From the NCBI RefSeq assembly GCF_000591055.1, contig NC_020388.1, forward strand, positions 2,480,001 to 2,544,000: 64,000 nt of DNA, in the 5' to 3' direction. The first letter of the stretch is position 1, and each line of letters starts with the position of its first letter. The notes under the pieces were generated by a model. The model did not search any database and had not been told where the DNA came from. It was given only the letters and a program-made list of their open reading frames with translations. Made by a program: the position numbers and the translations under genes. Source of the DNA: Natronomonas moolapensis 8.8.11. Its GTDB lineage: Archaea; Halobacteriota; Halobacteria; Halobacteriales; Haloarculaceae. Shown in pieces: positions 1 through 64,000 of this stretch.

Positions 1-263
1 AAGGCAACGAGAGCGACGGCGGGGGAAGCGGGAGAGACGAGGGGAGCGAGGACGGCGGAGGCGGGGAGACGAACGACAGCGACGACGGCAGTGGCGCCGA
101 GAGCACGGACGAAAGCGACGGGGACGACGGCGGCGACGATCCGGGGTTCCCGAGCGAGGTCGTCGGCCTGCTCGGGGCGTTCGCCGGCGCGGTCGGCACC
201 GAACACGCTGTCGGCGGCGCGGCGGTCGTCGGCGCGGCGCACGTGCTCGGCTACTGGGCGTAG
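1..263 (+). CDS. C-terminal part of an acidic, low-complexity secreted or membrane protein (partial)
   Basis: An open frame enters from the left edge (first full codon at base 3) and ends at TAG 261-263. The first two thirds are almost pure Asp, Glu, Gly and Ser, a spacer typical of haloarchaeal exported proteins. It is followed by a Gly/Ala/Val-rich hydrophobic tail of about 25 residues ending in Gly-Tyr-Trp-Ala. The tail could be a membrane anchor. The N-terminus lies outside the window, so no family or function can be assigned. The acidic spacer agrees with the high-salt lifestyle seen in the rest of the window. Confidence 0.55.
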   Translation, partial: GNESDGGGSGRDEGSEDGGGGETNDSDDGSGAESTDESDGDDGGDDPGFPSEVVGLLGAFAGAVGTEHAVGGAAVVGAAHVLGYWA

Positions 264-324
264 CGAGCGACGGGGCGCTGTCGGCCTTCACAAAACGTAT
301 CCGGCGCTGTCCCCCACCGTCCGT

Positions 325-828
325 ATGGACGAACACGGCCGCCGCCGATTCCTCAAGACCGCGAGCGTCGGGATGACAGCAGCGATCGCCGGGTGTGGCT
401 CCGCCGAGGACGCCCCCGCCCAATCGAGCACGGAGGATCAGGTGACGGTCACTGTCGTGCTTAATCCCGACAGGGATGCTCTTCAAATGCGCCGACAGGA
501 GCTCGTAGAGGAAGTGGAGGCGGGCAACGTGACACAGAGTGAGGCTGCCGAACAGTTCTCTGAGGAGAGGTCAGAGCTGTTAGCCGAGACAGCAACTAAC
601 GCTCAAGAGAGTCTCGAATCCGGCGGTGCCGAGATCGAAGACGTCGATGAAGAGGCGCTTGTCATGCGGGCTACTGGCAACCCGGCGACGCTCGTTAGCG
701 TACTTACAGAGGACTATATTTCGGCGATTTCGGAAGCGAGCGATTACGACGAATTTTCCGAGACACCCGAGGGCGGGGACGCCAACGCGACGGACACCGG
801 GGCCGTCGAGGACGGAGCAGGCGAATAA
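325..828 (+). CDS. Small Tat-exported lipoprotein of unknown function
   Basis: This encodes a 167-residue protein. The N-terminus has a twin-arginine signal (RRRFLKTASVG) followed by a short hydrophobic stretch and an Ala-Gly-Cys lipobox near residue 24, so it is probably exported folded and lipid-anchored. The mature part is Glu/Gln-rich and probably helical (about residues 45-110), and the tail is acidic. I chose ATG 325 because the Tat motif follows it directly; the open frame extends further upstream but lacks a signal there. No enzymatic motif was seen. It converges on the TumA-like gene downstream and has no obvious operon partner. The family is not recognised. Confidence 0.7.
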   Translation: MDEHGRRRFLKTASVGMTAAIAGCGSAEDAPAQSSTEDQVTVTVVLNPDRDALQMRRQELVEEVEAGNVTQSEAAEQFSEERSELLAETATNAQESLESGGAEIEDVDEEALVMRATGNPATLVSVLTEDYISAISEASDYDEFSETPEGGDANATDTGAVEDGAGE

Positions 829-886
829 GAAGCCCCAGTCACCCTCGGAGGGACGAACGGCCGATCGAACGCAACGAGCGCCGTGT

Positions 887-1336
887 TCACGGCGCGGCGG
901 CGGCCGTGTCGTCGGCGTTCGGGTCGAACGTGAGGTTGATAACGAGTTCGTCGAACCAGACGACTGGACGCTTACACTGGCCGTCTTCCTCGAAGAAAAT
1001 GATGCCCAACTGGGCGAGCCGGCTGAGTTCCTCGTGGACGTTCTTTACGTCCCGGTCGACGACCCGCGCAGTCTCGTTGATGCTGGCTGGACCTTCTTGA
1101 CGGATGGCTTCGATGAGATCGAGGACGCGCGGCGTCAACGTCGCCATTAGGTCGTCATAGCTAGGGAACGAGAGTGTCGGCGTGGAATCCACCGCGTCGC
1201 CCCGTTCGAGCGCTTCGATCCCGTCGGTGACGTCGTCGTGAAACTCGTCGGAGGACTTCACGGTCACGACGAGGGTCGATTCGGCCCGAAGCTGTTCGCG
1301 CTCCATCGGGTGCAGCGGCGGCGTGGTATCGTTCAT
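887..1336 (-). CDS. TumA-like (HVO_A0114 family) winged-helix DNA-binding antitoxin, copy 1
   Basis: This 149-residue protein has a central MarR-like winged helix (about residues 70-130: TPRVLDLIEAI, then ETARVVDRDVKNVHEEL as the recognition helices). It follows the TumE-like gene in the same direction with a 24-base gap, so the two probably form one transcript. The role is inferred from pairing: it should bind its toxin and repress the shared promoter through the inverted repeat at 1708-1725. ATG 1336 was chosen; an in-frame GTG at 1345 would add three residues. A paralogue in the same arrangement lies at 8927-9349. The family names come from memory of haloarchaeal annotations and were not checked by search. 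Confidence 0.7.
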   Translation of the reverse strand: MNDTTPPLHPMEREQLRAESTLVVTVKSSDEFHDDVTDGIEALERGDAVDSTPTLSFPSYDDLMATLTPRVLDLIEAIRQEGPASINETARVVDRDVKNVHEELSRLAQLGIIFFEEDGQCKRPVVWFDELVINLTFDPNADDTAAAAP

Positions 1337-1360
1337 GAGTATCACCGTGGTGTGACGGCC

Positions 1361-1705
1361 TCACTCGACCTCGAGTTCGGACTTTGGGGCCTCGCTCCAG
1401 AACCGTGCCCAGAGTTCGACCATCCCGGGGAATTCGATGATGTCGGGGCCGGAGCCCGGTGCGACGTGCCGTTCGTGTCCTTTGGTATCTTCATGAGAGT
1501 TATCGTAGCGACGAATCGTCCCGTCCTCGAGCGTGCGGGGCGGGTCCGGCTCCGTCGCACCGTAGTGGAATTTGTAGGCCCACCCAGACGGGTACGCGTC
1601 GTGATCGGTACGCATGGTGAACACGCGGATGACGGTCCCGTCGGGGTACGTCCGTCCCTCGCTCACGCCATCGAGGTCGTCGTCAGTCAGCGAGGCTATC
1701 CTCAC
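1361..1705 (-). CDS. TumE-like (DUF6516) putative toxin, copy 1
   Basis: This encodes a 114-residue protein. Motifs shared with the paralogue at 8570-8887 are YPSGW, RYDNSHE, KGHERH and FPGMVE near the C-terminus. The conserved His and Arg residues suggest a nuclease-like or nucleotide-binding toxin, but the mechanism is not visible in the sequence. The gene starts with GTG at 1705, two bases after an 18-base inverted repeat that overlaps the TATA-like stretch ATTATATTGG. This is the expected geometry for an autoregulated leaderless operon. The downstream partner is a winged-helix protein. The TumE/DUF6516 assignment rests on the motif pattern and gene pairing. Confidence 0.68.
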   Translation of the reverse strand: MRIASLTDDDLDGVSEGRTYPDGTVIRVFTMRTDHDAYPSGWAYKFHYGATEPDPPRTLEDGTIRRYDNSHEDTKGHERHVAPGSGPDIIEFPGMVELWARFWSEAPKSELEVE

Positions 1706-1707
1706 TT

Positions 1708-1725
1708 ATTGGTGCGTGGACCAAT
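1708..1725. promoter_or_regulatory. Putative operator of TumE/TumA copy 1 (6-6-6 inverted repeat)
   Basis: ATTGGT and ACCAAT form perfect 6-base arms around a 6-base spacer, two bases from the GTG start of the TumE-like gene and overlapping its TATA-like element (reverse strand ATTATATTGG). The second TumE/TumA module has an inverted repeat of exactly the same geometry at 8543-8560 (GTTGGG-N6-CCCAAC). The shared TTGG/CCAA core supports a conserved autoregulatory site. Confidence 0.6.
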
Positions 1726-1736
1726 ATAATGAGTCT

Positions 1737-1754
1737 ATTGGTCAGAAGGACAAT
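1737..1754. promoter_or_regulatory. Degenerate second copy of the TumE/TumA operator
   Basis: The 18-base stretch starts with ATTGGT and ends with GACAAT, matching the 1708 operator at four of six arm positions with the same 6-base spacer. It begins 29 bases further from the gene. It could be an auxiliary binding site or chance similarity. Confidence 0.3.
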
Positions 1755-1778
1755 CGACAAACCCGTCTGCCCTGATCC

Positions 1779-2399
1779 TCACCCGAGGTCGAACTCGAGT
1801 CGATCGCCCGCCTCGACGCCGTGTCGCGTCGTCCACTCGTAGTTCACCTCGAGGACGTACTGTCCCCGACCGGGATACGCCTGGTCGTTGCCGACCTCGT
1901 CGGGACCGGGGGCGGGCGCGTGATGGATTTTAGTGATCGTGCCCGCCGAGTCCGCGTAGACGATGTCGATCCCGAAGTCCATCCGCCGCATCACGAACGT
2001 CCGGTCGGCGACCGACCCGTAGACGAACACCATCCCGCGGTCCTCGGGCAGCGAGTCGGTGTCGCTCAGGCCCGTATAACGGAGGTCACCCGTGTCGGCG
2101 ATGGCCGCCGTCACCGATCCGAGTTCGGAGCCGTCCTCGGAAACGACGCCGATCTCGGTCGTCTCGTAGCTTTCGTGGACCGGCTCGGGGGTCGGCGTCG
2201 CCTCGGGCGCGGGCGTTCCATCGTCCGGCGCGGGCGTCCCATCGTCCGGCGCGGGCGTCCCATCGTCCGGCGCGGGCGTTCCATCGTCCGGCGCGGGCGT
2301 TCCGTCCCCGGGCACCGCGTCGGCGTCGTTCGCGGCGTCGAGACAGCCCGAGAGGCCGGCCAGCGCCGCCGTCGTCGCGAGCCAGGTCCGGCGATCCAT
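1779..2399 (-). CDS. DUF192 domain lipoprotein
   Basis: This encodes 206 residues. The N-terminus (MDRRTWLATTAALAGLSGC) is a Tat-like/lipoprotein signal with a Cys near residue 19. A repetitive linker of DGTPAPD units follows (residues about 30-70). The C-terminal 120 residues match DUF192: RGMVFVYGS, a central FVMRRMDFGIDIVYAD and a Lys-Ile-His-His strand, ending in a short beta domain. DUF192 proteins are small extracytoplasmic beta folds of unsettled function. ATG 2399 was chosen because the signal starts there and a TATA-like TTTTATGTAC lies about 25 bases upstream. It converges with nothing and stands alone. Confidence 0.8.
   Translation of the reverse strand: MDRRTWLATTAALAGLSGCLDAANDADAVPGDGTPAPDDGTPAPDDGTPAPDDGTPAPDDGTPAPEATPTPEPVHESYETTEIGVVSEDGSELGSVTAAIADTGDLRYTGLSDTDSLPEDRGMVFVYGSVADRTFVMRRMDFGIDIVYADSAGTITKIHHAPAPGPDEVGNDQAYPGRGQYVLEVNYEWTTRHGVEAGDRLEFDLG
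2207..2304. repeat. 21-base tandem repeat coding for the DGTPAPD linker
   Basis: Four full 21-base units (beginning ccatcgtccggc) run from 2218 to 2301, with partial units on both sides. They are nearly identical at DNA level and encode the Pro/Asp linker of the DUF192 lipoprotein. Their number may vary between strains by slippage. Confidence 0.85.
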
Positions 2400-2421
2400 A
2401 CCGTCCGATTGGGGCGACCAG

Positions 2422-2431
2422 TACATAAAAG
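2422..2431 (-). promoter_or_regulatory. TATA box of the DUF192 lipoprotein gene
   Basis: The reverse strand reads TTTTATGTAC, centred about 27 bases upstream of ATG 2399. This spacing fits a leaderless archaeal transcript. Confidence 0.5.
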
Positions 2432-2485
2432 CCGGTAGCCGGGACGCCCGAATTGCAATTGACCAGCGCGGTCGAACGTCGGCGT

Positions 2486-2624
2486 ATGCCCCCGGCCGAG
2501 GACGTCTCCGCACGACTCGCCGAACTCGAGCCGCGTCGAGCGGGAGTACTCGATCGGCGAGTTGGGCATCTTCGGTTCGTGTGCACGCGGCGAACAGCGC
2601 CCGGACAACGAACTCGCAATATAA
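2486..2624 (+). pseudogene. Relic of a minimal nucleotidyltransferase (MntA-type antitoxin), frameshifted
   Basis: The start MPPAEDVSARLAELEPR is in one frame. The continuation REYSIGELGIFGSCARGEQ (ending RPDNELAI and a TAA at 2622) is in another frame about 30 codons later. GIFGS-x-ARGE followed by PD is the nucleotide-binding signature of minimal nucleotidyltransferases of the HepT/MntA toxin-antitoxin type. The catalytic Asp-x-Asp is damaged (NEL in place of DSD or DLD), and the rest of the domain and the HepT partner are absent. This is a dead fragment of a sixth toxin-antitoxin locus in this region. Confidence 0.6.
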
Positions 2625-3005
2625 AACCCGTCGTCAGGGACATACAGGTTCGAAAAGAACGCTGGCGATTTTACTGACCGGATGGATCCGACAATTTAAG
2701 TCACAAACCGGTGTATCGTGCGTCGTGTGTGGGGAGCTGGCGTTCGACACGGCTCAGAGCCGGAAACAAAGAGCAAGCCGGCCACGCCGACGACCGCAAG
2801 GCAATCGGGTACCCCGAAGCCCTTTCGAGGGGAGGAGGAGCGGCTTCGTGGCAACGCCACTGGCTCACTGTTCGGCGAACCGTCGCCTCCCGACCTTCGG
2901 GGGGGACCCGCCTGCCGACACCGGGTGGGAGGCCGGCACCCGTGGGCGCGGGAGGACGTCACTCGAAACTCACTCAAACAGACAGTAACGTCGGGGAGAT
3001 CAATC
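2625..3005. other. Intergenic stretch without a supported gene
   Basis: About 380 bases between the nucleotidyltransferase relic and the histidine kinase. It contains an AT-rich acaatttaagtcac near 2688 that could be a promoter, then GC-rich palindromic sequence. No conserved protein, RNA or repeat was recognised. Confidence 0.4.
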
Positions 3006-4055
3006 ATGGAACTTCAGACCGTCGAACAGTACAAGACACTTATCGATCACTCGACGGACGTCGTCGCTTTGCTCGACGAGACCGGGATCATCCAGTTCGC
3101 CAATCCGGCTGTCGAAGCGATGCTCGGATACGACCCCGATGAGCTCGTCGGACAACAGGCGTTTGATCTGCTTCACCCCGACGACAGAGCGCAAGCCGCC
3201 GATGCGTTCGATCGGATCGCCGGAACGCCCGGTCGATCGACCGAAAGACACGAACATCGGCTTCGACACGCCGACGGGTCGTGGGTCTGGGCGGAGTCCG
3301 TCACGACAAACAGGACCGACTCCGACATCGGGGGGTTCGTCATCAACACGCGCGAGATCACCGAGCGCAAGCACTACGAAGAACAGCTACAAAAGACGAC
3401 CGAGCAACTAGAAGCGTTGAATCGCGTGGTTCGCCACGACATCCGAAACGACATGTCGGTCATCGTCGGCTGGGGTGAAACGCTCCAGGGCAACGTTGAC
3501 GGGGAGTTACAGGACGCTCTCGACCACGTTCTACAGAAGTCCCACCACGTTATCGAACTCACGGAGATCGCCCGGGACTTCGTCAGATCGCTGGTGGGAG
3601 ACGACGAGACCGAGGTGACACCTGTCGACCTCGAGGAGTGTGTACGCGCGGAGCTCGCGACGATCCGTGAATCCTATCCGGACGCGCGGGTCCGCGTCTC
3701 GGGTGCCATACCCGACGTATCCGTCCACGCAAACGAGATGCTTTCGTCGGTCTTCAGGAATTTCTTCGAGAATGCGGTACAGCACAACGACGAGGCGACA
3801 CCCGAGATCACGGTCGGATTCGTCGATACGGGTGAAACCGTTCGCGTCCGGGTCGCCGATAACGGGCCCGGGATTCCGGATACACGAAAAGAGAAAATAT
3901 TCGGGAAAGGACAGAAGGGTCTCGATAGTTCCGGAACCGGCATCGGCCTGTATCTCGTCGACACGCTGGTAGACCAATTCGGGGGCGACGTCTGGGTCGA
4001 AGACAACGACCCCAAGGGGGCCGTCTTTGCTGTTGAACTTCGGAGAGCGAAGTGA
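3006..4055 (+). CDS. PAS-domain sensor histidine kinase
   Basis: This encodes 349 residues without membrane segments, so it is a cytoplasmic sensor. A PAS domain covers residues 6-125 (LIDHSTDVVALLDE, then DPDELVG and the closing TREITERK). A short coiled linker leads to the phosphoacceptor helix NRVVRHDIRNDM (His about 150). The HATPase domain has the N box (FFENAVQHND), the G1 box (ADNGPGIP) and the G2 box (GTGIGLYL). Haloarchaea have many such kinases, often without an adjacent response regulator, and none is present here. The frame is open upstream, but ATG 3006 begins the PAS homology. The signal sensed is unknown. Confidence 0.88.
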   Translation: MELQTVEQYKTLIDHSTDVVALLDETGIIQFANPAVEAMLGYDPDELVGQQAFDLLHPDDRAQAADAFDRIAGTPGRSTERHEHRLRHADGSWVWAESVTTNRTDSDIGGFVINTREITERKHYEEQLQKTTEQLEALNRVVRHDIRNDMSVIVGWGETLQGNVDGELQDALDHVLQKSHHVIELTEIARDFVRSLVGDDETEVTPVDLEECVRAELATIRESYPDARVRVSGAIPDVSVHANEMLSSVFRNFFENAVQHNDEATPEITVGFVDTGETVRVRVADNGPGIPDTRKEKIFGKGQKGLDSSGTGIGLYLVDTLVDQFGGDVWVEDNDPKGAVFAVELRRAK

Positions 4056-4120
4056 CATCCTCCGCGCCGTAAACGGAGAGGGATCGAAGATCCCTCAAGC
4101 AGCCGGGCGAAGCCCGGCGA
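4053..4120. mobile_element. Hairpin-rich relic resembling an IS200/IS605 (IS1341) end
   Basis: TGACATCCTCCGCGCCGTAA with the following ACGGAGAGG resembles the conserved end of haloarchaeal TnpB-type elements. It is followed by the small hairpins GGATCGAAGATCC and CCGGGCGAAGCCCGG. The stretch aacggag-n-gggatcgaagatcc recurs near 9370. No transposase gene is linked, so this is a remnant or a non-autonomous piece. Confidence 0.4.
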
Positions 4121-4329
4121 CGGCAAGGCTTCCGACGCATGGGGAATACCAGTCAGTCGTCGTCTCCAGAACCTTCGGTTCTGGCGGGCTGCACGAGAGC
4201 TTCATACTGATGGACGGACTCACATGGCACCGACGCACGAGTGAGCCGCCGGCCGCGCCGTCGAACGGCGTGCTTTGCGTCGTGTGTCCGTTCGTTTGGC
4301 CGTCAGTATCAGTCCCGTGAACGCTGGTA

Positions 4330-4771
4330 GAGGGTTTCGACTCTTCGAACGCGGTGAGCGTCGTCTCCGACTGTCGCAGCGCTGTTCGGCGCGCTGGCGC
4401 TCGACGTCGGCGACGACCTGATCGAACCGGCACCGACGGGCTACTTCGAGGCGGAGTACGCCGCCAGCGGCGAGGGGAACGCCGACCACCGGCCCTGCGT
4501 CGAAGTGACGAACACGTTGGGAGAGACGGCCGACGCGGACGACATCCGTATGAGAGACGAGAGGCGGGGAACACGATCGCCTGGAGCGACGCGTGGACAG
4601 GCGGCGAGACGGTGAAGGCCGGGGAGTACGTCCACCTCGGCGAGTTCGACAGCGACGGCACGCTCGATCCGATCTGCGAGGCGGGAGACACGTACACGAT
4701 CCTCTACACCGACGGGAACGGCCACACGCTGTTGGTAATCCGCTCCCGGCCCGGCGACTGCATCCGGAGGC
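4330..4771 (+). pseudogene. Decayed type IV pilin gene
   Basis: Three frames together read like a haloarchaeal PilA-type pilin. The signal-proximal part is broken (NAVSVVSDCRS). Then follow LFGALALDVGDDL and EPAPTGYFEAEYAASGEG in a second frame, and EAGNTIAWSDAWTGGETVKA through GDTYTILYTDGNGHTLLVIR in a third. The hydrophobic assembly helix is mostly lost. At least two frameshifts are needed. The last frame has lost its stop and runs in frame into the subtilase start at 4822. Expression as a pilin is not possible. Confidence 0.65.
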
Positions 4772-4787
4772 GCCGTCCCGCGGCCGG

Positions 4788-4797
4788 CAATATAAAT
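4788..4797 (+). promoter_or_regulatory. TATA box of the subtilase gene
   Basis: CAATATAAAT lies about 30 bases before ATG 4822. This supports that ATG, rather than any upstream in-frame codon within the pilin relic, as the start of a leaderless transcript. Confidence 0.6.
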
Positions 4798-4821
4798 CCC
4801 GAGCCCCCAAAGCGTCGATCG

Positions 4822-7800
4822 ATGGTATCCGTTCCCCGCGCCCCCTCCGGGCGGACCCGACGCCTCGCCGTCCTCGCCGTCCTCGCCGTCCTCTGGTCGC
4901 TTGCGGTGCTCGCAGCCACGTCCGGCGCGCTCGCGGTTGCTGAGCCAACGGGCGGGGGACAGGGCGTGGGCGCGGACGCGAATGCAGACGCGAACGCGAA
5001 TGCAAACGCGAATACAAACGCGAATGCAAAGGCGACCGGCGAGGGCGTCACCGTCGCGGTCCTCGACAGTGGCATCGACGACGGCCACCCCGACCTCGCT
5101 GGCCGCGTCACGGAGCGGGTCGACCTCACCGGCGCGGAGCCGACCCACCCAGAGAACGGAACGGACGAAAGCGGCCACGGCACGTTCGTCGCGGGCGTCC
5201 TCGGGGGCAGCGGCGCGGCGAGCAACGGCGACCACGCCGGGGTCGCGCCGGGCGCCGCGCTGGTCGACGTCCGGATCATGGCCGAGGACGGCGACGCCGA
5301 CGAGGCGACCGTCGCCGAGGGCATCGAGTACGCCGTCTCGGAGGCCGACGCCGATATCGTACTCTTGAGCCTCCAGAGCGTCGGCTCCGAGCCGGCGGTG
5401 ATCGAAGAGCGCGTCGAGTGGGCGAACGACCGGGGGGCGCTAGTGGTCGCCTCGGCGGGCAACCGGGCCGGCCCGCGCTCGGTCACCACGCCGGGCACCG
5501 CGCGGGCGGCGCTCACGGTCGGGGCAGCCGACGGCGCGGGGACCGTCTGGGAGCGCTCCGCCTACGGCCCGACGCGGGCCGGGGCGTTCAAGCCCGAGTT
5601 GCTCGCGCCCGGCGTCGGGATCGTCGGCCCGCGGGCCGGCTACGGCGAGGGCGGCGGAGAGAGCGGCGACGAACACGCCGACCCCTACGCCCGCCGGACG
5701 GGGACGAGCATCGCGGCCGCGAAGGCGGCGGGCGTGGCCGCGCTGCTCGCCGAGTCCGACCCCGACCTCGGGCCGGCAGCGCTGGAGCGCCGCCTGACGG
5801 GCACCGCTCGGCCAGTCGCCGGGAACGAAAACGGGACGGCAGCGGCCGGATCGGGCGTCGTCGACGCCGACGCCGCGCTCGCGCCGGGTGTCGTCGCCGA
5901 CGGCGTCCTCGATCTGGGCGTCGTCGACGACGACGAGGCGGTGACCCGGACCGTGACCGTCGAGAACCGCGACGACCGCCGCCACGACCTCACCTTCGAG
6001 GCGACCCTCCGAAACGCCGAAACGGGCGAGCGGGCCGACGGGGCGATATCGCTGCACCGAAGCGATCGCTCGCTCGCACCGGGCGAGCGGGCGACGATCG
6101 GGGTCCGGGTCGACGGGAACGTCTCCTCGGGCGTCTACGCCGGGGCGATCCGCTACGCCGTCGACGGCCAGCCCCGGTCGATCGCGGTCGGGTTCGTCCG
6201 CGGCGGCCGCGTCACCGTCGAGAAGCGGCCGCTGTCGGCCGGCGACCGCGTCGACGGCGACGAGTTGCTCGTCTTCACCGAGGAGGACACCCACAGCGAG
6301 GTGTTGGCCGTCGAGGACGGGACTGCGAGCTTCCTAGCCGGCGGCGGCACCTACGTCGTCTGGTCGGCGGGCGTCGACGACGCGAGCGGATCCGTGGTGT
6401 TTCTCTCCGAGCGCCTCCGGGTCGACGGCGACACCCGGGTCGTCCTCGACGAGGCCGAGACCGTCCGGGCGGGGGTCGACGCGACCGCACTCGAATCGAG
6501 ATACGGCCCCCTCGAGAACCGCTCGATCGCGGCGTCGATGGTCACGGAGACGGCCGGTGGGACCGAGCGGCTCTCCCGGCGCGTCCTCGATGCCGACACC
6601 CGGACGGTCCGGGTCTCGCGGGATCGCGAGACCGCCTTCACCGCGAGGTACCTGCTCACGACCGAGACGGACGGGGCGGCGCTCGACGCCGCCGAGGTCT
6701 TCCATCTGAGCCACCACGTCCGCTGGACCAAGTGGGCGGCGCCCCGGACGGTCCGTCCCGACGACCTCGAGACGACCACCTACCGGATCGGGCGGACGAC
6801 GCTCGATCGGACCCCCGAGGTCCAGGAGCGAACCTCGGTGCGGCGCACGGAGAGCGGCCGCGGGCTCTCGTGGTTCCCGCTCGGCGATCGCTCGCTCCAG
6901 CGCGTCCACCGCACCCCCGAGATCGACCACGACCGACACCTCAGACTCGAGGGGTGGCGAGCGGCGCTGTCGACGCCGAGCGAGCGGGAGGTCCCGGGGT
7001 GGCCGCCGAACGCCGCGCTGTCGCACCCCTTCGTCGCGACGGCGGACGTCGACATCGACGACGGGACCGCCTCGGTCGGGGCGCGGCCGCTCGACGACGG
7101 CGCGGGCACCCGGCTGTACGCGCGCGGCGAACACGCCGTCTCGGTCGCCGTCGACGGCGAGATCCGAGCCGAGCGCCGCAGCGACGATCCCACCATCGAC
7201 GTCGGGGGCGTCCCGGTCGGCGACGCCGAGTCGGTGTCGGTGCGGATCGACGGCGAGAACCCCGAAGGCCGGCTCTCGACGCGGACGCGGACCGAGGTGA
7301 CGCTGCGCGGCAACGACACCGCCGGCGCGTCGGTGCCGCTGCTCCGGGACGTCCGCCTCGAGGACGCCACGCCGACGAACGCCGCCGGGCCGGGGGCGGT
7401 GCCGATCCGCATCCGCACCGCGGCGCGGGAGGCGGTCGCGGACGCAACCGTCTGGCATACGACCGGGAGCGCCGAGACGCCGCCGTGGGTCGACGCCTCG
7501 GGCTGGGAGCGGACGCCCGCGGGGTTCGGCTACCGGGGGCTTCGCGCGACGGTCGAGGCCCCCGAGTCGGCCGAGACGGTGAGTCTCGCAGTCGAGGTCG
7601 ACGCCGAGTCGGGGAGTACGGTCCGGACGATGACGGCCGACGCCTTCCACGTCGGGCGGGCGCCGAACACCTCGACGCGGTTCGTCGAGGGGCGGCTCCG
7701 GACGGCCGACGGCGGCGCCGCCGACAACGACACCGTGATCGCAGCGCCGGCCGAGGGCGACCCCGTCGTCGCGTCGACGGGATCGAACGGCCGGTTCAGC

Positions 7801-8526
7801 CTCGAAGTGCCGAAAGACGAGTCCTACGAACTGCAGTACCGCCGCGGGGACCTCTTCGACGGGGGGTCCGACGAGTCCAGCGCCCCGAAGCGCCCCGACT
7901 TCTACTCGCTCGGGCGGGTCGAGGCCACCGAGGACACCGAACTCAATCGGACGCTGCCGGCGCCGACGCGGTTCGACGTCCGCGTCCGCGACGAGCGCGG
8001 CGTGGCCGCCGAGAACGCCACCGTCCGGATCGCCCACCGGGCGGGCAACGCCACGAGCGTCGTCGAACTCACGACGGACAAAGACGGGACGGTCGCCCTC
8101 GGCGGGACGCCGGGCCTGCATCTGGCGGGGCCGGTCAACGTCACCGTCGAGGCGCCCGAGGAGTCGCCGTTCGTCGCGTCGACGCTGCAGCGGACGGTGG
8201 CCCTCGACGGCACCGTCGAGCGCGCCACCGAGCGGTTCGTCCTCGAGACCGAGCCGCCGACTGCGGCGCTGTCGACGAGCCGGACGTGGATGCTCGAGGG
8301 GACGCCGACGACGCTCGACGCGAGCGCGAGCGAGGTGCCCGCCGGTCCCGCCGAGTACCGCTGGGACCTCGACGGCGACGGGTCGATCGACCGGGTGACC
8401 GACGCGCCGACGACGCGCTATGCGCCCGCACTCGGCGAGACCGACCCCTCGGTGACGGTCGTCGACGCGGCCGGCAAGCGCGCGAACGCGACGGTCGGGC
8501 CGATCCATGTGACCGAGGAAGTATAA
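4822..8526 (+). CDS. Large secreted S8 family subtilisin-like serine protease with PKD domain
   Basis: This encodes 1,234 residues. A hydrophobic N-terminal signal (residues about 14-40) is followed by an Ala/Asn repeat linker (ANANANAN, residues about 52-70). The S8 catalytic domain covers about residues 75-365 with Asp in VAVLDSGIDD, His in DESGHGTFVAG and Ser in RRTGTSIAAAKAAG, so all three catalytic residues are present. Long beta-rich regions follow, with carboxypeptidase-regulatory-like segments around residues 1000-1130 and a PKD-like domain at the end (YRWDLDGDGSIDR). It probably acts outside the cell. The frame continues upstream through the pilin relic, but the signal peptide and TATA box fix the start at 4822. 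No prodomain of usual length is visible. Confidence 0.85.
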   Translation: MVSVPRAPSGRTRRLAVLAVLAVLWSLAVLAATSGALAVAEPTGGGQGVGADANADANANANANTNANAKATGEGVTVAVLDSGIDDGHPDLAGRVTERVDLTGAEPTHPENGTDESGHGTFVAGVLGGSGAASNGDHAGVAPGAALVDVRIMAEDGDADEATVAEGIEYAVSEADADIVLLSLQSVGSEPAVIEERVEWANDRGALVVASAGNRAGPRSVTTPGTARAALTVGAADGAGTVWERSAYGPTRAGAFKPELLAPGVGIVGPRAGYGEGGGESGDEHADPYARRTGTSIAAAKAAGVAALLAESDPDLGPAALERRLTGTARPVAGNENGTAAAGSGVVDADAALAPGVVADGVLDLGVVDDDEAVTRTVTVENRDDRRHDLTFEATLRNAETGERADGAISLHRSDRSLAPGERATIGVRVDGNVSSGVYAGAIRYAVDGQPRSIAVGFVRGGRVTVEKRPLSAGDRVDGDELLVFTEEDTHSEVLAVEDGTASFLAGGGTYVVWSAGVDDASGSVVFLSERLRVDGDTRVVLDEAETVRAGVDATALESRYGPLENRSIAASMVTETAGGTERLSRRVLDADTRTVRVSRDRETAFTARYLLTTETDGAALDAAEVFHLSHHVRWTKWAAPRTVRPDDLETTTYRIGRTTLDRTPEVQERTSVRRTESGRGLSWFPLGDRSLQRVHRTPEIDHDRHLRLEGWRAALSTPSEREVPGWPPNAALSHPFVATADVDIDDGTASVGARPLDDGAGTRLYARGEHAVSVAVDGEIRAERRSDDPTIDVGGVPVGDAESVSVRIDGENPEGRLSTRTRTEVTLRGNDTAGASVPLLRDVRLEDATPTNAAGPGAVPIRIRTAAREAVADATVWHTTGSAETPPWVDASGWERTPAGFGYRGLRATVEAPESAETVSLAVEVDAESGSTVRTMTADAFHVGRAPNTSTRFVEGRLRTADGGAADNDTVIAAPAEGDPVVASTGSNGRFSLEVPKDESYELQYRRGDLFDGGSDESSAPKRPDFYSLGRVEATEDTELNRTLPAPTRFDVRVRDERGVAAENATVRIAHRAGNATSVVELTTDKDGTVALGGTPGLHLAGPVNVTVEAPEESPFVASTLQRTVALDGTVERATERFVLETEPPTAALSTSRTWMLEGTPTTLDASASEVPAGPAEYRWDLDGDGSIDRVTDAPTTRYAPALGETDPSVTVVDAAGKRANATVGPIHVTEEV

Positions 8527-8542
8527 CCCCCGATTTTATGTT

Positions 8543-8560
8543 GTTGGGCACCCACCCAAC
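8543..8560. promoter_or_regulatory. Putative operator of TumE/TumA copy 2
   Basis: GTTGGG-CACCCA-CCCAAC is a perfect 6-6-6 inverted repeat between a TATA-like TTTTAT (8534-8539) and ATG 8570. Its architecture is identical to the repeat before the first TumE/TumA pair (1708-1725), while the outer and inner arm bases differ. Confidence 0.6.
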
Positions 8561-8569
8561 ACACGGCGA

Positions 8570-8887
8570 ATGGCTCAAGAGCCCCTCTTCCAGTACACTC
8601 ACGTCGAGGCCGGCCTCGTCGAGAACGTCGTGCTCCGGCCGACCGAGGCCACCGAGACCTACCCCTCGGGCTGGAAGTACACGCTCCATCTGGGTACCCT
8701 TGAGGACCTAACGCTCGTCCGGTACGACAACGCCCACGAGGGGATCAAAGGCCACGAGCATCACACTGCCGCCGGGGACGCCGGCGACGTCGCGTTCCCC
8801 GGGATGGTGGAACGGCTCGTCGAGTTCTGGGCGAGCGCGGACGAGTACTGGGACGTCGCGGGCGGCGATCCGCCGAGACCCTACTGA
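8570..8887 (+). CDS. TumE-like (DUF6516) putative toxin, copy 2
   Basis: This encodes 105 residues and is paralogous to 1361-1705. It shares YPSGW, RYDNAHEG, KGHEHH and FPGMVE, and it lacks the Asp/Glu-rich N-terminus of copy 1. The conserved His/Arg cluster (residues about 48-62) is the likely active or binding surface. It is first in a two-gene operon with the winged-helix partner 39 bases downstream, under the inverted repeat at 8543-8560. It lies directly behind the subtilase but has its own promoter. The family name is inferred from motifs and pairing. Confidence 0.68.
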   Translation: MAQEPLFQYTHVEAGLVENVVLRPTEATETYPSGWKYTLHLGTLEDLTLVRYDNAHEGIKGHEHHTAAGDAGDVAFPGMVERLVEFWASADEYWDVAGGDPPRPY

Positions 8888-8926
8888 TCGGACACTGACC
8901 GACGCAACCGTCGATACGGCTCAAAC

Positions 8927-9349
8927 ATGACCACGCTCCACATCACCGTTGGCGATCGAGACCAGCTCCGGGAGGACGCACTCCAGTTCGTCCGAACCAC
9001 CGAAGCCGACGACCTTGAGACTCGAGACAGCAAGACGATACTCCAGTTTGGAACCTACGACGACCTCGTCGACAGCCTCACCCCGCTCCGCTTGGAACTC
9101 ATCCGGGCGATCGCCGAGCACGCACCCGACAGCATGCGCGCGAGTGCCCGTCTCGTCGATCGTGACGTGTCCGACGTCCACTCGGACCTGAAGACACTGG
9201 AGACACTCGGGGCCATCGAACTCCGGGAAGGCGGTCCCGGCGGCGCGATGCAACCCGTCGTCCCGTTCGACCGGATCGAGATGCACATCGACTACCCGCT
9301 CGTCGACGACGTCGATGTCGGTGGCGATGGGACACCGGCGGACGCATGA
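8927..9349 (+). CDS. TumA-like winged-helix antitoxin, copy 2
   Basis: This encodes 140 residues. The winged helix lies at about residues 48-105 (TPLRLELIRAI, then ASARLVDRDVSDVHSDLKTL and a wing ending in MQPVVPFDRIE). It aligns along its length with copy 1 (DRDV-x-x-VH core). Its role should be to neutralise the preceding TumE-like protein and repress the operon. The two modules are divergent enough (roughly half of the core residues shared by eye) that cross-neutralisation is uncertain. Confidence 0.7.
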   Translation: MTTLHITVGDRDQLREDALQFVRTTEADDLETRDSKTILQFGTYDDLVDSLTPLRLELIRAIAEHAPDSMRASARLVDRDVSDVHSDLKTLETLGAIELREGGPGGAMQPVVPFDRIEMHIDYPLVDDVDVGGDGTPADA

Positions 9350-9353
9350 CGTC

Positions 9354-9400
9354 CGCCGCGGCGTGAACGGAGCGGGATCGAAGATCCAGCAGGCAGTCAG
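9354..9400. mobile_element. Second hairpin relic of the IS200/IS605 type
   Basis: GGCGTGAACGGAGCGGGATC with the following GAAGATCC matches the relic at 4053 (aacggag-n-gggatcgaagatcc). It lies directly behind the second TumE/TumA pair. The rest of the gap up to 9572 holds short inverted repeats (gagagctccgctctc near 9445) but no gene. Confidence 0.35.
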
Positions 9401-9572
9401 GCGTAGTCGTTCGGAAGGCGCTCGCGCCGTTCGTGATGACGAGAGAGCTCCGCTCTCTCCAACCATCTAATACGGCGCGGTTTCCCTGTGTGAGCCTCAG
9501 CCGGTCTATGACTCTCCGAACGCGACGTTCCCGTCACGGTGGACGGCACTCGGGTTTGTGCGCTGTTCTCTA

Positions 9573-10472
9573 TCAGTCCTCAAGGCGCGGGACGTCCCCG
9601 AGGTCGCTTCGGCGCTCCCCGGCGAGATACGCCTCGTAGTACCCCAGCCCTCGAACCCCCGTCAGAAGCGTCGAGAGCGCGCCGAAGGCGAGCCGATCGC
9701 GTAGCGGGAGGTCGCGATCGGGGCGTTTGATGCCGCTGGGGCGGGGCGGAACGCCGGGCGTGCCGTAGCGGTCGGGGTGGTACCGCTGGAGCTGACAGAG
9801 GCCGCGGCCGACCCGGCGGTCCTTCGAGACGAGCTCGCGGAGCCCGTTCCTGGTCGGGTGATACATCGTGACGTCTCCGGCGAAGTGGCGGTCGTAGCCC
9901 GCCTCTGAAACGCGGTTGCCGAACTCCTTGTCGCCGCCGGAGACGAGTCGGTGGTCGAACAGGCCCACGTCGGCGAAGACGTCGCGGCGGACGAACAGAC
10001 AGCAGGTCGGGGCGAACTGCTGGGACTCAAGGTACTGCTCGACCGGGAATCCGGTGTGGCGATCGTAGCGGGCGGCGAGAGAGGGATCGTCAGGGAGCGT
10101 GAGTTCGACGTGACAGCCCATGTAATCGGCGTTGGTGGACTCGAACGCCGCGAGCGCCGAGTCGAGCCAGTCCTCGGGGACGGTCATGTCGGCGTCGACG
10201 AACGCGATGATTTCGCTGTCGGTGTTGCGGATGCCGGTGTTGCGGGCGGCGTAGGAGGATTGGATCTCGGTTTCGTGGACGAGGGTGAGGTGGTCGTGAT
10301 CGTTCTCGTAGGATCGGACGATTTCCGGGGTGTGGTCGGTAGAGTCGTTGTCGACGACGACTATTTCGTGGGGAGATTCGGTCGACTGAGCGACGAGTGA
10401 GTTGAGGGTGGCTCGGATACCGTCGGGGTCGTTGTAGACGGGGACGACGGTCGAGACCGCCGAGTGAACCAT
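9573..10472 (-). CDS. GT2 family glycosyltransferase
   Basis: This encodes 299 residues. The GT-A fold begins with STVVPVYNDP. The nucleotide-sugar binding AFVDADMTVP (Asp-x-Asp) lies at about residue 90, and the acceptor-side SGGDKEFGNR at about residue 182. No clear transmembrane helix is visible, so it probably acts at the cytoplasmic membrane face on a lipid-linked sugar. It belongs to the surface-glycan locus running to 19 kb. ATG 10472 was chosen; a GTG directly upstream is possible. A decayed relative of its central region lies at 11160-11310, beyond a toxin-antitoxin module. The donor and acceptor cannot be told from sequence. Confidence 0.85.
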   Translation of the reverse strand: MVHSAVSTVVPVYNDPDGIRATLNSLVAQSTESPHEIVVVDNDSTDHTPEIVRSYENDHDHLTLVHETEIQSSYAARNTGIRNTDSEIIAFVDADMTVPEDWLDSALAAFESTNADYMGCHVELTLPDDPSLAARYDRHTGFPVEQYLESQQFAPTCCLFVRRDVFADVGLFDHRLVSGGDKEFGNRVSEAGYDRHFAGDVTMYHPTRNGLRELVSKDRRVGRGLCQLQRYHPDRYGTPGVPPRPSGIKRPDRDLPLRDRLAFGALSTLLTGVRGLGYYEAYLAGERRSDLGDVPRLED

Positions 10473-10528
10473 CACTGGGACGACGCAAGTTGGATTGATA
10501 AATCCGTTGATATATTTGATTCGACGGG

Positions 10529-10846
10529 TCAGGTGGCGACGGCGGCGTCTAGCACGTCGTGATACAGTTCGTCGCTGATCCAGAACCCTTCGGCTCGAAG
10601 CCGGTCGAGTTCGCGCCGCAGTTCGACGAACAGGCTCGACTCCTCGACGGGGACGAGTTCGAGGAATCCCCCGTCCCGTAGCGCGCGTAGGTCGTCGAGT
10701 CCGTCGTCACCGGCCGCGAGCTCGTCCCAGACCTGTTCGGGGGCGGTGACGCCGTCGAACTGCTCTCGAAGGAGATCGAGCCGGCCGATCAACGCCACGT
10801 TGAGAAGCGGCGACGTGTCACCGACGACGAGTTCACCGTCGGGCAT
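10529..10846 (-). pseudogene. DUF3368-type PIN toxin with internal deletion
   Basis: The frame is intact (105 residues) but shorter than the usual 150-165 of this family. The N-terminal half (VVGDTSPLLNVALIGRLDLL, then PEQVWDEL) and the C-terminal signature (LRAEGFWISDELYHDVL) are normal. The middle part, which in PIN domains carries the second and third acidic metal ligands and the Ile-Asp-Asp strand, is missing; the sequence jumps from LELVPVEES to ELRRELDRL. It is therefore probably catalytically dead. It overlaps the antitoxin gene by 14 bases. The antitoxin may now exist without a working toxin. Confidence 0.65.
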
Positions 10847-11081
10847 ACTCGAAGTCTTCGTCGAGTTCCGCCGCGGTGTAGTGGCGATCGACCTCGCGTT
10901 CTCCGAGCAGGCGATGGAACTCGCGGCGCGACAGCCCCGAGAGTTCCCGTGCTTTGCCGACCGAGAGGATCCCCTCGCGATACAGCGCCACGGCCAACTC
11001 GCGACGCACCACGTCCTCTCGTTCGTCTTCGGGGACGTTCAGCGCCTCGTAGACGCCCGTCGGAAGGTCGATCGTTCCCAT
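10833..11081 (-). CDS. UPF0175 family antitoxin
   Basis: This encodes 82 residues. The family pattern is clear: an N-terminal strand, a helix with EREDVVRRELAVALYREG, and the GKARELSGLSRREFHRLL helix-turn-helix-like segment. Members pair with DUF3368 PIN proteins, as here (14-base overlap with the downstream toxin gene). ATG 11081 was chosen over a GTG six bases upstream because the reverse-strand TATA element at 11103-11110 lies about 25 bases away. Confidence 0.8.
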   Translation of the reverse strand: MGTIDLPTGVYEALNVPEDEREDVVRRELAVALYREGILSVGKARELSGLSRREFHRLLGEREVDRHYTAAELDEDFEYARR

Positions 11082-11102
11082 AGGCACCGATTCGCGGAGT
11101 CG

Positions 11103-11110
11103 ATATAAAG
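11103..11110 (-). promoter_or_regulatory. TATA box of the UPF0175/DUF3368 operon
   Basis: The reverse strand reads CTTTATATCG, about 25 bases before ATG 11081. It suits a leaderless transcript of the antitoxin-toxin pair. Confidence 0.5.
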
Positions 11111-11159
11111 GCCTTTGCCGGGTCGATGGTCTCGGCTCCTCGCCATCGTCGGTCCAGTC

Positions 11160-11310
11160 GGACGAACAGACAGCGCGTGGGGGCGAGGTGGGGGATTCGA
11201 GATACCGTTCGACGGAAAGCCCGTGTGATGATCGTCGCGAGCCGGATGATGTGGGCTCTCGGGGAGGGTGACCTCGACGTGACAGCCTATGTAGCCGATT
11301 CCGGGTCCCC
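11160..11310 (-). pseudogene. Fragment of a GT2 glycosyltransferase paralogous to 9573-10472
   Basis: The reverse strand reads IGCHVEVTLPESP, then HHTGFPSNGISN and a broken LSVRP. It aligns with MGCHVELTLPDDP, RHTGFPVEQYLES and LFVRRD of the intact GT2 gene. DNA similarity is obvious over about 140 bases (for example gacgaacagacagc at one end and acgtgacagcc at the other). Both ends are missing. Together with the intact gene it brackets the UPF0175/DUF3368 module. Confidence 0.65.
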
Positions 11311-11316
11311 GGTCGG

Positions 11317-12774
11317 TCAGCGAAGGTAGCCGAGATCGGCGAGGCGATCCTCGACGTCCGACTCGACCGTCCCCGCGTCGCCTTTCAGCTCCATCGGTCC
11401 GAGCGTCTCGAAGGCTTCTTCGACCCGCTCCGAGCCGGTTCGATCGACTGTCATCGCCTCTTGAGCGTCGCGGATTCGCATCGTGAGCGCGTCCTCGCCG
11501 CGAGTTGCGGACTTCATCGTGTCGTCGCCCGCGCGTTCGTACGTCGCCCGCCAGGGGCCGTAGTAATCTCTCGCCGCCTCGTCGCTGCCCTCGAAGACGC
11601 CATCATGTTCGGCGAGGAGCCGTTCCGTCGAGGCGACGACGGGGCCGTCGGGGACGAACGAATCGCGCGATGCCGACCCCTCGAGCGCCGCCCGAACCGT
11701 GTCGGGGAACGCCGAGAGGGTCGCGGGCGCGTCGACGGTGACCGGGTCGGTCTGGCCCGGGTACTTGACGACCAACGGGATGTGCGTCAACACCTCGTCG
11801 ATTCCCCAACTGTGATCGACCAGTCGCGTCCGGCCGGTGAGTCGGCTGATCTCGCCGAACCCCTCGCCGTGGTCGCTCGTGATCACGACGAGCGTCTCCT
11901 CGTGGACGTCCGCGCGTTCGAGCCCGCCGAGGAGGCGCTCGAGGTGGGCGTCGGCCTGCCGGATCGCCCCGTCGTAGAGGTGCTCGAACGCCTCGAGTTG
12001 CCACCAGGGCCGCCCCTGGACGAACTCGTTGGCCGGCGGTTTCTCGAACTCGGCGTGGAGCGCACGAAGCGTTTCGCCGCCCCACAGATCGTGTTTCGCG
12101 GCCGGTTCGTAAGGGAAGTGGGCGTCCATCAGGTTGAGACACGCCGCCCAGGGACGGTCGTTTTCGGCGCCTCCGGCGCTTGCGCCGTCGTCGGCCGCCC
12201 ACCCCAAGAACGCCTCGATCAACTGCCCGGAGTCGAGCGTCTCCTCGAGGGAGCCGCGGCGCTTCTCGTAGGCGTGGTGGGCGCAGTTGAACAGCGACTT
12301 GACGGGCCGGTCGTCGCGAAGCGAGCGCCGCAGGTTGCCCGAGAGTCCGTCGTGCGTGGCCGAATCCGTCGGGCCGTGGGCGTCGGGGAAGGGCTTGTTC
12401 GACGACCCCGAGAACGTCTGCGTCCGCGCGTGATCGAAGGGCTCGGTCAGGTTCGAGGCGTGAGCGAGCACGGAGTTGACCGTGAAGATCCCCGTCCGGT
12501 AGCCCACAGCCGAGAGTTCCTCCCAGATCGTCGTGTCGGGTCGGAGCCGGTCCTCGTGGCGCGTCACCCCGTGTTCTTCGACCGCCGCGCCGGTCCAGAC
12601 GCTGGCGTGGCTCGCGACACTGTGGATGCCGGGCGCTCTCGCCTGCCGATAGGTGGTCGCGCCGTCGGCGTACGAGGAGAGAAACGGGGTCGTCTCGCGG
12701 TGGTGCCCGTACAGTCCCACGTTCTTCGCTCGGACGCTGTCGAGGACGACGAGCAGGACGTTCGGGCGACTCAT
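11317..12774 (-). CDS. Sulfatase/alkaline phosphatase superfamily protein
   Basis: This encodes 485 residues with no signal peptide. The N-terminal strand NVLLVVLDSVRAKNVGLYG carries the first metal-ligand Asp. The nucleophile region reads HSVASHASVWTG, where sulfatases have Cys or Ser before Pro-Ser-Arg and phospholipid-sugar transferases have Thr, so a Ser nucleophile is likely. NLMDAHFPY and ITSDHGEGFGE supply further metal ligands. The last residues, RLADLGYLR, resemble the ends of two more family members nearby. Its place among glycosyltransferases suggests it removes or transfers a sulfate or phospho group on a surface glycan. The substrate is unknown. Confidence 0.8.
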   Translation of the reverse strand: MSRPNVLLVVLDSVRAKNVGLYGHHRETTPFLSSYADGATTYRQARAPGIHSVASHASVWTGAAVEEHGVTRHEDRLRPDTTIWEELSAVGYRTGIFTVNSVLAHASNLTEPFDHARTQTFSGSSNKPFPDAHGPTDSATHDGLSGNLRRSLRDDRPVKSLFNCAHHAYEKRRGSLEETLDSGQLIEAFLGWAADDGASAGGAENDRPWAACLNLMDAHFPYEPAAKHDLWGGETLRALHAEFEKPPANEFVQGRPWWQLEAFEHLYDGAIRQADAHLERLLGGLERADVHEETLVVITSDHGEGFGEISRLTGRTRLVDHSWGIDEVLTHIPLVVKYPGQTDPVTVDAPATLSAFPDTVRAALEGSASRDSFVPDGPVVASTERLLAEHDGVFEGSDEAARDYYGPWRATYERAGDDTMKSATRGEDALTMRIRDAQEAMTVDRTGSERVEEAFETLGPMELKGDAGTVESDVEDRLADLGYLR

Positions 12775-12855
12775 CCGCCCGGATCGACGGTTCGGATCGG
12801 TTTATCCGTTCGGGTTTCGCGTCCGCGTGTCGACGGCTCCGTTCGCTCCCGGTAG

Positions 12856-12864
12856 CGTTATACC
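12856..12864 (+). promoter_or_regulatory. TATA-like element of the GT61 gene
   Basis: CGTTATACC lies about 30 bases before ATG 12890 and supports that start. It lies in the short divergent gap between the sulfatase and GT61 genes. Confidence 0.4.
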
Positions 12865-12889
12865 CTCTACTCAAAAACGTCCGGACAGC

Positions 12890-14122
12890 ATGGAGTTGGG
12901 TAACCTTCCCGGGCGGGCGCTCCGCAAGTATCGGACGGACGGGGGGCGCGAGCTGCTCCGGGAAGCGAGGACCCTCCTGTTGGAGGACGTCCTGTTGTAT
13001 CGGCTCGGCTACCGTCGGTATCTCGAGGGGCGGATCGACGCCATCAGTCGATCGGAGCTCCGAGCGGAGGGGGACTGCGTCGTCTCAGAGCCCCACGAGG
13101 GGTCGATGCGGATCAAGGCGGCCGGCGGGTTTCGCGGGCGGCCGACGCCCGAGCGTTACGATCCCGGTGGCCGATTCGTCTGTGAGGTGCCCGATGCGAC
13201 GCTGTTGGGACCGACCGGCCCCGGCGTGACCACCGAGGGGCGCGTCGTCGTCGACACCGTCGCCACCCCGCCGCTGGGCCCGCGACGGACCGGCGTCACG
13301 CTCGCGAAGTCGATGCGTGCGAACGGACTCGGACGGACGCTCGGGGTGCTCTCGGGGGGCGGGACGACGCCGGACCGACGCTTCGAGCTCGCGACACTTG
13401 CGGTCCCGCCGTGGCTCAACTATTACCACTGGACGATGGAGTGTCTCCCCCGGATCCGGCTGCTCGAACGCTACGGGGCCGAAACGGGACGCTATCCCAC
13501 GCTGTTGGTCCCGCCGGACCCGCCGGGGTGGGTCGCCGAATCGCTCTCGATGGTCGACTACGGCGGCGACGTCGCCCGCTTCGGGGACGGGGTCGCCGCC
13601 GTCGAGACGCTCGTCGTGCCCACGTTTCCGGATCCGACGCCGGCCGAGTGCGAGTGGCTCAGAGACCGAATGCGGCCGTCGAAGCCGGCCAGGGTGGGGC
13701 AAAAAGCGGGTAGTGCGCGTGCGAACGCGATCGACACCGACGGCGGCGAACGCGTCTACGTCGCCCGCGGGGACGCGACCGTCAGACGCGTCGCGAACCG
13801 GGACGAACTTCAGGGCGTGTTGGATCGGTACGACATTGACACGTACCTCCCCGGCGAGTTGAGCGTCCGCGAGCAGGTCGCGCTGTTCTCGCGGGCCGAC
13901 CTCGTCGTCGGTCCCCACGGGGCGGGGCTGACGAACATCGTCTTCGGCGAGGATCTCGCCGTGATCGAGCTGTTCGGCGGCAAACAGATCGCGACGTTCG
14001 ACCGACTCGCGGCGGCGCTCGGCCACACGTACGCCTACCTCGAGGGCGAGGGGGTCGGCGTCGACATCCGGGTCGACACCGACGCACTCGACCGGACGAT
14101 CGCACGAATCCTCGAGGAGTGA
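12890..14122 (+). CDS. GT61/DUF563 family glycosyltransferase
   Basis: This encodes 410 residues. Family hallmarks are the central NYYHWTMECLPR, the strand ERVYVARGDATVRRVANRDE and the C-terminal VVGPHGAGLTNIVFG-x-D followed by VIELFGGKQ. This is the GT-B-like arrangement of GT61 enzymes (xylosyl and N-acetylglucosaminyl transferases in eukaryotes). It sits within the surface-glycan locus, divergent from the upstream sulfatase-like gene. ATG 12890 follows the TATA-like element. An in-frame upstream extension runs inside the opposite gene and was rejected. The sugar donor is unknown. Confidence 0.85.
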   Translation: MELGNLPGRALRKYRTDGGRELLREARTLLLEDVLLYRLGYRRYLEGRIDAISRSELRAEGDCVVSEPHEGSMRIKAAGGFRGRPTPERYDPGGRFVCEVPDATLLGPTGPGVTTEGRVVVDTVATPPLGPRRTGVTLAKSMRANGLGRTLGVLSGGGTTPDRRFELATLAVPPWLNYYHWTMECLPRIRLLERYGAETGRYPTLLVPPDPPGWVAESLSMVDYGGDVARFGDGVAAVETLVVPTFPDPTPAECEWLRDRMRPSKPARVGQKAGSARANAIDTDGGERVYVARGDATVRRVANRDELQGVLDRYDIDTYLPGELSVREQVALFSRADLVVGPHGAGLTNIVFGEDLAVIELFGGKQIATFDRLAAALGHTYAYLEGEGVGVDIRVDTDALDRTIARILEE

Positions 14123-14140
14123 TCCGCCGAGCCAGGGGGG

Positions 14141-15133
14141 CTACAGGTATCCGAGCTGTTCGAGGCGGTCCCTCGCGGGGACGGTCCCCGTTTCGGTCGG
14201 ATCGGGGGCCGCCGGGTCGTGCTCGCCGGTGTCGGTCGCCGTCGTCTCCACCCACGGCACCCGACGCATACAGGACAGCGGGCAGCCGATGACGTGTCGG
14301 TAGAAGCCGTACTCGCCGAAGGCCTCCCCGTGGTCGGCGGTGATGGCGACCGTCTCGGCGTCGACGTTTTCGAGCAGTAGCTCGACCTCGTCGAGGACGA
14401 ACCGGAGGTTGTCCAGATACGCATCCCACACCCGCTGTCGGGAGACGTCGCCGGCCCGAAGCGGGTCGAACGGCTCGAACAGCGCCGGTTCGGCCAGCGG
14501 GTACGGGTCGTGGGGGTACATGTAGTGGACGATCAGCCGGTCGGCGTCCCGCTCCCGGGCGGCGGCGATCGTCCGGTCGGTCGCGTAGCGTGGCGAGCGC
14601 CGCGTCCGATCGCCGCTGCCGACGGTCCACTCGGGGTCGCCCTCGAGGTCCGCCCGCCACAACTCCTCTATGTAGCCGAACGCCTCGGGCGGGACGACGT
14701 CGTAGTCGGTCGGTCCGAACGGCATCGCGGCGTGGCCCGTATCGCCGCGCTGGGTTAGGACCCGCTGCGTGTAGCTGTTGCCCGTGACGTACGCCGTCCG
14801 GGCAATCGCGTCCGCGTGCCCCCGACCGAACGTGTGGTTCAGCCACTCGAAGGAAGTACTGCCGACGGAGGGCATCGGCTCGACGTCGCCGAGGAAGTCG
14901 TACTCGTCGGCGACCTCGCGGAGCGCGTCGACCCGGCAGGCGTCGAGGACGACGAGCAGGTCCCACTCGCGGTCGAAGACGTTCGTCCCCCAGCGGTAGT
15001 GTTTGGTCGCGCTCAACAGCGCGCCGACGTAGACGTAGTACAGCGGCCGCGCGAGCCGGCTCGGGAGCGAGCGGTTCTCCGCCTGGAGGTGCTCGCGGCT
15101 TTCTTCGAGCCACTGCGAGAAGCTGACGGTCAT
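14141..15133 (-). CDS. Sulfatase/alkaline phosphatase superfamily protein, short form A
   Basis: This encodes 330 residues. After an N-terminal helix (SQWLEESREHLQAENRSLPS) comes WDLLVVLDACRVDAL with the first metal Asp. VGSTSFEWLNHTF is the probable nucleophile loop (Ser-Thr-Ser). VHYMYPHDPYPL and ITADHGEAFGEYGFYRH supply the other metal ligands. The C-terminus RDRLEQLGYL matches the neighbours. It is 55 bases downstream of the related gene 15188-16174 on the same strand, so they are probably co-transcribed. It probably modifies the glycan made by the surrounding transferases. Confidence 0.8.
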   Translation of the reverse strand: MTVSFSQWLEESREHLQAENRSLPSRLARPLYYVYVGALLSATKHYRWGTNVFDREWDLLVVLDACRVDALREVADEYDFLGDVEPMPSVGSTSFEWLNHTFGRGHADAIARTAYVTGNSYTQRVLTQRGDTGHAAMPFGPTDYDVVPPEAFGYIEELWRADLEGDPEWTVGSGDRTRRSPRYATDRTIAAARERDADRLIVHYMYPHDPYPLAEPALFEPFDPLRAGDVSRQRVWDAYLDNLRFVLDEVELLLENVDAETVAITADHGEAFGEYGFYRHVIGCPLSCMRRVPWVETTATDTGEHDPAAPDPTETGTVPARDRLEQLGYL

Positions 15134-15187
15134 CGGATACGTGCTTCAGGGATCGCTCGGGGTACGGGTCTTTCGGTCGCCCGCGGC

Positions 15188-16174
15188 TCACCGGTATCCG
15201 AGCGCCTCGAGTCGGTCCGTGACGTCCGTCTCGGAGGGCGATCGCTGCTCGATCGGCGGGTCGGCGCGGATCGCCGGCCGGTCGGTCGACTCGACGACGA
15301 ACCACGGCACCCGGACCAACTCGGGGAGGTAGACGCCGTAGGGGTGGCCGTACTTGCGGCGGGAGGGGATCGGCCGGAAGCGCTCGCCGACGAGGTTGCC
15401 ATGATCCGCCGACAGCACCGTCCGCCCGGGGAGGTCGGCGAGGAGGGTCTCGGCGTGGTCGAGGGCGACGTCGAGGTTCTCGCGGTAGGCCCGCCAGACC
15501 AACTCAATATCGAGGTCGTCGCCGTTTCGCAGGCGTTGCCAGACGGAGTCGCCGTCGACGGCCCCGCCGTCGGAGCCGGGGTCGGCGGCGGACGCGTCGG
15601 CCCACCACCCCCGGGCGTCGATCCGCCGCCCGACCTCGCCGATGAAGGGGTAGTGCGGCTGCATGAAGTGGACGATCAGGCGCTTGTTCGGGAACCGATC
15701 GCGGGCGTCCAGCGCCGCCTCGACGACGGTTTCGGGGTGGACGGTCTGGCGGTCGTCGTCCCACGCCGAGAGCAGGTCGACGACGGCGTGGAACGTGCCG
15801 TCGTCGAGGCCGAGTCTCGGCAGATAGGGGTTCGTGTTGACGTACACCGTGTCGTGGAACGTCCCGTTCGCGAAGTTGCACTCGAGGAACTCCTCGCTCG
15901 TCGACCCGAGCGAGATCCGCGACTCCAACCGACAGTCGGCGTCGAGTCGCCCGGCGAACGCCTCGGCGCGGTCGGCGAACATGTCGTACCGGCAGGCGTC
16001 GAGGACGACGAGCGTGTCCCACTTCTCGTCCATCACGCGCGTTCCGGACCCGTATCGCGACCGGAAGGCGAGGTTGTTGAGTTCGATGGGGGCGTAGCCG
16101 AGCGCGGCTCTGACCGTTTCCACCAGCCCCCGCGTCTCGTAGACGTGTTTCGCCCGCCGGAGGTGGTGTCGCAT
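15188..16174 (-). CDS. Sulfatase/alkaline phosphatase superfamily protein, short form B
   Basis: This encodes 328 residues from ATG 16174 (MRHHLRRAKHVYETRG). WDTLVVLDACRYDMF gives the first metal Asp. The nucleophile loop ISLGSTSEEFLECNF parallels that of short form A. IVHFMQPHYPFIG and LSADHGNLVGERF follow. The end TDRLEALGYR repeats the family tail. An open frame extends to 16201, but no better start is seen. It is divergent from the flippase gene with a short shared promoter region. Tandem paralogy with 14141-15133 suggests duplication and specialisation within the glycan locus. Confidence 0.8.
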   Translation of the reverse strand: MRHHLRRAKHVYETRGLVETVRAALGYAPIELNNLAFRSRYGSGTRVMDEKWDTLVVLDACRYDMFADRAEAFAGRLDADCRLESRISLGSTSEEFLECNFANGTFHDTVYVNTNPYLPRLGLDDGTFHAVVDLLSAWDDDRQTVHPETVVEAALDARDRFPNKRLIVHFMQPHYPFIGEVGRRIDARGWWADASAADPGSDGGAVDGDSVWQRLRNGDDLDIELVWRAYRENLDVALDHAETLLADLPGRTVLSADHGNLVGERFRPIPSRRKYGHPYGVYLPELVRVPWFVVESTDRPAIRADPPIEQRSPSETDVTDRLEALGYR

Positions 16175-16300
16175 GCGTGAGGGTTGCCCGGACGAACACA
16201 ATAGCGCTGCGGTCGGTCGCCGGGGGCGACGACGGGGGCGACGCCCACAACGGCTGTCGATCGCGGGACCGAAGCGTTATTGGGCGCCGCTCGCGGATTC

Positions 16301-17773
16301 GTGTCCGAGCGCGCGCCCGTCATGAATTTGGGACAGACGTCGGTGGTGTACTTTCTCTCGCGATTGGCAGCGTCCGCCCTGGGGTTCGTGGCGACGGTGT
16401 ATTTCGCTCGATTGCTCGGCGCCGACGCCCTGGGGATCTACTACCAGGTGGTCGCCTTGGTCTCCTGGCTCGCGATCCTCGGGCAGGTCGGCCTCTCGGG
16501 GGCGGTCTCGAAGCGCGTCAGCGAGGGCACGGAGCGAAAGCGATACGCCGCGGCGGCGGCCGTGTCGATCGGCGGGCTGTTCGCGGTCCTCGCCGTCGCG
16601 CTCGCGTTGGCCCGGCCGTACGTCGACGCCTACGTCGGCTACCCGGCGACGGGCTACGTCGCCGCCGTGCTGTTCGCCACGCTCGCGTGGTCGACCGTCG
16701 CGTCGCTTCTGAGCGGCCTCCACCGCGTCGGCACGCAGGGCGCCCTCCAGACGGTAAAGACGGGGGGACGGGGGCTCCTCCAGATCGGCGCACTCTTTGC
16801 CGGGTTCGAACTCGCCGGCGTGTTCTTCGGCTACGTCGGCGGCTTTCTCGTCGCGACCGCCGTCGGCGCGGCCGTCGTCGCCCGCGAGCTCTCGGGGATC
16901 GCGCGGCCCCGGCGGCGCCACTTCCGGAGCCTCCTCGAGTACGCCAAGTTCGCCTGGCTCGGGCGGCTCCAATCGCGGCTGTTCAACTACACCGACGTCC
17001 TCGTGTTGGGGCTCTTCGTCCCCTCGTCGCTCGTGGGCATCTACGCCGCCGCCTGGGGTATCGCGCAGTTTCTCATCCTCTTCGCCGGGGCGATCAGTTC
17101 GACGCTGTTCCCGGAGATGAGCCGTCTCTCGGCCGACGAGAGCCCCGAGGCGGTGCGTTCGCTCACAGAGGACGCCCTCGCCTACGCCGGCTTGTTGTTG
17201 ATCCCAGGGCTCGTCGGCGGGGTGATCGTCGGCGACCGGCTGTTGGCGATCTACGGCGAGGCGTTCCGGCAGGGCGCGACGGTGCTCGCGGTGTTGATCG
17301 TCGCGAACCTGTTTATGAGCTACCAGAACCAGCTCTTGAACACCCTCAACGCGATCGACCGGCCCGACCGCGCCTTCCGCGTCAACGCCCTCTTCGTCGT
17401 CTCGAACGTGTCGTCGAACGTCGTCTTGATCTACCTGTACGGGTGGCTCGGCGCGGCGGTCGCGACCGCGCTCTCGGTCGCCGTCAGCCTCGCCGCCGCC
17501 CACCGCTCGCTCGGTGCGATCGTCGACGTCGCGATCCCCTACCGCGAGATCGGCCGTCAGTGCCTCGCCGCGCTCGCGATGGGTGGAGTCGTCCTCGCGG
17601 GCCGTCGAGTCGAGAACGCCTACCGCCTCTTGGAGCACAACCTCGCCACCGTGTTCGTCCTCGTCGGCCTCGGCGCGGGCGTGTACTTCCTCGCGTTGCT
17701 CGCGATCTCGCCGCGCTTCCGCGAGACCGTCGACCGGAACCTCCCGGTGGCGCTGCCCTTTCTGTCGACGTGA
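16301..17773 (+). CDS. Lipid-linked oligosaccharide flippase (Wzx/AglR-like, MATE/MOP superfamily)
   Basis: This encodes 490 residues with about 12-14 transmembrane helices. The N-terminus SALGFVATVYFARLLGADALG is the polysaccharide-biosynthesis/flippase signature. NYTDVLVLGLFVPSSLVGIY and NTLNAIDRPDRAFRVN are further conserved loops. It should move a dolichol-linked glycan across the membrane, matching the surrounding glycosyltransferases and the AglG-like gene. GTG 16301 was chosen because cgttatt (16274-16280) sits about 25 bases upstream; ATG 16322 is an alternative and would lose seven residues. Confidence 0.85.
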   Translation: MSERAPVMNLGQTSVVYFLSRLAASALGFVATVYFARLLGADALGIYYQVVALVSWLAILGQVGLSGAVSKRVSEGTERKRYAAAAAVSIGGLFAVLAVALALARPYVDAYVGYPATGYVAAVLFATLAWSTVASLLSGLHRVGTQGALQTVKTGGRGLLQIGALFAGFELAGVFFGYVGGFLVATAVGAAVVARELSGIARPRRRHFRSLLEYAKFAWLGRLQSRLFNYTDVLVLGLFVPSSLVGIYAAAWGIAQFLILFAGAISSTLFPEMSRLSADESPEAVRSLTEDALAYAGLLLIPGLVGGVIVGDRLLAIYGEAFRQGATVLAVLIVANLFMSYQNQLLNTLNAIDRPDRAFRVNALFVVSNVSSNVVLIYLYGWLGAAVATALSVAVSLAAAHRSLGAIVDVAIPYREIGRQCLAALAMGGVVLAGRRVENAYRLLEHNLATVFVLVGLGAGVYFLALLAISPRFRETVDRNLPVALPFLST

Positions 17774-17872
17774 GGTCACGACGCGCCCGGTCGGTGGGCG
17801 GTCGACGATCGGTCGACTGCGCACCGTTCCGCGAGTCGCAGGCTTTTGTGCCCGGGGCGCGGAGACGATAAC

Positions 17873-18073
17873 ATGAATATCGGCTTCGACCTCGGCGCGA
17901 ACGTCCCCTCGGGCGTGGTGGCGCTGCACGCCCTCGTGGGCCTGTTCTTTCTGTACGTCGCGAGCGTGAACGCCGCGGGCGGCGAACTGATCGGGGCCGG
18001 GCTCAACGCCGTGATCGGGCTGGCGCTCGTGGCCGTCGGAGTGGTGGCGGGGCGCATCACGGCGCGGCGATGA
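17873..18073 (+). CDS. Small two-helix membrane protein
   Basis: This encodes 66 residues from ATG 17873. It has two hydrophobic segments (VVALHALVGLFFLYVASVNA and NAVIGLALVAVGVVAG) separated by a Gly-rich turn, and an Arg-rich end. It lies between the flippase and AglG-like genes, converging with the latter. The family is not recognised. Length and hydrophobicity argue for a real protein, and the opposite-strand reading is a shadow. Confidence 0.55.
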   Translation: MNIGFDLGANVPSGVVALHALVGLFFLYVASVNAAGGELIGAGLNAVIGLALVAVGVVAGRITARR

Positions 18074-18091
18074 GTCGGGCCGCCCGTCGCC

Positions 18092-19060
18092 TCACTCGGG
18101 CGCCTCGCGGAGCAGCTCCCGCCGGGGCTTCGTCAGCCCGTAGAGATAGCCCAGGCCGACGGCGGCGGTGAAGGCGAGAATCGCGGCGATCTGTTTCGCC
18201 TGCGCGAGCGACGGGCCCAGAAGCGCCTTCTTCGCCCGTTCGGGGAGGTATTTGACGAAGAGGTCCCGGAGGTACGCCCCCTCGTTGCCCTGGCTTCGGG
18301 GGTACAGAATCGCCAGCACGCGCTTGGAGAAGCCCTGCCAGAACGACCGGAACAGCAGCCACCGGACGTCGCCGCGGTACGCAAACAGCTTGTGGTGGAC
18401 GACCGCATCGTCGGTGTAGACGACGCCGTGGCCGTAGCGCTCCTGGAGCCGGATGCCGACCGGGGCCTCGTGCGCCTGGACGTGCCTGTCCCCCTTCCGG
18501 CCGGTGTTGGGATCGTAGCCGCCGACGGAGAGAAACGCCGAGCGTCTGTAGGAGACGTTCGAGCCGTACGTGTTGCGCACTTCCTCGCCCTCGGTGGCGA
18601 AGCCCCGCTCCGTGCAGCCGACGAGCCAGTAGAACTCCTCGGGGAAGAACTCGGGTTTGGCCGTCTGCCAGTCGGGGGCGACGTAGCCGCCGACGGCGAG
18701 CGTGTCGGTCGTCTCGTAGACGTCGACCAGCCGCTCGATCCAGTCCGGGTCGGCGACGGCGTCGTCGTCGATGAACGCGACGACCTCCCCCGAAGCCAGC
18801 TCGGCGCCTTTGGTCCGGCTGTAGGAGATGCCGCGGTTCGCGTCGTTGCAGTGGACGACGATGTCACCCGCAAAGCCCGCCGCGGCGTCGCTGTCGGGAC
18901 CGAAGCGCTCGCGGACGCGCTCGTACACCGCGTCGTCGCCGTCGACGACGAGGACGACCTCGAGGGCGTCGTGGGTCTGTGCGAGGACGCTCTCGACCGC
19001 CTCGACGAAGGGTTCGAGGCGATCCATCGCGTAAGTGCAGACGACGACGGAGACGTCCAT
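18092..19060 (-). CDS. aglG: AglG-like glucosyl-dolichyl-phosphate glucuronosyltransferase (GT2)
   Basis: This encodes 322 residues. The GT2 start MDVSVVVCTYAMDRL and the donor-binding AFIDDDAVADPDWIE are typical of the AglG/AglI group of Haloferax N-glycosylation. TYGSNVSYRRSAFLSVGGY and KGDRHVQAHE follow. A C-terminal hydrophobic segment (IAAILAFTAAVGLGYLYGL) would anchor it to the membrane. It should add the second sugar (a hexuronic acid in Haloferax) to dolichyl-phosphate-bound sugar. The sugar here is inferred. A TATA element (reverse strand CCTTATTC at about 19085-19092) lies upstream of ATG 19060. Confidence 0.78.
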   Translation of the reverse strand: MDVSVVVCTYAMDRLEPFVEAVESVLAQTHDALEVVLVVDGDDAVYERVRERFGPDSDAAAGFAGDIVVHCNDANRGISYSRTKGAELASGEVVAFIDDDAVADPDWIERLVDVYETTDTLAVGGYVAPDWQTAKPEFFPEEFYWLVGCTERGFATEGEEVRNTYGSNVSYRRSAFLSVGGYDPNTGRKGDRHVQAHEAPVGIRLQERYGHGVVYTDDAVVHHKLFAYRGDVRWLLFRSFWQGFSKRVLAILYPRSQGNEGAYLRDLFVKYLPERAKKALLGPSLAQAKQIAAILAFTAAVGLGYLYGLTKPRRELLREAPE

Positions 19061-19287
19061 TCATCGTGTGATTCAGCGCCGTCGCGAATAAGGATTCTGA
19101 ACTGAATCGTACGGATCGGGGAGAGGTGGGTTCGGCCCGCCCGCAGTGGGGAGTCGGCGTCGGTCGTCCCGGCGCGATCGGCGGTCCGGGGGGGCGTGGC
19201 TGGCCGACGTTCTTCGACGGAACGACGGGACTGACCGTTTGCCGGCGCGAGAAAGCGTTATGTATGAACGTATGTTGAGTATGAATA

Positions 19288-19590
19288 ATGAGTGAGACAG
19301 AACAGTTGAGTGACTCTGAGAAAGAGATCGTCGCCGTCACCAAGCACGGGCAGGCGACCATTCCGAAGCGGTTCCGCGAGAAGCTCGGGATCGAGGCTCC
19401 CGGGAAGGTGCTGTTCCGGGAGACCGAGGACGACGAGATACTCGTCGAGCGGGTTCGCTCCCCGAGCGAGATGCGCGGGTTCGCCGCTCGCAGCGAGGCA
19501 TCGACCGACACGCCCGCATCCGAGCTACTCCGCGAGAAGCGCGAGCGGGACCGACGAAAGCGCGAGGCACAGTTCCCCTCGGAGACGTGA
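19288..19590 (+). CDS. AbrB/SpoVT-type antitoxin (VapB)
   Basis: This encodes 100 residues. The swapped-hairpin AbrB domain (VAVTKHGQATIPKRFREKLG, residues about 16-55) binds DNA. The charged C-terminal helix (LLREKRERDRRKREAQF) should wrap the VapC toxin. The stop TGA overlaps the ATG of the toxin by one base, indicating translational coupling. Upstream, a TATA-like gttatg (about 19257) and three direct GTATG steps before ATG 19288 may hold the autoregulatory site. Confidence 0.85.
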   Translation: MSETEQLSDSEKEIVAVTKHGQATIPKRFREKLGIEAPGKVLFRETEDDEILVERVRSPSEMRGFAARSEASTDTPASELLREKRERDRRKREAQFPSET

Positions 19591-20009
19591 TGGCGGCGCC
19601 CGACCGCATCGTCTTCGACGCCGAGCCGCTGATCGCTCATGCGGACGCCGAACCCGGCAGCGACGTCGTCAAGGCGTACCTCGACGCAGTCGCCGTCGGG
19701 GACGCGACCGGGTACGCCAGTTGCGTGACCCTCGCCGAGATCCGCTACGTCATCGCCCGGAAGTACGACCGGGCCACCGCCGACGAGTATCTCGACTGGC
19801 TCACCGACCTCGGCGTCGAACCCGTGGACGTTAGCGATGCCTGGATGGCGGCCTCGGAGTTCGGTCTCGAGTACAACCCAGCGCTCGGTGATTCGTTCGC
19901 GCTGGCGACCGCCGAGTACGTCGAGGCGACGCTTCTAGTCGGCGGCGACGACGACTACGACGGCGTCTCCGAGGTACCGATAGAGCGGTTCCGCGACGGA
20001 GCTTCGTAA
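19590..20009 (+). CDS. VapC PIN-domain toxin
   Basis: This encodes 139 residues and is full-length for a PIN ribonuclease. Acidic metal ligands are visible at VFDAEPLI (first Asp), VTLAEIRYVI (Glu), ALGDSFALATA (Asp) and the closing GGDDDYDG. All four are present, unlike in the DUF3368 copy at 10529. It should cleave RNA when released by the AbrB-type antitoxin encoded upstream. It starts at ATG 19590 in a TGATG overlap; an overlapping GTG at 19587 is possible. Confidence 0.85.
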   Translation: MAAPDRIVFDAEPLIAHADAEPGSDVVKAYLDAVAVGDATGYASCVTLAEIRYVIARKYDRATADEYLDWLTDLGVEPVDVSDAWMAASEFGLEYNPALGDSFALATAEYVEATLLVGGDDDYDGVSEVPIERFRDGAS

Positions 20010-20355
20010 CGAGCTGTTCAGTATTGACCGTGGACGGAAGCGGGTCGGGTCGGAACGCCGAATACGTCCCCTTCGATGTCGTCGTGGGAACGATCTCACC
20101 GGGCGCTGCCTCGTCGAAGTCGTCTCGCTCCACCAGTGGTATCCCCACGAATACGCCCGCCACTATTGACAACCACGCAGCGTCTCCACGTCCGAGTTTG
20201 GAGACACGTACTCTTCGTATTGGGTTTGCGAGTAGTGCTTCTCGACCCGGTTTGCGGGGGATTCGTCGCTGAAGCTGGAAACGTCCGAGAGACGCTGTCA
20301 GTTTGTCCGCAGTACGAACGGGGAATCGGAGCCGCCGATCCATCGGGGGCGCAGA
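20010..20355. other. Intergenic stretch without a supported gene
   Basis: This region has slightly lower GC than its surroundings. The reverse strand has a short hydrophobic segment (AAWLSIVAGVFVGIPLV) and pieces such as ANRVEKHYSQTQYEEY in different frames, as in a decayed gene. No family was recognised, and no start, stop and length combination is convincing. Confidence 0.35.
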
Positions 20356-20660
20356 GCGTGTACAGCCGTCGTCCGGCGCTGTCGCTGTCCGTCGGAGCGT
20401 CGCGCGAAAAAATGAACCCGCACCGCGAAACCGCACGGCACTGCACCGCACCGCACAGCAGAGGGGGGACTGAATCCCGGCCGATCCGGGAGTCAGTTAG
20501 TTACTCGCGTTAGTTGGCGTTCCGTCGGGCTGCCAGCAGTGCAGCGCCGAGGAGTGCCACGAGCGCGATGACCGCACCGAAGCCGGGCTGACCCTCGGGT
20601 TCGGACGTCGCGGTCGATTCGGGCTCCGCTGTCGGTTCCGGCGTCGGCTCCGGCGTCGCT
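20356..20660. repeat. Copy A of a repeat derived from the csg 3' end and its downstream region
   Basis: About 300 bases match 21428-21760 closely. Shared parts are the T-run/A-run gcgcgaaaaaatgaa, gcaccgcgaaaccgcacggca, the hairpin tcccggccgatccggga, and the PGF-sorting-tail codons of the S-layer gene. The two copies bracket the RelE/ParE toxin-antitoxin genes. Confidence 0.75.
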
Positions 20661-20664
20661 GCAT
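20510..20664 (-). pseudogene. Detached S-layer glycoprotein C-terminus (PGF sorting tail)
   Basis: The reverse strand reads TPEPTPEPTAEPESTATSEP, then PEGQPGFGAVIALVALLG and an Arg-Arg-Asn-Ala-Asn end with a TAA stop. This is nearly identical to the last about 45 residues of Csg (21586-25380). The coding part breaks off where the RelE gene ends at 20665. It has no start and no promoter of its own. It is either a duplicated end of csg or all that remains of a second S-layer gene. Confidence 0.75.
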
Positions 20665-20958
20665 TCAAAAGCCGTACCGCTTGTGTGCCTCGTCGATGGG
20701 GACGATCTCCAGCACGCGCACCTCCGCTTCGTCCTCCAGGACGGTGTAGATGGCCGTGTAGGTTCGGGAGATGTGCATTCGGTAGCGGTCGCGGCGGCCG
20801 TCGATGGGGAGCCGCTCTGTGTCGCCACGGCCGCGTCCCGGATAGGGGTTCTCGGCGAGATAGCCGAGGGTCTCCCTGCAGATTCGCTCGGTCTTCCCGT
20901 CGGCGACGTCGAGGAACTCGCGGGCGTCGTCGCCGAGCAGGACATCGTACTCACCCAT
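20665..20958 (-). CDS. RelE/ParE family toxin
   Basis: This encodes 97 residues. The RelE-type beta fold ends with RVLEIVPIDEAHKRYGF, and DRYRMHISRTYTAIYTV is the central sheet with the Arg/Tyr residues common in this family. It is expected to be an mRNA interferase or gyrase inhibitor; which one cannot be decided. It overlaps its antitoxin gene by eight bases. It lies exactly between two copies of the S-layer gene 3' region. Confidence 0.85.
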   Translation of the reverse strand: MGEYDVLLGDDAREFLDVADGKTERICRETLGYLAENPYPGRGRGDTERLPIDGRRDRYRMHISRTYTAIYTVLEDEAEVRVLEIVPIDEAHKRYGF

Positions 20959-21145
20959 CCGAGAGGGAGGTCAACTCGTCGCGGGGCGTCTCCTCCAGCG
21001 TTCGGAAGCGTTGCTCCAGATCCTGCCGTCGTCGCTGTCGGGCGAGTTCCTGCAGAAGGTCGTCGTACGTCTGGCCGGGCTCTTTCAACTCGTGGAGCTC
21101 CTTTCGCGTCTCCTCGGTCACCGGGATTCGTTTGTCCGCCGACAT
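20951..21145 (-). CDS. Small antitoxin of the RelE/ParE pair
   Basis: This encodes 64 residues. The pattern RIPVTEETRKELHELKEPGQTYDDLLQEL with a Glu/Arg-rich C-terminal helix is the usual haloarchaeal ribbon-helix-helix-like antitoxin. The N-terminal strand IPVTEETR would pair in a dimer to bind DNA, and the C-terminal helix would bind RelE. ATG 21145 lies next to an inverted repeat (21148-21159), and a TATA-like GTTAATACTG lies on the reverse strand at about 21168-21177. Confidence 0.78.
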   Translation of the reverse strand: MSADKRIPVTEETRKELHELKEPGQTYDDLLQELARQRRRQDLEQRFRTLEETPRDELTSLSDG

Positions 21146-21147
21146 AT

Positions 21148-21159
21148 ATACGTGCGTAT
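21148..21159. promoter_or_regulatory. Inverted repeat at the RelE/ParE operon start
   Basis: ATACG-TG-CGTAT lies two bases before the antitoxin start codon, where the transcript should begin. It is a good candidate for the autoregulatory operator. Confidence 0.45.
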
Positions 21160-21427
21160 CGGACTGACAGTATTAACAGTTCCGCACGTGGCAGCCCCCA
21201 GCGGGCCGTCGTGGAACGACGCCGGCGACGCCACCACCTTCGTCCGGCACGCGGGAGACAGCGCTCGATGCCGTGGGTCCCGGTTCGGGTATGCCCCTTC
21301 AGACGACGGCGTGGCGACGGTCCCCGACGAGGCCCGCCGCGCGGACAGGCGGCGGCCCCGCGATGCGTTGGGGGCGACCTTCGAGTACGAGGCGAGCGCC
21401 GTCACCGGTCCGGTCGGGAGCGCGGAG

Positions 21428-21760
21428 GTGTACGACCGTCCGCCGACGTCGGTACCGTCGCTCTCGGTCGAAGCGTCGCGCGAAAAAATGAAGCCGCACC
21501 GCGAAACCGCACGGCACAGCACAGCACCGCACCGCAAAGGGGAGACTGAATCCCGGCCGATCCGGGAGTCAGTTACTTGTCGGCGTTAGTTGGCGTTCCG
21601 TCGGGCTGCCAGCAGTGCAGCGCCGAGGAGTGCCACGAGCGCGAGGACCGCACCGAAGCCGGGCTGACCCTCGGGTTCGGGCGTGTCCGTCGGCTCTTCG
21701 GTCGGTTCGGCCGTCGGTTCCGGCGTCGGTTCCGGCGTCGGTTCCGGCGTTGCCGTCGGT
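21428..21760. repeat. Copy B of the csg 3' repeat (at the intact gene)
   Basis: This includes the last about 170 bases of csg and its downstream flank. It matches 20356-20660 in the same orientation, with a few substitutions and short indels in the gcacc repeats. Confidence 0.75.
21483..21567 (-). terminator. Putative csg transcription terminator
   Basis: On the reverse strand the csg stop is followed by a GC hairpin (CCCGG-ATCGG-CCGGG, 21552-21566) and, about 65 bases on, a TTTTTT run at 21483-21488. Archaeal terminators are mostly T-runs, so the T6 is the probable stop site. The same hairpin and T6 occur in the downstream copy at 20407-20490. Confidence 0.4.
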
Positions 21761-24700
21761 TCCGGCGTCGGTTCCGGCGTCTCGGCGGCCATCTCGCCGA
21801 AGAGACCGTCGTCGGACTGGACAGTCTCGCCCGCAACGCGGAACTCGACCGTCGCTTGGTCGCCAGCCTCGCGGTCACCGAAGTCGAAGGTGGCCTCGAA
21901 GCTGCCGTCGTCGGAGATGTTCACATCCTGGCTCTCCAGGAAGCTCTCCGTCTCACCGCGCTGGCTCACACGCACCGTTGCGTCCGAACCAGGCGCGACG
22001 TTCGTCGTGCCCGACACGGTCGTCTCGTTACCCGCCGAGATCATAACCGTCTCGTTCTGCATATTGTCGAACTCGGCCGACCGCTCCTCGAAGGTGAAGG
22101 AGGCACTGGTCACAGCGCCTTCTCCAGCTGCGAAGTACGGATAGGCGTCGTCTTGATCGTCGACGTCGCCGGAGTCGCCACCGGCCTCGCCGTGCGGACC
22201 AAGATCATCGACACTACCGATACCGGGGTCGGTGATGCTGCCAGGCGCGGTATCCTGTGCCGTGCCGGTGTTAATACCGGATGTGGCACCTTCGTTGAAG
22301 AACTCGAACCGATCATCGCTGTCGGTCTCGTATTCGAGTGCGACATCGAAGTCCGTGTCTGCGTTGAGTTCACGCGTGAACGGTTCGGCGTCGGAGTCAA
22401 CGACGATGTACAGTTCGCCGTTCTCGTTGTCGACGAGAATATCAATCTCGTTGCTCGCCGCGTTCGCGAGATCAATCTCGTTCTCGCCTTGGTTGCCGAT
22501 ATCGTCGGAACTCTCGAACGTCAGGGAGATACCTTCACCGTCACGGTCAACGTTGTCGACCGTTCCGCTGCTGGGGTTCAGCGCGAGTGCGTCAAGCGTG
22601 CTCGGGCTGAAGCTCTCCTCTTCGTCAGGGATGACCGGATCGAAGTTACCTTCGACCGCGACCATGTGGCCGTAGAGACCGGAGGCTTCGATCTGGATGA
22701 CGACCTTGTCGTCAAGGGCGACGTCCTCGCTCTGCGTGAGCGGGCTGTCTTCGACGAGTGCGGAGATCGTGTCGTACTCGTCAGCGTTTTCTTCAGGTCC
22801 AACCCAGACGTTCGTCTCGCCGAGGCTGGGGTTCTGGAGATCGATCGTTGCGAAGCCATCCTCTTCGTCGAGGCTGGACTCGCCGTCTTCGGCGACGAAC
22901 TCAGTCGAGCCAGTCGCGGCCAGACTGTAGTCCGTCGGCTGGATCGGTCGGATCAGCTGTGTGGTCGGATGGTCGTTGTTGTTATCCAGCGTGTCGAGTT
23001 CTTCGAGGTACTGCGTGAAGGAAATCTGGTTGTTACCACCCAGATCAGCGTCGTCGTAGAACTCAGGCTGGATCTCCCAGTTACTCACTGCATCACCGTA
23101 GACATCGAGCCCGTTGTTGTTGGTAGTCGTGTCAGTCGGATCTTCGCTGAGCGTCTGAGCGATCAGGCTCTCGGCGATATCGTCCTCGGAGTTGAGAACG
23201 TTCTCGCTGGTGCCCGTGCCGATCAGGCGCGTGTTGATCTGGAAGGTGACTTCGTCGTCGTCGTCATCGTCTTCGATGTAGATGACGTCGACGAAGTCGG
23301 ATTCTTCGTCACCGAACTGGAGGAGTGCTTCGTCAGTATCCTCCATGTCGGCGGTCACGGTGACGATGTCACCGGCAGATTGCGTGTAGACGCTTTCGCT
23401 GAAGTCGATGGTGACATCCTCGTCGGCCACGGTAGCCGTCGAGGAGCTAGTCGCCTCGGTGTCGTGGACATCGAAGCTGAACTCGTATTCAGCTGCGTCT
23501 TGACCGATGAACGAGACGTCCGTGTCATCGACATCTTGGTTCTGGTAGAACAGGACCTTCTCGTCGGAGTCGTCCTCATCGTCTTGGTAGAAGAGGACAT
23601 TGAGAGGGCCGGCAGCCGAGTCGCTGAGGCTGGGGCCAGCGACGTTTTCGATGTCGTAGTTGGCGTCGCCACCACCAGCGAGGTTGACGCTCAGCTGATC
23701 GGCACTATCGGCATCAGTAGTGGAACTGTCTGCGAGGGCACCATCCTGGAGCGCTTCGAATGCGCTGTCGTAGGTGTTCCCGTCGCCCGTGCCACCGTGG
23801 GTGATGGTCACCGAACCGTTGTTCTGGATATTCGCGTCGCCGTTCTGAACGAGTGCGTTGCTGACGAAGAGGTTGAACAGTTCGTCGTTGTCGAGGTCGC
23901 CGTTGGCGGTCACGTTGGTCGTGTAGGTGCCACGGCTGGAGTCGACCTCGAATTCGACGAGGCTGTCCTCGTAGTCATCGCTGATCGCCGGCAGGTCTTC
24001 CTCTTCGGGGTCGAAGGTGGTCTCGAGGTCTTGGACGGTAATCTCGAAAGTGCCGCTACGTTCGAGTTGTCCGTCGGTCGGGAGGCCGTTCCCCGCGACG
24101 TAGTAGTTGTCAGCGTCGAGGTCGGACGTTTCAGACTCGAGAATGGCTGTCTCATCAGTATCAGAGGACGTCAGACCGGAGACGCCATCAATACCGTTGT
24201 TGAAGCTTTGGTCGGAACGGACCGTAGTCGCATCAGGCGTTCCGGATCCGGTTGTAACGGTGATGTCGCCGACATCCTCACCAGCGACATTGCTGTCGAG
24301 GTAGCCGTTACTGAGTGCGAACTTCAGCGTACCGACGGAGTACTCGTCGATGAAGTTCTGGACGTTGGTCGTCGGGTCGAACGCAGTCGTGTCGAGTTCC
24401 TTTTCGAAGCGGCTGTCATCGACGCTGCCTGCATCGAAGGCCTCGACACCACGGAGTTCGTAGCCGCCGGTGTCCTGGATATCCGGACCGAAGACGTAGA
24501 CATCCTGACCCTGGTAGGCCAGCGAGCCGTCGGTCGCGTAGGTCAGGTCAGCTGTTGACTGAGCCGCCTGAACTCGGAGAACCGGGTTGACAGTCTGAGA
24601 GGTTCGCCCCTCTGTAAGCGTGAGCACGAACGGACTATCGCCGGCGTTAGAGTCGGCGACTGAGAACGTTGTTTCACCAACGGCATCCGTGTTTTTCGTA

Positions 24701-25380
24701 TCTCCATCGGTATCCGTGCCGTCGTCAGCACCATCAGTATTCAGCGTGACCGTGATGCCGCTGATTCCTGCGTCCTGGCTGTCGGTCGCCGTGACGGTGA
24801 ACGTGGACTCTTCACCTTCACCGACGGTCGACTCGGCCGGGGACACGTCGAGTTGGACCGGCGTAATATCGTAAGCGTCGGAGTTCGTGTTGGAGTCCCG
24901 AGTTGTGCCTCCATCGACAGTCTCAACCGTCAAGCTATTTCCAGTACTTGCAGACCCGGCATTCTGGACGCCAGTCGTTCCGTCCCCAACATTAAGGGTG
25001 AACGAACTTGCGGTCGAAACAGTTTCCGTAGCAGACAAGCTGACGGATAGACCGTTGGTGATCGTGGTAACTCCGGAGACCGTTCCAGAAAACCCGCTGC
25101 CAGTACTTACTTCATTGGCACTGGCTATAGCAGCTAGGTTTTGTGGTGTCGCATCAGGGAATGTGATGTCGACTTGGTCAAAGTCACTGTCTGTGGTAAA
25201 CGATACGTCATACTGCGTCGTTTCACCTGCAGTAGTAACCTGCAGTGAAGCGTCCGCATTTGTAGTAGCCTGCGCAGCGGCTCCACCAGCAAACGCTACT
25301 GTCCCTGCGAAGACCCACAGGAACATGAGCGCTGCCAGGAAGACGGCGCGCAGTTTCTTGTTGTTATAGTTTCGTGTCAT
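21586..25380 (-). CDS. csg: S-layer glycoprotein (major cell-surface glycoprotein)
   Basis: This encodes 1,264 residues. The N-terminus TRNYNNKKLRAVFLAALM is the diagnostic S-layer signal of haloarchaea, with cleavage probably after GGAAAQ. The mature protein is extremely acidic (long Asp/Glu runs), with several Asn-x-Ser/Thr sites for N-glycans. Near the C-terminus a Thr/Pro/Glu repeat region (TPEPTPEP) precedes PEGQPGFG plus a hydrophobic helix and Arg-Arg, the PGF-CTERM signal cut by archaeosortase and replaced by lipid. ATG 25380 was chosen because the signal starts there. A long leader and AT-rich promoter lie upstream. The glycan genes on both sides of the window probably act on this protein. 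Confidence 0.93.
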   Translation of the reverse strand: MTRNYNNKKLRAVFLAALMFLWVFAGTVAFAGGAAAQATTNADASLQVTTAGETTQYDVSFTTDSDFDQVDITFPDATPQNLAAIASANEVSTGSGFSGTVSGVTTITNGLSVSLSATETVSTASSFTLNVGDGTTGVQNAGSASTGNSLTVETVDGGTTRDSNTNSDAYDITPVQLDVSPAESTVGEGEESTFTVTATDSQDAGISGITVTLNTDGADDGTDTDGDTKNTDAVGETTFSVADSNAGDSPFVLTLTEGRTSQTVNPVLRVQAAQSTADLTYATDGSLAYQGQDVYVFGPDIQDTGGYELRGVEAFDAGSVDDSRFEKELDTTAFDPTTNVQNFIDEYSVGTLKFALSNGYLDSNVAGEDVGDITVTTGSGTPDATTVRSDQSFNNGIDGVSGLTSSDTDETAILESETSDLDADNYYVAGNGLPTDGQLERSGTFEITVQDLETTFDPEEEDLPAISDDYEDSLVEFEVDSSRGTYTTNVTANGDLDNDELFNLFVSNALVQNGDANIQNNGSVTITHGGTGDGNTYDSAFEALQDGALADSSTTDADSADQLSVNLAGGGDANYDIENVAGPSLSDSAAGPLNVLFYQDDEDDSDEKVLFYQNQDVDDTDVSFIGQDAAEYEFSFDVHDTEATSSSTATVADEDVTIDFSESVYTQSAGDIVTVTADMEDTDEALLQFGDEESDFVDVIYIEDDDDDDEVTFQINTRLIGTGTSENVLNSEDDIAESLIAQTLSEDPTDTTTNNNGLDVYGDAVSNWEIQPEFYDDADLGGNNQISFTQYLEELDTLDNNNDHPTTQLIRPIQPTDYSLAATGSTEFVAEDGESSLDEEDGFATIDLQNPSLGETNVWVGPEENADEYDTISALVEDSPLTQSEDVALDDKVVIQIEASGLYGHMVAVEGNFDPVIPDEEESFSPSTLDALALNPSSGTVDNVDRDGEGISLTFESSDDIGNQGENEIDLANAASNEIDILVDNENGELYIVVDSDAEPFTRELNADTDFDVALEYETDSDDRFEFFNEGATSGINTGTAQDTAPGSITDPGIGSVDDLGPHGEAGGDSGDVDDQDDAYPYFAAGEGAVTSASFTFEERSAEFDNMQNETVMISAGNETTVSGTTNVAPGSDATVRVSQRGETESFLESQDVNISDDGSFEATFDFGDREAGDQATVEFRVAGETVQSDDGLFGEMAAETPEPTPEPTATPEPTPEPTPEPTAEPTEEPTDTPEPEGQPGFGAVLALVALLGAALLAARRNAN

Positions 25381-25760
25381 GTGTTGTGTCGTACTGCATC
25401 GCATCGCACTGCAACCACATCGACCTCCGACCCGTTTCCGTCCTGGATCGTCCCGCGAGGGGACACACCAATCGACCGGTCGACGCACCGCGCCGCACCG
25501 ACGCACTCACCCGCAGACGTACTGAGTCTCCCAGAGGTCATGGGTAGGGGTACGTCCCATCCATCTAACGAATCGGGTATATGTTTTGTGTTTTTTCGCG
25601 ACACGACCGCGCCCCGCCGAACGCCGGGGAATCCGCCGAGAGCGACCCCCACGCGGCGATTCCGGGGACCCGAGAGTGTGGGACACACCCCCATACAGCG
25701 GCCGGTCGGGCGGCCGAAAGGGTATATAAATGATTCCGTGGGGGGATATAAATAGCGCCG
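25381..25760 (-). promoter_or_regulatory. csg leader and candidate promoters
   Basis: No gene is supported here. Just upstream of the csg start, the leader has short gcatcg/gcactg repeats. A reverse-strand cgaaaaaacacaaaacatat (about 25570-25600) looks like BRE plus TATA and would give a leader of about 175 bases. Farther up, two TATA-like motifs (gggtatataaatg near 25727 and ggggatataaatag near 25747) could serve either strand. A leader on csg fits what is known for haloarchaeal S-layer genes, but the exact start is not visible. Confidence 0.4.
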
Positions 25761-25848
25761 CGTCCGCGGCGGTGCCCCGGCGTGGGCGAGTGGGACCGTC
25801 GGGGCGGGCGATTCACCGGGAGGGGCAGGCGAGGACTGATCGGCACGT

Positions 25849-25868
25849 TTTTTAGGTTGTCCTAAAAA
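25849..25868. promoter_or_regulatory. Iron-box palindrome 1 (DtxR/SirR/Idr-type operator)
   Basis: TTTTTAGG-TTGT-CCTAAAAA has perfect 8-base arms. It lies 10-30 bases before ATG 25879 and overlaps the only AT-rich TATA-like stretch (GTTTTTTAGG), so a bound repressor would block the basal factors. Three more copies occur at 27103, 31639 and 33803. TTAGG/CCTAA cores are typical of archaeal DtxR-family metal regulators. Confidence 0.7.
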
Positions 25869-25878
25869 GAGGGGCGTA

Positions 25879-27084
25879 ATGCAATCGCGTCCGAACCGAG
25901 CGGAGCGAGACGTCTGCGTCATCGTCCCGACGATACGGGAGTACGACTGCGTTCGAGCGTACGTCGAGAACGCACGCGAGCACGGCTTCGACACCGACCG
26001 GCTGTTCTTCGTCCTCGTCACCGAGGACTTCTGCGACACCGAAGCGATGCGGGCGATGCTCGAGGACCTCGACGTGGCGGGAGCCGTCTTCGACGGCACG
26101 CGCCGCGAGGAGTGGTACGAGACCCACGGAGTCGAAGAGTACGCCCACGTCGTCCCGGCCGCGAGCCACGCCGAGACGAGCTTCGGACTGCTGTACATGT
26201 GGGTCGAGACGGCTTTCGAGTACGGCGTCTTCATCGACGACGACACGCTTCCCCACGACGACACGGACTACTTCGGCCGCCACATGGCGAATCTCGCCTT
26301 CGGCGGCGAGGTCGAGCGCGTCCGATCCGACGAACAGTGGGTGAACGTCCTCTACCAGAACGCCGACGAGCACGGTCTGTACCCCCGGGGGTATCCCTAC
26401 TCGGCGATGAACGAGACCGTCGAAACCGACACCGTCGCACTCGACTCCGGGGAGGTCGTCGCTTCCCAGGGGCTGTGGACGAACGTCCCCGACCTCGATG
26501 CGGTTCGGATCCTGATGGACGGCGACCTGGAGGGGCAGGCCCAGACGCGGACGACCGCGGCCGACTTCGAACGGGACTTCGTCGCCGCCCGCGGGAACTA
26601 TCTCACGGTGTGTTCGATGAACCTCGCGTTCCGCCGGGAGGTGATCCCCGCGTTCTATCAGCTCCCGATGGACGACAACGAGTGGGACGTCGGCCGCTTC
26701 GACGACATCTGGAGCGGCGTCTTTCTCAAGCGAGCCTGCGACCTCCTCGGCACGCGGCTCTACAACGGCCGGCCGCTCTGTGAGCACAACAAGGCCCCGC
26801 GGTCGACGTTCGACGACCTCCACAACGAGGTCGCCGGCCTCGAGCTCAACGAACACCTCTGGGAACTCGTCGACGGCGTCGAACCGGACGTCGACGAGTC
26901 CGAGGACGCGGCCGACCGCTACGCGGCGGTCTTCGAGGCGATGGCACAGCGACTCGCCGAGGGCGAGTTCGAGGCGTACCGAAACGGCGAGTTCTTCGTC
27001 CACGTCGGCGAGTACATGCTCGAGTGGCTCGACTGTCTCGACGCCCTCGAGACGTCGAGAGCGCCCGCCGCGGCCGGCGACTGA
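25879..27084 (+). CDS. GT75/RGP-like (reversibly glycosylated polypeptide, UDP-sugar mutase-like) glycosyltransferase
   Basis: This encodes 401 residues. It starts with RDVCVIVPTIREYDCVRAYV, then has VFIDDDTLPHDD with an Asp-Asp-Asp metal/nucleotide-sugar site at about residue 120, YPRGYPYS, NLAFRREVIPAFYQLPM and FDDIWSGVFLKRACD. The order (N-terminal Pro-Thr-Ile-Arg, triple Asp, Phe-Asp-Asp-Ile-Trp) matches the reversibly glycosylated polypeptide family, whose plant members interconvert UDP-arabinose ring forms. The archaeal function is unknown. It is the first gene of the iron-box island, with its own operator at 25849-25868. Assignment is by motif order only. Confidence 0.55.
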   Translation: MQSRPNRAERDVCVIVPTIREYDCVRAYVENAREHGFDTDRLFFVLVTEDFCDTEAMRAMLEDLDVAGAVFDGTRREEWYETHGVEEYAHVVPAASHAETSFGLLYMWVETAFEYGVFIDDDTLPHDDTDYFGRHMANLAFGGEVERVRSDEQWVNVLYQNADEHGLYPRGYPYSAMNETVETDTVALDSGEVVASQGLWTNVPDLDAVRILMDGDLEGQAQTRTTAADFERDFVAARGNYLTVCSMNLAFRREVIPAFYQLPMDDNEWDVGRFDDIWSGVFLKRACDLLGTRLYNGRPLCEHNKAPRSTFDDLHNEVAGLELNEHLWELVDGVEPDVDESEDAADRYAAVFEAMAQRLAEGEFEAYRNGEFFVHVGEYMLEWLDCLDALETSRAPAAAGD

Positions 27085-27089
27085 AGCGA

Positions 27090-27120
27090 CGAATATAAGT
27101 ACTTTTAGGTGGACCTAAAA
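27090..27120 (+). promoter_or_regulatory. Iron-box palindrome 2 with TATA box (binding-protein operon)
   Basis: TATA-like AATATAAG (27092-27099) is followed by TTTTAGGTGGACCTAAAA (27103-27120), which ends three bases before ATG 27124. The operator covers the expected transcription start. The same order (ATATAAGT, operator, ATG) occurs on the reverse strand at 33796-33829. Confidence 0.75.
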
Positions 27121-27123
27121 AAC

Positions 27124-28263
27124 ATGACCGAGAAACGATCACACGAACGGACGACAGAGCGGCGGCGGTTTCTCGCGACGGCTGGCGCACTCGGCGTGGC
27201 CGGTCTCGCCGGCTGTTCGGACTCGCTCGGCGGCAACGGCTCGGGCAACGGCGACACCACCGACTCGCCCGTCGGCCAGATCGGATCCGGCCGCGAGGGC
27301 CGCGACGCCCCCGGCGGGACGCCGATGAGCGAGATGCCGGAGCTGTCGGGCGAACTCACCGTCTACTCCGGGCGCGGCGAGTTCCTCGTCGGCGACCTCA
27401 TCAGCTTCATCGACGACCGCTACGACGACCTCGAGTTGACCGTCCGCTACGGCAGTTCGACCGACCTCGTCAACCAGATCGTCAACGAGGGCGACGGCTC
27501 GCCCGCCGACGTGTTCTACTCGGTGAACGCCGGTTCGCTCGGCGCGCTCGCAGACGAGGGTCGGGCCGGGACTCTCGACGACGGCGTCGCCGGGCTGGTC
27601 CGCGAGGAGTTCCGCACGGACGAGTGGATCGGGACGTCCGGACGCGCCCGGACGGTGCCGTACAACACCGACTCCTTCGCCGCCGCCGACATGCCCGATG
27701 ACGTCATGGCCTACCCCGAGGCGTTCGACGGGGACCTCGGGTGGGCCCCAGCCTACGGCTCCTGTCAGGCGTTCGTCACCGCCATGCGGCTCATCGAGGG
27801 CGAGGAGGCGACCCGCGAGTGGCTCGAGGCCGTCCTCGATGCTGGGATCACCGGCTACCCCGACGAGTTCGCCGCCTGCCAGGCGATCGCCGACGGCGAG
27901 ATCGACGCCGCGTTCGCGAACCACTACTACATCCAGCGCGTCCTCGACGGCAATCCGGAGGCCTCGCTCGCGACCGCTTTCACCTCCGGCGACGCCGGTG
28001 CCGCGTTCAACGTCGCGGGCGCGGCCGTCGTCGACACGACCGACGACGAGAGCCTCGCCAACGGCTTCGTTCGGCACCTGCTGTCCTCGGAAGCCCAGGA
28101 GTACTTCGCCACGTCGACGTTCGAGTACCCGCTCGTCCCCGGCGTCGAGCCAGTCGGCGACCTCCCCACGATCGACGAACTCGACGTCCCCGATATCGAC
28201 CTCTCGCAGCTCTCGGAACTCGAACAGACAGTCGATCTCATGCGCGACGTCGGCGCACTCTGA
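27124..28263 (+). CDS. Fe(III) ABC transporter substrate-binding lipoprotein (FbpA/AfuA-like)
   Basis: This encodes 379 residues. The twin-arginine signal ERRRFLATAGALGVAG with an Ala-Gly-Cys lipobox at about residue 35 indicates Tat export and lipid anchoring. The bilobal type 2 periplasmic-binding fold shows ELTVYSGRGEFLV, VRYGSSTDLVNQI, GDGSPADVFYSVNAGSLGAL, ARTVPYNTDS and DAAFANHYYIQRV; the Tyr-Tyr pair is the usual Fe(III) ligand in this family. It is placed directly under iron-box 2 and 10 bases before the GT39-like gene. The matching permease is at 33892. No ATPase gene is present in the window. Confidence 0.85.
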   Translation: MTEKRSHERTTERRRFLATAGALGVAGLAGCSDSLGGNGSGNGDTTDSPVGQIGSGREGRDAPGGTPMSEMPELSGELTVYSGRGEFLVGDLISFIDDRYDDLELTVRYGSSTDLVNQIVNEGDGSPADVFYSVNAGSLGALADEGRAGTLDDGVAGLVREEFRTDEWIGTSGRARTVPYNTDSFAAADMPDDVMAYPEAFDGDLGWAPAYGSCQAFVTAMRLIEGEEATREWLEAVLDAGITGYPDEFAACQAIADGEIDAAFANHYYIQRVLDGNPEASLATAFTSGDAGAAFNVAGAAVVDTTDDESLANGFVRHLLSSEAQEYFATSTFEYPLVPGVEPVGDLPTIDELDVPDIDLSQLSELEQTVDLMRDVGAL

Positions 28264-28273
28264 TCGGGACAGC

Positions 28274-30418
28274 GTGACGCCCCCCCGAGACCGGCTCCGG
28301 CGACGGATATCGAGGGCCGTCCGCGAGGCGACCCGTCGCGTCGGTGTCCCACGACTCGTGGCCGCCGTGGTCGTCGTCGCCGCCGCAGTCGCCGTCTTCG
28401 TCGTCTCGAGTACGGTCTTCGCGTACCACTCGAGCAACCACGACGAGGGCGTCTACCTGCTGCAGGCGGCGCTGCTGCTCGAGGGGCAACTCGAACTCCG
28501 GGCGGGGGAGTTGGCCGGCGCGTTCCGGCCGTGGTTCTTCGCCGAGGACGGCGGCCGGCTCTACCCCAAGTACACCCCGGTCCCGGCGGCGCTGTTCGCG
28601 GTTTCGATGGCGCTGTTCGGCGAGCCGCGGGTGACCCTCGCCGCCGTCGCCGCGGCGAACGCCGGTCTCACGTACCTGCTGGCGGCGACGGTGTTCGACC
28701 GCCGGGTCGGTGCCGTGGCCGCGGCGCTCTTTTCGGCCTCGCCGCTGGCGCTCGTGACGACGTCGGCGTTTCTCCCCTACGCGCCGACGACGGCGCTGAA
28801 CCTGCTGTTCGCCGTCGCGTACCTGCGGGGCGTCCGCGACGGCTCGGCCGCGGCCGCGGGGGTCGCCGGCCTCGCGATCGGAACCGCCTTTTTTGCCCGC
28901 CCCTACACCGCGGTGCTGTTCGCGGCCCCGTTCGTCGCCCACGCGCTCTACTCGGTCGCCCGGTCGGTGTCGGCCGACGGGATCGCGCTCGCGGGACCGG
29001 TCCGGAGACAGGGCCTCACGGCGCTCGTCGGCCTCGGGTTCGTCGGCGTGACGCTCGCGTACAACGTCCGGATGACCGGGTCGGCGGTCCTGTTCCCCTA
29101 CGAGGCGTTCGCCCCCGCGGACGGTCCCGGGTTCGGTCCCCGGGAGATACTCGGCCACTCGGTCGTCTACACCCCCGAGTTGGCGCTGACGGCCACCGGC
29201 TACGCCCTCCGCTATCTCGCGACGCGGTGGTTCGTCGCGGGACCGATCGGGACGACGGCCGCGCTCGCCGGCCTCGCGCTGGTCGCCCGCCGCTGGATCG
29301 ACGGACGGGACGACGGCGACGCCTTCGAGCGCCGTGCGGGGCTGGCCCTCGCCGGCCTTCTCGTCAGCGTCACCGCCGGCAACGTCGCCTTCTGGGGCAA
29401 CTACAACGTCCTCGCGACGATGTCGGACCCCACCGACGGCCTCGTCTCGCAGTTCGGCCCGTTCTATCACTTCGACCTGCTCGTCCCCCTCTCGGTGTTC
29501 GCCGCCGTCGCCGTCGTCGCCGGGTGGGATCGGGGGGTTCCGGCCGTCCGATCGTCGATCGAGCGCCGCGGCTCACGGCGGGTGGCCCGTGCTGCGGTTG
29601 CGCTCCTCGTCCTCTCGGCGCTCGTCGGCGCCTCGGTCGCCGCGGCCGCGGCCATTTCGGCCCCGCTGGACCGGAACGCGGCCCATACCGACAAGTACGC
29701 GACCGCCTACGAACCGGTCGAGGCGGCCGACCTCGAGGACGCAGTGGTCTTCGTCCCGACGCCGTACGGCGACTGGCAGAACCACCCCTTCCAGTACCTC
29801 CGCAACGACGGCGGCCTGGACGGCTCCGTCGTGTACGCGCTCGATCGCGACCCCGGCGGCGACTTCGCCGTCCTCGATGCCTATCCCGACCGGACGCACT
29901 ATCGCTTTGCCTACCGGGGCGAGTGGACGCCGAATCCGGACCGACACGTCACGCCGACACTCGAGACGCTCGAGCTCCGGCGCGGCACGGCGCTGGCGGG
30001 CGAGACAGTCGTCGGCGTCCCGCCGCGGGTCGCGCGCGCGACCGTTCGCCTCGAGAGCGAGACGGGGGCGAGTTCGGAGTACGCGGTGTCCGACCCCGGC
30101 GGGTCGATCGCCGTACCCTGGTCGATCGACCGCGATGCGGCGCGCCTGACCGCGGCCGACGACGCCGTCCGGGTCGGCGGCACCGACACCGTCGTCCTGA
30201 CCGTGACGCTCGTCCAGCCCGACGGCGGGACGCTCACCTACCGCCAGGAGACGACCGTCCGGACCGACCTCGAGGGTGTCGAGGCGGTGTGGCCGCCGGA
30301 GCGCTCCGTCTGCCCGCTCGTCACCGCCTGCGGCAACGAGGGGACGTACCTCCCCGACAGACCGGACGCCCACCGCGATGGCGTCTCCTTCGAGACGCGT
30401 CTGGGACCGCAGGCGTGA
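28274..30418 (+). CDS. Polytopic membrane glycosyltransferase-like protein (GT39/PMT-like)
   Basis: This encodes 714 residues from GTG 28274. A first membrane helix (VAAVVVVAAAVAVFVVSSTV) is followed by the loop SSNHDEGVYLLQAALLLEG, the Asp-Glu loop characteristic of GT-C enzymes such as protein mannosyltransferases and ArnT. About ten more helices extend to residue 460, and a soluble extracellular C-terminal domain of about 250 residues follows. It probably uses a dolichyl-phosphate sugar to glycosylate an extracellular target. It is only 10 bases behind the Fe(III)-binding protein gene, so it should share the iron-box promoter. The target could be that lipoprotein or a surface polymer; this is inference. 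Confidence 0.65.
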   Translation: MTPPRDRLRRRISRAVREATRRVGVPRLVAAVVVVAAAVAVFVVSSTVFAYHSSNHDEGVYLLQAALLLEGQLELRAGELAGAFRPWFFAEDGGRLYPKYTPVPAALFAVSMALFGEPRVTLAAVAAANAGLTYLLAATVFDRRVGAVAAALFSASPLALVTTSAFLPYAPTTALNLLFAVAYLRGVRDGSAAAAGVAGLAIGTAFFARPYTAVLFAAPFVAHALYSVARSVSADGIALAGPVRRQGLTALVGLGFVGVTLAYNVRMTGSAVLFPYEAFAPADGPGFGPREILGHSVVYTPELALTATGYALRYLATRWFVAGPIGTTAALAGLALVARRWIDGRDDGDAFERRAGLALAGLLVSVTAGNVAFWGNYNVLATMSDPTDGLVSQFGPFYHFDLLVPLSVFAAVAVVAGWDRGVPAVRSSIERRGSRRVARAAVALLVLSALVGASVAAAAAISAPLDRNAAHTDKYATAYEPVEAADLEDAVVFVPTPYGDWQNHPFQYLRNDGGLDGSVVYALDRDPGGDFAVLDAYPDRTHYRFAYRGEWTPNPDRHVTPTLETLELRRGTALAGETVVGVPPRVARATVRLESETGASSEYAVSDPGGSIAVPWSIDRDAARLTAADDAVRVGGTDTVVLTVTLVQPDGGTLTYRQETTVRTDLEGVEAVWPPERSVCPLVTACGNEGTYLPDRPDAHRDGVSFETRLGPQA

Positions 30419-30432
30419 GCGAGACGTAACGG

Positions 30433-30441
30433 TTATATAAA
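30433..30441 (+). promoter_or_regulatory. TATA box of the small membrane protein gene
   Basis: TTATATAAA lies about 25 bases before ATG 30462. No iron box is present here, so this gene is probably independent of its neighbours. Confidence 0.6.
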
Positions 30442-30461
30442 CCCCAGCTGGAATCCGAGAC

Positions 30462-30692
30462 ATGACCGGCCGTACCAGGGAGATCGACTACCCCAAAGTG
30501 ACCAAACGAAGCGTCGCGCTCGGCTTGGCCCTCTTTTTATTTGGCGGGCTCGGGCGAGGCCTCGTCCAGACGCTGGGAGTGCAGCTCCCGGCGTGGGAGT
30601 TGACCCTCCTGTTCGATCTGGAGGTGCTCGGAATCGGCATCTTCCTGCTGTCACCGATCGTATTCGGTGTCCTTCTGCCCCTCACCGAGTGA
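30462..30692 (+). CDS. Small conserved haloarchaeal membrane protein (DUF7860-like)
   Basis: This encodes 76 residues. IDYPKVTKRSVALGLALFLF, a central Leu-Pro-Ala-Trp-Glu and the end SPIVFGVLLPLTE resemble a small two-helix family common in haloarchaea. The function is unknown. A clear TATA box at 30433 supports ATG 30462. The DUF number is from memory and not certain. Confidence 0.7.
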   Translation: MTGRTREIDYPKVTKRSVALGLALFLFGGLGRGLVQTLGVQLPAWELTLLFDLEVLGIGIFLLSPIVFGVLLPLTE

Positions 30693-30816
30693 CCGGAGGC
30701 ACTCGAGCAGAGGGAGTCCCAGCGTCTAGTTGCGATCGGGTGTCAAAGTTCAAGGGGAACGTCGCGTGTTTTGCCGCGGGAAGAGAATCAGTCGTCCGGC
30801 CGAACCCACACCCGGC

Positions 30817-31608
30817 CTACCGGAACCGTTCTTCCAGTGAGACCTTCAGAATAGACTTCGCGATCGCGAGGCCGCCCTCGATCGGGTCGAGTTTCGTCTC
30901 GCCGGCGCGCTCGCGGTAGGCGATCGGGTGCTCGCGGACGTCGTAGCCCCGCATCAGCGGCCGGATCAGAAGCTCCGCCGAGAGACCGGTGTTCTCGGTC
31001 CACTCGATCGACTCGACGACCTCCCGGCGGTAGGCGCGCATCCCGGTCGTGGTGTCGTGGACGACCTCGCCCATCAGGGCGCTCGCGAGGGTGGCGAAGG
31101 CGCGGTTGCCGAAGCGGTTGAACGCGGGCATCGCCTCGGCCCCGTGGTAGAGGCGGTCGCCGCTGACCACGTCACACCCCTCGTTGATCGCCGCGAGGAA
31201 CGCCGGCAGTTGCTCCATCGGATAGGTGTCGTCGCAGTCGGTGGTGACGACGATCGGCCGATTCGGCGCGAGGATGGCCTCCCGGACCGCGACCCCGTAG
31301 CCCTGCGGTGCCTGTTCGATCACGCGCGCGCCGTGCTCGCGGGCGATCTCGGGCGTTCGATCCGAGGAGCCGTCGACGCAGACGACCTCCGCGTGGCCGT
31401 CGGTGACGGTCTCGATGTCGTCTAGCACCGTCCCGATCGCCGCCTCCTCGTTGTAGGTGCCCATCACGACGCTGACGTCCTCGAAGGTGTACTCCTCGGG
31501 GTCGTCGCCCGTCGTGTCTCCGGCGTCGATGGCCGTGCCCGCGGCGGCCGTGTCGGCCTCGTCGCGTCTGTCCTCGCGTCCGTTCGCCCGCCGTTGCATC
31601 GAACTCAT
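30817..31608 (-). CDS. GT2 dolichyl-phosphate sugar synthase-like glycosyltransferase
   Basis: This encodes 263 residues. After an Ala/Asp-rich start, the GT2 domain has VSVVMGTYNEEAAIGTVLDD, VVCVDGSSDRTPEIA and VTTDCDDTYPMEQLP (donor-binding Asp), then VSGDRLYHGAEAMP and DTTTGMRAYRREVVES. This is the DPM1 pattern of soluble dolichyl-phosphate mannose/glucose synthases, and no membrane helix is seen. It could make the lipid-linked donor used by the GT39-like enzyme at 28274, since both are under iron boxes. The gene starts about 30 bases after palindrome 3. Confidence 0.75.
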   Translation of the reverse strand: MSSMQRRANGREDRRDEADTAAAGTAIDAGDTTGDDPEEYTFEDVSVVMGTYNEEAAIGTVLDDIETVTDGHAEVVCVDGSSDRTPEIAREHGARVIEQAPQGYGVAVREAILAPNRPIVVTTDCDDTYPMEQLPAFLAAINEGCDVVSGDRLYHGAEAMPAFNRFGNRAFATLASALMGEVVHDTTTGMRAYRREVVESIEWTENTGLSAELLIRPLMRGYDVREHPIAYRERAGETKLDPIEGGLAIAKSILKVSLEERFR

Positions 31609-31638
31609 TACTACGTCTCTCTCCCGGGGACGCTTAAC

Positions 31639-31658
31639 TTTTTAGGTCTACCTAAAAA
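31639..31658. promoter_or_regulatory. Iron-box palindrome 3
   Basis: TTTTTAGGTCTACCTAAAAA has perfect 9-base arms with a 2-base centre, the strongest of the four. It sits between the stop of the GMC oxidoreductase gene (31662) and ATG 31608 of the GT2 gene, both on the reverse strand, so it controls the GT2 gene. Confidence 0.72.
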
Positions 31659-31661
31659 TTT

Positions 31662-33260
31662 TCAGAGGGCGTCTCGGACGTCCTCGGCCGCGCGCAACGC
31701 GAGCGCGGCGATGGTGAGCGTCGGGTTCACCGCGCCGCCGGTCGGGAACGCGCCGCTGGTGACGAGCCAGCAGTTCCCCAGGTCGTGGGTCCGGAGGTGG
31801 GGGTCGACGACGCTCGCGTCGGGGTCGGTGCCCATCCGTGTGGTGCCCATGTGGTGATACGCCGGGCCGGTGTCGTCGGGACCGACCTGCCAGGTGATCT
31901 CCGCACCGAGTTCCGAGAGGATCGACGCCTGGATCTCGTTGGCGCGCTCTATGCTCCGCAGCGCGCGGTCGCCGACGTTCCAGTGGACGTCCGGCACGGG
32001 GTTGCCGTGGTCGTCGGTCCGGTCCGGATCGAGGCCGACGTAGCTGTCCTCGCGGGGCAGTTGCTCGACGAGCGCGCCCATCCCGATGTGGGTGCCGTAG
32101 TCCTCGCGAAGCTGCTCTAGCAACTCGTCGCCCCAGGTGTCGGCCGACAGCGCCGCCTCGGCGGGCGAGGGACCGTCGTAATTGAAGAACTCGAGTTTGA
32201 ACGGCGCGATGTCCTCGTCGGCGTCGTCGTAGAACGCGTGGCTCTCGCTTGTCAGAAAGCCGACGTGGTTCTGGCGGGTCGGCTCCTCGAGGACCCCGCC
32301 GGTGCCCGCAAACAGGTGATCCATGAAGTACCGGCCGACGAGGCCACTGGAGTTCGCGAGACCGTCGGGGTACTGTTCCGACTCCGAGAGCAACAGCAAC
32401 CGTGGCGTCTCGACCCCGCCACAGGCGACGACGACGGCGTCGGCCGCCTGTCTGTGCTCGGTTCCGTCGGGGGTGGCGTAGACGGCCGCCCGAACCCGGT
32501 CGGCGTCGTGCTCGAGCCGCTGGACCGGGGCGCGGTCGATCACCGTCGCGCCCTTCGATTCGGCCCGCTCGACGTGGACCGTGGCGTCGTACTTCGCGCC
32601 CGAGGGACAGACCGGCTGGCAGGTGCCGTAGCCGACGCAGGCCGACCGGCCGTCGTAGGTCTCGGAGTTGCGGGCGTTCGGCACCGAGTGCATGTCGATC
32701 CCGAGCGCCTCGCAGGCCTCGGCGAAGAGGCCGTCGCTGTAGGAGGGGGGAAACGCCGGCATCGGGAACGGCTCCTCGCGTGGCGGGGCGTCGGGGTTGT
32801 CGTCCGCCCCGGCGACCCCGAGTTCGCGCTCGGCGGCGGCGTAGTGCGGCCGGAGGTCGGCGTAGTCGATCGGCCAGTCCGGGCCGACTCCGCGTTCGGT
32901 CCCGGAGTCGAAATCGTCCTCGTGGAGCCGCATCACCATCCCCTGCCAGTGCAGCGTCGAGCCGCCGATCCCCTTGATGCGGGCGTGGTTCAGGGGGTAG
33001 AACCACTCCCCGGAGGCCGAGTGCGCGTCGCGTTCGGGGTCGCCGTCCCACACGTCCGGGCGGTCGTAGGCGGGCCGGATCGCCCGTTCTTGACGTTCGA
33101 GCCGGTCGGCGGGGTCGAACCGCGGGCCGGCGTCGAGGACGACGACCTCGTGGTCGGCCGCCAGCCGGTCGGCGACGAGCGCGCCCGCCGGCCCCGCGCC
33201 GACGATACAGACGTCGGCGTCGGGGACGGGCGACCGATCCGTCGCCCCGCCGCCGTTCAT
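31662..33260 (-). CDS. GMC family FAD-dependent oxidoreductase (large subunit of a sugar/alcohol dehydrogenase)
   Basis: This encodes 532 residues. The FAD Rossmann motif VCIVGAGPAGALVADRLA lies at about residue 17. NHARIKGIGGSTLHWQGM is the GMC signature, CVGYGTCQPVCPSGAKYDAT is a Cys-rich loop, and the active-site His lies in AYHHMGTTRMG. The C-terminal GGAVNPTLTIAALALRAAE closes the FAD domain. This is the gluconate/sorbose dehydrogenase-like branch that works with a small subunit and usually a cytochrome. Its ATG overlaps the stop of the small-subunit gene (ATGA). The substrate is unknown. Transcription is from iron-box 4. Confidence 0.85.
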   Translation of the reverse strand: MNGGGATDRSPVPDADVCIVGAGPAGALVADRLAADHEVVVLDAGPRFDPADRLERQERAIRPAYDRPDVWDGDPERDAHSASGEWFYPLNHARIKGIGGSTLHWQGMVMRLHEDDFDSGTERGVGPDWPIDYADLRPHYAAAERELGVAGADDNPDAPPREEPFPMPAFPPSYSDGLFAEACEALGIDMHSVPNARNSETYDGRSACVGYGTCQPVCPSGAKYDATVHVERAESKGATVIDRAPVQRLEHDADRVRAAVYATPDGTEHRQAADAVVVACGGVETPRLLLLSESEQYPDGLANSSGLVGRYFMDHLFAGTGGVLEEPTRQNHVGFLTSESHAFYDDADEDIAPFKLEFFNYDGPSPAEAALSADTWGDELLEQLREDYGTHIGMGALVEQLPREDSYVGLDPDRTDDHGNPVPDVHWNVGDRALRSIERANEIQASILSELGAEITWQVGPDDTGPAYHHMGTTRMGTDPDASVVDPHLRTHDLGNCWLVTSGAFPTGGAVNPTLTIAALALRAAEDVRDAL

Positions 33261-33796
33261 CGCGGTCCCCGCTGGTAGCTCTCGGTGCCGCCGGGGTGGC
33301 CCTGGGGGTTCTCTATGCCGACGAGTTCGCCCCCGGTCGGGGAGGCGTACAGCGCGAGCAGGAGTTCGTTGACGACGTAATACCGGATCCGTTCTGCGGT
33401 CGTCCCGTCGGGAACCTCCTCGGCGGTGTCGGCACCGACCTCCCGGAGGAGCCGGTCGCGCTCGGCGGCCGACAGCGACGCGAAGCGGCCCCCGTACCAC
33501 GAGCCGGCCCAGTCGTCCAGTTCCTCGACCGCGTCCCGGATCCCCGCCGCGTGCTCGGAGTCGTCGAGCCGTCCCGCGAGGAACCCCTCGACGAAGCCCT
33601 CGGTCCCCGAGACGTCGCCCGGGTAGACGACCTCCGCGGCCGCCACGAACGTCGCTCGAATCCGATCGCCCGGGGGCTCCGGCCCCGGGTCCCGGTCGGG
33701 ACCGTCCGGTCGACTCCGGTCGGTCCCGAACGCGACCGCCCCGCCGGCGCCGAGCGCTACCAGGGCTGCGGCCGCGTCCCGCCGCGTCAGTTCCAT
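33257..33796 (-). CDS. Gluconate 2-dehydrogenase subunit 3-like small subunit
   Basis: This encodes 179 residues. A Tat-like start (MELTRRDAAAALVALGAGG) is followed by an acidic spacer and a helical domain with FVAAAEVVYPGDVSG and GTTAERIRYYVVNELLLALYASPTGGELVG. The end IENPQGHPGGTESYQRG is typical of the subunit 3 family. It is probably exported and should carry the GMC subunit with it. Stop and start overlap (ATGA) with that gene. It is under iron-box 4. Confidence 0.82.
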   Translation of the reverse strand: MELTRRDAAAALVALGAGGAVAFGTDRSRPDGPDRDPGPEPPGDRIRATFVAAAEVVYPGDVSGTEGFVEGFLAGRLDDSEHAAGIRDAVEELDDWAGSWYGGRFASLSAAERDRLLREVGADTAEEVPDGTTAERIRYYVVNELLLALYASPTGGELVGIENPQGHPGGTESYQRGPR

Positions 33797-33802
33797 ACAC
33801 CT

Positions 33803-33829
33803 TTTTAGGTAAACCTAAAACTTATATCC
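33803..33829. promoter_or_regulatory. Iron-box palindrome 4 with bidirectional TATA
   Basis: TTTTAGGTAAACCTAAAA (33803-33820) lies next to CTTATATC (33821-33828). Read on the reverse strand it is GATATAAG then the operator then ATG 33796, the same layout as palindrome 2. On the forward strand TTATATCC could drive the permease gene at 33892 with a leader of about 40 bases, so one operator may control both directions. Confidence 0.72.
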
Positions 33830-33891
33830 GTTGGTCCGATCCGATCCACATAAGGGCGGGAGCGACGTCTCCCCCGACAGTATCAACCGCC

Positions 33892-35496
33892 ATGGAACCA
33901 GAGAACGACTCCGCCGACGGGCGCGTGAACCTTCCGTTTTCGCCGGGGCTGACAGCGCTCTGTGGCGCGATCGCCGTTGCGCTCGTGTTCCCGCTGGCGT
34001 GGCTGTTCCTCGAGGTAGTGACCGTCGACCCGGGACGCGCGCGCGAACTCACGTTCAGTGCCGGCACCGCCGACGTTCTCCTCAACAGCCTGCTGTTGAT
34101 GATCGGCGTGACCGCCTGCTCGATCCTCCTCGGGGTGCCGCTGGCGTACCTGACCGTCCGAACGGACCTTCCCTTCCGGCGCTTTTGGTCGATCGCGGTC
34201 GCGCTCCCGCTCGTCGTGCCGAGTTACGTCGGTGCGTTCGCGTTCGTCTCCGCGTTCGGTCCCCAAGGCGAGTTCCGCGATTTCTTGGCCCCCTTCGGGG
34301 TCGAGCGGCTGCCGGAGGTCTACGGTCTGCCGGGATCGGTGCTCGTGATCACCCTCTACACCTACCCCTATGTTTATTTGACCACCCGGGCCGCGCTCGT
34401 TTCGTTCGACACGCGGCTGATCGACGCCGCACGGACGCTCAACTACGGTACGTGGAGTGGGTTCCGTCGGGTGACGCTCCCACAGATACGCCCGGCCATC
34501 GCGGCCGGTGGGCTTTTGACCGCGCTGTACGCTGTCTCGGACTTCGGCACGCCGGCGATCATGCGGCTGTCCGTGTTCACCCGGGAGATCTACGTCGAGT
34601 ACAACACCTTCGGCCAGGAGTACGCCGCGTTGCTCTCGATCCAGCTGCTCGTTCTCGTGCTCGCCGTGCTCGCGCTCGAGTGGGCGATCCGCCCGGACCA
34701 GAACGTTCGCGGTGACGACGCCGACCGCGCCGGGAGCCGGATCCGGCTGGGCCGCTTGCGCTGGCCTGCGGCGTTGCTTCCCGCAGGCGTCACCGCGATG
34801 GCGCTCGCCGTTCCGGTCTGGATCCTGCTGTTGTGGCTGTTCCGAACGGACGTCGCGAGGCGGCCCTCGATGGCGTTCGAGTGGACACAGGCGGTCAACT
34901 CCGTGTCCGTCGCCGCCACCGCCGCCGCCGTTGCGACGCTGGCTGCCCTCCCAGTGGCGTACTTCGCTGCGACCCGCGACTCCCGGCTCGGGACGCTCTT
35001 CGAGCGGGCCACGTACGTCGGCTTTGCCGTTCCGGGCGTCGTGTTAGGGCTCGCGCTGGTCTTTTTCGGCGCCGGCTACGTCCCGTGGCTCTACCAGACG
35101 CTGCCGCTTTTGATCTTCGCCTACGTCGTCCGCTTCGTGCCCCAGGCCGTCGGGACGACCCGAACATCGATCCTCCAGGTCGACTCGAAGCTCGTCGAGG
35201 CGGGGCGTACGCTCGGAGAGTCCCCGATAGGCGCGTTCCGACGGATCACGCTCCCGCACATCCGGTCGGGGCTCGTCGCGGGTGCTGCCCTCGTCTTCTT
35301 GACGACGATGAAGGAACTGCCGGTGACGCTCATCCTCCGGCCCTCGGGCTTCGAGACGATCGTCACCCAGGTCTGGCGGGCCCAAGAATCCGCGCTGTAC
35401 CAGTACGCCGCCGTGCCCGCGCTGATCTTGATCCTCATTTCGGGGCTCTCGATGGTCGTGATGCTCGCCCAGGAGGGCGAGGGACACGGGTTATGA
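33892..35496 (+). CDS. Fe(III) ABC transporter permease (FbpB/AfuB-like, fused two-domain)
   Basis: This encodes 534 residues with about 12 helices. It has two copies of the binding-protein-dependent transport inner-membrane domain. Each has the EAA loop: DAARTLNYGTWSGFRRVTLP at about residue 180 and EAGRTLGESPIGAFRRITLP at about residue 440. The first half also has VALPLVVPSYVGAFAFV, as in the ThiP/FbpB group. It should form the channel for the binding protein at 27124. The gene ends TTATGA, with ATG overlapping the stop as expected before an ATPase gene, but only nine codons follow. Confidence 0.85.
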   Translation: MEPENDSADGRVNLPFSPGLTALCGAIAVALVFPLAWLFLEVVTVDPGRARELTFSAGTADVLLNSLLLMIGVTACSILLGVPLAYLTVRTDLPFRRFWSIAVALPLVVPSYVGAFAFVSAFGPQGEFRDFLAPFGVERLPEVYGLPGSVLVITLYTYPYVYLTTRAALVSFDTRLIDAARTLNYGTWSGFRRVTLPQIRPAIAAGGLLTALYAVSDFGTPAIMRLSVFTREIYVEYNTFGQEYAALLSIQLLVLVLAVLALEWAIRPDQNVRGDDADRAGSRIRLGRLRWPAALLPAGVTAMALAVPVWILLLWLFRTDVARRPSMAFEWTQAVNSVSVAATAAAVATLAALPVAYFAATRDSRLGTLFERATYVGFAVPGVVLGLALVFFGAGYVPWLYQTLPLLIFAYVVRFVPQAVGTTRTSILQVDSKLVEAGRTLGESPIGAFRRITLPHIRSGLVAGAALVFLTTMKELPVTLILRPSGFETIVTQVWRAQESALYQYAAVPALILILISGLSMVVMLAQEGEGHGL

Positions 35497-35522
35497 GTGC
35501 GCCCAGAGAGCGGGCACCCTGA
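35493..35522 (+). pseudogene. Nine-codon stub where the transporter ATPase gene is expected
   Basis: ATG 35493 overlaps the permease TGA (ATGA), the usual coupling to a following ABC ATPase gene. The frame reads MSAPRERAP and stops at 35520-35522, 45 bases before aglF. No Walker motif is found here or anywhere else in the window. It may be the remaining start of a deleted ATPase gene, or a chance overlap. Confidence 0.3.
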
Positions 35523-35566
35523 GAGCAGACCGAAAGGATTTGCCCCGGGGGCCACAGCGTGGAGGT

Positions 35567-36316
35567 ATGAACGCAGTCGTACTCGCAGCCGGCGAGGGGA
35601 CGCGCCTCCGCCCGCTCACCGAGGACAAACCCAAAGGGATGGTCGAAATCGACGACACGCCGCTTCTCACCCACTGTTTCGACCAGCTGATCGAGTTGGG
35701 GGCGGACGAACTCGTGGTGGTGGTCGGGTACATGAAGGAAGTCATCATCGACCACTACGGCGACGAATACGAGGGGGTCCCGATCACGTACACCCACCAG
35801 CGAGAGCAAAAAGGGCTCGCACACGCGCTGTTGACGGTGGAAGACCACGTCGACGACGACTTCATGCTGTTGCTCGGCGACAACGTCTTCGAGGCGAACC
35901 TCACAGACGTCGTTCGCCGCCAGCGTGAGGACCGCGCCGACGCCGCCTTCCTCGTCGAGGAAGTCCCCTGGGAGGAGGCCTCCCGCTACGGCGTCTGCGA
36001 CACCAACGACTACGGCGAAATCACCGACGTCGTCGAAAAGCCCGAGGACCCGCCGTCGAACCTGGTGATGACGGGGTTTTATACGTTCACGCCGGCGATC
36101 TTTCACGCCTGTCATCTCGTCCAGCCCTCCGACCGCGGCGAGTACGAACTGAGCGATGCGGTCGACCTGTTGATCCAGTCCGGGCGGACGATCGACGCGA
36201 TCGGCCTGGAGGGGTGGCGTATCGACGTCGGATATCCTGAGGACCGCGAGGAAGCCGAACGACGGCTACAGGGGGGACACGAGGTCGACGACGCGGCCGA
36301 GGCGACCTCGAAGTGA
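35567..36316 (+). CDS. aglF: AglF-like glucose-1-phosphate uridylyltransferase/sugar nucleotidyltransferase
   Basis: This encodes 249 residues. The nucleotide-binding MNAVVLAAGEGTRLRPLTED opens the protein. KPKGMVEIDDTPLLTHCFDQ, LLLGDNVFEANL (metal Asp) and VVEKPEDPPSNLVMTGFYTF follow. GWRIDVGYPEDREEAER closes the catalytic domain, with no C-terminal hexapeptide repeat. It should make UDP-sugar from UTP and sugar-1-phosphate for N-glycan assembly. The first start with homology is ATG 35567; BRE/TATA-like cgaaaggattt lies about 30 bases upstream. Confidence 0.78.
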   Translation: MNAVVLAAGEGTRLRPLTEDKPKGMVEIDDTPLLTHCFDQLIELGADELVVVVGYMKEVIIDHYGDEYEGVPITYTHQREQKGLAHALLTVEDHVDDDFMLLLGDNVFEANLTDVVRRQREDRADAAFLVEEVPWEEASRYGVCDTNDYGEITDVVEKPEDPPSNLVMTGFYTFTPAIFHACHLVQPSDRGEYELSDAVDLLIQSGRTIDAIGLEGWRIDVGYPEDREEAERRLQGGHEVDDAAEATSK

Positions 36317-36360
36317 GCGGCCGGCGCCGCCCCGCCGGGCGCGACGGTCGTGTGTGCTCG

Positions 36361-36519
36361 TCAAACGCCGTGGCCGTTGCCGTCGTGGTCGTCGGTCTCC
36401 GGTGCCTCGCTGATCTTTCCGAACGCCCAGATGAACGCGGCCATGATGACGAACGTCATGACGATTACCAACACCGAGACGGCGACCGCCGGGTTCGAAA
36501 GCGCCTGCAAGGGGATCAT
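36361..36519 (-). CDS. 52-residue single-helix membrane protein
   Basis: This encodes 52 residues from ATG 36519. One strongly hydrophobic helix (VSVLVIVMTFVIMAAFIWAF) is followed by a short acidic/His-rich tail. A strong TATA box on the reverse strand (36541-36550) about 25 bases upstream makes a real leaderless gene likely. The function is unknown. Confidence 0.6.
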   Translation of the reverse strand: MIPLQALSNPAVAVSVLVIVMTFVIMAAFIWAFGKISEAPETDDHDGNGHGV

Positions 36520-36540
36520 ATTGCCCGGTTCCGTACCGGC

Positions 36541-36550
36541 GTATAAAAAT
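36541..36550 (-). promoter_or_regulatory. TATA box of the 52-residue protein gene
   Basis: The reverse strand reads ATTTTTATAC, centred about 27 bases before ATG 36519. Confidence 0.55.
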
Positions 36551-36616
36551 ACCACGGGTTCCACAGGACACAAGCGTCGCTCCCCGGCGGCGGCCGAGCC
36601 GACGAGGCGAGCGGAG

Positions 36617-39403
36617 TCAGGCCTCCGAAAGCCGCCGCAACACGTCGCCGGCGTCGGCGAGCGCGTCGGCGAGCGCGTCGGTGTCGGGACCGCCGCCCTG
36701 CGCGAAGTCCGGCGGCCCACCGCCGCCCCCGCCGACCCGGTCGGCGAGTTCCCCCACGACCGCCCCGGCGTCGATGTCGACGTCGTCGGGGACCGCAACG
36801 ACGAACGTCGCGCCGTCGAGGCCGCTACCGAGCACCGCCACGGAGCCTTCCTCGACGAGGGCGTTCGCGGTCGCTCTGAGTTCGTCCATGTCGGCGTCGA
36901 CGCGCTGGACGACGGCAGTTGCGTCCCCGAGGTCGACCTCCTCGCCGGCGTCGCCGCCCTGAGCCCGAACCGCCGCGAGTTGCTCTTTGAGCTCCCCGAT
37001 CCGCTTGCCGCGTGCCTTCCACTCCTCGAAGAACCGCGTCGCGGTATCGGGGACCGCCTGTGGGGAGACGTCGAACGTCTCCGCCGCGGAGTAGAGGGCG
37101 TCCTCCGTCCGCTGGGTGGCTTCGACCGCGGCGTCGCCGGCCGCGAAGACGAGCCGTTCGACGCCGTCTTGAACGCGTTCCGTCGAGAGGATTTTGATCG
37201 TCCCGATGTCGCCCGTCCGGAGGACGTGAGTCCCGGCGCAGGCCTGGACGTCGTCGGCGACGTGTACCAATCGGAGCTTCTCGCCCGGGGGGATCCCGCC
37301 CTGGTAGAGGTCGAACCCGTGTTCGTCCTCGGCGTCCTGTCGGTCCGGCCACTCCTGGGTGACCGCGGCGTTGTCGGTCACGACGTCGTTGGCGACGCGT
37401 TCGATCCGTTTGACCTCCTCGCGGGAGATGCGCTCGTAGTGGCGGATGTCGAACCGCGAGGAGTCGGTCCCCTTCTGTGCGCCGGCCTGTCTGACGTGGT
37501 CGCCGAGCACCTGCCGGGCGGCGTAGCCGACGATGTGGGTCGCGGTGTGGTGGGCCATCAGCCGCTCGCGTCGGGTTCCGTCGATCGCTCCGCGGACGAA
37601 CTCGCCCTTGCCGGGGTTCTCGTCGGTCCGGTGGAGGACGACGCCGTCGACCTCCCGGGCGTGAGAGACCTCGGCAGTCACGTCGTCGGTCGAGAGCGTC
37701 CCCGTGTCGGCGGGCTGGCCGCCGCCCTCGGGGTAGAACATCGTCTGATCCAACACGACGTCGTAGCCGTCCTCGCGCTCGAAAACGTCGAGAACGACCG
37801 CCTCGAAGTCGGTTCGTTCGGGCTCGTCGTAGTAGAGTTTCTCCGTCTCCGGGAGGTCTCCGACGCGCTCGTCGGCGTCGGTGCCCGTCTCGCCGTCGCC
37901 ACCGTCGTCCGCCTCGCTGTGACGGGCGGCCACGAGCGAGTAGAAGTCGTCCGGGATCTCGACGTCGGCACCGTGTTCGGCGGCGATCTCATCGACCATG
38001 TCGGGCTGGATGCCGCGGCTGTCGTAGAGTTCGACGACCTCCGCTAAGGGGATGGGCTCGTCGCGGCCGGCGTACTCCTCGGCGAGCCGTTCGACCTGCC
38101 TGCCGCCGCGTTCGAGGGTGTCGCGGTACTTTTCGACCTCCGTGCGGACGATGTCGCGGACCGTATCGCGGTTCGAGTAGCCGAGCCGCTCGGCCTGCAT
38201 ATCGACGAGCTCGTCCAGGGGTGCGTCGACGCCGACGGTGTCGGCGAGCCGTTTCGTCCGCCGCAACACCATCCGCGCCAGGTAGCCGGTACCGACGTTC
38301 GAGGGGACGATGCCGTCGCCGAACATGTACGCGAGCGTCCGGGAGTGGTCGGCGATGGCGTAGACGTTCTCGAGCGGTTCGACGAGGTCGCGCAGTTCGT
38401 CGACGCCGACGCCGAGCGTCTCGGCGACGTCGCCGCGGGCGGCCTCGACGTCGTCGACATCGTCGATGTCGAGTTGCCCGGAGAGGCGTGCGGCCCGGCC
38501 GATCAGTTCGGCCTCCTCGTCGGTGTGGTCGATCCCGGCGTTGTCCTTCAGGAAGTCGATCATCTCGGGGTAGACCGCCTCGTACACCGTCGGCGTGCCC
38601 TGTGACATCCACGTCCAGCGTTCGAGCCCGTAGCCCGTGTCGACGATGTAGGTGTCCATAAAGGAGTAGCTGTTCCCGTCCTTGAGTTCGTACTCGCCGT
38701 CGGGGTCTCGTTCCATGCACATAAACACGAGAGTGGCGAGTTCGAGTCCCCGGTAGATTACCTCGATGGCGGGGCCGGCGTTGCCGCCGCCGACCCAGGG
38801 GTCCTCGATATAGGTGACCTCGGAGATGTCCGCCCCGAGCGACTCGAGCAACTCGTCGCAGTAGGCGACGGTCTCGCTCTTCCAGTACACCTCGCCCTCG
38901 TAGGCGTACTGACTGGGAGTCTCGATGTCCTCGCGGGCGTTGAACGCGTGGTGAGCCATCATCTCGAAGGCCATCGTGTGTCGGCCGGTCTTGCCGACGT
39001 TGTCGATGTCCTGCATCCGGATGCAGGGCTGGGAGACACACAGCGGGTTCGCGGGCGGCGGCGTCTCGCCGGAGGTGACGAGCGGCTGGAAGTCGTAGAT
39101 CGACGCCTGCGTCAAGAGGACGTCGTCGCGCCAGCGGTTCGCCGCGACGGGGTAGGGGTCGATCCGCTCGTGGTCGTGCGCCTCGAAAAAGGAGAGAAAC
39201 GCCTCCCGCATCTCCGAGAGGCTGTAGGCCTCGTCGAACCCCGGATCGTCGATGAACTCGTAGTCGGCACACGGCGGTTCCCCGCACAGCTCACGGTCGG
39301 GGTCCCGCGTCCAGAAGTGCGCCCCACAGGAGGGACACTCCGTTCGCTCGAAGCCCTCCTCGTGGAAGTACTCGAGTTGATATTCCTCGGCGAGTTCGCT
39401 CAT
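36617..39403 (-). CDS. alaS: Alanyl-tRNA synthetase
   Basis: This encodes 928 residues, the size of archaeal AlaRS. The N-terminus has the archaeal zinc-like segment ([20 protein letters not shown]). Class II motifs appear around [14 protein letters not shown] and [13 protein letters not shown]. The editing domain has [20 protein letters not shown] and the distal Cys-x-x-x-His in [15 protein letters not shown]. The Gly-rich C-terminal domain [14 protein letters not shown] is typical. It charges tRNA-Ala and removes mischarged Ser/Gly. It stands alone, with TATA-like CCCTTTAGC (about 39432-39440) upstream of ATG 39403. Confidence 0.96.
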
Positions 39404-39493
39404 TACACCCCGTTTGGCCCGTGACCGGCTAAAGGGTTTTCGAGTGTCGGAAGCCGGGGAGACGCCGCGGCCCGACGGACACGTCGGCGGTGG

Positions 39494-39700
39494 CTACTCC
39501 TCGCGGAGGGCGAGGACGTCCGCCTCGGTCGGCTCCTCGGGGAGAGCGTCGAGACAGGAAAAACAGAGGAAGTGTTCGCTCCCGTCCTCGAACGCCAGCG
39601 TCATGCCGCCGGTTCCGGACGGATCTGACGACCAGAGGCCGGCGATGCCGCCGCCGATCGCGACGTCCTCGCCGCAGGCGTCACAGGGGTCGGTGGCCAT
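39494..39700 (-). CDS. Small zinc-ribbon protein
   Basis: This encodes 68 residues. Two Cys-x-x-Cys pairs (PCDACGEDV near the start, FLCFSCLDAL near residue 50) are spaced to bind one zinc ion. It belongs to a group of conserved short haloarchaeal zinc proteins without known function. It starts at ATG 39700 and lies behind alaS in the opposite transcriptional block. Confidence 0.7.
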   Translation of the reverse strand: MATDPCDACGEDVAIGGGIAGLWSSDPSGTGGMTLAFEDGSEHFLCFSCLDALPEEPTEADVLALREE

Positions 39701-39826
39701 GCGCCCGGTTCGGGGCGCGGAAACAAAAACCGTCCGTCGGGGGACTGTCGAGACGGAGGCGGGGCGGAAAGCGAGAACGGAAACCGAAACGAGTGCGGAC
39801 CGGGTCGCCGGGAGGCGGGTGACGCC

Positions 39827-40075
39827 TCACTCGGGCGGGTGCAACACCAGCCCGTCGATCAGCGCGGCGACAGCGACGAGCGCGCCGGTTCCGAGAGCGG
39901 CCCACTCGGGAATCGAGGCGAGTTGTCCCGCGGTCCACGCCGCGAGCAACGCGAGCGGGATCGCCGCCAACAGGGCGTCGTAGCGGGTGATATCGGCGGG
40001 GTCGAGAAGGGACGGTTCGTCCGGGGCCGGACGGGCGATCTCGGGGACGTCTCTGCTGGGTTGGCGCTCGGACAT
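39827..40075 (-). CDS. Small two-helix membrane protein
   Basis: This encodes 82 residues. A Pro/Arg/Asp-rich cytoplasmic start is followed by two membrane helices (ALLAAIPLALLAAWTAGQLA and ALGTGALVAVAALIDGLVL) and His-Pro-Pro-Glu at the end. The arrangement is common among short conserved haloarchaeal proteins. The function is unknown. An AT-rich stretch (ctaaaattttt at about 40115-40125) is a possible promoter. Confidence 0.6.
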   Translation of the reverse strand: MSERQPSRDVPEIARPAPDEPSLLDPADITRYDALLAAIPLALLAAWTAGQLASIPEWAALGTGALVAVAALIDGLVLHPPE

Positions 40076-40365
40076 AGCGATACACCTTCAAGTGTGAGTA
40101 GTACCCACACCGACTAAAATTTTTCCCGAAGTTACGACCGATCCAACCAATTGTATTTCCGTAAGTTATCGGCGCGGTCGGCGGCACCGGACCGAGCGGC
40201 CGGAATTTAAGACGGGGCGAGCCGTCCACCCGGCATGCGCGCGTTCGCGACCGGGTCGGGACGAGCCGGCGAACGGGAAGCGATCCCGGGACGGCGGCCG
40301 GCCGCTCCGACGCCCCGCCGACGGCAGACGAGAGCCGCCGGTACCGGCGACCGGGGGGGACGGTG

Positions 40366-41064
40366 ATGGATCCCGAGTACGGCGAGACGTGGGCCTACGA
40401 GAGCATCATCGGCGCGCTGCCGGGGATCGATCTCTCGGCGGGCGAGGCCATCGCGATACAGTTGGCCGTCTTCGAGGTCTCGGTGCTCGCGTTGGCGTGG
40501 TACTACGACCTCCGGGCCGCGGCGCTGGCCGGGACGGCCGCGGTCGTCGTCGCCGCGCTGGGAAGCGCCGAGATGCTCCGGATCAGCGCCGCCGCGCGCC
40601 GTCCGGAGACCCCCGAGTCCTACCGACGGCTGCTGTTCGGCTCCAGCATCGAGGTCGTCCTCTCGGTGCTGGCGTTTATCGCCTTGGTCACTCACCTGTT
40701 CGTCTTCGACACCCGGAGCCCCGATCCGCTCGTCGAGACGCTGTTCGGGACCGACCCGCCGACGCTCGTGGTGTATCTCACGCTGCTCGTCCTGTGGGAC
40801 CTCTGTTATCGGATCGCCACGGGGTGGTGGGTCGCGATCGTCGGGCTGTGGCGGTCGGTCCGGTATCGCTTCGACGACCGGACCGCAGGGGTGCTCCGGC
40901 GGGCCGACCGGGAGTCCGTGCTGTTCGGCCTCCTGCAGCTCCCGCTGTTGCCGTTTCTCACCGACCACCCCGTGCTGTTCGCCGCGCTCGCCGCCCACGT
41001 GGCCGCGGTGCTCGTCATCTCGGGGGCGTCGCTCGGGCTGTTGTGGCTCCGGGGATACCGGTGA
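40366..41064 (+). CDS. Polytopic membrane protein of unknown function
   Basis: This encodes 232 residues with about five membrane helices (for example LAVFEVSVLALAWYYDLRAA, LAGTAAVVVAALGSA, VVLSVLAFIALVTHLFV). YRIATGWWVAIVGLWRSVRY carries polar residues inside a helix. No transporter or enzyme motif is recognised. ATG 40366 was chosen; a GTG three bases upstream is possible. It converges with the alanine dehydrogenase-like gene (11-base gap). Confidence 0.65.
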   Translation: MDPEYGETWAYESIIGALPGIDLSAGEAIAIQLAVFEVSVLALAWYYDLRAAALAGTAAVVVAALGSAEMLRISAAARRPETPESYRRLLFGSSIEVVLSVLAFIALVTHLFVFDTRSPDPLVETLFGTDPPTLVVYLTLLVLWDLCYRIATGWWVAIVGLWRSVRYRFDDRTAGVLRRADRESVLFGLLQLPLLPFLTDHPVLFAALAAHVAAVLVISGASLGLLWLRGYR

Positions 41065-41074
41065 GCGGGGTCGG

Positions 41075-42070
41075 CTACCGGAGTTCCGTGTCGACGAGCG
41101 TGAACCCCGTCCCCTCGCCCCCGGCGTCGGCCCGCTCGTAGACGACGCGGGCGGCGGCGACGTCCTGGATGGCAAGCCCCGTCGAATCGAAGACGGTGAG
41201 GCCGTCCTCGGGGGTCCGTCCGGAGCGCTTCCCGGCGACGATCTCGCCCAGCTCGGCGTGGAGGTCGCCGTCGGTGAGGGTGCCGTCGTCCCAGGGAACG
41301 TTGATCTCGCCGGAGTGGGTACACTGCTCGTAGTCGTCGATGACGAGTTTCGCGGACGCGAGGACGTCGGCCGCGAGTTCGTTCTTGCCGGGCGCGTCGG
41401 CCCCCATCGCGTTGACGTGGGTGTGTTCGCCGAGGTCGGCAGCGTCGACGATCGGGGACTCGACCGGCGTCACTGTCGAGAGGACGTCACACGAGGCGGC
41501 TTCCGAGACCGATCCGGGGCGGACGTCGAAGGCGTCGCCGAAGCGCTCGAGGAACGCCTCGACCGCCGCCTCCCGCTTGTCGGTGACCACTACGGTCTGG
41601 ATGTCGCGGACGGTCGCGATCGCCTCCAGTTGGGTGTACGACTGGACGCCCAATCCGACGATACCGAGCGACCCCGCGTCGGGGACGGCGAGACGATCGG
41701 TGGCGACGGCGGCGGCCGCGCCGGTCCGCTTTCTGGTCAGCGTCGTGCCGTCCATCACCGCCAGCGGGAACGCGGTCTCGGGATCGGAGTAGATCATCGT
41801 CCCCATGACGGTCGGCAGGCCGTGGGCGTCGGCGTTGTTCGTGTGGGAGTTGACCCACTTGATCCCCGCGGCGTCCCACTCGCCCGAGTCCATGTACGCC
41901 GGCATCGACCGGAAGTCGCCGTCGTACTCCGGGAGGTCGATGTAGGACTTGGCGGGCATCCGGACCCGGCCGGCCTCGTAGGCGGCGAAGGCCTCCTCGA
42001 CGGCGACGATGACTTCGGCCATGTCGGCGTTCTCGTCGACGTCGGTCGGGTTCAACAGTAGCGTCTCCAT
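41075..42070 (-). CDS. Ornithine cyclodeaminase/mu-crystallin family protein (archaeal alanine dehydrogenase type)
   Basis: This encodes 331 residues. The family order is clear: RVRMPAKSYIDLPEYDGDFR, GIKWVNSHTNNADAHGLPTV, MDGTTLTRKRTGAAAAVATD and then the NAD Rossmann GIVGLGVQSYTQLEAI. The substrate Asp region is HVNAMGADAPGKNEL. Members convert alanine to pyruvate or ornithine to proline; the archaeal type is usually an NAD-dependent alanine dehydrogenase. The substrate is uncertain from sequence alone. The gene is leaderless behind a TATA box at 42093-42100. Confidence 0.82.
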   Translation of the reverse strand: METLLLNPTDVDENADMAEVIVAVEEAFAAYEAGRVRMPAKSYIDLPEYDGDFRSMPAYMDSGEWDAAGIKWVNSHTNNADAHGLPTVMGTMIYSDPETAFPLAVMDGTTLTRKRTGAAAAVATDRLAVPDAGSLGIVGLGVQSYTQLEAIATVRDIQTVVVTDKREAAVEAFLERFGDAFDVRPGSVSEAASCDVLSTVTPVESPIVDAADLGEHTHVNAMGADAPGKNELAADVLASAKLVIDDYEQCTHSGEINVPWDDGTLTDGDLHAELGEIVAGKRSGRTPEDGLTVFDSTGLAIQDVAAARVVYERADAGGEGTGFTLVDTELR

Positions 42071-42092
42071 GGTCTGTGTTCGTCGGATTCAG

Positions 42093-42100
42093 CCTTATAT
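42093..42100 (-). promoter_or_regulatory. TATA box of the alanine dehydrogenase-like gene
   Basis: The reverse strand reads ATATAAGG, about 25 bases before ATG 42070. Confidence 0.55.
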
Positions 42101-42477
42101 TGTCCGCCTCGTCTGTCGGTCGATGGCGCGTCTCGTCCCCCGCCGGTGTTCGGTTCGACCACACACCCGCTGTGGCTTCTTGTTCGGGAACGGGGTACGG
42201 ATACCCCCGGGGGTGTCCGCGGCGGCCGAGCGTGTCCCCACGCCGCACCCGTCTTCCACGCGCCTCCGGGCGTGTCGACCGTCGGACGTGCGACGCGGGG
42301 CGTCGAGCCGCTGTTCCGGCTAAAATATAACTTATATTTCATTTTTGCCTATATTTGCGGATGCCGGTTTCGAGGGCTGAGACGGGCTGTACCTTTTTAT
42401 TATCCCCACGCGGTCTCAGCGTAGGAGGAGACATATCGAATGCACATTACTATCGAGGCGGGGTCGGGAGGGCGCCG
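42101..42477. other. Intergenic region upstream of the transducer gene
   Basis: No gene is supported in about 380 bases. AT-rich elements (taaaatataacttatattt at about 42321-42339, ctttttattatcc at about 42392-42404) are candidate promoters for the transducer. A CCCCCGGGGG palindrome is at about 42205. Confidence 0.45.
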
Positions 42478-44067
42478 GTGCGGGTGATCCGATGGTTCCG
42501 GCGACGGCGGTTGGCGAAGTTCGCGGCCGCCTTTGGCGCGGTCCTGATCGCGATGGTCGCGATCGGAGCGGTCGCGTATCTCGATGCGGCAACCCGCGTT
42601 CCCCCCGAGACACGGGTCGTCGTCGCCCGGACCCTCGCGCTCGTCGTCGCGACGGCCGTACTCGGGATCGGGACGGTGAGCGTACTGTTGGCCCGTCCGA
42701 CGGTGAAGGGGATCGAAGAACTCGCGAGCCACGCCCGCGAGATCGAGTCCGGATCGCTCGACGGCGAGGTATCGGCGGCGACCGACGACGAGCTGGGGGC
42801 GCTGTACGACTCGATGAACGCCATGCGAGAGACGATCCGGGTCCGGATCGAGGAAGCCGAAACCCAGCGGGAGCGCGCTGAGACCGCCAAAGCGGAGAGC
42901 GAGGCGCTCGCCGGGACGCTCGAAGAGCGGACGGAGGCGTTCGCGGCGACGATGGCCCGGACTGCCGACGGCGATCTGACCGCGCGAGTCGAAGCCGACC
43001 CCGACGACCCGGAGTCGCTCGAACGCGTCGCGACGGGGTTCAACGGGGCCATGAACGAACTCCAGGCGGTCGTCGACGGCGTCGATCGGTTCACCGAGGA
43101 GGTCGTCACGGCCGGGGAGGCCTCGACGGATCGGATCGACACGGCCGTCGGGAACGGGCGGGACGCAAGCGACGCGATGGGCGACATCGCGGCCGACGCC
43201 GGACGACAGAGCGACGAACTCGTCGAGACGACGGCGGAACTGGAGGATATGTCGGCCACCGTCGAGGAGGTAGCGGCCTCGACGGGCGAACTCGCCGATA
43301 CCTCGGAGCGAGCGGCCGCGTTGACCGACGACGGGCGGGGAGCGGCCAGCGAGGCGGTCGAACAGCTCCACCGGATCGAGTCGCGCTCGGAGTCGACCGT
43401 CGAAACGATGTCCGAACTGGAGGCGCAGATGGACGAGATGGAACGGATCGTGACGACGGTAGCGGGGATCGCCGATCAGACCAACATCCTGGCGCTGAAC
43501 GCCTCGATCGAGGCCGCCCGCGCCGATGGCGTGGGCGACGGGTTCGCGGTCGTCGCTGAAGAAGTCAAATCGCTCGCCGAGGAGACGGCGGCGTCCCTCG
43601 AGGAGATCGAGACGATAATCGAAGGGCTGCGCGCGTTGACCGAGCAGGGAGCATCGGACATCCGGGAGATTCAATCCGACGTCGAAGCCGGCGTCGAAAC
43701 CGTCGAACGCGTCGACTCGGCGCTGGCCGACATCGACGTCCTGGTCACGGAGGTCGACGAGGGGGTCAAACAAATAACCCTCGCGATGGACGAGCAGGCC
43801 AGGTCGCTCGCCGACGTGACTGCCACGGTCGACGACCTGACGGAGTTCAGCCGGGCGACAACCGAGAAGGCCGAAGCGTTGAGTTCGACCGCGGACGAAC
43901 AGGTCGTCACCCTCACCGGAGCCGCGGAGAACACCCACGCGCTGTTGGGGAGTGCCAGACAGTTGCGGGACTCTCTCGAGACGTTCTCCCTCGGGACGAC
44001 GGACGACGTCGACGCGTCGAGCCCCGCAGGCTCTATCGACCGGGAGGTGTCTACCCCGAACTCATGA
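42478..44067 (+). CDS. Methyl-accepting chemotaxis-type transducer (Htr-like) without a sensor domain
   Basis: This encodes 529 residues from GTG 42478, which has a good ribosome-binding GGGAGGG six bases upstream. Two membrane helices ([20 protein letters not shown] and [20 protein letters not shown]) are separated by only about 12 residues, so there is almost no extracellular sensor. A HAMP domain follows ([20 protein letters not shown]), then a second HAMP-like unit and the signalling hairpin with [19 protein letters not shown] and [15 protein letters not shown]. Flanking Glu/Gln helices hold the methylation sites. It probably relays a signal from a partner protein or senses the membrane state. 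The neighbouring gene overlaps its stop by four bases. Confidence 0.85.
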
Positions 44068-44546
44068 GCGCCCTCGAATTCGGTTCGGAATCCGAACGGC
44101 TCTCCCGCGTCGACGCGACGAGCGTCGTCGTCGCGTCGGTGCTCGGAAGTTTCGCGTTCGGTATCGTGATGAGCCTGACGATGGGCGACGTCCTCTTCGC
44201 CGCCATCCCGGCGATGTACGGACTCGGCGGGGTCGATCCGACGACGGGAACGCTGTTGGGGTGGGCGATCCACGTTTCACACGGGACGGTACTCGGCTTG
44301 GTCTTCGGCGGCGCGTTCAGCGTCGCGGTCCCGCTCGGAGACGACACTCGGCGGTGGGCCGTCGCCGGCCTCGCCTACGGCGCGGCGCTGTGGCTCGTGC
44401 TCGCGACGTTTGTGATGCCGGTCTGGGTCGGGGCGGTAACCGCCTCGTCGCCGCCGGTGCCCGACGTACGGCCCTGGAGTCTGGTTGGGCATCTCCTCTA
44501 CGGGGTGTACCTGGGCGCGTTGATACCGATTTACAGACGGTACTGA
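44064..44546 (+). CDS. Four-helix membrane protein coupled to the transducer
   Basis: This encodes 160 residues, and ATG overlaps the transducer stop (ATGA), so the two are translationally coupled. About four membrane helices are visible ([76 protein letters not shown]). His residues occur inside helices (AIHVSHG, VGHLLYG), as in metal- or haem-binding membrane proteins. The family is not recognised. Coupling to a transducer that lacks a sensor suggests it could be the sensory partner. Confidence 0.65.
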
Positions 44547-44712
44547 CGCGGACCGGGAGCGATTCCGTCGGCGGCGCTGCCGACGGTGACGTTCCAGCCG
44601 GCGGCGTTTCGAAAGGCCGTTGTGGTGGTGGAGAGTCGCCAGTGCGCCCGGAGGGCGGCCTCGGGGTCAAGCGGTCGAAAAGAGACGAGATCCGGTCGTC
44701 AGCGCGGGAGCA

Positions 44713-44832
44713 TTACCGACGTTTCGGTTGCGGGCCGTGGCGCGGTTGCAGCGGGATGAACCGCGTGTCGTCGGCGTCGGTGGATTCGGTTTCGGTCGGT
44801 GCTGCGTCGAGTGACGTGTTTCGGGTGGACAT
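44713..44832 (-). CDS. Possible 39-residue polar protein
   Basis: ATG 44832 opens a frame MSTRNTSLDAAPTETESTD, then ADDTRFIPLQPRHGPQPKRR and TAA. It is acidic then basic, without a known motif. No convincing TATA box lies at the right distance. It is listed because the 500-base gap between the membrane protein and the zinc-ribbon gene otherwise holds no gene. Confidence 0.25.
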   Translation of the reverse strand: MSTRNTSLDAAPTETESTDADDTRFIPLQPRHGPQPKRR

Positions 44833-45021
44833 TGTGGGTTGTGTTGGATGGTCGGAAGGCGGTACCCGGCCGGCGGCTGTCACCCGAGTCGTACCAGCGC
44901 TGTCATTACACCACCGTTCGAGCCTATCCTTAATAAATGTTGATGATCGTGTCCGGCCAGGGGGTCGGGGCCCCGCTCCGGCGGCCGTCGGAGACGGTCC
45001 GTCCCCGGTAGCACTCCCGTG

Positions 45022-45031
45022 AATTTAAATA
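45022..45031 (+). promoter_or_regulatory. TATA box of the NucS-like zinc-ribbon gene
   Basis: AATTTAAATA lies about 27 bases before ATG 45054, typical of a leaderless gene. Confidence 0.6.
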
Positions 45032-45053
45032 CCGAAACGGGGGCAGACGGCCC

Positions 45054-45812
45054 ATGTCGATCCGAACCATCGCCGGCGACTGTCTCGTCCGTTTCGAGGG
45101 GCGCCGGGAGCGAACCGTTCGAGGCCGAGTCGTAGTGCTCATAAAGCCCGACGACACCGTGTTGGTCCACGACGTCGACGGCTACCAGCCGGCCGCGTGG
45201 CTCACCCGCCCGGAGTCGCTGTCCGTGAGGCGCGATCCGCTGTGGCTGCTCGCCAGCGACGGCGAGGAGACGCTGCGGGTCGAGGCCGTCGGGGACGTCG
45301 TCGTCGCCGAGCACGACGCCACGGACGCCGGAACTCCCGTCGGGACGTGTCGCTGCGGCGGGCAGTTGGTCCGATCCGGATCTGACGTCGCCTGTCTCGG
45401 CTGTGCCGAGCGGTTCGGCCTCCCGGACGGCGCGTCGGTGACCGAGTCGGCGTGTGACTGTGGTCTCCCGCAGTTCCGGGTCGAGCGCGGCGAGCGCTTC
45501 GAGTTGTGTCTGGACTACGAGTGCGGGTCGTTGCTCGAGGCCGTCGAAGGGCGGTTCGACCGCGAGTGGGACTGCCCGAACTGCGGCGGCGACCTCCGGA
45601 TCCTCCGGCGCGGCGGCCTCATCGCCGGCTGTGAGGACTACCCCGACTGCGAGACGGGGTTTGCGATCCCGGACGGGCACGTGGTCGGATCCTGTGACTG
45701 TGGGCTTCCGCTGTTCGAACGCCCGGGTGGGTTGCAGTGTCTCGACGCCGGCTGTTCGGCCGACGGGACCGAGGACACAGCGGCGGACACAAAAGCGAGG
45801 ACGGATGGGTGA
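45054..45812 (+). CDS. NucS N-terminal-like domain fused to topoisomerase-type zinc ribbons
   Basis: This encodes 252 residues. Residues 1-60 (GDCLVRFEGRRERTVRGRVV, then LIKPDDTVLVHDVDGYQPAAWL) match the DNA-binding N-terminal domain of NucS/EndoMS. The NucS nuclease domain is absent. Instead, four Cys-rich segments follow (GTCRCGGQLVRSG, CLGCAERFGLP, WDCPNCGGDLRILRR with GCEDYPDCETGF, and GSCDCGLPLFERPGG). These are the topoisomerase I C4 zinc-finger type. It is probably a DNA-binding accessory protein in repair. It lies upstream of endA with its own TATA box. Confidence 0.75.
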   Translation: MSIRTIAGDCLVRFEGRRERTVRGRVVVLIKPDDTVLVHDVDGYQPAAWLTRPESLSVRRDPLWLLASDGEETLRVEAVGDVVVAEHDATDAGTPVGTCRCGGQLVRSGSDVACLGCAERFGLPDGASVTESACDCGLPQFRVERGERFELCLDYECGSLLEAVEGRFDREWDCPNCGGDLRILRRGGLIAGCEDYPDCETGFAIPDGHVVGSCDCGLPLFERPGGLQCLDAGCSADGTEDTAADTKARTDG

Positions 45813-45937
45813 GCCGACTGCTTCGGCGTCTTGCCCGCCCGCCGGATCCGAGACCGGAGGTGGAGACGGGAGCGGAACCGAAACGGGGCGAACGGCGGAC
45901 CGCAGCCGATTTACGCGCGGCACCGATGAGTCCGCGC

Positions 45938-46945
45938 ATGGAAGGCCACCTGACCGACGGGGTCGTCGAAGTCGGCGCGAACGGCCGCGAGCGGTACTAC
46001 GACTCGCGGGGCTACGGTCGGCCTCGCGGCGAGGGCGTCGACCTCGCCCCCGTCGAGGCCGCCCACCTCCTGTACCGCGGCGACCTCGACGCGGTCGACG
46101 GGACCGGCCTCGGCGGCTTTCTCGCCGACAACGACGGTGTCGTCGTTCCGTTTCTCGTCTACAAGGACCTCCGCGAGCGGGGCTTCTACGTCTCGCCCGC
46201 CCGGGAGGGGTGGGTCGAGGACGCCGACGGTGCGGACTTCGTCGTCCACCCACGCGGAGACGGCCCGTGGGACGGGACCGTCGAACACCGGGTCCGGGTG
46301 GTCGGCGAGCGCGCGTCGGTCGCGCTCGGGTCACTCGGCGACGTGGTCCTCGCGGTCGTCGACGAGGAGAGCGAGTTGACGTACCTCGAGACCGACCGCC
46401 CCGACGTCGAGGGCTCGAACGTCGCCAGCGAGTTCCCGACCGTCGACGGGGACCTGCTCGGCGACCGCGTGCTCTGTTGGGACCCGCCGGCGGCGCTCTA
46501 CGAGCGGGGGTTCTACGGACAGCCGCTCGACCACGAGGGGGGCGCCGTCCAGTTGTCGTTGCTCGAGGCGGCGTCTCTCACGGAGCGCGGCGCGCTGTCC
46601 GTCGACGGGGGGACAGACGCCATCATGGCTCGGGGGCGGTCGGCCGAAGGGGATCGATTCGACCGACGATACACCGTCTACCGGGCGCTCCGCGAGCAGG
46701 GAGTCGTCCCGAAGACGGGGTTCAAATTCGGGGCCGACTTCCGGACGTACGACGGGGTCGAGCATATCGACGACCTCGGTCACTCGGAGTTGCTCGTCCG
46801 GGTGCTCCCGGCCGGCGTCGAGCGTTCGCCCCGGGAGATCGCCCTCGACGTTCGCCTCGCACACGGCGTCCGAAAGCGGATGCTCTTCGCGCTCGTCGGG
46901 TCCGGTTCGGTCCGGTGGCTGTCGGTCGGCCGGTTGACGCCCTGA
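45938..46945 (+). CDS. endA: tRNA-splicing endonuclease
   Basis: This encodes about 335 residues, the long archaeal EndA with two homologous halves that act as a dimer. The first half has YYDSRGYGRP and LVYKDLRERGFYVSPAREG. The catalytic half has YTVYRALREQGVVPKTGFKF, GADFRTYDG (Tyr), a His in HSELLVRVLP, and the C-terminal Lys/Arg region HGVRKRMLFALV. It cuts the bulge-helix-bulge of pre-tRNA introns. Start 45938 (MEGHLTDGVVEV) follows homologues; ATG 45926 is an alternative. trpS follows, and haloarchaeal tRNA-Trp has a large intron that EndA removes. Confidence 0.88.
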   Translation: MEGHLTDGVVEVGANGRERYYDSRGYGRPRGEGVDLAPVEAAHLLYRGDLDAVDGTGLGGFLADNDGVVVPFLVYKDLRERGFYVSPAREGWVEDADGADFVVHPRGDGPWDGTVEHRVRVVGERASVALGSLGDVVLAVVDEESELTYLETDRPDVEGSNVASEFPTVDGDLLGDRVLCWDPPAALYERGFYGQPLDHEGGAVQLSLLEAASLTERGALSVDGGTDAIMARGRSAEGDRFDRRYTVYRALREQGVVPKTGFKFGADFRTYDGVEHIDDLGHSELLVRVLPAGVERSPREIALDVRLAHGVRKRMLFALVGSGSVRWLSVGRLTP

Positions 46946-47026
46946 AGTGCCGCTGTCCCACATCCGCCGCGTCGGCCCCGGTGAGCAAGCGAACGGCTTT
47001 TGAGCGGACCACCCGGACGACACTCC

Positions 47027-48637
47027 ATGGCAGACGACGGAACTCACGACGGCGAGAGCGAGTCGGCCGTTCGGAGCGACGGCGGAACGAATGGTGCCGA
47101 CGCCGGATCGCCGGCGGCGCTTCGCGCGGACGGCGGAGCCGTCGACGAGGTGGCGCTGGATCCGTGGGGCTCCTCGACCGTCGACGACTACCGGAAGCTC
47201 TTCGAGGAGTTCGGCATCGAAGCCTTCGAAGAGGTGTTACCCCGGGTGCCATCGCCACACTACCTGATGCGCCGCGGCGTCATCTTCGGCCACCGCGACT
47301 ACCGGCCGGTCGCCGACGCGATGGCGAACGACGAGCCCTTCGCTACGCTGTCCGGATTCATGCCGACCGGCGATCCCCACATCGGCCACAAACTGGTCTT
47401 CGACGAGTTGATCTGGCATCAACGACAGGGGGCCGACGCCTACGGCCTCATCGCCGACCTGGAAGCCCACGCCGCCCGCGGGCTGTCGTGGGACGAAATC
47501 GACGAGCACGCCGAGAGCTATCTCCTCTCGCTCATCGCGCTCGGCTTCGACCCCGACGACGGAACGCTGTACCGCCAATCGACAAACCGCGAGGTCCAAG
47601 ATCTCGCCTTCGAGCTCGGGACGAAGGCGAACGTCTCGGAGCTCGGGGCGATCTACGACTTCGACGGCGAGACCGAGGTCTCATACATGGAGTCGGTAGT
47701 CACCCAGATGGCCGACATCCTCTATCCGCAACTGGAGGAGCCGAAGCCAACCGTCATCCCGGTCGGCCCCGATCAGGATCCACATATGCGGCTGGCGCGG
47801 GACCTTGCCGGCCGGATGCGGTACTTCGGCGTCACCGAGGCGTACGCGAGCTTCGAACTCGACGGCGGGGAGCGCGAACTCGTCGCCGAGGCCTACGACG
47901 CGCTCTCGACGGCGGCCGACGACCCCGACGCCGACATCCGGTGTGTCGACGCCGCCGAGTGGCTCCGGACGGAGCGCCCGCCGGCGGGCGCACTCGAGAG
48001 CGCGGTCGAGACGCTGGAGTCGGGCGGCAAGGAGCCTCTCCGGCCCCGCGTCCGATTTCTGGACCGCAACGCGACCGACGAGGCCTTCGAGGCGCTCATC
48101 GAGGCCGTCGAGGGCGAAAAGCGGGTCTACGAGAGCCACATCGACAGCTTCGATCTCTCGCGAGCCGAGGCCGAGACGCTGGCCCGCGAGGTCGAGACCG
48201 ACCACGGCGGCTACGGCTTCCTCCCGCCGTCGTCGATCTATCATCGCTTCATGACCGGCCTGACCGGCGGCAAGATGTCCTCGTCGATCCCGGCGAGCCA
48301 CATCAGCCTGCTCGACGACCCCGAGGAGGGCTACGAGAAGGTCAAATCCGCGACCACGGGCGGCCGCGAGACGGCCGAAAAACAGCGCGAACTGGGCGGG
48401 GAGGCCGACGAGTGCCCGGTGTACGAGCTGTACGCATACTTGCTGTCGGGCGACGACGACGAGTTCGCGGCCCGCGTCTACGAGGAGTGCGTCGGCGGCG
48501 AGCGCCTCTGTGGCGGCTGCAAAGAACAGGCCGCAGAACTCATGGCCGAGTTCCTCGAAGAACATCAAGAGAAACGCGAAGAAGCCAAAGCGGTGCTGGC
48601 GGACCTCGACGTCGAACTGAGGAGCGACCGGCCGTAG
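47027..48637 (+). CDS. trpS: Tryptophanyl-tRNA synthetase
   Basis: This encodes 536 residues. The class I signature HIGH variant is in GFMPTGDPHIGHKL, and the KMSKS variant is in TGGKMSSSIPAS. The tryptophan pocket and the archaeal/eukaryotic branch are indicated by GPDQDPHMRLARDLAGRMRY. The N-terminal about 45 residues are an acidic haloarchaeal extension. The C-terminal Cys-rich loop is GERLCGGCKEQAAEL. It charges tRNA-Trp. The 81-base gap to endA and the shared link to tRNA-Trp maturation suggest co-expression. Confidence 0.95.
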   Translation: MADDGTHDGESESAVRSDGGTNGADAGSPAALRADGGAVDEVALDPWGSSTVDDYRKLFEEFGIEAFEEVLPRVPSPHYLMRRGVIFGHRDYRPVADAMANDEPFATLSGFMPTGDPHIGHKLVFDELIWHQRQGADAYGLIADLEAHAARGLSWDEIDEHAESYLLSLIALGFDPDDGTLYRQSTNREVQDLAFELGTKANVSELGAIYDFDGETEVSYMESVVTQMADILYPQLEEPKPTVIPVGPDQDPHMRLARDLAGRMRYFGVTEAYASFELDGGERELVAEAYDALSTAADDPDADIRCVDAAEWLRTERPPAGALESAVETLESGGKEPLRPRVRFLDRNATDEAFEALIEAVEGEKRVYESHIDSFDLSRAEAETLAREVETDHGGYGFLPPSSIYHRFMTGLTGGKMSSSIPASHISLLDDPEEGYEKVKSATTGGRETAEKQRELGGEADECPVYELYAYLLSGDDDEFAARVYEECVGGERLCGGCKEQAAELMAEFLEEHQEKREEAKAVLADLDVELRSDRP

Positions 48638-48682
48638 TGGACGCGCGGGAGACGAGTAAGTGAACCGACGAGACCGGTGTTT

Positions 48683-49765
48683 TCAGTACTCCGGGAGTCG
48701 CCGCGACCGCGAGGACCCCTCGACGAACGGGAGCTCGACGAGGGAGGCGTCGACGTCCTCGCCGTCGATTCGGACGGACATGTCCCCGGCGTCGAGGCCG
48801 TACTCCACGAACGCGAGCGCGATGGGGGCTTCGAGCGAGGGGCTGTGATCGCCGCGGGTCACCTCGCCGACGTGTTCGTCGCCGGCGAACACCGCCGCAC
48901 CGGGGTCGGGAACGGCGTCGGGGCGGAGACCAGCCAACTGCCGGGAGGGCTGGCCCCGGTTTTCGATCTTCGAGACGACTTCCTGGCCGACATAACAGCC
49001 CTTCTCGAAGTCCAGCGCGTTCCGGAGGCCGAGAACGTTCGGGACCGTCCCCTCCAGTTCCGTCGAGAACAGCGGCGTCCCGGCTTCGAGCAACAAGTAT
49101 TCGAGCGTCCGATAGCCGAACGGCGCGGCGTTGAGGCCGTGATTGACCAGCGCGTCGAAGACGTCCGGGGCGTCCTCGGCCGCACAGATGACCTCGTAGC
49201 CCTCCTCGCCTGTCAGATCGTCGGTCCGAAGGACCGTCACTCCCCAGTCGCCGAGGGTGCCACGGACGAACGACAGCGGCCGGTCGGGCGAACTCGGCCC
49301 CGTTAGCACCGACGCGATCTTTTCGGTCGCCTTCGGTCCGTGGACGCCGAAGACGCCGAAGTCGTCGCTGGCGGCCCGGACCTCGACGTCCTGGATGAAC
49401 GTCTTCTCGGACCACTTCGCGGCGAGGTCGGTCGCCGTCCCCGGCGGGACGAAACAGAGCAGTTTCTCGTCGGCGTTGTACACGTACAACTCCGTCTCGA
49501 TGCCACCCTGTGCGTCGAGCAACAGCGCGTAGACCCCCTGGCCGTCCGTCTCGGGGACGCGGTTCGAGACGGCGTTGTCGACGAAGTCGACCCGGTCGTC
49601 GCCGGTGACTTCGAGGACGCCGTAGCCCATCTCGATCGTCCCGACGACGTTCCGGACGGCCCGGTGGACGCGCTCGGGGCGGCCGTAGTGGTCGACCACC
49701 CGGCGACCGCCGCGTTCGGTGAACGTCGCGCCGTGGGATTCGTGGAGTTTCGCGACGACAGTCAT
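48683..49765 (-). CDS. ygfZ: YgfZ/GcvT-family folate-binding protein
   Basis: This encodes 360 residues. The hallmark is KGCYVGQEVVSKIENRGQ with the YgfZ Cys (Lys-Gly-Cys-Tyr-x-Gly-Gln-Glu). The GcvT-like fold is shown by GYEVICAAEDAPDVFDALV, and GTPLFSTELEGTVPNVLGLR precedes the motif. YgfZ proteins help Fe-S enzyme assembly or repair with tetrahydrofolate. No P, H or L protein genes of the glycine cleavage system are nearby, which supports YgfZ over GcvT. ATG 49765 was chosen; a GTG directly upstream is possible. Confidence 0.82.
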   Translation of the reverse strand: MTVVAKLHESHGATFTERGGRRVVDHYGRPERVHRAVRNVVGTIEMGYGVLEVTGDDRVDFVDNAVSNRVPETDGQGVYALLLDAQGGIETELYVYNADEKLLCFVPPGTATDLAAKWSEKTFIQDVEVRAASDDFGVFGVHGPKATEKIASVLTGPSSPDRPLSFVRGTLGDWGVTVLRTDDLTGEEGYEVICAAEDAPDVFDALVNHGLNAAPFGYRTLEYLLLEAGTPLFSTELEGTVPNVLGLRNALDFEKGCYVGQEVVSKIENRGQPSRQLAGLRPDAVPDPGAAVFAGDEHVGEVTRGDHSPSLEAPIALAFVEYGLDAGDMSVRIDGEDVDASLVELPFVEGSSRSRRLPEY

Positions 49766-49878
49766 CACCGGAGCGAACGGGCCGAAGGGGTAAAACGACC
49801 GCGTCTCGCGGGGCGCGGAAGATTCAGACCCGAACCGCGTCTCGTGGAGCGTCGGACCCGAACCGCGCCTCGCGGCAC

Positions 49879-50181
49879 CTACAGCCCGAGTCGCTTGCGA
49901 AGCCCCTCCAGGAGCGACGATTCCCCTTCGTGTTCGTCGGGGTCGAACTCGGGGACGACCCGGTCGTCGGGGTAGATCCGCATCGGCCCGTCGCCGTTCT
50001 CGACGGTGATCAACCCGGCGTCTTTGAGTGCGGCGAGCGCCACCTCGAGTTCGTCGATGTCGGCTTCGACGTTGCTCCGGAGTTCGAACACCGTCGCGCC
50101 TTCCTCGGTCCGGTTGACGAGGGCGTCGAGCACCGCGACCTCCGTGCCGTCGCGGTCACGATACTCCCGCTTCGCCTGCAT
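49879..50181 (-). CDS. Small winged-helix protein (DUF6432-like)
   Basis: This encodes 100 residues. A compact winged helix covers residues 10-70 (DGTEVAVLDALVNRTEEGAT, then FELRSNVEADIDELEVALAA and a wing with MRIYPDDRVVPEF). A charged tail follows. It probably binds DNA or is a domain of an RNA-polymerase-associated factor. It is conserved in haloarchaea without known function. The DUF number is from memory. Confidence 0.65.
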   Translation of the reverse strand: MQAKREYRDRDGTEVAVLDALVNRTEEGATVFELRSNVEADIDELEVALAALKDAGLITVENGDGPMRIYPDDRVVPEFDPDEHEGESSLLEGLRKRLGL

Positions 50182-50263
50182 ATCCGACCGTTCGTCCGGG
50201 GTGGTCTTAACGGTTCGGCGCGTCGGGGCGGTTGGCTGGTCGGCGCATCGGACTGCCCCCGTG

Positions 50264-50587
50264 TCACTCGAGCGTCTCGAAGCGATACGTGATGATCTCG
50301 CTCGTGCCGTCCCACTCGAAGTCGCCTGGGTGGACCTGTTCCATCCGCCGTTTGTACGCCTCGAGGGAGGGCGAACCCTCCCGTTTCGCGTCGGCGTCGG
50401 TCAGGTCGCCGAGTGTCCGTTCCTCGACGTCCGTCACCTCGACGGTCGCCCCGTCGAGATCGAACGTGTCGCCCGCCGCGGCGTAGCGGTTGGCGGCACC
50501 GCGGCTCAGTTGGGTTATTTCGCCGTCAAGGACCGCATCTTTGACGTGGTCGTTCGGGAGTAACGCGTCGGGGTCTATTTCAGCCAT
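50264..50587 (-). CDS. ASCH-like domain protein
   Basis: This encodes 107 residues from ATG 50587 (MAEIDPDALLPNDHV). A beta-barrel pattern follows: DAVLDGEITQLSRG, GDTFDLDGATVEVTDVEERT and LGDLTDADAKREGSPSLEAY, then DFEWDGTSEIITYRFE. This is the small haloarchaeal ASCH/PUA-like group thought to bind RNA or modified bases. The upstream ATG 50596 would add three residues. A possible TATA element (ctcttaaga) on the reverse strand lies near 50610. Confidence 0.7.
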   Translation of the reverse strand: MAEIDPDALLPNDHVKDAVLDGEITQLSRGAANRYAAAGDTFDLDGATVEVTDVEERTLGDLTDADAKREGSPSLEAYKRRMEQVHPGDFEWDGTSEIITYRFETLE

Positions 50588-50623
50588 ATCCACCATTAGG
50601 CCGGCTCCGTCTTAAGAGCCAAG

Positions 50624-50986
50624 CTACCGGTTGAGGAAACCGCCGACGGCGCCACCGATGGCGCTGTCGACGGCGAAGACGAACGCCACGAGCGCGCCGA
50701 CGGCGAGGACGCCGACCCCGCCGAGCAGCCCGAAGGGGCCGCCGACGGTGATCCCGACGAGCGAGACGACGACGGCGAGCCCGAGGGCGATGCCCAGCCC
50801 GCCGACGGCTCCCGCGAGGAGACCGTGCCACGCGCCGCGTCCGAGGCCGCCACCCGCGATGAACCCGGCGACGCCCCCGGCGAGCAAGCCGGCCCCGACG
50901 TGGCCGACAACGGGGATCACGAAGGCGAAGACGCTTGCGACGACCCCGACGAGGAAGCCGACCAACACCGCCGTCCAATCGGTCAT
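50624..50986 (-). CDS. DUF5518-like membrane protein
   Basis: This encodes 120 residues and is almost entirely hydrophobic: four Gly/Ala/Val helices beginning TDWTAVLVGFLVGVVASVFA. The loop GGGLGRGAWHGLLAGAVGG is the family landmark. It is conserved in haloarchaea and of unknown function. It starts at ATG 50986 and ends in Phe-Leu-Asn-Arg. Confidence 0.7.
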   Translation of the reverse strand: MTDWTAVLVGFLVGVVASVFAFVIPVVGHVGAGLLAGGVAGFIAGGGLGRGAWHGLLAGAVGGLGIALGLAVVVSLVGITVGGPFGLLGGVGVLAVGALVAFVFAVDSAIGGAVGGFLNR

Positions 50987-51147
50987 ATTCGCGGTAGGGC
51001 GGACTGACAGATATGGCTGACGGCCGCCAGAGTGGACGCGGGACGCCGGTGGTCCGGCGTGTACGATACGACCGGGCGGTGGCCCGCTCGCGGCGACGCC
51101 TCCCGTGTGATCCAAACAGGCGGCGCGGGCGACGGTCGCCGGCCGGA

Positions 51148-51156
51148 CGTATAAGT
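51148..51156 (+). promoter_or_regulatory. TATA box of the DUF2157 gene
   Basis: CGTATAAGT lies about 27 bases before ATG 51179. Confidence 0.55.
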
Positions 51157-51178
51157 GGCCGGCGGCTGACCGCCGATC

Positions 51179-52282
51179 ATGGACCCCGACGCCCTCCAGG
51201 CCGAAGTCGAAAAGTGGGTTCGAGACGGCATTATCACCGAACAGCAGGCGGAGACGATCCTCGAGCGCTACGAGACGGAGAGGCCGGGGCGATCCCGCGT
51301 GGTGATCGCGCTCTCGGCCGTCGGTTCGGCCCTCGTCTTCGTCGGTCTCGTGTGGTTTCTGGCGACCAGCTGGGCGGACCTCCCGACGGCCGCACAGGTC
51401 GTCGTCCTGCTCGCGGCGCCGGGGCTCGCCTACCTCGGCGGAGCGGTCGCCGCCCGGCGGTCGCTCCCACGGGCGGGGCTGGCGCTGTCGCTGCTCGGCG
51501 CGGTGTTGACCGGCCCCTCGCTGTTTTTGCTCGCCGACCTCGCCGCGGTCGATGTCGCCACCGTGTGGCTCCTCTTGGGGTGGACGGCGGTCGCGCTCCC
51601 GACGGGACACGCACTCGGCTCCCGCGCGGGGACCGGGATCGGACTCGCCGTCCTGGCCGGTCTCGTGCTCGAACTCACGGACCCCGGCGATCCGACCGCT
51701 CCCCTGTCGCTGCTCGGCGTCGGCCTGTTCGGGTCCGCGGGGTTCCAGCGCGACCGCGTCGGGTGGGCCTACCGGGCCGTCGGCGCGACGTTCGCCCTCG
51801 TGGGCCTGCTCGCGTTGACGACGCGCGAGGGCCGGTTCGGCGGGTTCGACCCCGGGGCGTCGGCGACGCTCGGTGTGCTTGCCGTCGGCGCGTTCGCGGC
51901 GGTCGGGTGGCTCGGGCTCGGCCGAGATCGCGCCGGGGGGCGGTGGGCGGCCACAGCGCTTGCGGCGATCGTCGCCGGGACGGGCACCGCACTCGCCGCC
52001 CCAGAAACAGTCCCGAACGCGGCCGCCGTCGGCATTGCACACCTCTGTGCGGTGGCGACGATCGCGGCGACGGGTTACTACGGCTACGCGAGGGGCGCGC
52101 GCCGGTTCGTCGATTTGGCCGCGATTGCGGCGCTCGCACAGACGCTGTCGTTCGTCGCGACGACTGTCGTCGACGCGCTGTCGGGGGCGATCGCGCTCGT
52201 CGTCGCCGGAACGATTCTCATCGTCGCCGGGGTCGGCCTCGAGCGGGGGCGCCGATCGATCCTCGCGCGGACGGGAGACTGA
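51179..52282 (+). CDS. DUF2157 membrane protein
   Basis: This encodes 367 residues. The cytoplasmic N-terminal helices LQAEVEKWVRDGIITEQQAE and TILERYE match the DUF2157 start. About ten membrane helices follow. WLLLGWTAVALPTGHALGSR and YYGYARGARRFVDLAAIAAL are recognisable family segments. The function is unknown. The gene is single, and a TATA box supports the start. Confidence 0.75.
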   Translation: MDPDALQAEVEKWVRDGIITEQQAETILERYETERPGRSRVVIALSAVGSALVFVGLVWFLATSWADLPTAAQVVVLLAAPGLAYLGGAVAARRSLPRAGLALSLLGAVLTGPSLFLLADLAAVDVATVWLLLGWTAVALPTGHALGSRAGTGIGLAVLAGLVLELTDPGDPTAPLSLLGVGLFGSAGFQRDRVGWAYRAVGATFALVGLLALTTREGRFGGFDPGASATLGVLAVGAFAAVGWLGLGRDRAGGRWAATALAAIVAGTGTALAAPETVPNAAAVGIAHLCAVATIAATGYYGYARGARRFVDLAAIAALAQTLSFVATTVVDALSGAIALVVAGTILIVAGVGLERGRRSILARTGD

Positions 52283-52339
52283 GCGAACGGCGCGCCTCCC
52301 GGAGCCGACAGCGCGGTCTCGATCGCTTCGGGCGGGCGG

Positions 52340-52672
52340 CTACTCGGTTTCGAGGGTGCTCTCGCCGGCGAGGACGCGGTAGCTCTCGAGCGTGCCGGCC
52401 ATCGGCGGCGCGTCGTCGTCGTCCTTCCGTTGGACTCCGTAGTCCATCCACTGCCCTCGAGAGTAGCTGTACATCTCGAAGGCCTCGTCGGTCTCGATCA
52501 CGACGTCGACGACGGGGTCGTCGGGCGCGTCTGCCGGCACCGTCGCGGATCGGACGTCGCTGTCGGCGTCCATGACCCAGACCGCGAGACCGTCGGGGCC
52601 GAGCCGGGCTTTCGCTTCCGACTCCGAGAGGGGTCCGTCGGGCCAGCCATCGGCGGGTTTCGGTTCGTCCAT
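52340..52672 (-). CDS. Conserved small acidic protein of unknown function
   Basis: This encodes 110 residues, highly acidic. AVWVMDADSDVRSATVPADA and VVDVVIETDEAFEMYSYSRG alternate strands and loops in a compact alpha/beta pattern. No known motif was recognised. ATG 52672 is the first good start. It lies tail to tail with the DUF2157 gene. Confidence 0.55.
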   Translation of the reverse strand: MDEPKPADGWPDGPLSESEAKARLGPDGLAVWVMDADSDVRSATVPADAPDDPVVDVVIETDEAFEMYSYSRGQWMDYGVQRKDDDDAPPMAGTLESYRVLAGESTLETE

Positions 52673-52722
52673 ACGGGACGGAGGGGGGCCGCGGGCAAAG
52701 GGGCTTCGCCGTCAGCGCGTCG

Positions 52723-52773
52723 GTCGGTGGTGTCGGTGGTGTCGGTGGTGTCGGTGGTGTCGGTGGTGTCGGT
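52723..52773. repeat. Nine-base tandem repeat (gtcggtggt)
   Basis: Five perfect copies of gtcggtggt (52723-52767) plus a partial sixth lie between the acidic small protein gene and idsA, outside coding sequence. It is a microsatellite-like array that may vary in copy number. Confidence 0.9.
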
Positions 52774-52842
52774 CGCGCTCGCCGCCGCGACACGATCGAT
52801 CGCATCCGTCACGTACTTCCGAACACCGTCCCTACGTCGGTT

Positions 52843-53718
52843 ATGGAGTATCTCGAGCGCCGTCGGGCGCTTGTCGAGTCGCGGCTCGCGACCGTGCTCG
52901 AGGCGGCCGAACCGGGGGCGATGACGGAGCGACTGGAGCACGTCTCGCTCTCGGGCGGCAAGCGCGTCCGGCCGATGGTGGCGCTTCTCGCCTTCGAGGC
53001 GGCGGGCGGGGAGCTAGTCGGCGAGGACGGCCGGGGGTCGGCGGCCTCCGCGGAGGCGATCGATTTCGCCGTGGGGATCGAGCTGGTTCACAACGCCTCC
53101 CTGGTCGTCGACGACATCATCGACGAGTCGGAGCTTCGGCGCGGCGTCGAGAGCGCGTGGACAGCGTTCGGTTACGGCCCCGCGATGGCGACGAGCGACG
53201 GGCTGCTCGGGGAGGCGTTCTCGCTGTTCGGCAGCGACGATCGGGCGATGCGCACCGTCGCAGAGGCGATGGTCGAGTTGGGCGAGGGCGAGGCGACCGA
53301 ACTCGTCGCCCAGCCGACGACCGAAGCGGAGTACATGGAGTTGGCCCGCCGGAAGACCGGCGCGCTGTTTCGGGCTGCTGCCGAGTTGGGGGCCATCGCC
53401 GCCGCCGCCGACACCTACACGATCGAGTCGTTCGGCGGGTACGCAGAGCGCGTCGGGATCGCGTTTCAGATCCGCGACGACGTCCTCGATGCGACCGCGG
53501 AGGCCGACGCGCTCGGCAAGCCGGCCGGCCGCGACGAGGCCATGGAGCGCCCCTCGCTGGTCCGGATCACCGATTTGACGCCCGAGGAGGTCAACGGCCG
53601 CGCACGTGAGGAGTCCGAGGCGGCGCTGTCTGCGCTGGCGGCGGCCGATCCCGGCGACTCGCCGGCGGTCGGCTACCTGGAGGATCTCGCCGAGTTCGTC
53701 GTGGTTCGAGGGCGGTGA
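52843..53718 (+). CDS. idsA: Short-chain polyprenyl diphosphate synthase (GGPP synthase type)
   Basis: This encodes 291 residues. The first Asp-rich motif is LVVDDIIDESELRRG (Asp-Asp-x-x-Asp) and the second is QIRDDVLDATAEADALGKPA. SGGKRVRPMVAL is the entry Lys-Arg loop, and ARRKTGALFRAAAELGA precedes the second motif. It condenses isoprenyl units, making the C20 (or C25) chain for archaeal ether lipids and carotenoids. crtI at the right edge would use the same product. The haloarchaeal type is slightly short. It starts at ATG 52843. Confidence 0.88.
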   Translation: MEYLERRRALVESRLATVLEAAEPGAMTERLEHVSLSGGKRVRPMVALLAFEAAGGELVGEDGRGSAASAEAIDFAVGIELVHNASLVVDDIIDESELRRGVESAWTAFGYGPAMATSDGLLGEAFSLFGSDDRAMRTVAEAMVELGEGEATELVAQPTTEAEYMELARRKTGALFRAAAELGAIAAAADTYTIESFGGYAERVGIAFQIRDDVLDATAEADALGKPAGRDEAMERPSLVRITDLTPEEVNGRAREESEAALSALAAADPGDSPAVGYLEDLAEFVVVRGR

Positions 53719-53719
53719 G

Positions 53720-53745
53720 GCGAGCAGCGAGGCGAGCGCCAGCGA
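53720..53745 (+). repeat. 26-base direct repeat, left copy
   Basis: gcgagcagcgaggcgagcgc with the following cagcga is repeated perfectly at 54320-54345, exactly 600 bases away. It starts just behind the idsA stop. The two copies bracket the hairpin-ended element 53769-54300. Confidence 0.85.
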
Positions 53746-53768
53746 GCCTCGAAGAAGCGAGCGCGGAG

Positions 53769-54300
53769 ATTGACATCCTCCCCGCGCTGAAGCGCGAGGA
53801 TTCCAGCGCGGGACGGCGAGCCGGTCCCACGTCCCCGCTGGCAACTTCTCACCTGCCGGATGGGGTCCGGCGAGGCGATACCGGGTTCGTGCGCGATACG
53901 TCGGCCCCGCGAGGGGTGTGGCGTGTTGCGCGTCCGTTCGGACGCGGTATCCGCTTGCACCGGGCATCCCGTTTATCTCGAAGAGACAGCGGGGATGCCC
54001 CCGGTCGCCCTTTTCGGCGCGTCCGGGCACGGGCCGTGCCATCGGCCTGCCTGCCTTTCATGCCACGGTGGGCAGGCACACTCGGGCGAGGGTCGCTTTT
54101 TGTCTGCCGTCTCCCAACGGCTTCGGAGACGCCCTTGCGGGAACGGTGTGGTGGCCTTCGTCGTCCGGGCGGACCCCAATCCAACCGCCAGTTTTTGCCC
54201 GTTGTGCGTACCCACGGACACGCTGTCTGGGGGAATAATTCTGGCGGTTGTCGCCCTGGTGTCGGATTCATCCCCGCCGTGAACGGCGAGGCTCTCTCCT
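53769..54300. mobile_element. Non-autonomous element with IS200/IS605-like hairpin ends
   Basis: The left end has TTGACATCCTCCCC followed by the hairpin CGCGCT-GA-AGCGCG and AGGATTCC. The right end has CATCCCC followed by the hairpin CGCCGT-GA-ACGGCG and AGG. These two similar stem-loops at about 530 bases distance resemble the ends of haloarchaeal TnpB (IS1341-type) elements. No TnpA or TnpB protein can be read in any frame; a Cys/His-rich piece (HRPACLSCHGGQA) is not enough. It is best described as a MITE or a decayed element. Confidence 0.5.
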
Positions 54301-54319
54301 CGAACTTCCGTAACGACCC

Positions 54320-54345
54320 GCGAGCAGCGAGGCGAGCGCCAGCGA
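54320..54345 (+). repeat. 26-base direct repeat, right copy
   Basis: Perfect copy of 53720-53745, placed 40 bases before the prs start codon. It marks the right border of the 600-base insertion or duplication. Confidence 0.85.
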
Positions 54346-54384
54346 ACGAAAACGCGTTTACCCCCGGGGGACACAGAGCCGCTA

Positions 54385-55218
54385 ATGATAGTTCCGGGAT
54401 CCGCATCACAAGAGGTCGCGGCGGCGCTCGCGAGCGAACTCGACGAGCCGCTCGCCGCCGTCGAGTACGACTGGTTCGCCGACGGCGAGACGCTCGTCCG
54501 CGTTCCGGACGCCGGCGACAGGGCGATCGTCGTCGCCTCGACGGTGTCAGATTCCGCACAGGTCGAGTTGCTGCAGCTACAGGACGCCGCCCGGCAACGG
54601 GCCGAGGAGGTCGTCACCGTCCTGCCGTACATGGGCTACGGGAGACAGGACGAGGCGTTCGAGCCGGGTGAGCCGGTGTCAGCGCGGGCGATGGCGCGGG
54701 CGATCTCGACCGGAACCGACCGGGTGATGACGGTCAACCCCCACGAGGCGTCGATCGCCGACTTCTTCGAGGTGCCGTGTGCGACCGTCGACGCGGCTAG
54801 TCACCTCGCCGACCCGCTGCCCGGTCTCTCCGATCCGCTGTTTCTGTCGCCCGACGCCGGCGCGGTCGACCTCGCCGAGACTGTCCGTGACGCCTACGGG
54901 ACCGGGACGGTCGACTACTTCGAGAAGGTACGACACTCCGACACCGACGTCGAGATCCGCCCCAGCGACGCGAGTACCGCCGGACGCGACGTGGTGTTGG
55001 TCGACGACATCGTCGCGACCGGATCGACGATGAGCACCGCGATCGGCCAGCTTTCGGCCCCGGAACGCGTCTTCGTCACCTGCGTTCACCCGATGCTCGC
55101 CGCCAACGCCCGGACGAAGCTCGCGACCGCCGGCGTCGAGGCGGTGTACGGTACCGACACGATCGAGCGGGCGGTCTCGGCGGTGAGCGCCGCCCCGGCG
55201 ATCGCCGAATCGTTATAA
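54385..55218 (+). CDS. prs: Ribose-phosphate pyrophosphokinase
   Basis: This encodes 277 residues, the short archaeal form. VPGSASQEVAAALASELDEP opens it, the ATP site region is PYMGYGRQDEAFEPGEPVSA, and the PRPP-binding loop is DVVLVDDIVATGSTMSTA. VRHSDTDVEIRPSD stands in the flexible catalytic loop with Lys/Arg. It makes PRPP from ribose-5-phosphate and ATP for nucleotide, His and Trp synthesis. Its stop TAA is part of the palindrome TTATAA, which also gives the stop of the opposite peptidase gene. A TATA-like cgtttacc lies near 54353. Confidence 0.92.
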   Translation: MIVPGSASQEVAAALASELDEPLAAVEYDWFADGETLVRVPDAGDRAIVVASTVSDSAQVELLQLQDAARQRAEEVVTVLPYMGYGRQDEAFEPGEPVSARAMARAISTGTDRVMTVNPHEASIADFFEVPCATVDAASHLADPLPGLSDPLFLSPDAGAVDLAETVRDAYGTGTVDYFEKVRHSDTDVEIRPSDASTAGRDVVLVDDIVATGSTMSTAIGQLSAPERVFVTCVHPMLAANARTKLATAGVEAVYGTDTIERAVSAVSAAPAIAESL

Positions 55219-57129
55219 CTCGTTCCGTCCCGCCGCCGCGAGCGCGAGCAGTACCGCGACGAGAGCGACCCCCGGCCCGAATCCGGGGTGGCTGCCGATA
55301 CCGGTCGGGTCGGTCCCGGGCGACGCGGCGTCCCCGCCGACCGTCACCGTTGCCCGCTGCCCACCGGCGGAGACGGCGTACTCGCCCGACTCCTCGAAGG
55401 GGACGGTCGTCTCGACGGTCGCCGTCCCCTCGCCGACCCGGACGGGTTCGATCGCGACCGCCTCGGCGTCGACGACGAACGTCACCTCGCCCGCCGCGGG
55501 GCGATCGGCCGCCGAGGCGACCGTCGCGCGAAGCGTGACCGCCTCGCCTGCCATTGGTGCCGCCGGCATCGTCTCGAGACCGACCACCTCGATGCCGGCC
55601 GGCTCCTCGACCGTGACGGTCGTCCGTTCGGGGCCGACCGAGAGGTCGAACTCCCCCGCGGCGTCGAACTCGCGGGCGAACCGAAGCGTCGCCGACGCGC
55701 CGGGATCGAGGCGGCCCTCCCGGACCGCGACGGCTTCGCCATCGACCCGGAGTTCGGCCTCGAACTCGCCCGTTTCGGTGCCGACGTTCTCGGCGACGAC
55801 GTCGAGTTCGAGCGTCTCGCCGACGACGAGTGCTGGGGAATCGAGCGTCCCCGTCCGGTAGGAACCCGACACCGTCGTCCCGGCGATCGAGTACCGGACG
55901 TCCGGCCCGCCGAACGCCGCGACGTGCTCGCTCCGGGAGGCGATCGGCGGCGCCGCGGTCGTCTCGGTGTAGCGCTCGGCGTCGCTTCGGACCTCGGCGT
56001 CGCCGGCGGAGCCGATCGCGTCGAGGAACCGCCGCTGTGTCAGTTCGGCCCCCCGGCGGTTCACCCCGGCGACGACGGCGTCCAGCGACGTGTCGGCGTC
56101 GGCGCGGAGCCGCCGGTCGAGGTGGGCAAATAGCTGTGCCCCGCGCTCGTAGTCGGCGGTCGTCTCGGCCCAGGTCCCCGGATCGGCGAGGCGAACGCCG
56201 TCGTAGCCGGGGTCGGTCCCGCGTTCGAGGCGGTCCCGGAACGTCGCGTAGCGCACGTCGCCGGCCTCGTACGCCAGGAGGGCGGCGTAGTACTCGGCCA
56301 TCCCCTCCGTCGTCCAGCGCGTCGCGTCGGTCGTCGCGTAGCGCTGTCGGGTGTGGACGTACTCGTGGATCCAGGTGTTTTCTACCGTTCCGAGCGCTTC
56401 GGTGTCGCGTACCCAGAAGTCGCCGCCGGGGCCGCGCTGGACGCCGGCGGGTCCCCACGACTGGCCGGCTGTCGGGGCGGCGACGGCGAAGACGTCGGGG
56501 CGGGGACCGACCGAGAGGCGCTCGGCGGCGGCCTCGAGCGCCGCGAGTATCGCTTCGGGGTCCCCCCGGAGGGCTGCGGCCTCGGGGACGACGAGCCGGA
56601 ACGTCTGGCCCGCCGCCGAGCCCGTGTGTTCGGTGTAGGCGCCGAGATACGCCATGTGCGTGCTCGCGACCCCCTCGCCGTCGACCGTGTTGGTCCGGAC
56701 GAGTTCGGAGTCGGTGTCGGTGCTCCGCCAGGAGACGCCGACCGAGGGCGTCCGGACGAGCGCCCACTCGTCGTTCGCGACGAACGTGAGGCCCTCGCGG
56801 CCGCGGTGGCTCCCGCTGACGGTGGCGTCGTACTCGTACTCGAGGCTCGGGGTGGCGGTCGATTCGGTCCACGCGTAGGTCCGGTCGTCGACCCGTTCGA
56901 AGCCGGTCGCGTCGGTGACGTCGGTGCCGGCGGGGATCGTAATCTCCAGTTCGACGGTCGAATCGGGGATCGACAGACGGGTTTCGACGTCGATGCGGTC
57001 GTCCGTATCCGACTCCGAGAGCCCGTTCTCGAGGTCGATCGGCTCCGCCGCCGCTCCCGGGGCGGCGACGACCGCACCGAGGAGACAGCCGACGACGAGC
57101 GCGAAGACGACGACCGGCCGGGCGCCCAT
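55213..57129 (-). CDS. Secreted gluzincin (M61-like) metallopeptidase with PGF-type sorting tail
   Basis: This encodes 638 residues. A signal peptide (VVVFALVVGCLLGAVVAAPG) is followed by a beta-rich N-domain. The catalytic centre is NTWIHEYVHTRQRYATTD (His-Glu-x-x-x-His type) with the downstream Glu in RWTTEGMAEYYAALLAYEAG, a gluzincin layout like M61 glycyl aminopeptidases. Two Ig/CARDB-like beta domains follow (ETLELDVVAENVGTETGEFE). The end is SHPGFGPGVALVAVLLALAA plus Gly-Arg, a PGF sorting signal, so the protein is probably lipid-anchored outside the cell. Its ATG overlaps the ileS stop by one base (TAATG), so it is read from the ileS transcript. Confidence 0.75.
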   Translation of the reverse strand: MGARPVVVFALVVGCLLGAVVAAPGAAAEPIDLENGLSESDTDDRIDVETRLSIPDSTVELEITIPAGTDVTDATGFERVDDRTYAWTESTATPSLEYEYDATVSGSHRGREGLTFVANDEWALVRTPSVGVSWRSTDTDSELVRTNTVDGEGVASTHMAYLGAYTEHTGSAAGQTFRLVVPEAAALRGDPEAILAALEAAAERLSVGPRPDVFAVAAPTAGQSWGPAGVQRGPGGDFWVRDTEALGTVENTWIHEYVHTRQRYATTDATRWTTEGMAEYYAALLAYEAGDVRYATFRDRLERGTDPGYDGVRLADPGTWAETTADYERGAQLFAHLDRRLRADADTSLDAVVAGVNRRGAELTQRRFLDAIGSAGDAEVRSDAERYTETTAAPPIASRSEHVAAFGGPDVRYSIAGTTVSGSYRTGTLDSPALVVGETLELDVVAENVGTETGEFEAELRVDGEAVAVREGRLDPGASATLRFAREFDAAGEFDLSVGPERTTVTVEEPAGIEVVGLETMPAAPMAGEAVTLRATVASAADRPAAGEVTFVVDAEAVAIEPVRVGEGTATVETTVPFEESGEYAVSAGGQRATVTVGGDAASPGTDPTGIGSHPGFGPGVALVAVLLALAAAGRNEL

Positions 57130-60100
57130 TACCGGTCGGTGACGGGTTCGATAGAAATGTACATTTCGACGCCCTCGACGTCCCAGACGCGTTCGTAGCC
57201 GTCCTCGACGGTCCCGAACGCGGCGGCTCTGACCTCCCCGGCGACGAGGTCGCGGTGGCGCTCGACGAGGCCGGCCACCCGATCGTTGCGGACGTCGAGG
57301 TCGACGCGGATTTCGCGTTCGATGTCGAGGTCGAGTTCCTTGCGCATCTCCTGGATCCGGCGGACGACCTCGCGGGCGTACCCCTCGCTTTCGATGTCCT
57401 CGGTGAGGGCCGTGTCGACGTAGACGACACCGCGGTCGTCGCCGTCGACCGAGAAGGCGGTCCCCTCGATCTCCTCGGGGGTTTCGGTGGTGAACGAGAC
57501 CGTCTCCTCGGTCAACTCGACCTCGCGGCCGAGTTCCTCGACGACGGCCGCCGAGAGCGTCTCGAGCGTCGGCTCGGGGACCGAGACGGCGTTGATGGCG
57601 TTCATGATCTCGCCGGCCGCGTCGCCGAACGTCGGGCCGAGCACCGACATGTCGGCCCGGGCGGTGTAGGCGAGTTCCTCCCAGTCGGCGTCGGGGTCGA
57701 TCAACTCGATCTCGCGGGCGTTGAGCCGGTCCCGAAGGAGACCGCGGTGGCGGTCGACCGCCTCGGCGGCGCGTTCCTCGTCGGCCGCGACGACGACCCG
57801 CGTGACGGGCCATCTGAGCTTCCGTTCGGCCTGCTGGCGGGCGTTCGAGCCGGCCTCCTCGACGGCGGCGACGACCGCGACGTCGGTCTCGAGGTCGGGG
57901 TCACGAAGCGACGCCTCGACCGCCGGCCACTCGCACATGTGGACGGTGTCGTGGCCGCCCTCGCCCGTCAGGGTGCCGTAGATCTCCTCGGCGACGAACG
58001 GCGCGTAGGGCGCGAGCAGTTTCGTCGTCTCGACGAGGACGTGATACAGCGTCGCGTAGGCAGCGCGCTTGCTTTCCGAGTCGGCCTCCTCCCACATCCG
58101 CTCGCGGACGACCTGGATGTAAAACCGCGAGACGTCCTCGACGACGAACTCGAGGAGCGCATCGAGCGCCTCGTCCTGGCGGTAGGCCTCCCACGCCTCC
58201 GTCATCTCCGCGGTGACCGACTGCAGCCGCGAGAGGACCCACTCGTCGACGGTTTCGAGCTCGGCGTCGGCGATCGAGACGTCGTCGGGATCGAACTCGT
58301 CGAGCCGCATGTACGGCAGCGGGAACCGAAAGACGTTCCAGAGGATGTTGAGGTCGCGCTCGCGGTTCTCCATTTCGTCCCACGAAAAGCGCATGTCGTC
58401 GCCCTGTGGGTTCTGGCCGAGCAAGAACAGCCGCATCGGGTCCGCGCCGTGGCGCTCGATCGCCTCCTGGGGGGCGACGATGTTGCCGATCGATTTGGAC
58501 ATCTTGCGGCCGTCCTCGGCGAGCGCCCAGCCGTGCATGAGGACGTTTTTATATGGAACCTCGTCGAGGGCGGCGCTGCCCATCCCGAGTTGGGACCAAA
58601 ACCACCCACGGGTCTGATCGTGGGCCTCCATGATGAGGTCCGCGGGCCACAGCTCCTCGAAGGCTTCCTCGTTGCCGGGGTAGCCGATGGTTCCCCAAGA
58701 GGCGACCGAGGAGTCGAGCCAGACGTCGAAGACGTCGGGGACGCGCGTGTAGGTGACATCCCCCTCGGTGATGGTGAGGTCGTCGACGGTGTCTTTGTGG
58801 ATGTCGACCGACTCGGGGTCGATCGACTGATCGACGCGCTCCGTGAGTTCCTCGCGGGTGGAGATCACGATGGCGTCCTCGACGTCGCCGTCCCAGCCCT
58901 CGACGTCGCCGTTGCTGGCCTCGGCGTCGGGGACCCATATCGGGATGGGAATGCCCCAGTAGCGCTGTCTGGAGACGTTCCAGTCGGGCGAGTCCTCGAT
59001 GAAGTCCCGGAATCGGTTGTCCCGCGCCTCCCGGGGATACCACTCGCTGTCCGCCATGTTCGCGAGCAACTCGTCTTTGATGTCGGTGACGGTGATGAAC
59101 CACTGGTCCGTGACCATCTGGATGATGGGCGTGTCACAGCGCCAACAGTGGCCGTAGTCGTGGTGGTGGCGCTCGCTCGCGAGGAGGTGCCCCTCGGCGT
59201 CGAGGTCGGCGATGATCCCGTCGTCGGCGTCCTTGACGAACTGCCCGGCGTACTCGCCCGCGGCCTCCCGGAAGACGCCGTCGGGACCGACCGGACAGAA
59301 TATTTCGAGGCCGAGTTCCTGCCCGCGCTCGAAGTCGACCTCGCCGTGGCCGGGCGCGGAGTGGACGAGTCCGGTCCGGTCGGCCTCGACGTAGTCGGCG
59401 TCATAGACTGCCAGTGCGCCTTCGAAGTCGGGGGCGTCGGGCACCCGGTCGCGGAGGGGATGCTCGTAGGTCCAGCCGACCATCTCCGCGCCGGGGAGTT
59501 CCTCGCGGACCTCGTAGCCGTCGTAGTCGCCGTGTTCGAGGACGTCCTCGACGCAGGACGCCTCGAGATAGAGGACCTCCTGCTCGCCGTTCCGTTCGGC
59601 CTCGACCGCTCGGTATGTCGCGTCGGCGTCGGCGGCGACGAACGTGTTGGCGGGGATCGTCCACGGCGTCGTCGTCCAGATGACGAGCGAGCCCTCTCGG
59701 TCCTCGAGTTCGAATTTCACGTAGATCGAGGGGTCCTCGACGTGTTCGTACTCGACTTCGTTGTTCGCGATTGCGGTCTCACAGCGCGGGCACTGGCTGA
59801 TCGAGCGTTTGCCCTGCTCGACCAACCCGCGGTCGTGGGCCTTCGAGAAGCCCCACCACGCGGCCTCCATGTACTCGGGGTCGACCGTCTTGTATGGGTC
59901 CTCCCAGTCCATCCAGACGCCGAAGGACTTGAAGTCGCTCTGGAGCCCCTCGAGTTGCGCCTCGGCGAAGGACTTGCACTCGTCGATGAAGTTCTCCTCG
60001 CCGAAGGCCTCGATGTCCTTTTTGTTCTCGAAGCCGAGGTTCTCCTCGACTTTCGTCTCGATCGGCAGCCCGTGCATGTCGTAGCCGGGGCGGTCGGTCA

Positions 60101-60341
60101 CGTCGTAGCCGCACATCCGCTTGTAGCGGATGTAGGCGTCCTTCAGCGTCTTGTTCCACGTCGTGCCCATGTGGGCGGCCCCGGAGGTGTACGGCGGGCC
60201 GTCGACGAAAAAGAAGTCCTCGCCGTCGGATCGGTGGCGTTTCGCTTGCTCGTAGGCGTCGACCTCGTCCCAGTACTCGAAGACGCGATCCTCGACCGCG
60301 CCGGGTTCGTACTGGTCGTCGACCTCGGCGAACCTGCTCAT
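57129..60341 (-). CDS. ileS: Isoleucyl-tRNA synthetase
   Basis: This encodes 1,070 residues. The HIGH-type motif is DGPPYTSGAAHMGTTWNK, and KMSKS is in EDGRKMSKSIGNIVAP. The editing (CP1) domain has WTTTPWTIPANTFVA, the anticodon-binding region follows, and the tail is archaeal (REIRVDLDVRNDRVAGLVER). The start MSRFAEVDDQYEPGAVEDRV is preceded by a TATA element (60364-60371) about 25 bases upstream, which rejects the longer open frame. It charges tRNA-Ile. The downstream peptidase gene is coupled to it. Confidence 0.96.
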   Translation of the reverse strand: MSRFAEVDDQYEPGAVEDRVFEYWDEVDAYEQAKRHRSDGEDFFFVDGPPYTSGAAHMGTTWNKTLKDAYIRYKRMCGYDVTDRPGYDMHGLPIETKVEENLGFENKKDIEAFGEENFIDECKSFAEAQLEGLQSDFKSFGVWMDWEDPYKTVDPEYMEAAWWGFSKAHDRGLVEQGKRSISQCPRCETAIANNEVEYEHVEDPSIYVKFELEDREGSLVIWTTTPWTIPANTFVAADADATYRAVEAERNGEQEVLYLEASCVEDVLEHGDYDGYEVREELPGAEMVGWTYEHPLRDRVPDAPDFEGALAVYDADYVEADRTGLVHSAPGHGEVDFERGQELGLEIFCPVGPDGVFREAAGEYAGQFVKDADDGIIADLDAEGHLLASERHHHDYGHCWRCDTPIIQMVTDQWFITVTDIKDELLANMADSEWYPREARDNRFRDFIEDSPDWNVSRQRYWGIPIPIWVPDAEASNGDVEGWDGDVEDAIVISTREELTERVDQSIDPESVDIHKDTVDDLTITEGDVTYTRVPDVFDVWLDSSVASWGTIGYPGNEEAFEELWPADLIMEAHDQTRGWFWSQLGMGSAALDEVPYKNVLMHGWALAEDGRKMSKSIGNIVAPQEAIERHGADPMRLFLLGQNPQGDDMRFSWDEMENRERDLNILWNVFRFPLPYMRLDEFDPDDVSIADAELETVDEWVLSRLQSVTAEMTEAWEAYRQDEALDALLEFVVEDVSRFYIQVVRERMWEEADSESKRAAYATLYHVLVETTKLLAPYAPFVAEEIYGTLTGEGGHDTVHMCEWPAVEASLRDPDLETDVAVVAAVEEAGSNARQQAERKLRWPVTRVVVAADEERAAEAVDRHRGLLRDRLNAREIELIDPDADWEELAYTARADMSVLGPTFGDAAGEIMNAINAVSVPEPTLETLSAAVVEELGREVELTEETVSFTTETPEEIEGTAFSVDGDDRGVVYVDTALTEDIESEGYAREVVRRIQEMRKELDLDIEREIRVDLDVRNDRVAGLVERHRDLVAGEVRAAAFGTVEDGYERVWDVEGVEMYISIEPVTDR

Positions 60342-60363
60342 GTCGGAATAATCAGCCGCCGCT

Positions 60364-60371
60364 GTTAAATG
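60364..60371 (-). promoter_or_regulatory. TATA box of ileS
   Basis: The reverse strand reads CATTTAAC, about 25 bases before ATG 60341. Confidence 0.5.
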
Positions 60372-60420
60372 GGAATCGGTAGCGTTCGGAACCCGCGTGG
60401 CGGAACGCAACGGCCGACGA

Positions 60421-61791
60421 TCAAACGAGTGGCTCGAGCAGCGAAGCGCCGGCCGACAACAGGTCGTCGACTCTGGCCTCGCTGTCCGCTTCGACGTACA
60501 CCCGGAGTTTCGGCTCGGTCCCGCTCGGCCGGAGTAAAAGCCACGAGCCGTCCGTCAAGAAGAGCTTGAAGCCGTCGGTGCGGCCGACGCGCTCGACGCC
60601 GCTGCCGGCGACCGACTCCGGGAGGCCCGCGTCGAGCGCCTCGATGACGGCCGCCTTCCGGTCGTCGGGACAGTCGACGCTCCGGCGGTCCTGGACGATG
60701 TCGCCGAACTCGGCGCGGAGGCGGTCGAGGCGGTCGTCGAACGGCTCCGCGGCGTGGGCGTCGGCGACGAGGAGCGCAACGAGGACGCCGTCCTTGTTGT
60801 GGAGGTGCCCGCCGACCCCGAACCCGCCCGACTCCTCGCCGCCGACGAGCGCCCCGGAGTCGGCCATCGCCTCGGCGACCCACTTGAACCCGACCGCCGT
60901 CTCGTGGGCGGCGTGGCCGTTCGCCTCGGCGATCCGGTCGACGAGCGCGGTCGTCGAAACGGTCCGGACGACGTCGCCCGCACCCGTCTCCAGCAGGTAG
61001 TCGTACAGCGCCGCGAGCACCCAGTTCGGGTCGACGACGCCACGGGTGGGCGTGACGACGGCGAGGCGGTCGGCGTCGCCGTCGTTCGCGACGCCGAGTG
61101 CGGCGTCGCCGTCGACGACCGCGGCTTCGAGCGCCCCGAGGTGTTCGGCGGTCGGCTCGGGTGGCGAACCACCGAACTCGGGGTCGCGCTCGCCCCGCAG
61201 TCGCGTGACGGACGCGCCCGCCCGCGAGAGGAGTTCGTCGGTGACGCCGCGGCCGCTGCCGTGCATTGCATCGTGGGCGAGCGCCAGCCCGTCGAGGTCC
61301 GAATCGACGACCGACAGCGCGTCCCCGAGGTAGGGTTCGACGAAGTCGGTCTCCCGGACGGAACCCCACCGGTCCTCGGCGAGCGGGTCGGGCGGGGCCA
61401 GCGCCGCGGCCAGCCGATCCGTCACTGCCGGGGGAGCGGGCGCGCCGTCGGAGGGGACGAACTTGATGCCGTTGTACGTCGGCGGGTTGTGGCTCGCGGT
61501 CACCTGCAACGCCCCCGAGAGCCCTCGACCGAGGACCGTCCACGCGACGACCGGCGTGGGGGTGTCGCGGTCGGCGAGGAGGGCGTCGAAGCCGTTGGCA
61601 CAGACGACGCCGGCGAGTTCCTCCGCGGCGGCGCGAGAGCCCGCCCGCGGGTCGTAGCCGACCGCGACCGGCGCGTCCTCGCCCGTCGAGCGCAGGTAGT
61701 CGGCGACGGCCTGGCCGACGGCCCGGATCCGCGGTTCGGTGAACTCCTCGACCGTCGTCCGCCAGCCGTCGGTGCCGAACTCGACGTTCAT
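60421..61791 (-). CDS. Phosphoglucomutase/phosphomannomutase family protein
   Basis: This encodes 456 residues. The four signature loops are present: TASHNPPTYNGIKF (active Ser), NDGDADRLAVV (metal), GGEESGGFGVGGH (sugar binding) and LLRPSGTEPKLRVYVE (phosphate binding). It interconverts hexose-6- and hexose-1-phosphate and so feeds sugar nucleotides for N-glycan synthesis (compare aglF at 35567). Whether glucose, mannose or glucosamine is preferred cannot be told. ATG 61791 was chosen; the right neighbour is divergent. Confidence 0.88.
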   Translation of the reverse strand: MNVEFGTDGWRTTVEEFTEPRIRAVGQAVADYLRSTGEDAPVAVGYDPRAGSRAAAEELAGVVCANGFDALLADRDTPTPVVAWTVLGRGLSGALQVTASHNPPTYNGIKFVPSDGAPAPPAVTDRLAAALAPPDPLAEDRWGSVRETDFVEPYLGDALSVVDSDLDGLALAHDAMHGSGRGVTDELLSRAGASVTRLRGERDPEFGGSPPEPTAEHLGALEAAVVDGDAALGVANDGDADRLAVVTPTRGVVDPNWVLAALYDYLLETGAGDVVRTVSTTALVDRIAEANGHAAHETAVGFKWVAEAMADSGALVGGEESGGFGVGGHLHNKDGVLVALLVADAHAAEPFDDRLDRLRAEFGDIVQDRRSVDCPDDRKAAVIEALDAGLPESVAGSGVERVGRTDGFKLFLTDGSWLLLRPSGTEPKLRVYVEADSEARVDDLLSAGASLLEPLV

Positions 61792-61842
61792 ACGGGCGGG
61801 TCGACGCCGGGACGCAAAAAAACGGGGGACACCCGTCCCGGG

Positions 61843-61850
61843 GTTTAAAT
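61843..61850 (+). promoter_or_regulatory. TATA box of the RecJ-like nuclease gene
   Basis: GTTTAAAT lies about 27 bases before ATG 61874. Confidence 0.55.
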
Positions 61851-61873
61851 CGGAGAACGGGCAACGTGCCCGT

Positions 61874-63310
61874 ATGGCCGCCGCCGACGCCCCCGTCCCG
61901 GAGTTGCAGGCCCGCGCCGACGCGTGTGCGGCGCAGTTGTGCGCCGCGGATCGCGTGTTGCTCGCCTCCCACATCGACGCCGACGGGCTGACCAGCGCCG
62001 CGGTCGCGGCGACCGCGCTCGAACGGGCGGGGATACCGTTCGAAGCGGTCTTCGAGAAGCAACTCGACGCCGACTCGATCGCGGCCATCGCCGACCGGGC
62101 GTACGGGACGGTGCTTTTCACCGACTTCGGCAGCGGCCAACTCGATCTCATCGCCGAACACGAACGCGCGGGCGCGTTCGTCCCCGTCGTCGCCGACCAC
62201 CACCAGCCGGCCGACGCCGACACGGAGCACCACCTCAACCCGCTGCTCAAGGGGATCGACGGGGCCTCGGAGCTGTCGGGTGCGGGGGCGAGTTACGTCC
62301 TCGCGCGGGCGCTCGCCGCGCGCTCGTCGGCCGACGAACGGCTCGACAACCGCGATCTGGCGGGACTCGCGGTCGTCGGCGCGGTCGGCGACATGCAGGC
62401 CTCCGAGGGCGATCTCCGTGGCGCGAACGCCGCGATCGTCGGGGAGGGCGTCGAGGCAGGCGTCGTAGAGGAGCGAAAGGACCTCGCGGTCTACGGCAAA
62501 CAGACCCGACCGCTGCCGAAGCTGCTCGAATACGCCTCTGACGTCCGGATCCCGGGGATCACCAACGACGAGCGTGGGACCGTCTCCTTTCTGGATGGGC
62601 TCGACGTGTCCTGTCGGGCCGACGGCGAGTGGCGTCGCTGGGTCGACCTCTCCGAGGGCGAAAAACGGACGCTCGCGAGCGCGCTGGTCAGACGCGCCGT
62701 CTCCCGCGGCGTCCCGGCGTTCAAGATCGATCGGCTGGTCGGGACGAGCTACGTCCTCACGGAGGAGCCAGTCGGCACCGAACTCCGCGACGCCAGCGAG
62801 TTCTCGACGCTTTTGAACGCGACGGCGAGATACGAGCGCGCCGACGTCGGCCTCGCGGTCTGTCTCGGCGACCGCGAGAGGGCTCTCGAGCGGGCGAGAG
62901 AACTGCTCGCGAACCACCGGCGGAACCTCTCGGCGGGGATCGAGTGGGTCGAAGAGCACGGCGTCACCCGCGAGGACAGCCTCCAGTGGTTCGACGCCGG
63001 AAGCGAGATCCGCGAGACGATCGTCGGGATCATCGCGGGGATGTCGATGGGTGCCGACGGCGTCTCTCGCGACGTGCCGATCGTCGCCTTCGCCGAGAAG
63101 GGCGACGGAGAGACGAAGGTCTCCGGCCGCGGGACGGGACCGCTCGTCGGGGACGGTCTGGATCTCTCGGCCGCGATAGGCGAGGCCGCCCGCGCGGTCG
63201 GCGGCGACGGCGGCGGCCACGACGTCGCCGCGGGCGCGACGATCCCGGCCGGGACAGAAGCCGAGTTCATCGAGCGCGCCGACGCGATCGTCGGCGAGCA
63301 ACTCGAGTGA
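61874..63310 (+). CDS. RecJ-like DHH-family exonuclease
   Basis: This encodes 478 residues. DHH-phosphoesterase motifs are LLASHIDADGLTSAAVAATA, VLFTDFGSGQLDLI, VVADHHQPADAD (the Asp-His-His) and VVGAVGDMQASEGDLRG. The DHHA1-type C-terminus has AVGGDGGGHDVAAGATIPAG. This archaeal branch includes the GINS-associated nuclease (GAN) and its paralogues, acting in replication fork repair and strand resection. Which paralogue this is cannot be decided here. It ends seven bases from the convergent crtI gene. Confidence 0.87.
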   Translation: MAAADAPVPELQARADACAAQLCAADRVLLASHIDADGLTSAAVAATALERAGIPFEAVFEKQLDADSIAAIADRAYGTVLFTDFGSGQLDLIAEHERAGAFVPVVADHHQPADADTEHHLNPLLKGIDGASELSGAGASYVLARALAARSSADERLDNRDLAGLAVVGAVGDMQASEGDLRGANAAIVGEGVEAGVVEERKDLAVYGKQTRPLPKLLEYASDVRIPGITNDERGTVSFLDGLDVSCRADGEWRRWVDLSEGEKRTLASALVRRAVSRGVPAFKIDRLVGTSYVLTEEPVGTELRDASEFSTLLNATARYERADVGLAVCLGDRERALERARELLANHRRNLSAGIEWVEEHGVTREDSLQWFDAGSEIRETIVGIIAGMSMGADGVSRDVPIVAFAEKGDGETKVSGRGTGPLVGDGLDLSAAIGEAARAVGGDGGGHDVAAGATIPAGTEAEFIERADAIVGEQLE

Positions 63311-63316
63311 GCGCCG

Positions 63317-64000
63317 TCATCGGCGGTCGAAGAGCGACGACACGGCGCCCGGCGTCTCACCGTCCCGAACCGCGGCGGCGGTGTGTTCGCCGCTGACCAG
63401 ACACATCGGGACACCGATCCCCGGCGAGGTGTACGAACCAGTGTAGTACAGCGAATCGGCCGCCGAAGACCGGATCGACGGGCGGAACGGTCCGGTCTGT
63501 CGGAGGGTGTGAGCGAGCCCGAGCGCCGTGCCTCGCGGTGCGCCGAAGCGTTCGCCGAACTCCGAGACGCAGGCGGTCCGCTCGAGGACGATCCGGTCGC
63601 GGAGGTCGGCGCCGGTGTGGGTCTCGAGGTCGTCGATGACCCCCTCGCGGAACCGCTCGCGCGCCCGGTCGTCGTCCTCGAGGCCGGCGGCGATCGGGAC
63701 GAGTACGACGACCGCCTCGTGGCCGTCGGGGGCCATCGTCGGATCGGTCCGGGAGGGGACGTTGACGTAGTAGGCGGGATCGTCGGGCCAGGCTGGATCC
63801 TCGAAGATCGCCTCGAAGTGGGCGTCCCAATCGGTCGGCAACACGAGCGTGTGGTGGGCGAGCGGTTCGGCGTCGCCCTCGACGCCGAGGTACAACAGGA
63901 ACGCCGAGGGGGCGTACGTCCGGTCGGCCCAGTAGTCGGTGCCGTACTCCGTCCGATCCGCGGGGAGGAGCTCGCGTTCGACGTGGTAGGGGTTCGCGTT
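63317..64000 (-). CDS. crtI: Phytoene desaturase-type carotenoid oxidoreductase, C-terminal part (partial)
   Basis: The frame is open to the right edge (227 residues shown). Seen are NPYHVERELLPADRTEYGTD, APSAFLLYLGVEGDAEPLAH and HHTLVLPTDWDAHFEAIFED with YYVNVPSRTDPTMAPDGHEA. The C-terminal FAD-binding end is SLYYTGSYTSPGIGVPMCLV. This order is that of CrtI, which introduces double bonds into phytoene on the way to bacterioruberin. The N-terminal FAD Rossmann domain lies outside the window. Confidence 0.88.
   Translation of the reverse strand, partial: NANPYHVERELLPADRTEYGTDYWADRTYAPSAFLLYLGVEGDAEPLAHHTLVLPTDWDAHFEAIFEDPAWPDDPAYYVNVPSRTDPTMAPDGHEAVVVLVPIAAGLEDDDRARERFREGVIDDLETHTGADLRDRIVLERTACVSEFGERFGAPRGTALGLAHTLRQTGPFRPSIRSSAADSLYYTGSYTSPGIGVPMCLVSGEHTAAAVRDGETPGAVSSLFDRR

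Follow-up and report, generated by a model that had tools for sequence, protein, structure and literature searches.

Genes and palindromes at the locus

The window analysed here, a 64,000-nt stretch of the Natronomonas moolapensis 8.8.11 genome, carries between 25.8 and 35.5 kb genes predicted to function in Fe(III) import, sugar transfer and extracytoplasmic sugar oxidation. The importer is represented by SBP (27124..28263, + strand), an FbpA-type Fe(III)-binding lipoprotein with a Tat signal, a lipobox and an NHYY iron-tyrosine motif, and by an FbpB-type fused permease of an Fe(III) ABC importer (33892..35496, +). SBP matched solved ferric-binding proteins with an E value of 9e-59, its NHYY motif aligning with their NNYY or NHYY, and the motif was kept in 119 homologues. 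The cognate importer ATPase is unlinked in this genome (genome positions 1693830-1695017, with a weak box carrying two mismatches), while in other families it is linked to the unit. Elsewhere in the Natronomonas genome, a ZIP-like transporter gene was found with a box containing one mismatch.

The glycosylation genes begin with RGP (25879..27084, +; Pfam PF03214), a GT75/RGP-like protein and probable NDP-pyranose (to furanose) mutase. A phmmer search matched it to MtdL at 4e-22, the RGP model matched MtdL with a TM score of 0.75-0.80, and DDD120-122, R170, D205, S246, R273, D276 and H303 correspond to the MtdL catalytic residues (PMC9937993), the active-site residues being invariant among homologues. 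Both the modelled fold of RGP and its active site are those of an NDP-pyranose mutase, and the product of RGP is probably a furanose donor rather than a sugar polymer. The GT-C gene (28274..30418, +), which starts 10 bp past the SBP stop codon, encodes a predicted polyprenyl-phosphate-sugar transferase with PMT_2 and DUF7846 domains and an acidic NHDE motif in the first outer loop, of which N55, D57 and E58 are invariant. The only family match linking it to GT39 protein O-mannosyltransferases was PMT_2, at 8e-7, and a sequence search of the PDB gave no match; Foldseek returned ArnT, STT3 and AftA, with a fold closer to ArnT and STT3 than to Pmt. The gene names given by an earlier sequence-only reading hold overall, with its "GT75/RGP" refined to the NDP-pyranose mutase type and its "GT39-like" enzyme to a GT-C protein nearest ArnT, STT3 and AftA in fold.

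On the opposite strand lies DPM (30817..31608, −), a GT2 enzyme assigned as a dolichyl-phosphate hexose synthase by NCBIfam NF041391 (405.8 bits against a curated cut-off of 375). The DolP-GlcA synthase AepG (HAH_1206) was rejected as a direct orthologue because its C terminus bears membrane helices, it contains a DADXQX motif and its gene lies among N-glycosylation genes; the island DPM has the motif DCDDTYP and no AepG-like C-terminal tail. The small DUF7860 protein encoded between GT-C and DPM (30462..30692, +) has no box, and its membership of the module is uncertain. In 69 loci, a boxed UPF0104 flippase-like gene adjoins RGP. A UPF0104 protein of H. volcanii, HVO_1859, a possible orthologue of this island gene, increased 11.6-fold on iron starvation, and the published table of proteins with changes of 10-fold or more names no other island protein (PMC11349517).

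The remaining pair encodes a GMC flavoprotein of the FAD-glucose/fructose dehydrogenase type (31662..33260, −; E 9e-85) and Sub3, a gluconate-2-dehydrogenase subunit-3-like protein with a Tat signal (33257..33796, −), which is the probable export partner of GMC. Three cysteines of GMC align to the Fe-S region of these enzymes and are conserved among homologues; we take them to be 3Fe-4S ligands. Together, Sub3 and GMC are predicted to form a Tat-exported FAD/3Fe-4S sugar dehydrogenase.

A scan of the window for TTTTAGGN4CCTAAAA, expected to occur 0.04 times, found four perfect 18-bp palindromes with zero mismatches. Box 1 (TTTTAGGTTGTCCTAAAA, 25850..25867) lies 11 bp upstream of the RGP start; box 2 (TTTTAGGTGGACCTAAAA, 27103..27120) sits between a TATA element and the SBP start, 3 bp from the latter; box 3 (TTTTAGGTCTACCTAAAA, 31640..31657) is 31 bp upstream of DPM; and box 4 (TTTTAGGTAAACCTAAAA, 33803..33820) separates Sub3-GMC (6 bp) from the divergent permease gene (71 bp). 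These distances agree with the class-wide medians, which are 11, 3, 31, 5 and 91 bp for RGP, SBP, DPM, Sub3 and the permease, respectively. All four palindromes had been noted from the letters of the sequence, two of them one position off. The accompanying claim that they mark nearly every promoter was borne out for RGP, SBP, DPM, Sub3 and the permease; GT-C and GMC are not themselves boxed here and lie downstream of the boxed SBP and Sub3 genes, respectively, and DUF7860 is unboxed.

Four or more palindromes were reached in 0 of 100 shuffles of the window, and the four are the only exact matches in the whole 2.9-Mb genome, so the motif is not equally common at random sites. Among 341 genomes, 268 contained the exact motif and 5 the reversed control. 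These counts rule out chance palindromes. Sites with two mismatches (10 genome-wide, compared with 4 for the reversed control) are by themselves poor support.

Conservation across haloarchaea

In ~120 haloarchaeal loci, spread over many families, these genes were again preceded by the box: 119/121 for RGP, 103/120 for SBP and 85/97 for DPM. Only nine boxes lay inside 992 kb of island genes. Sub3/GMC genes that have relocated were still boxed in 18 of 20 loci, at weaker sites with two to three mismatches. Since the boxes travel with relocated genes and also occur on unrelated siderophore genes, we rejected mere shared ancestry of a single locus as their explanation.

Gene order is conserved in relatives as well. 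SBP directly follows RGP in nearly all loci, and in other families all of the genes form one run, as in locus L069 (RGP-SBP-PERM-ABC-GTC-Sub3-GMC, with DPM convergent). The RGP marker gene was present in 273 of the 341 genomes, and RGP-positive and RGP-negative states coexist inside ~15 genera. GT-C was found in 50/50 RGP-positive and 0/68 RGP-negative genomes, and GMC in 49/50 and 2/68, an island-type GMC persisting in the two exceptions. Judged from gene content, co-inheritance of the oxidase with the sugar genes is almost all-or-none. The gene set and its boxes are kept across haloarchaea, and the suggestion that iron uptake, glycan and oxidoreductase genes share operators is upheld box by box throughout the class. 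FbpA-like SBPs are also kept in genomes without the sugar genes, indicating that Fe(III) import in general is independent of them.

The palindromes had been proposed to be iron operators. In 7/7 relatives examined, IucA/C siderophore genes also have this box upstream; on sequence grounds, the palindromes are therefore DtxR-type iron operators. Two Natronomonas proteins carry both DtxR domains and are candidate cognate repressors.

Comparison with known systems

Elements of the unit are familiar from several systems. With the bacterial FbpABC/HitABC importers it shares the SBP fold, the iron-tyrosine pair, the fused permease, the ATPase and, as a prediction here, iron-dependent repression; it differs in its obligate dolichyl-phosphate glycosylation path, its exported sugar dehydrogenase and, in this genome, the unlinked ATPase. 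Haloarchaeal DtxR-type iron regulons (Idr, SirR, TroR), whose "ferR" sites are cited in PMC11349517, likewise have palindromic TTAGG/CCTAA boxes at iron uptake and siderophore genes, to which the unit described here adds the GT75 mutase, DolP synthase, GT-C and GMC genes, although earlier mention of these in published regulon papers is possible. RGP shares the fold and all catalytic residues examined with the GT75 NDP-pyranose mutases (plant RGP/UAM, MtdL, Hyg20), but at 23% identity differs from them in its N-terminal part, its nucleotide-base contacts and its predicted iron control. The GT-C fold, the acidic motif of the first outer loop and a partner polyprenyl-phosphate sugar synthase are common to GT-C and the ArnT/AftA/PMT/STT3 transferases; the island protein is set apart by its lack of a PDB sequence match and by its C-terminal DUF7846 domain. 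Finally, GMC and Sub3 resemble the FAD-glucose dehydrogenase, fructose dehydrogenase and gluconate-2-dehydrogenase complexes in combining a GMC protein having three aligned cysteines with a Tat-carrying small subunit, but no cytochrome c electron-transfer subunit was seen among the identified island genes.

Discussion

That these genes constitute one regulated iron unit joining an importer, a sugar path and an exported oxidase is well supported by their predicted operators and joint inheritance. In iron-replete cells, a DtxR-family repressor would cover the start regions of the RGP, SBP-GTC, DPM, Sub3-GMC and permease transcripts. As iron falls, cells would make the FbpABC Fe(III) importer together with every step of an outward glycosylation path: the GT75 mutase would supply an NDP-furanose, the GT2 synthase would load the sugar on dolichyl phosphate, the lipid-sugar may be flipped by the UPF0104 flippase-like protein, whose gene carries a box in many relatives, and GT-C would move the sugar onto an acceptor outside the membrane. 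The FAD/Fe-S sugar dehydrogenase would be exported via Tat under the same low-iron conditions, with the sugar path and the dehydrogenase contributing to a single task in support of Fe(III) capture. We infer that all of these enzyme steps form one pathway.

Leaving the exact chemistry aside, we lean towards the view that the unit serves Fe(III) acquisition via an extracytoplasmic glycoconjugate. The weakest link, which we consider less likely than not, is the holding of Fe(III) for SBP by an oxidised surface glycan or a glycosylated lipoprotein. The fullest version is somewhat doubtful: low-iron cells would build a furanosyl glycoconjugate on their surface and oxidise it, and this glycoconjugate would capture Fe(III) and pass it to the FbpA lipoprotein, replacing or supplementing a diffusible siderophore. 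Counting against a glycoconjugate, FbpA-like SBPs occur where the sugar genes are absent, and two RGP-negative genomes keep an island-type GMC. Making an Fe-S enzyme when iron is scarce would also be costly.

The importer and the sugar genes might instead have only their regulator in common, low iron being a cue for surface glycosylation in biofilm formation, aggregation or protection, with no direct role in iron capture. Surface glycosylation typically involves DolP synthases, GT-C enzymes and flippase-like proteins (PMC5898192), and the occurrence of FbpA-like importers without sugar genes fits such envelope remodelling. We nevertheless consider it unlikely, given the 10-bp gap between SBP and GT-C, the position of SBP directly after RGP in nearly all loci, the single tight run of importer and sugar genes in other families, and the loss of the exported sugar dehydrogenase along with the sugar genes. 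The dehydrogenase could also mobilise iron itself: its products might be free aldonic or keto acids able to bring Fe(III) into solution, or it might donate electrons to Fe(III). The glycosylation genes would then only modify and stabilise the exported SBP and Sub3/GMC. The enzyme type, its three conserved Fe-S cysteines and the Tat signal of Sub3 agree with this idea, and the ZIP-like transporter would suit Fe(II). The SBP of the unit, however, is an Fe(III) binder, its tyrosine pair making reduction less likely as the main route, and a substrate in common would explain the strict association of GMC with the GT75 mutase and GT-C better than modification of proteins in general; we judge both routes, taken together, improbable. 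Very improbable is that the boxes sense manganese or another metal and the importer carries that metal. The Natronomonas DtxR-family proteins do match MntR models best, with scores below the cut-offs, but the siderophore gene starts of the seven relatives bear the same box and SBP matches ferric-binding proteins.

A literature search found no report that connects RGP or GMC with iron in haloarchaea, the published DtxR regulon papers lying outside its coverage. Iron uptake in haloarchaea is known mainly via siderophores. IucA/C siderophore genes were present in 53 of 194 genomes and absent from this Natronomonas genome. Our data suggest that the module is an undescribed form of sugar-assisted iron acquisition, an idea that can be tested in a genetic model, as H. 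volcanii carries the RGP marker. Should this proposal hold, the module would be a more widespread route of iron acquisition in the class than siderophores, and cell-surface glycosylation would be linked to metal supply.

An iron operator at the island promoters

Four zero-mismatch sites for the 18-bp palindrome TTTTAGGN4CCTAAAA (the iron box) were detected in the window, against 0.04 expected, and the entire 2.91-Mb genome holds no further exact match. The boxes lie 11 bp from the start of the gene for the GT75/RGP-like protein (RGP), 3 bp from that for the FbpA-type Fe(III)-binding lipoprotein (SBP), 31 bp from that for the GT2 dolichyl-phosphate hexose synthase (DPM), 6 bp from that for the gluconate-2-dehydrogenase subunit-3-like protein (Sub3) and 71 bp from the divergent permease. 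For SBP and Sub3, the box is placed between the start codon and a TATA-like element, which would fit repression of leaderless transcripts. Two genes of this genome encode proteins that have both DtxR domains.

Across the class, 268 of 341 sampled genomes contain the exact motif, and 5 contain its reversed control. In seven relatives with IucA/C siderophore genes, the starts of the IucA/C, aminotransferase and siderophore-type lipoprotein genes carry boxes (0-2 mismatches). These comparisons identify the box as an iron operator.

Elsewhere in the genome, a 2-mismatch box lies 23 bp upstream of the unlinked Fbp-type ATPase gene (genome position 1695041; 5042 of locus L012), though this class of site is by itself doubtful (10 sites vs 4 for the reversed control). 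Another lies near a Dps-like ferritin gene (genome 1697433; L012 7434). A ZIP-like transporter gene has a 1-mismatch box upstream. We also noted paired adjacent 1-mismatch boxes (genome 2722763 and 2722797; 3764 and 3798 of locus L011) preceding the gene for an uncharacterised 267-residue protein, with a boxed ZIP-like transporter 2-3 kb off. An N-terminal 78-residue fragment of a UPF0104 flippase-like gene (C1:395444-395677, minus strand; locus L174) has a 1-mismatch box 67 bp upstream; it is the decayed remnant of a regulon member intact in many relatives.

Conservation and joint inheritance

RGP is present in 273 of the 341 genomes. Among 121 haloarchaeal loci, a box was found directly upstream of RGP in 119/121, SBP in 103/120 and DPM in 85/97. 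The polyprenyl-phosphate-sugar transferase (GT-C), the GMC flavoprotein and the ATPase lack a box of their own in this set, which is what genes internal to an operon would show. Within 992 kb of island genes there were only 9 boxes, vs 449 elsewhere. Because this set is rich in Halorubrum, 41 loci of more varied origin were scored as well, giving boxes at RGP (40/41), SBP (35/40), DPM (29/34) and Sub3 (27/30) with up to three mismatches. The UPF0104 (LPG_synthase_TM) gene lies immediately upstream of RGP in 69 relatives and is boxed in 55 of them.

The gene order of the window, RGP-SBP-GTC/DPM-GMC-Sub3/PERM (PERM, fused permease), was found at 54 loci, and other families have the order RGP-SBP-PERM-ABC-GTC-(Sub3-GMC)-DPM. 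When GMC is relocated, with or without Sub3, a weaker box (2-3 mismatches) lies upstream in 18 of the 20 loci fetched. One genome of the Halorubrum group (G206) carries two complete boxed island copies (L060 and L061).

Among 68 RGP-negative genomes, a status assigned by elimination for 48 genomes, no GT-C was found bar one weak 25% partial match, and island-type GMC was found in two; among 50 RGP-positive genomes from 42 genera, GT-C was present in all 50 and GMC in 49. The two exceptions to joint inheritance, with GMC and without RGP or GT-C, are in G236 (C3:311580-313160) and G103 (C15:132193-133761). Some 15 genera hold both RGP-positive and RGP-negative species, and joint loss or gain therefore occurred many times. 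FbpA-like SBPs with up to 51% identity are retained in RGP-negative genomes, so Fe(III) import alone is insufficient to explain the joint inheritance.

A large S-layer-type surface glycoprotein (21589-25380, minus strand; halo_sig_pep, BGTF domain, PGF-CTERM) is divergent from RGP, and among the 121 loci its signal motif occurs near RGP in the window only. A DUF7860 small protein without a box (30462-30692, plus strand) lies between GT-C and DPM; at the cut-off used, its gene is absent from all other loci of the set.

Module proteins and their proposed function

SBP is of the FbpA type (E 9e-59), with a tyrosine pair, Tat signal and lipobox. RGP belongs to family GT75. All residues reported for MtdL (D109-111, R159, D195, S228, R257, D260 and H287; PMC9937993) align with conserved RGP residues, and the predicted RGP model matches MtdL (TM 0.75-0.80); RGP is therefore more likely to be an NDP-furanose donor maker than a polymerising transferase. 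DPM scores above the cut-off of the NCBIfam dolichyl-phosphate hexose transferase. The predicted GT-C structure (pLDDT 88) is closest in fold to STT3/AglB, ArnT and AftA, and N55, D57 and E58 are invariant. GMC belongs to the FAD-glucose/fructose dehydrogenase type; its three conserved cysteines align with the Fe-S region. Sub3 has a Tat signal. For the UPF0104 family, the predicted role is the flipping of lipid-linked saccharides (PMC5898192).

Fbp importers, DtxR boxes and every enzyme class of the module are already known. That they are stably combined throughout the class in a single iron-controlled module was reported nowhere in the literature searched, the main haloarchaeal regulon papers lying outside that search.

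Together, these proteins would form a complete outward path, from donor synthesis through lipid loading, flipping and transfer to oxidation outside, with the Fe(III) importer under the same operator. There is strong support for the sugar path, GMC and the importer being one iron-controlled unit. An outside hint comes from H. volcanii, a species with an RGP gene: on iron starvation its HVO_1859, a UPF0104 protein and possible orthologue of the island gene, rose 11.6-fold (PMC11349517). The linkage is best read as a glycan step that serves iron capture; that the oxidised sugar might itself be what binds Fe(III) is a conjecture in keeping with chemistry.
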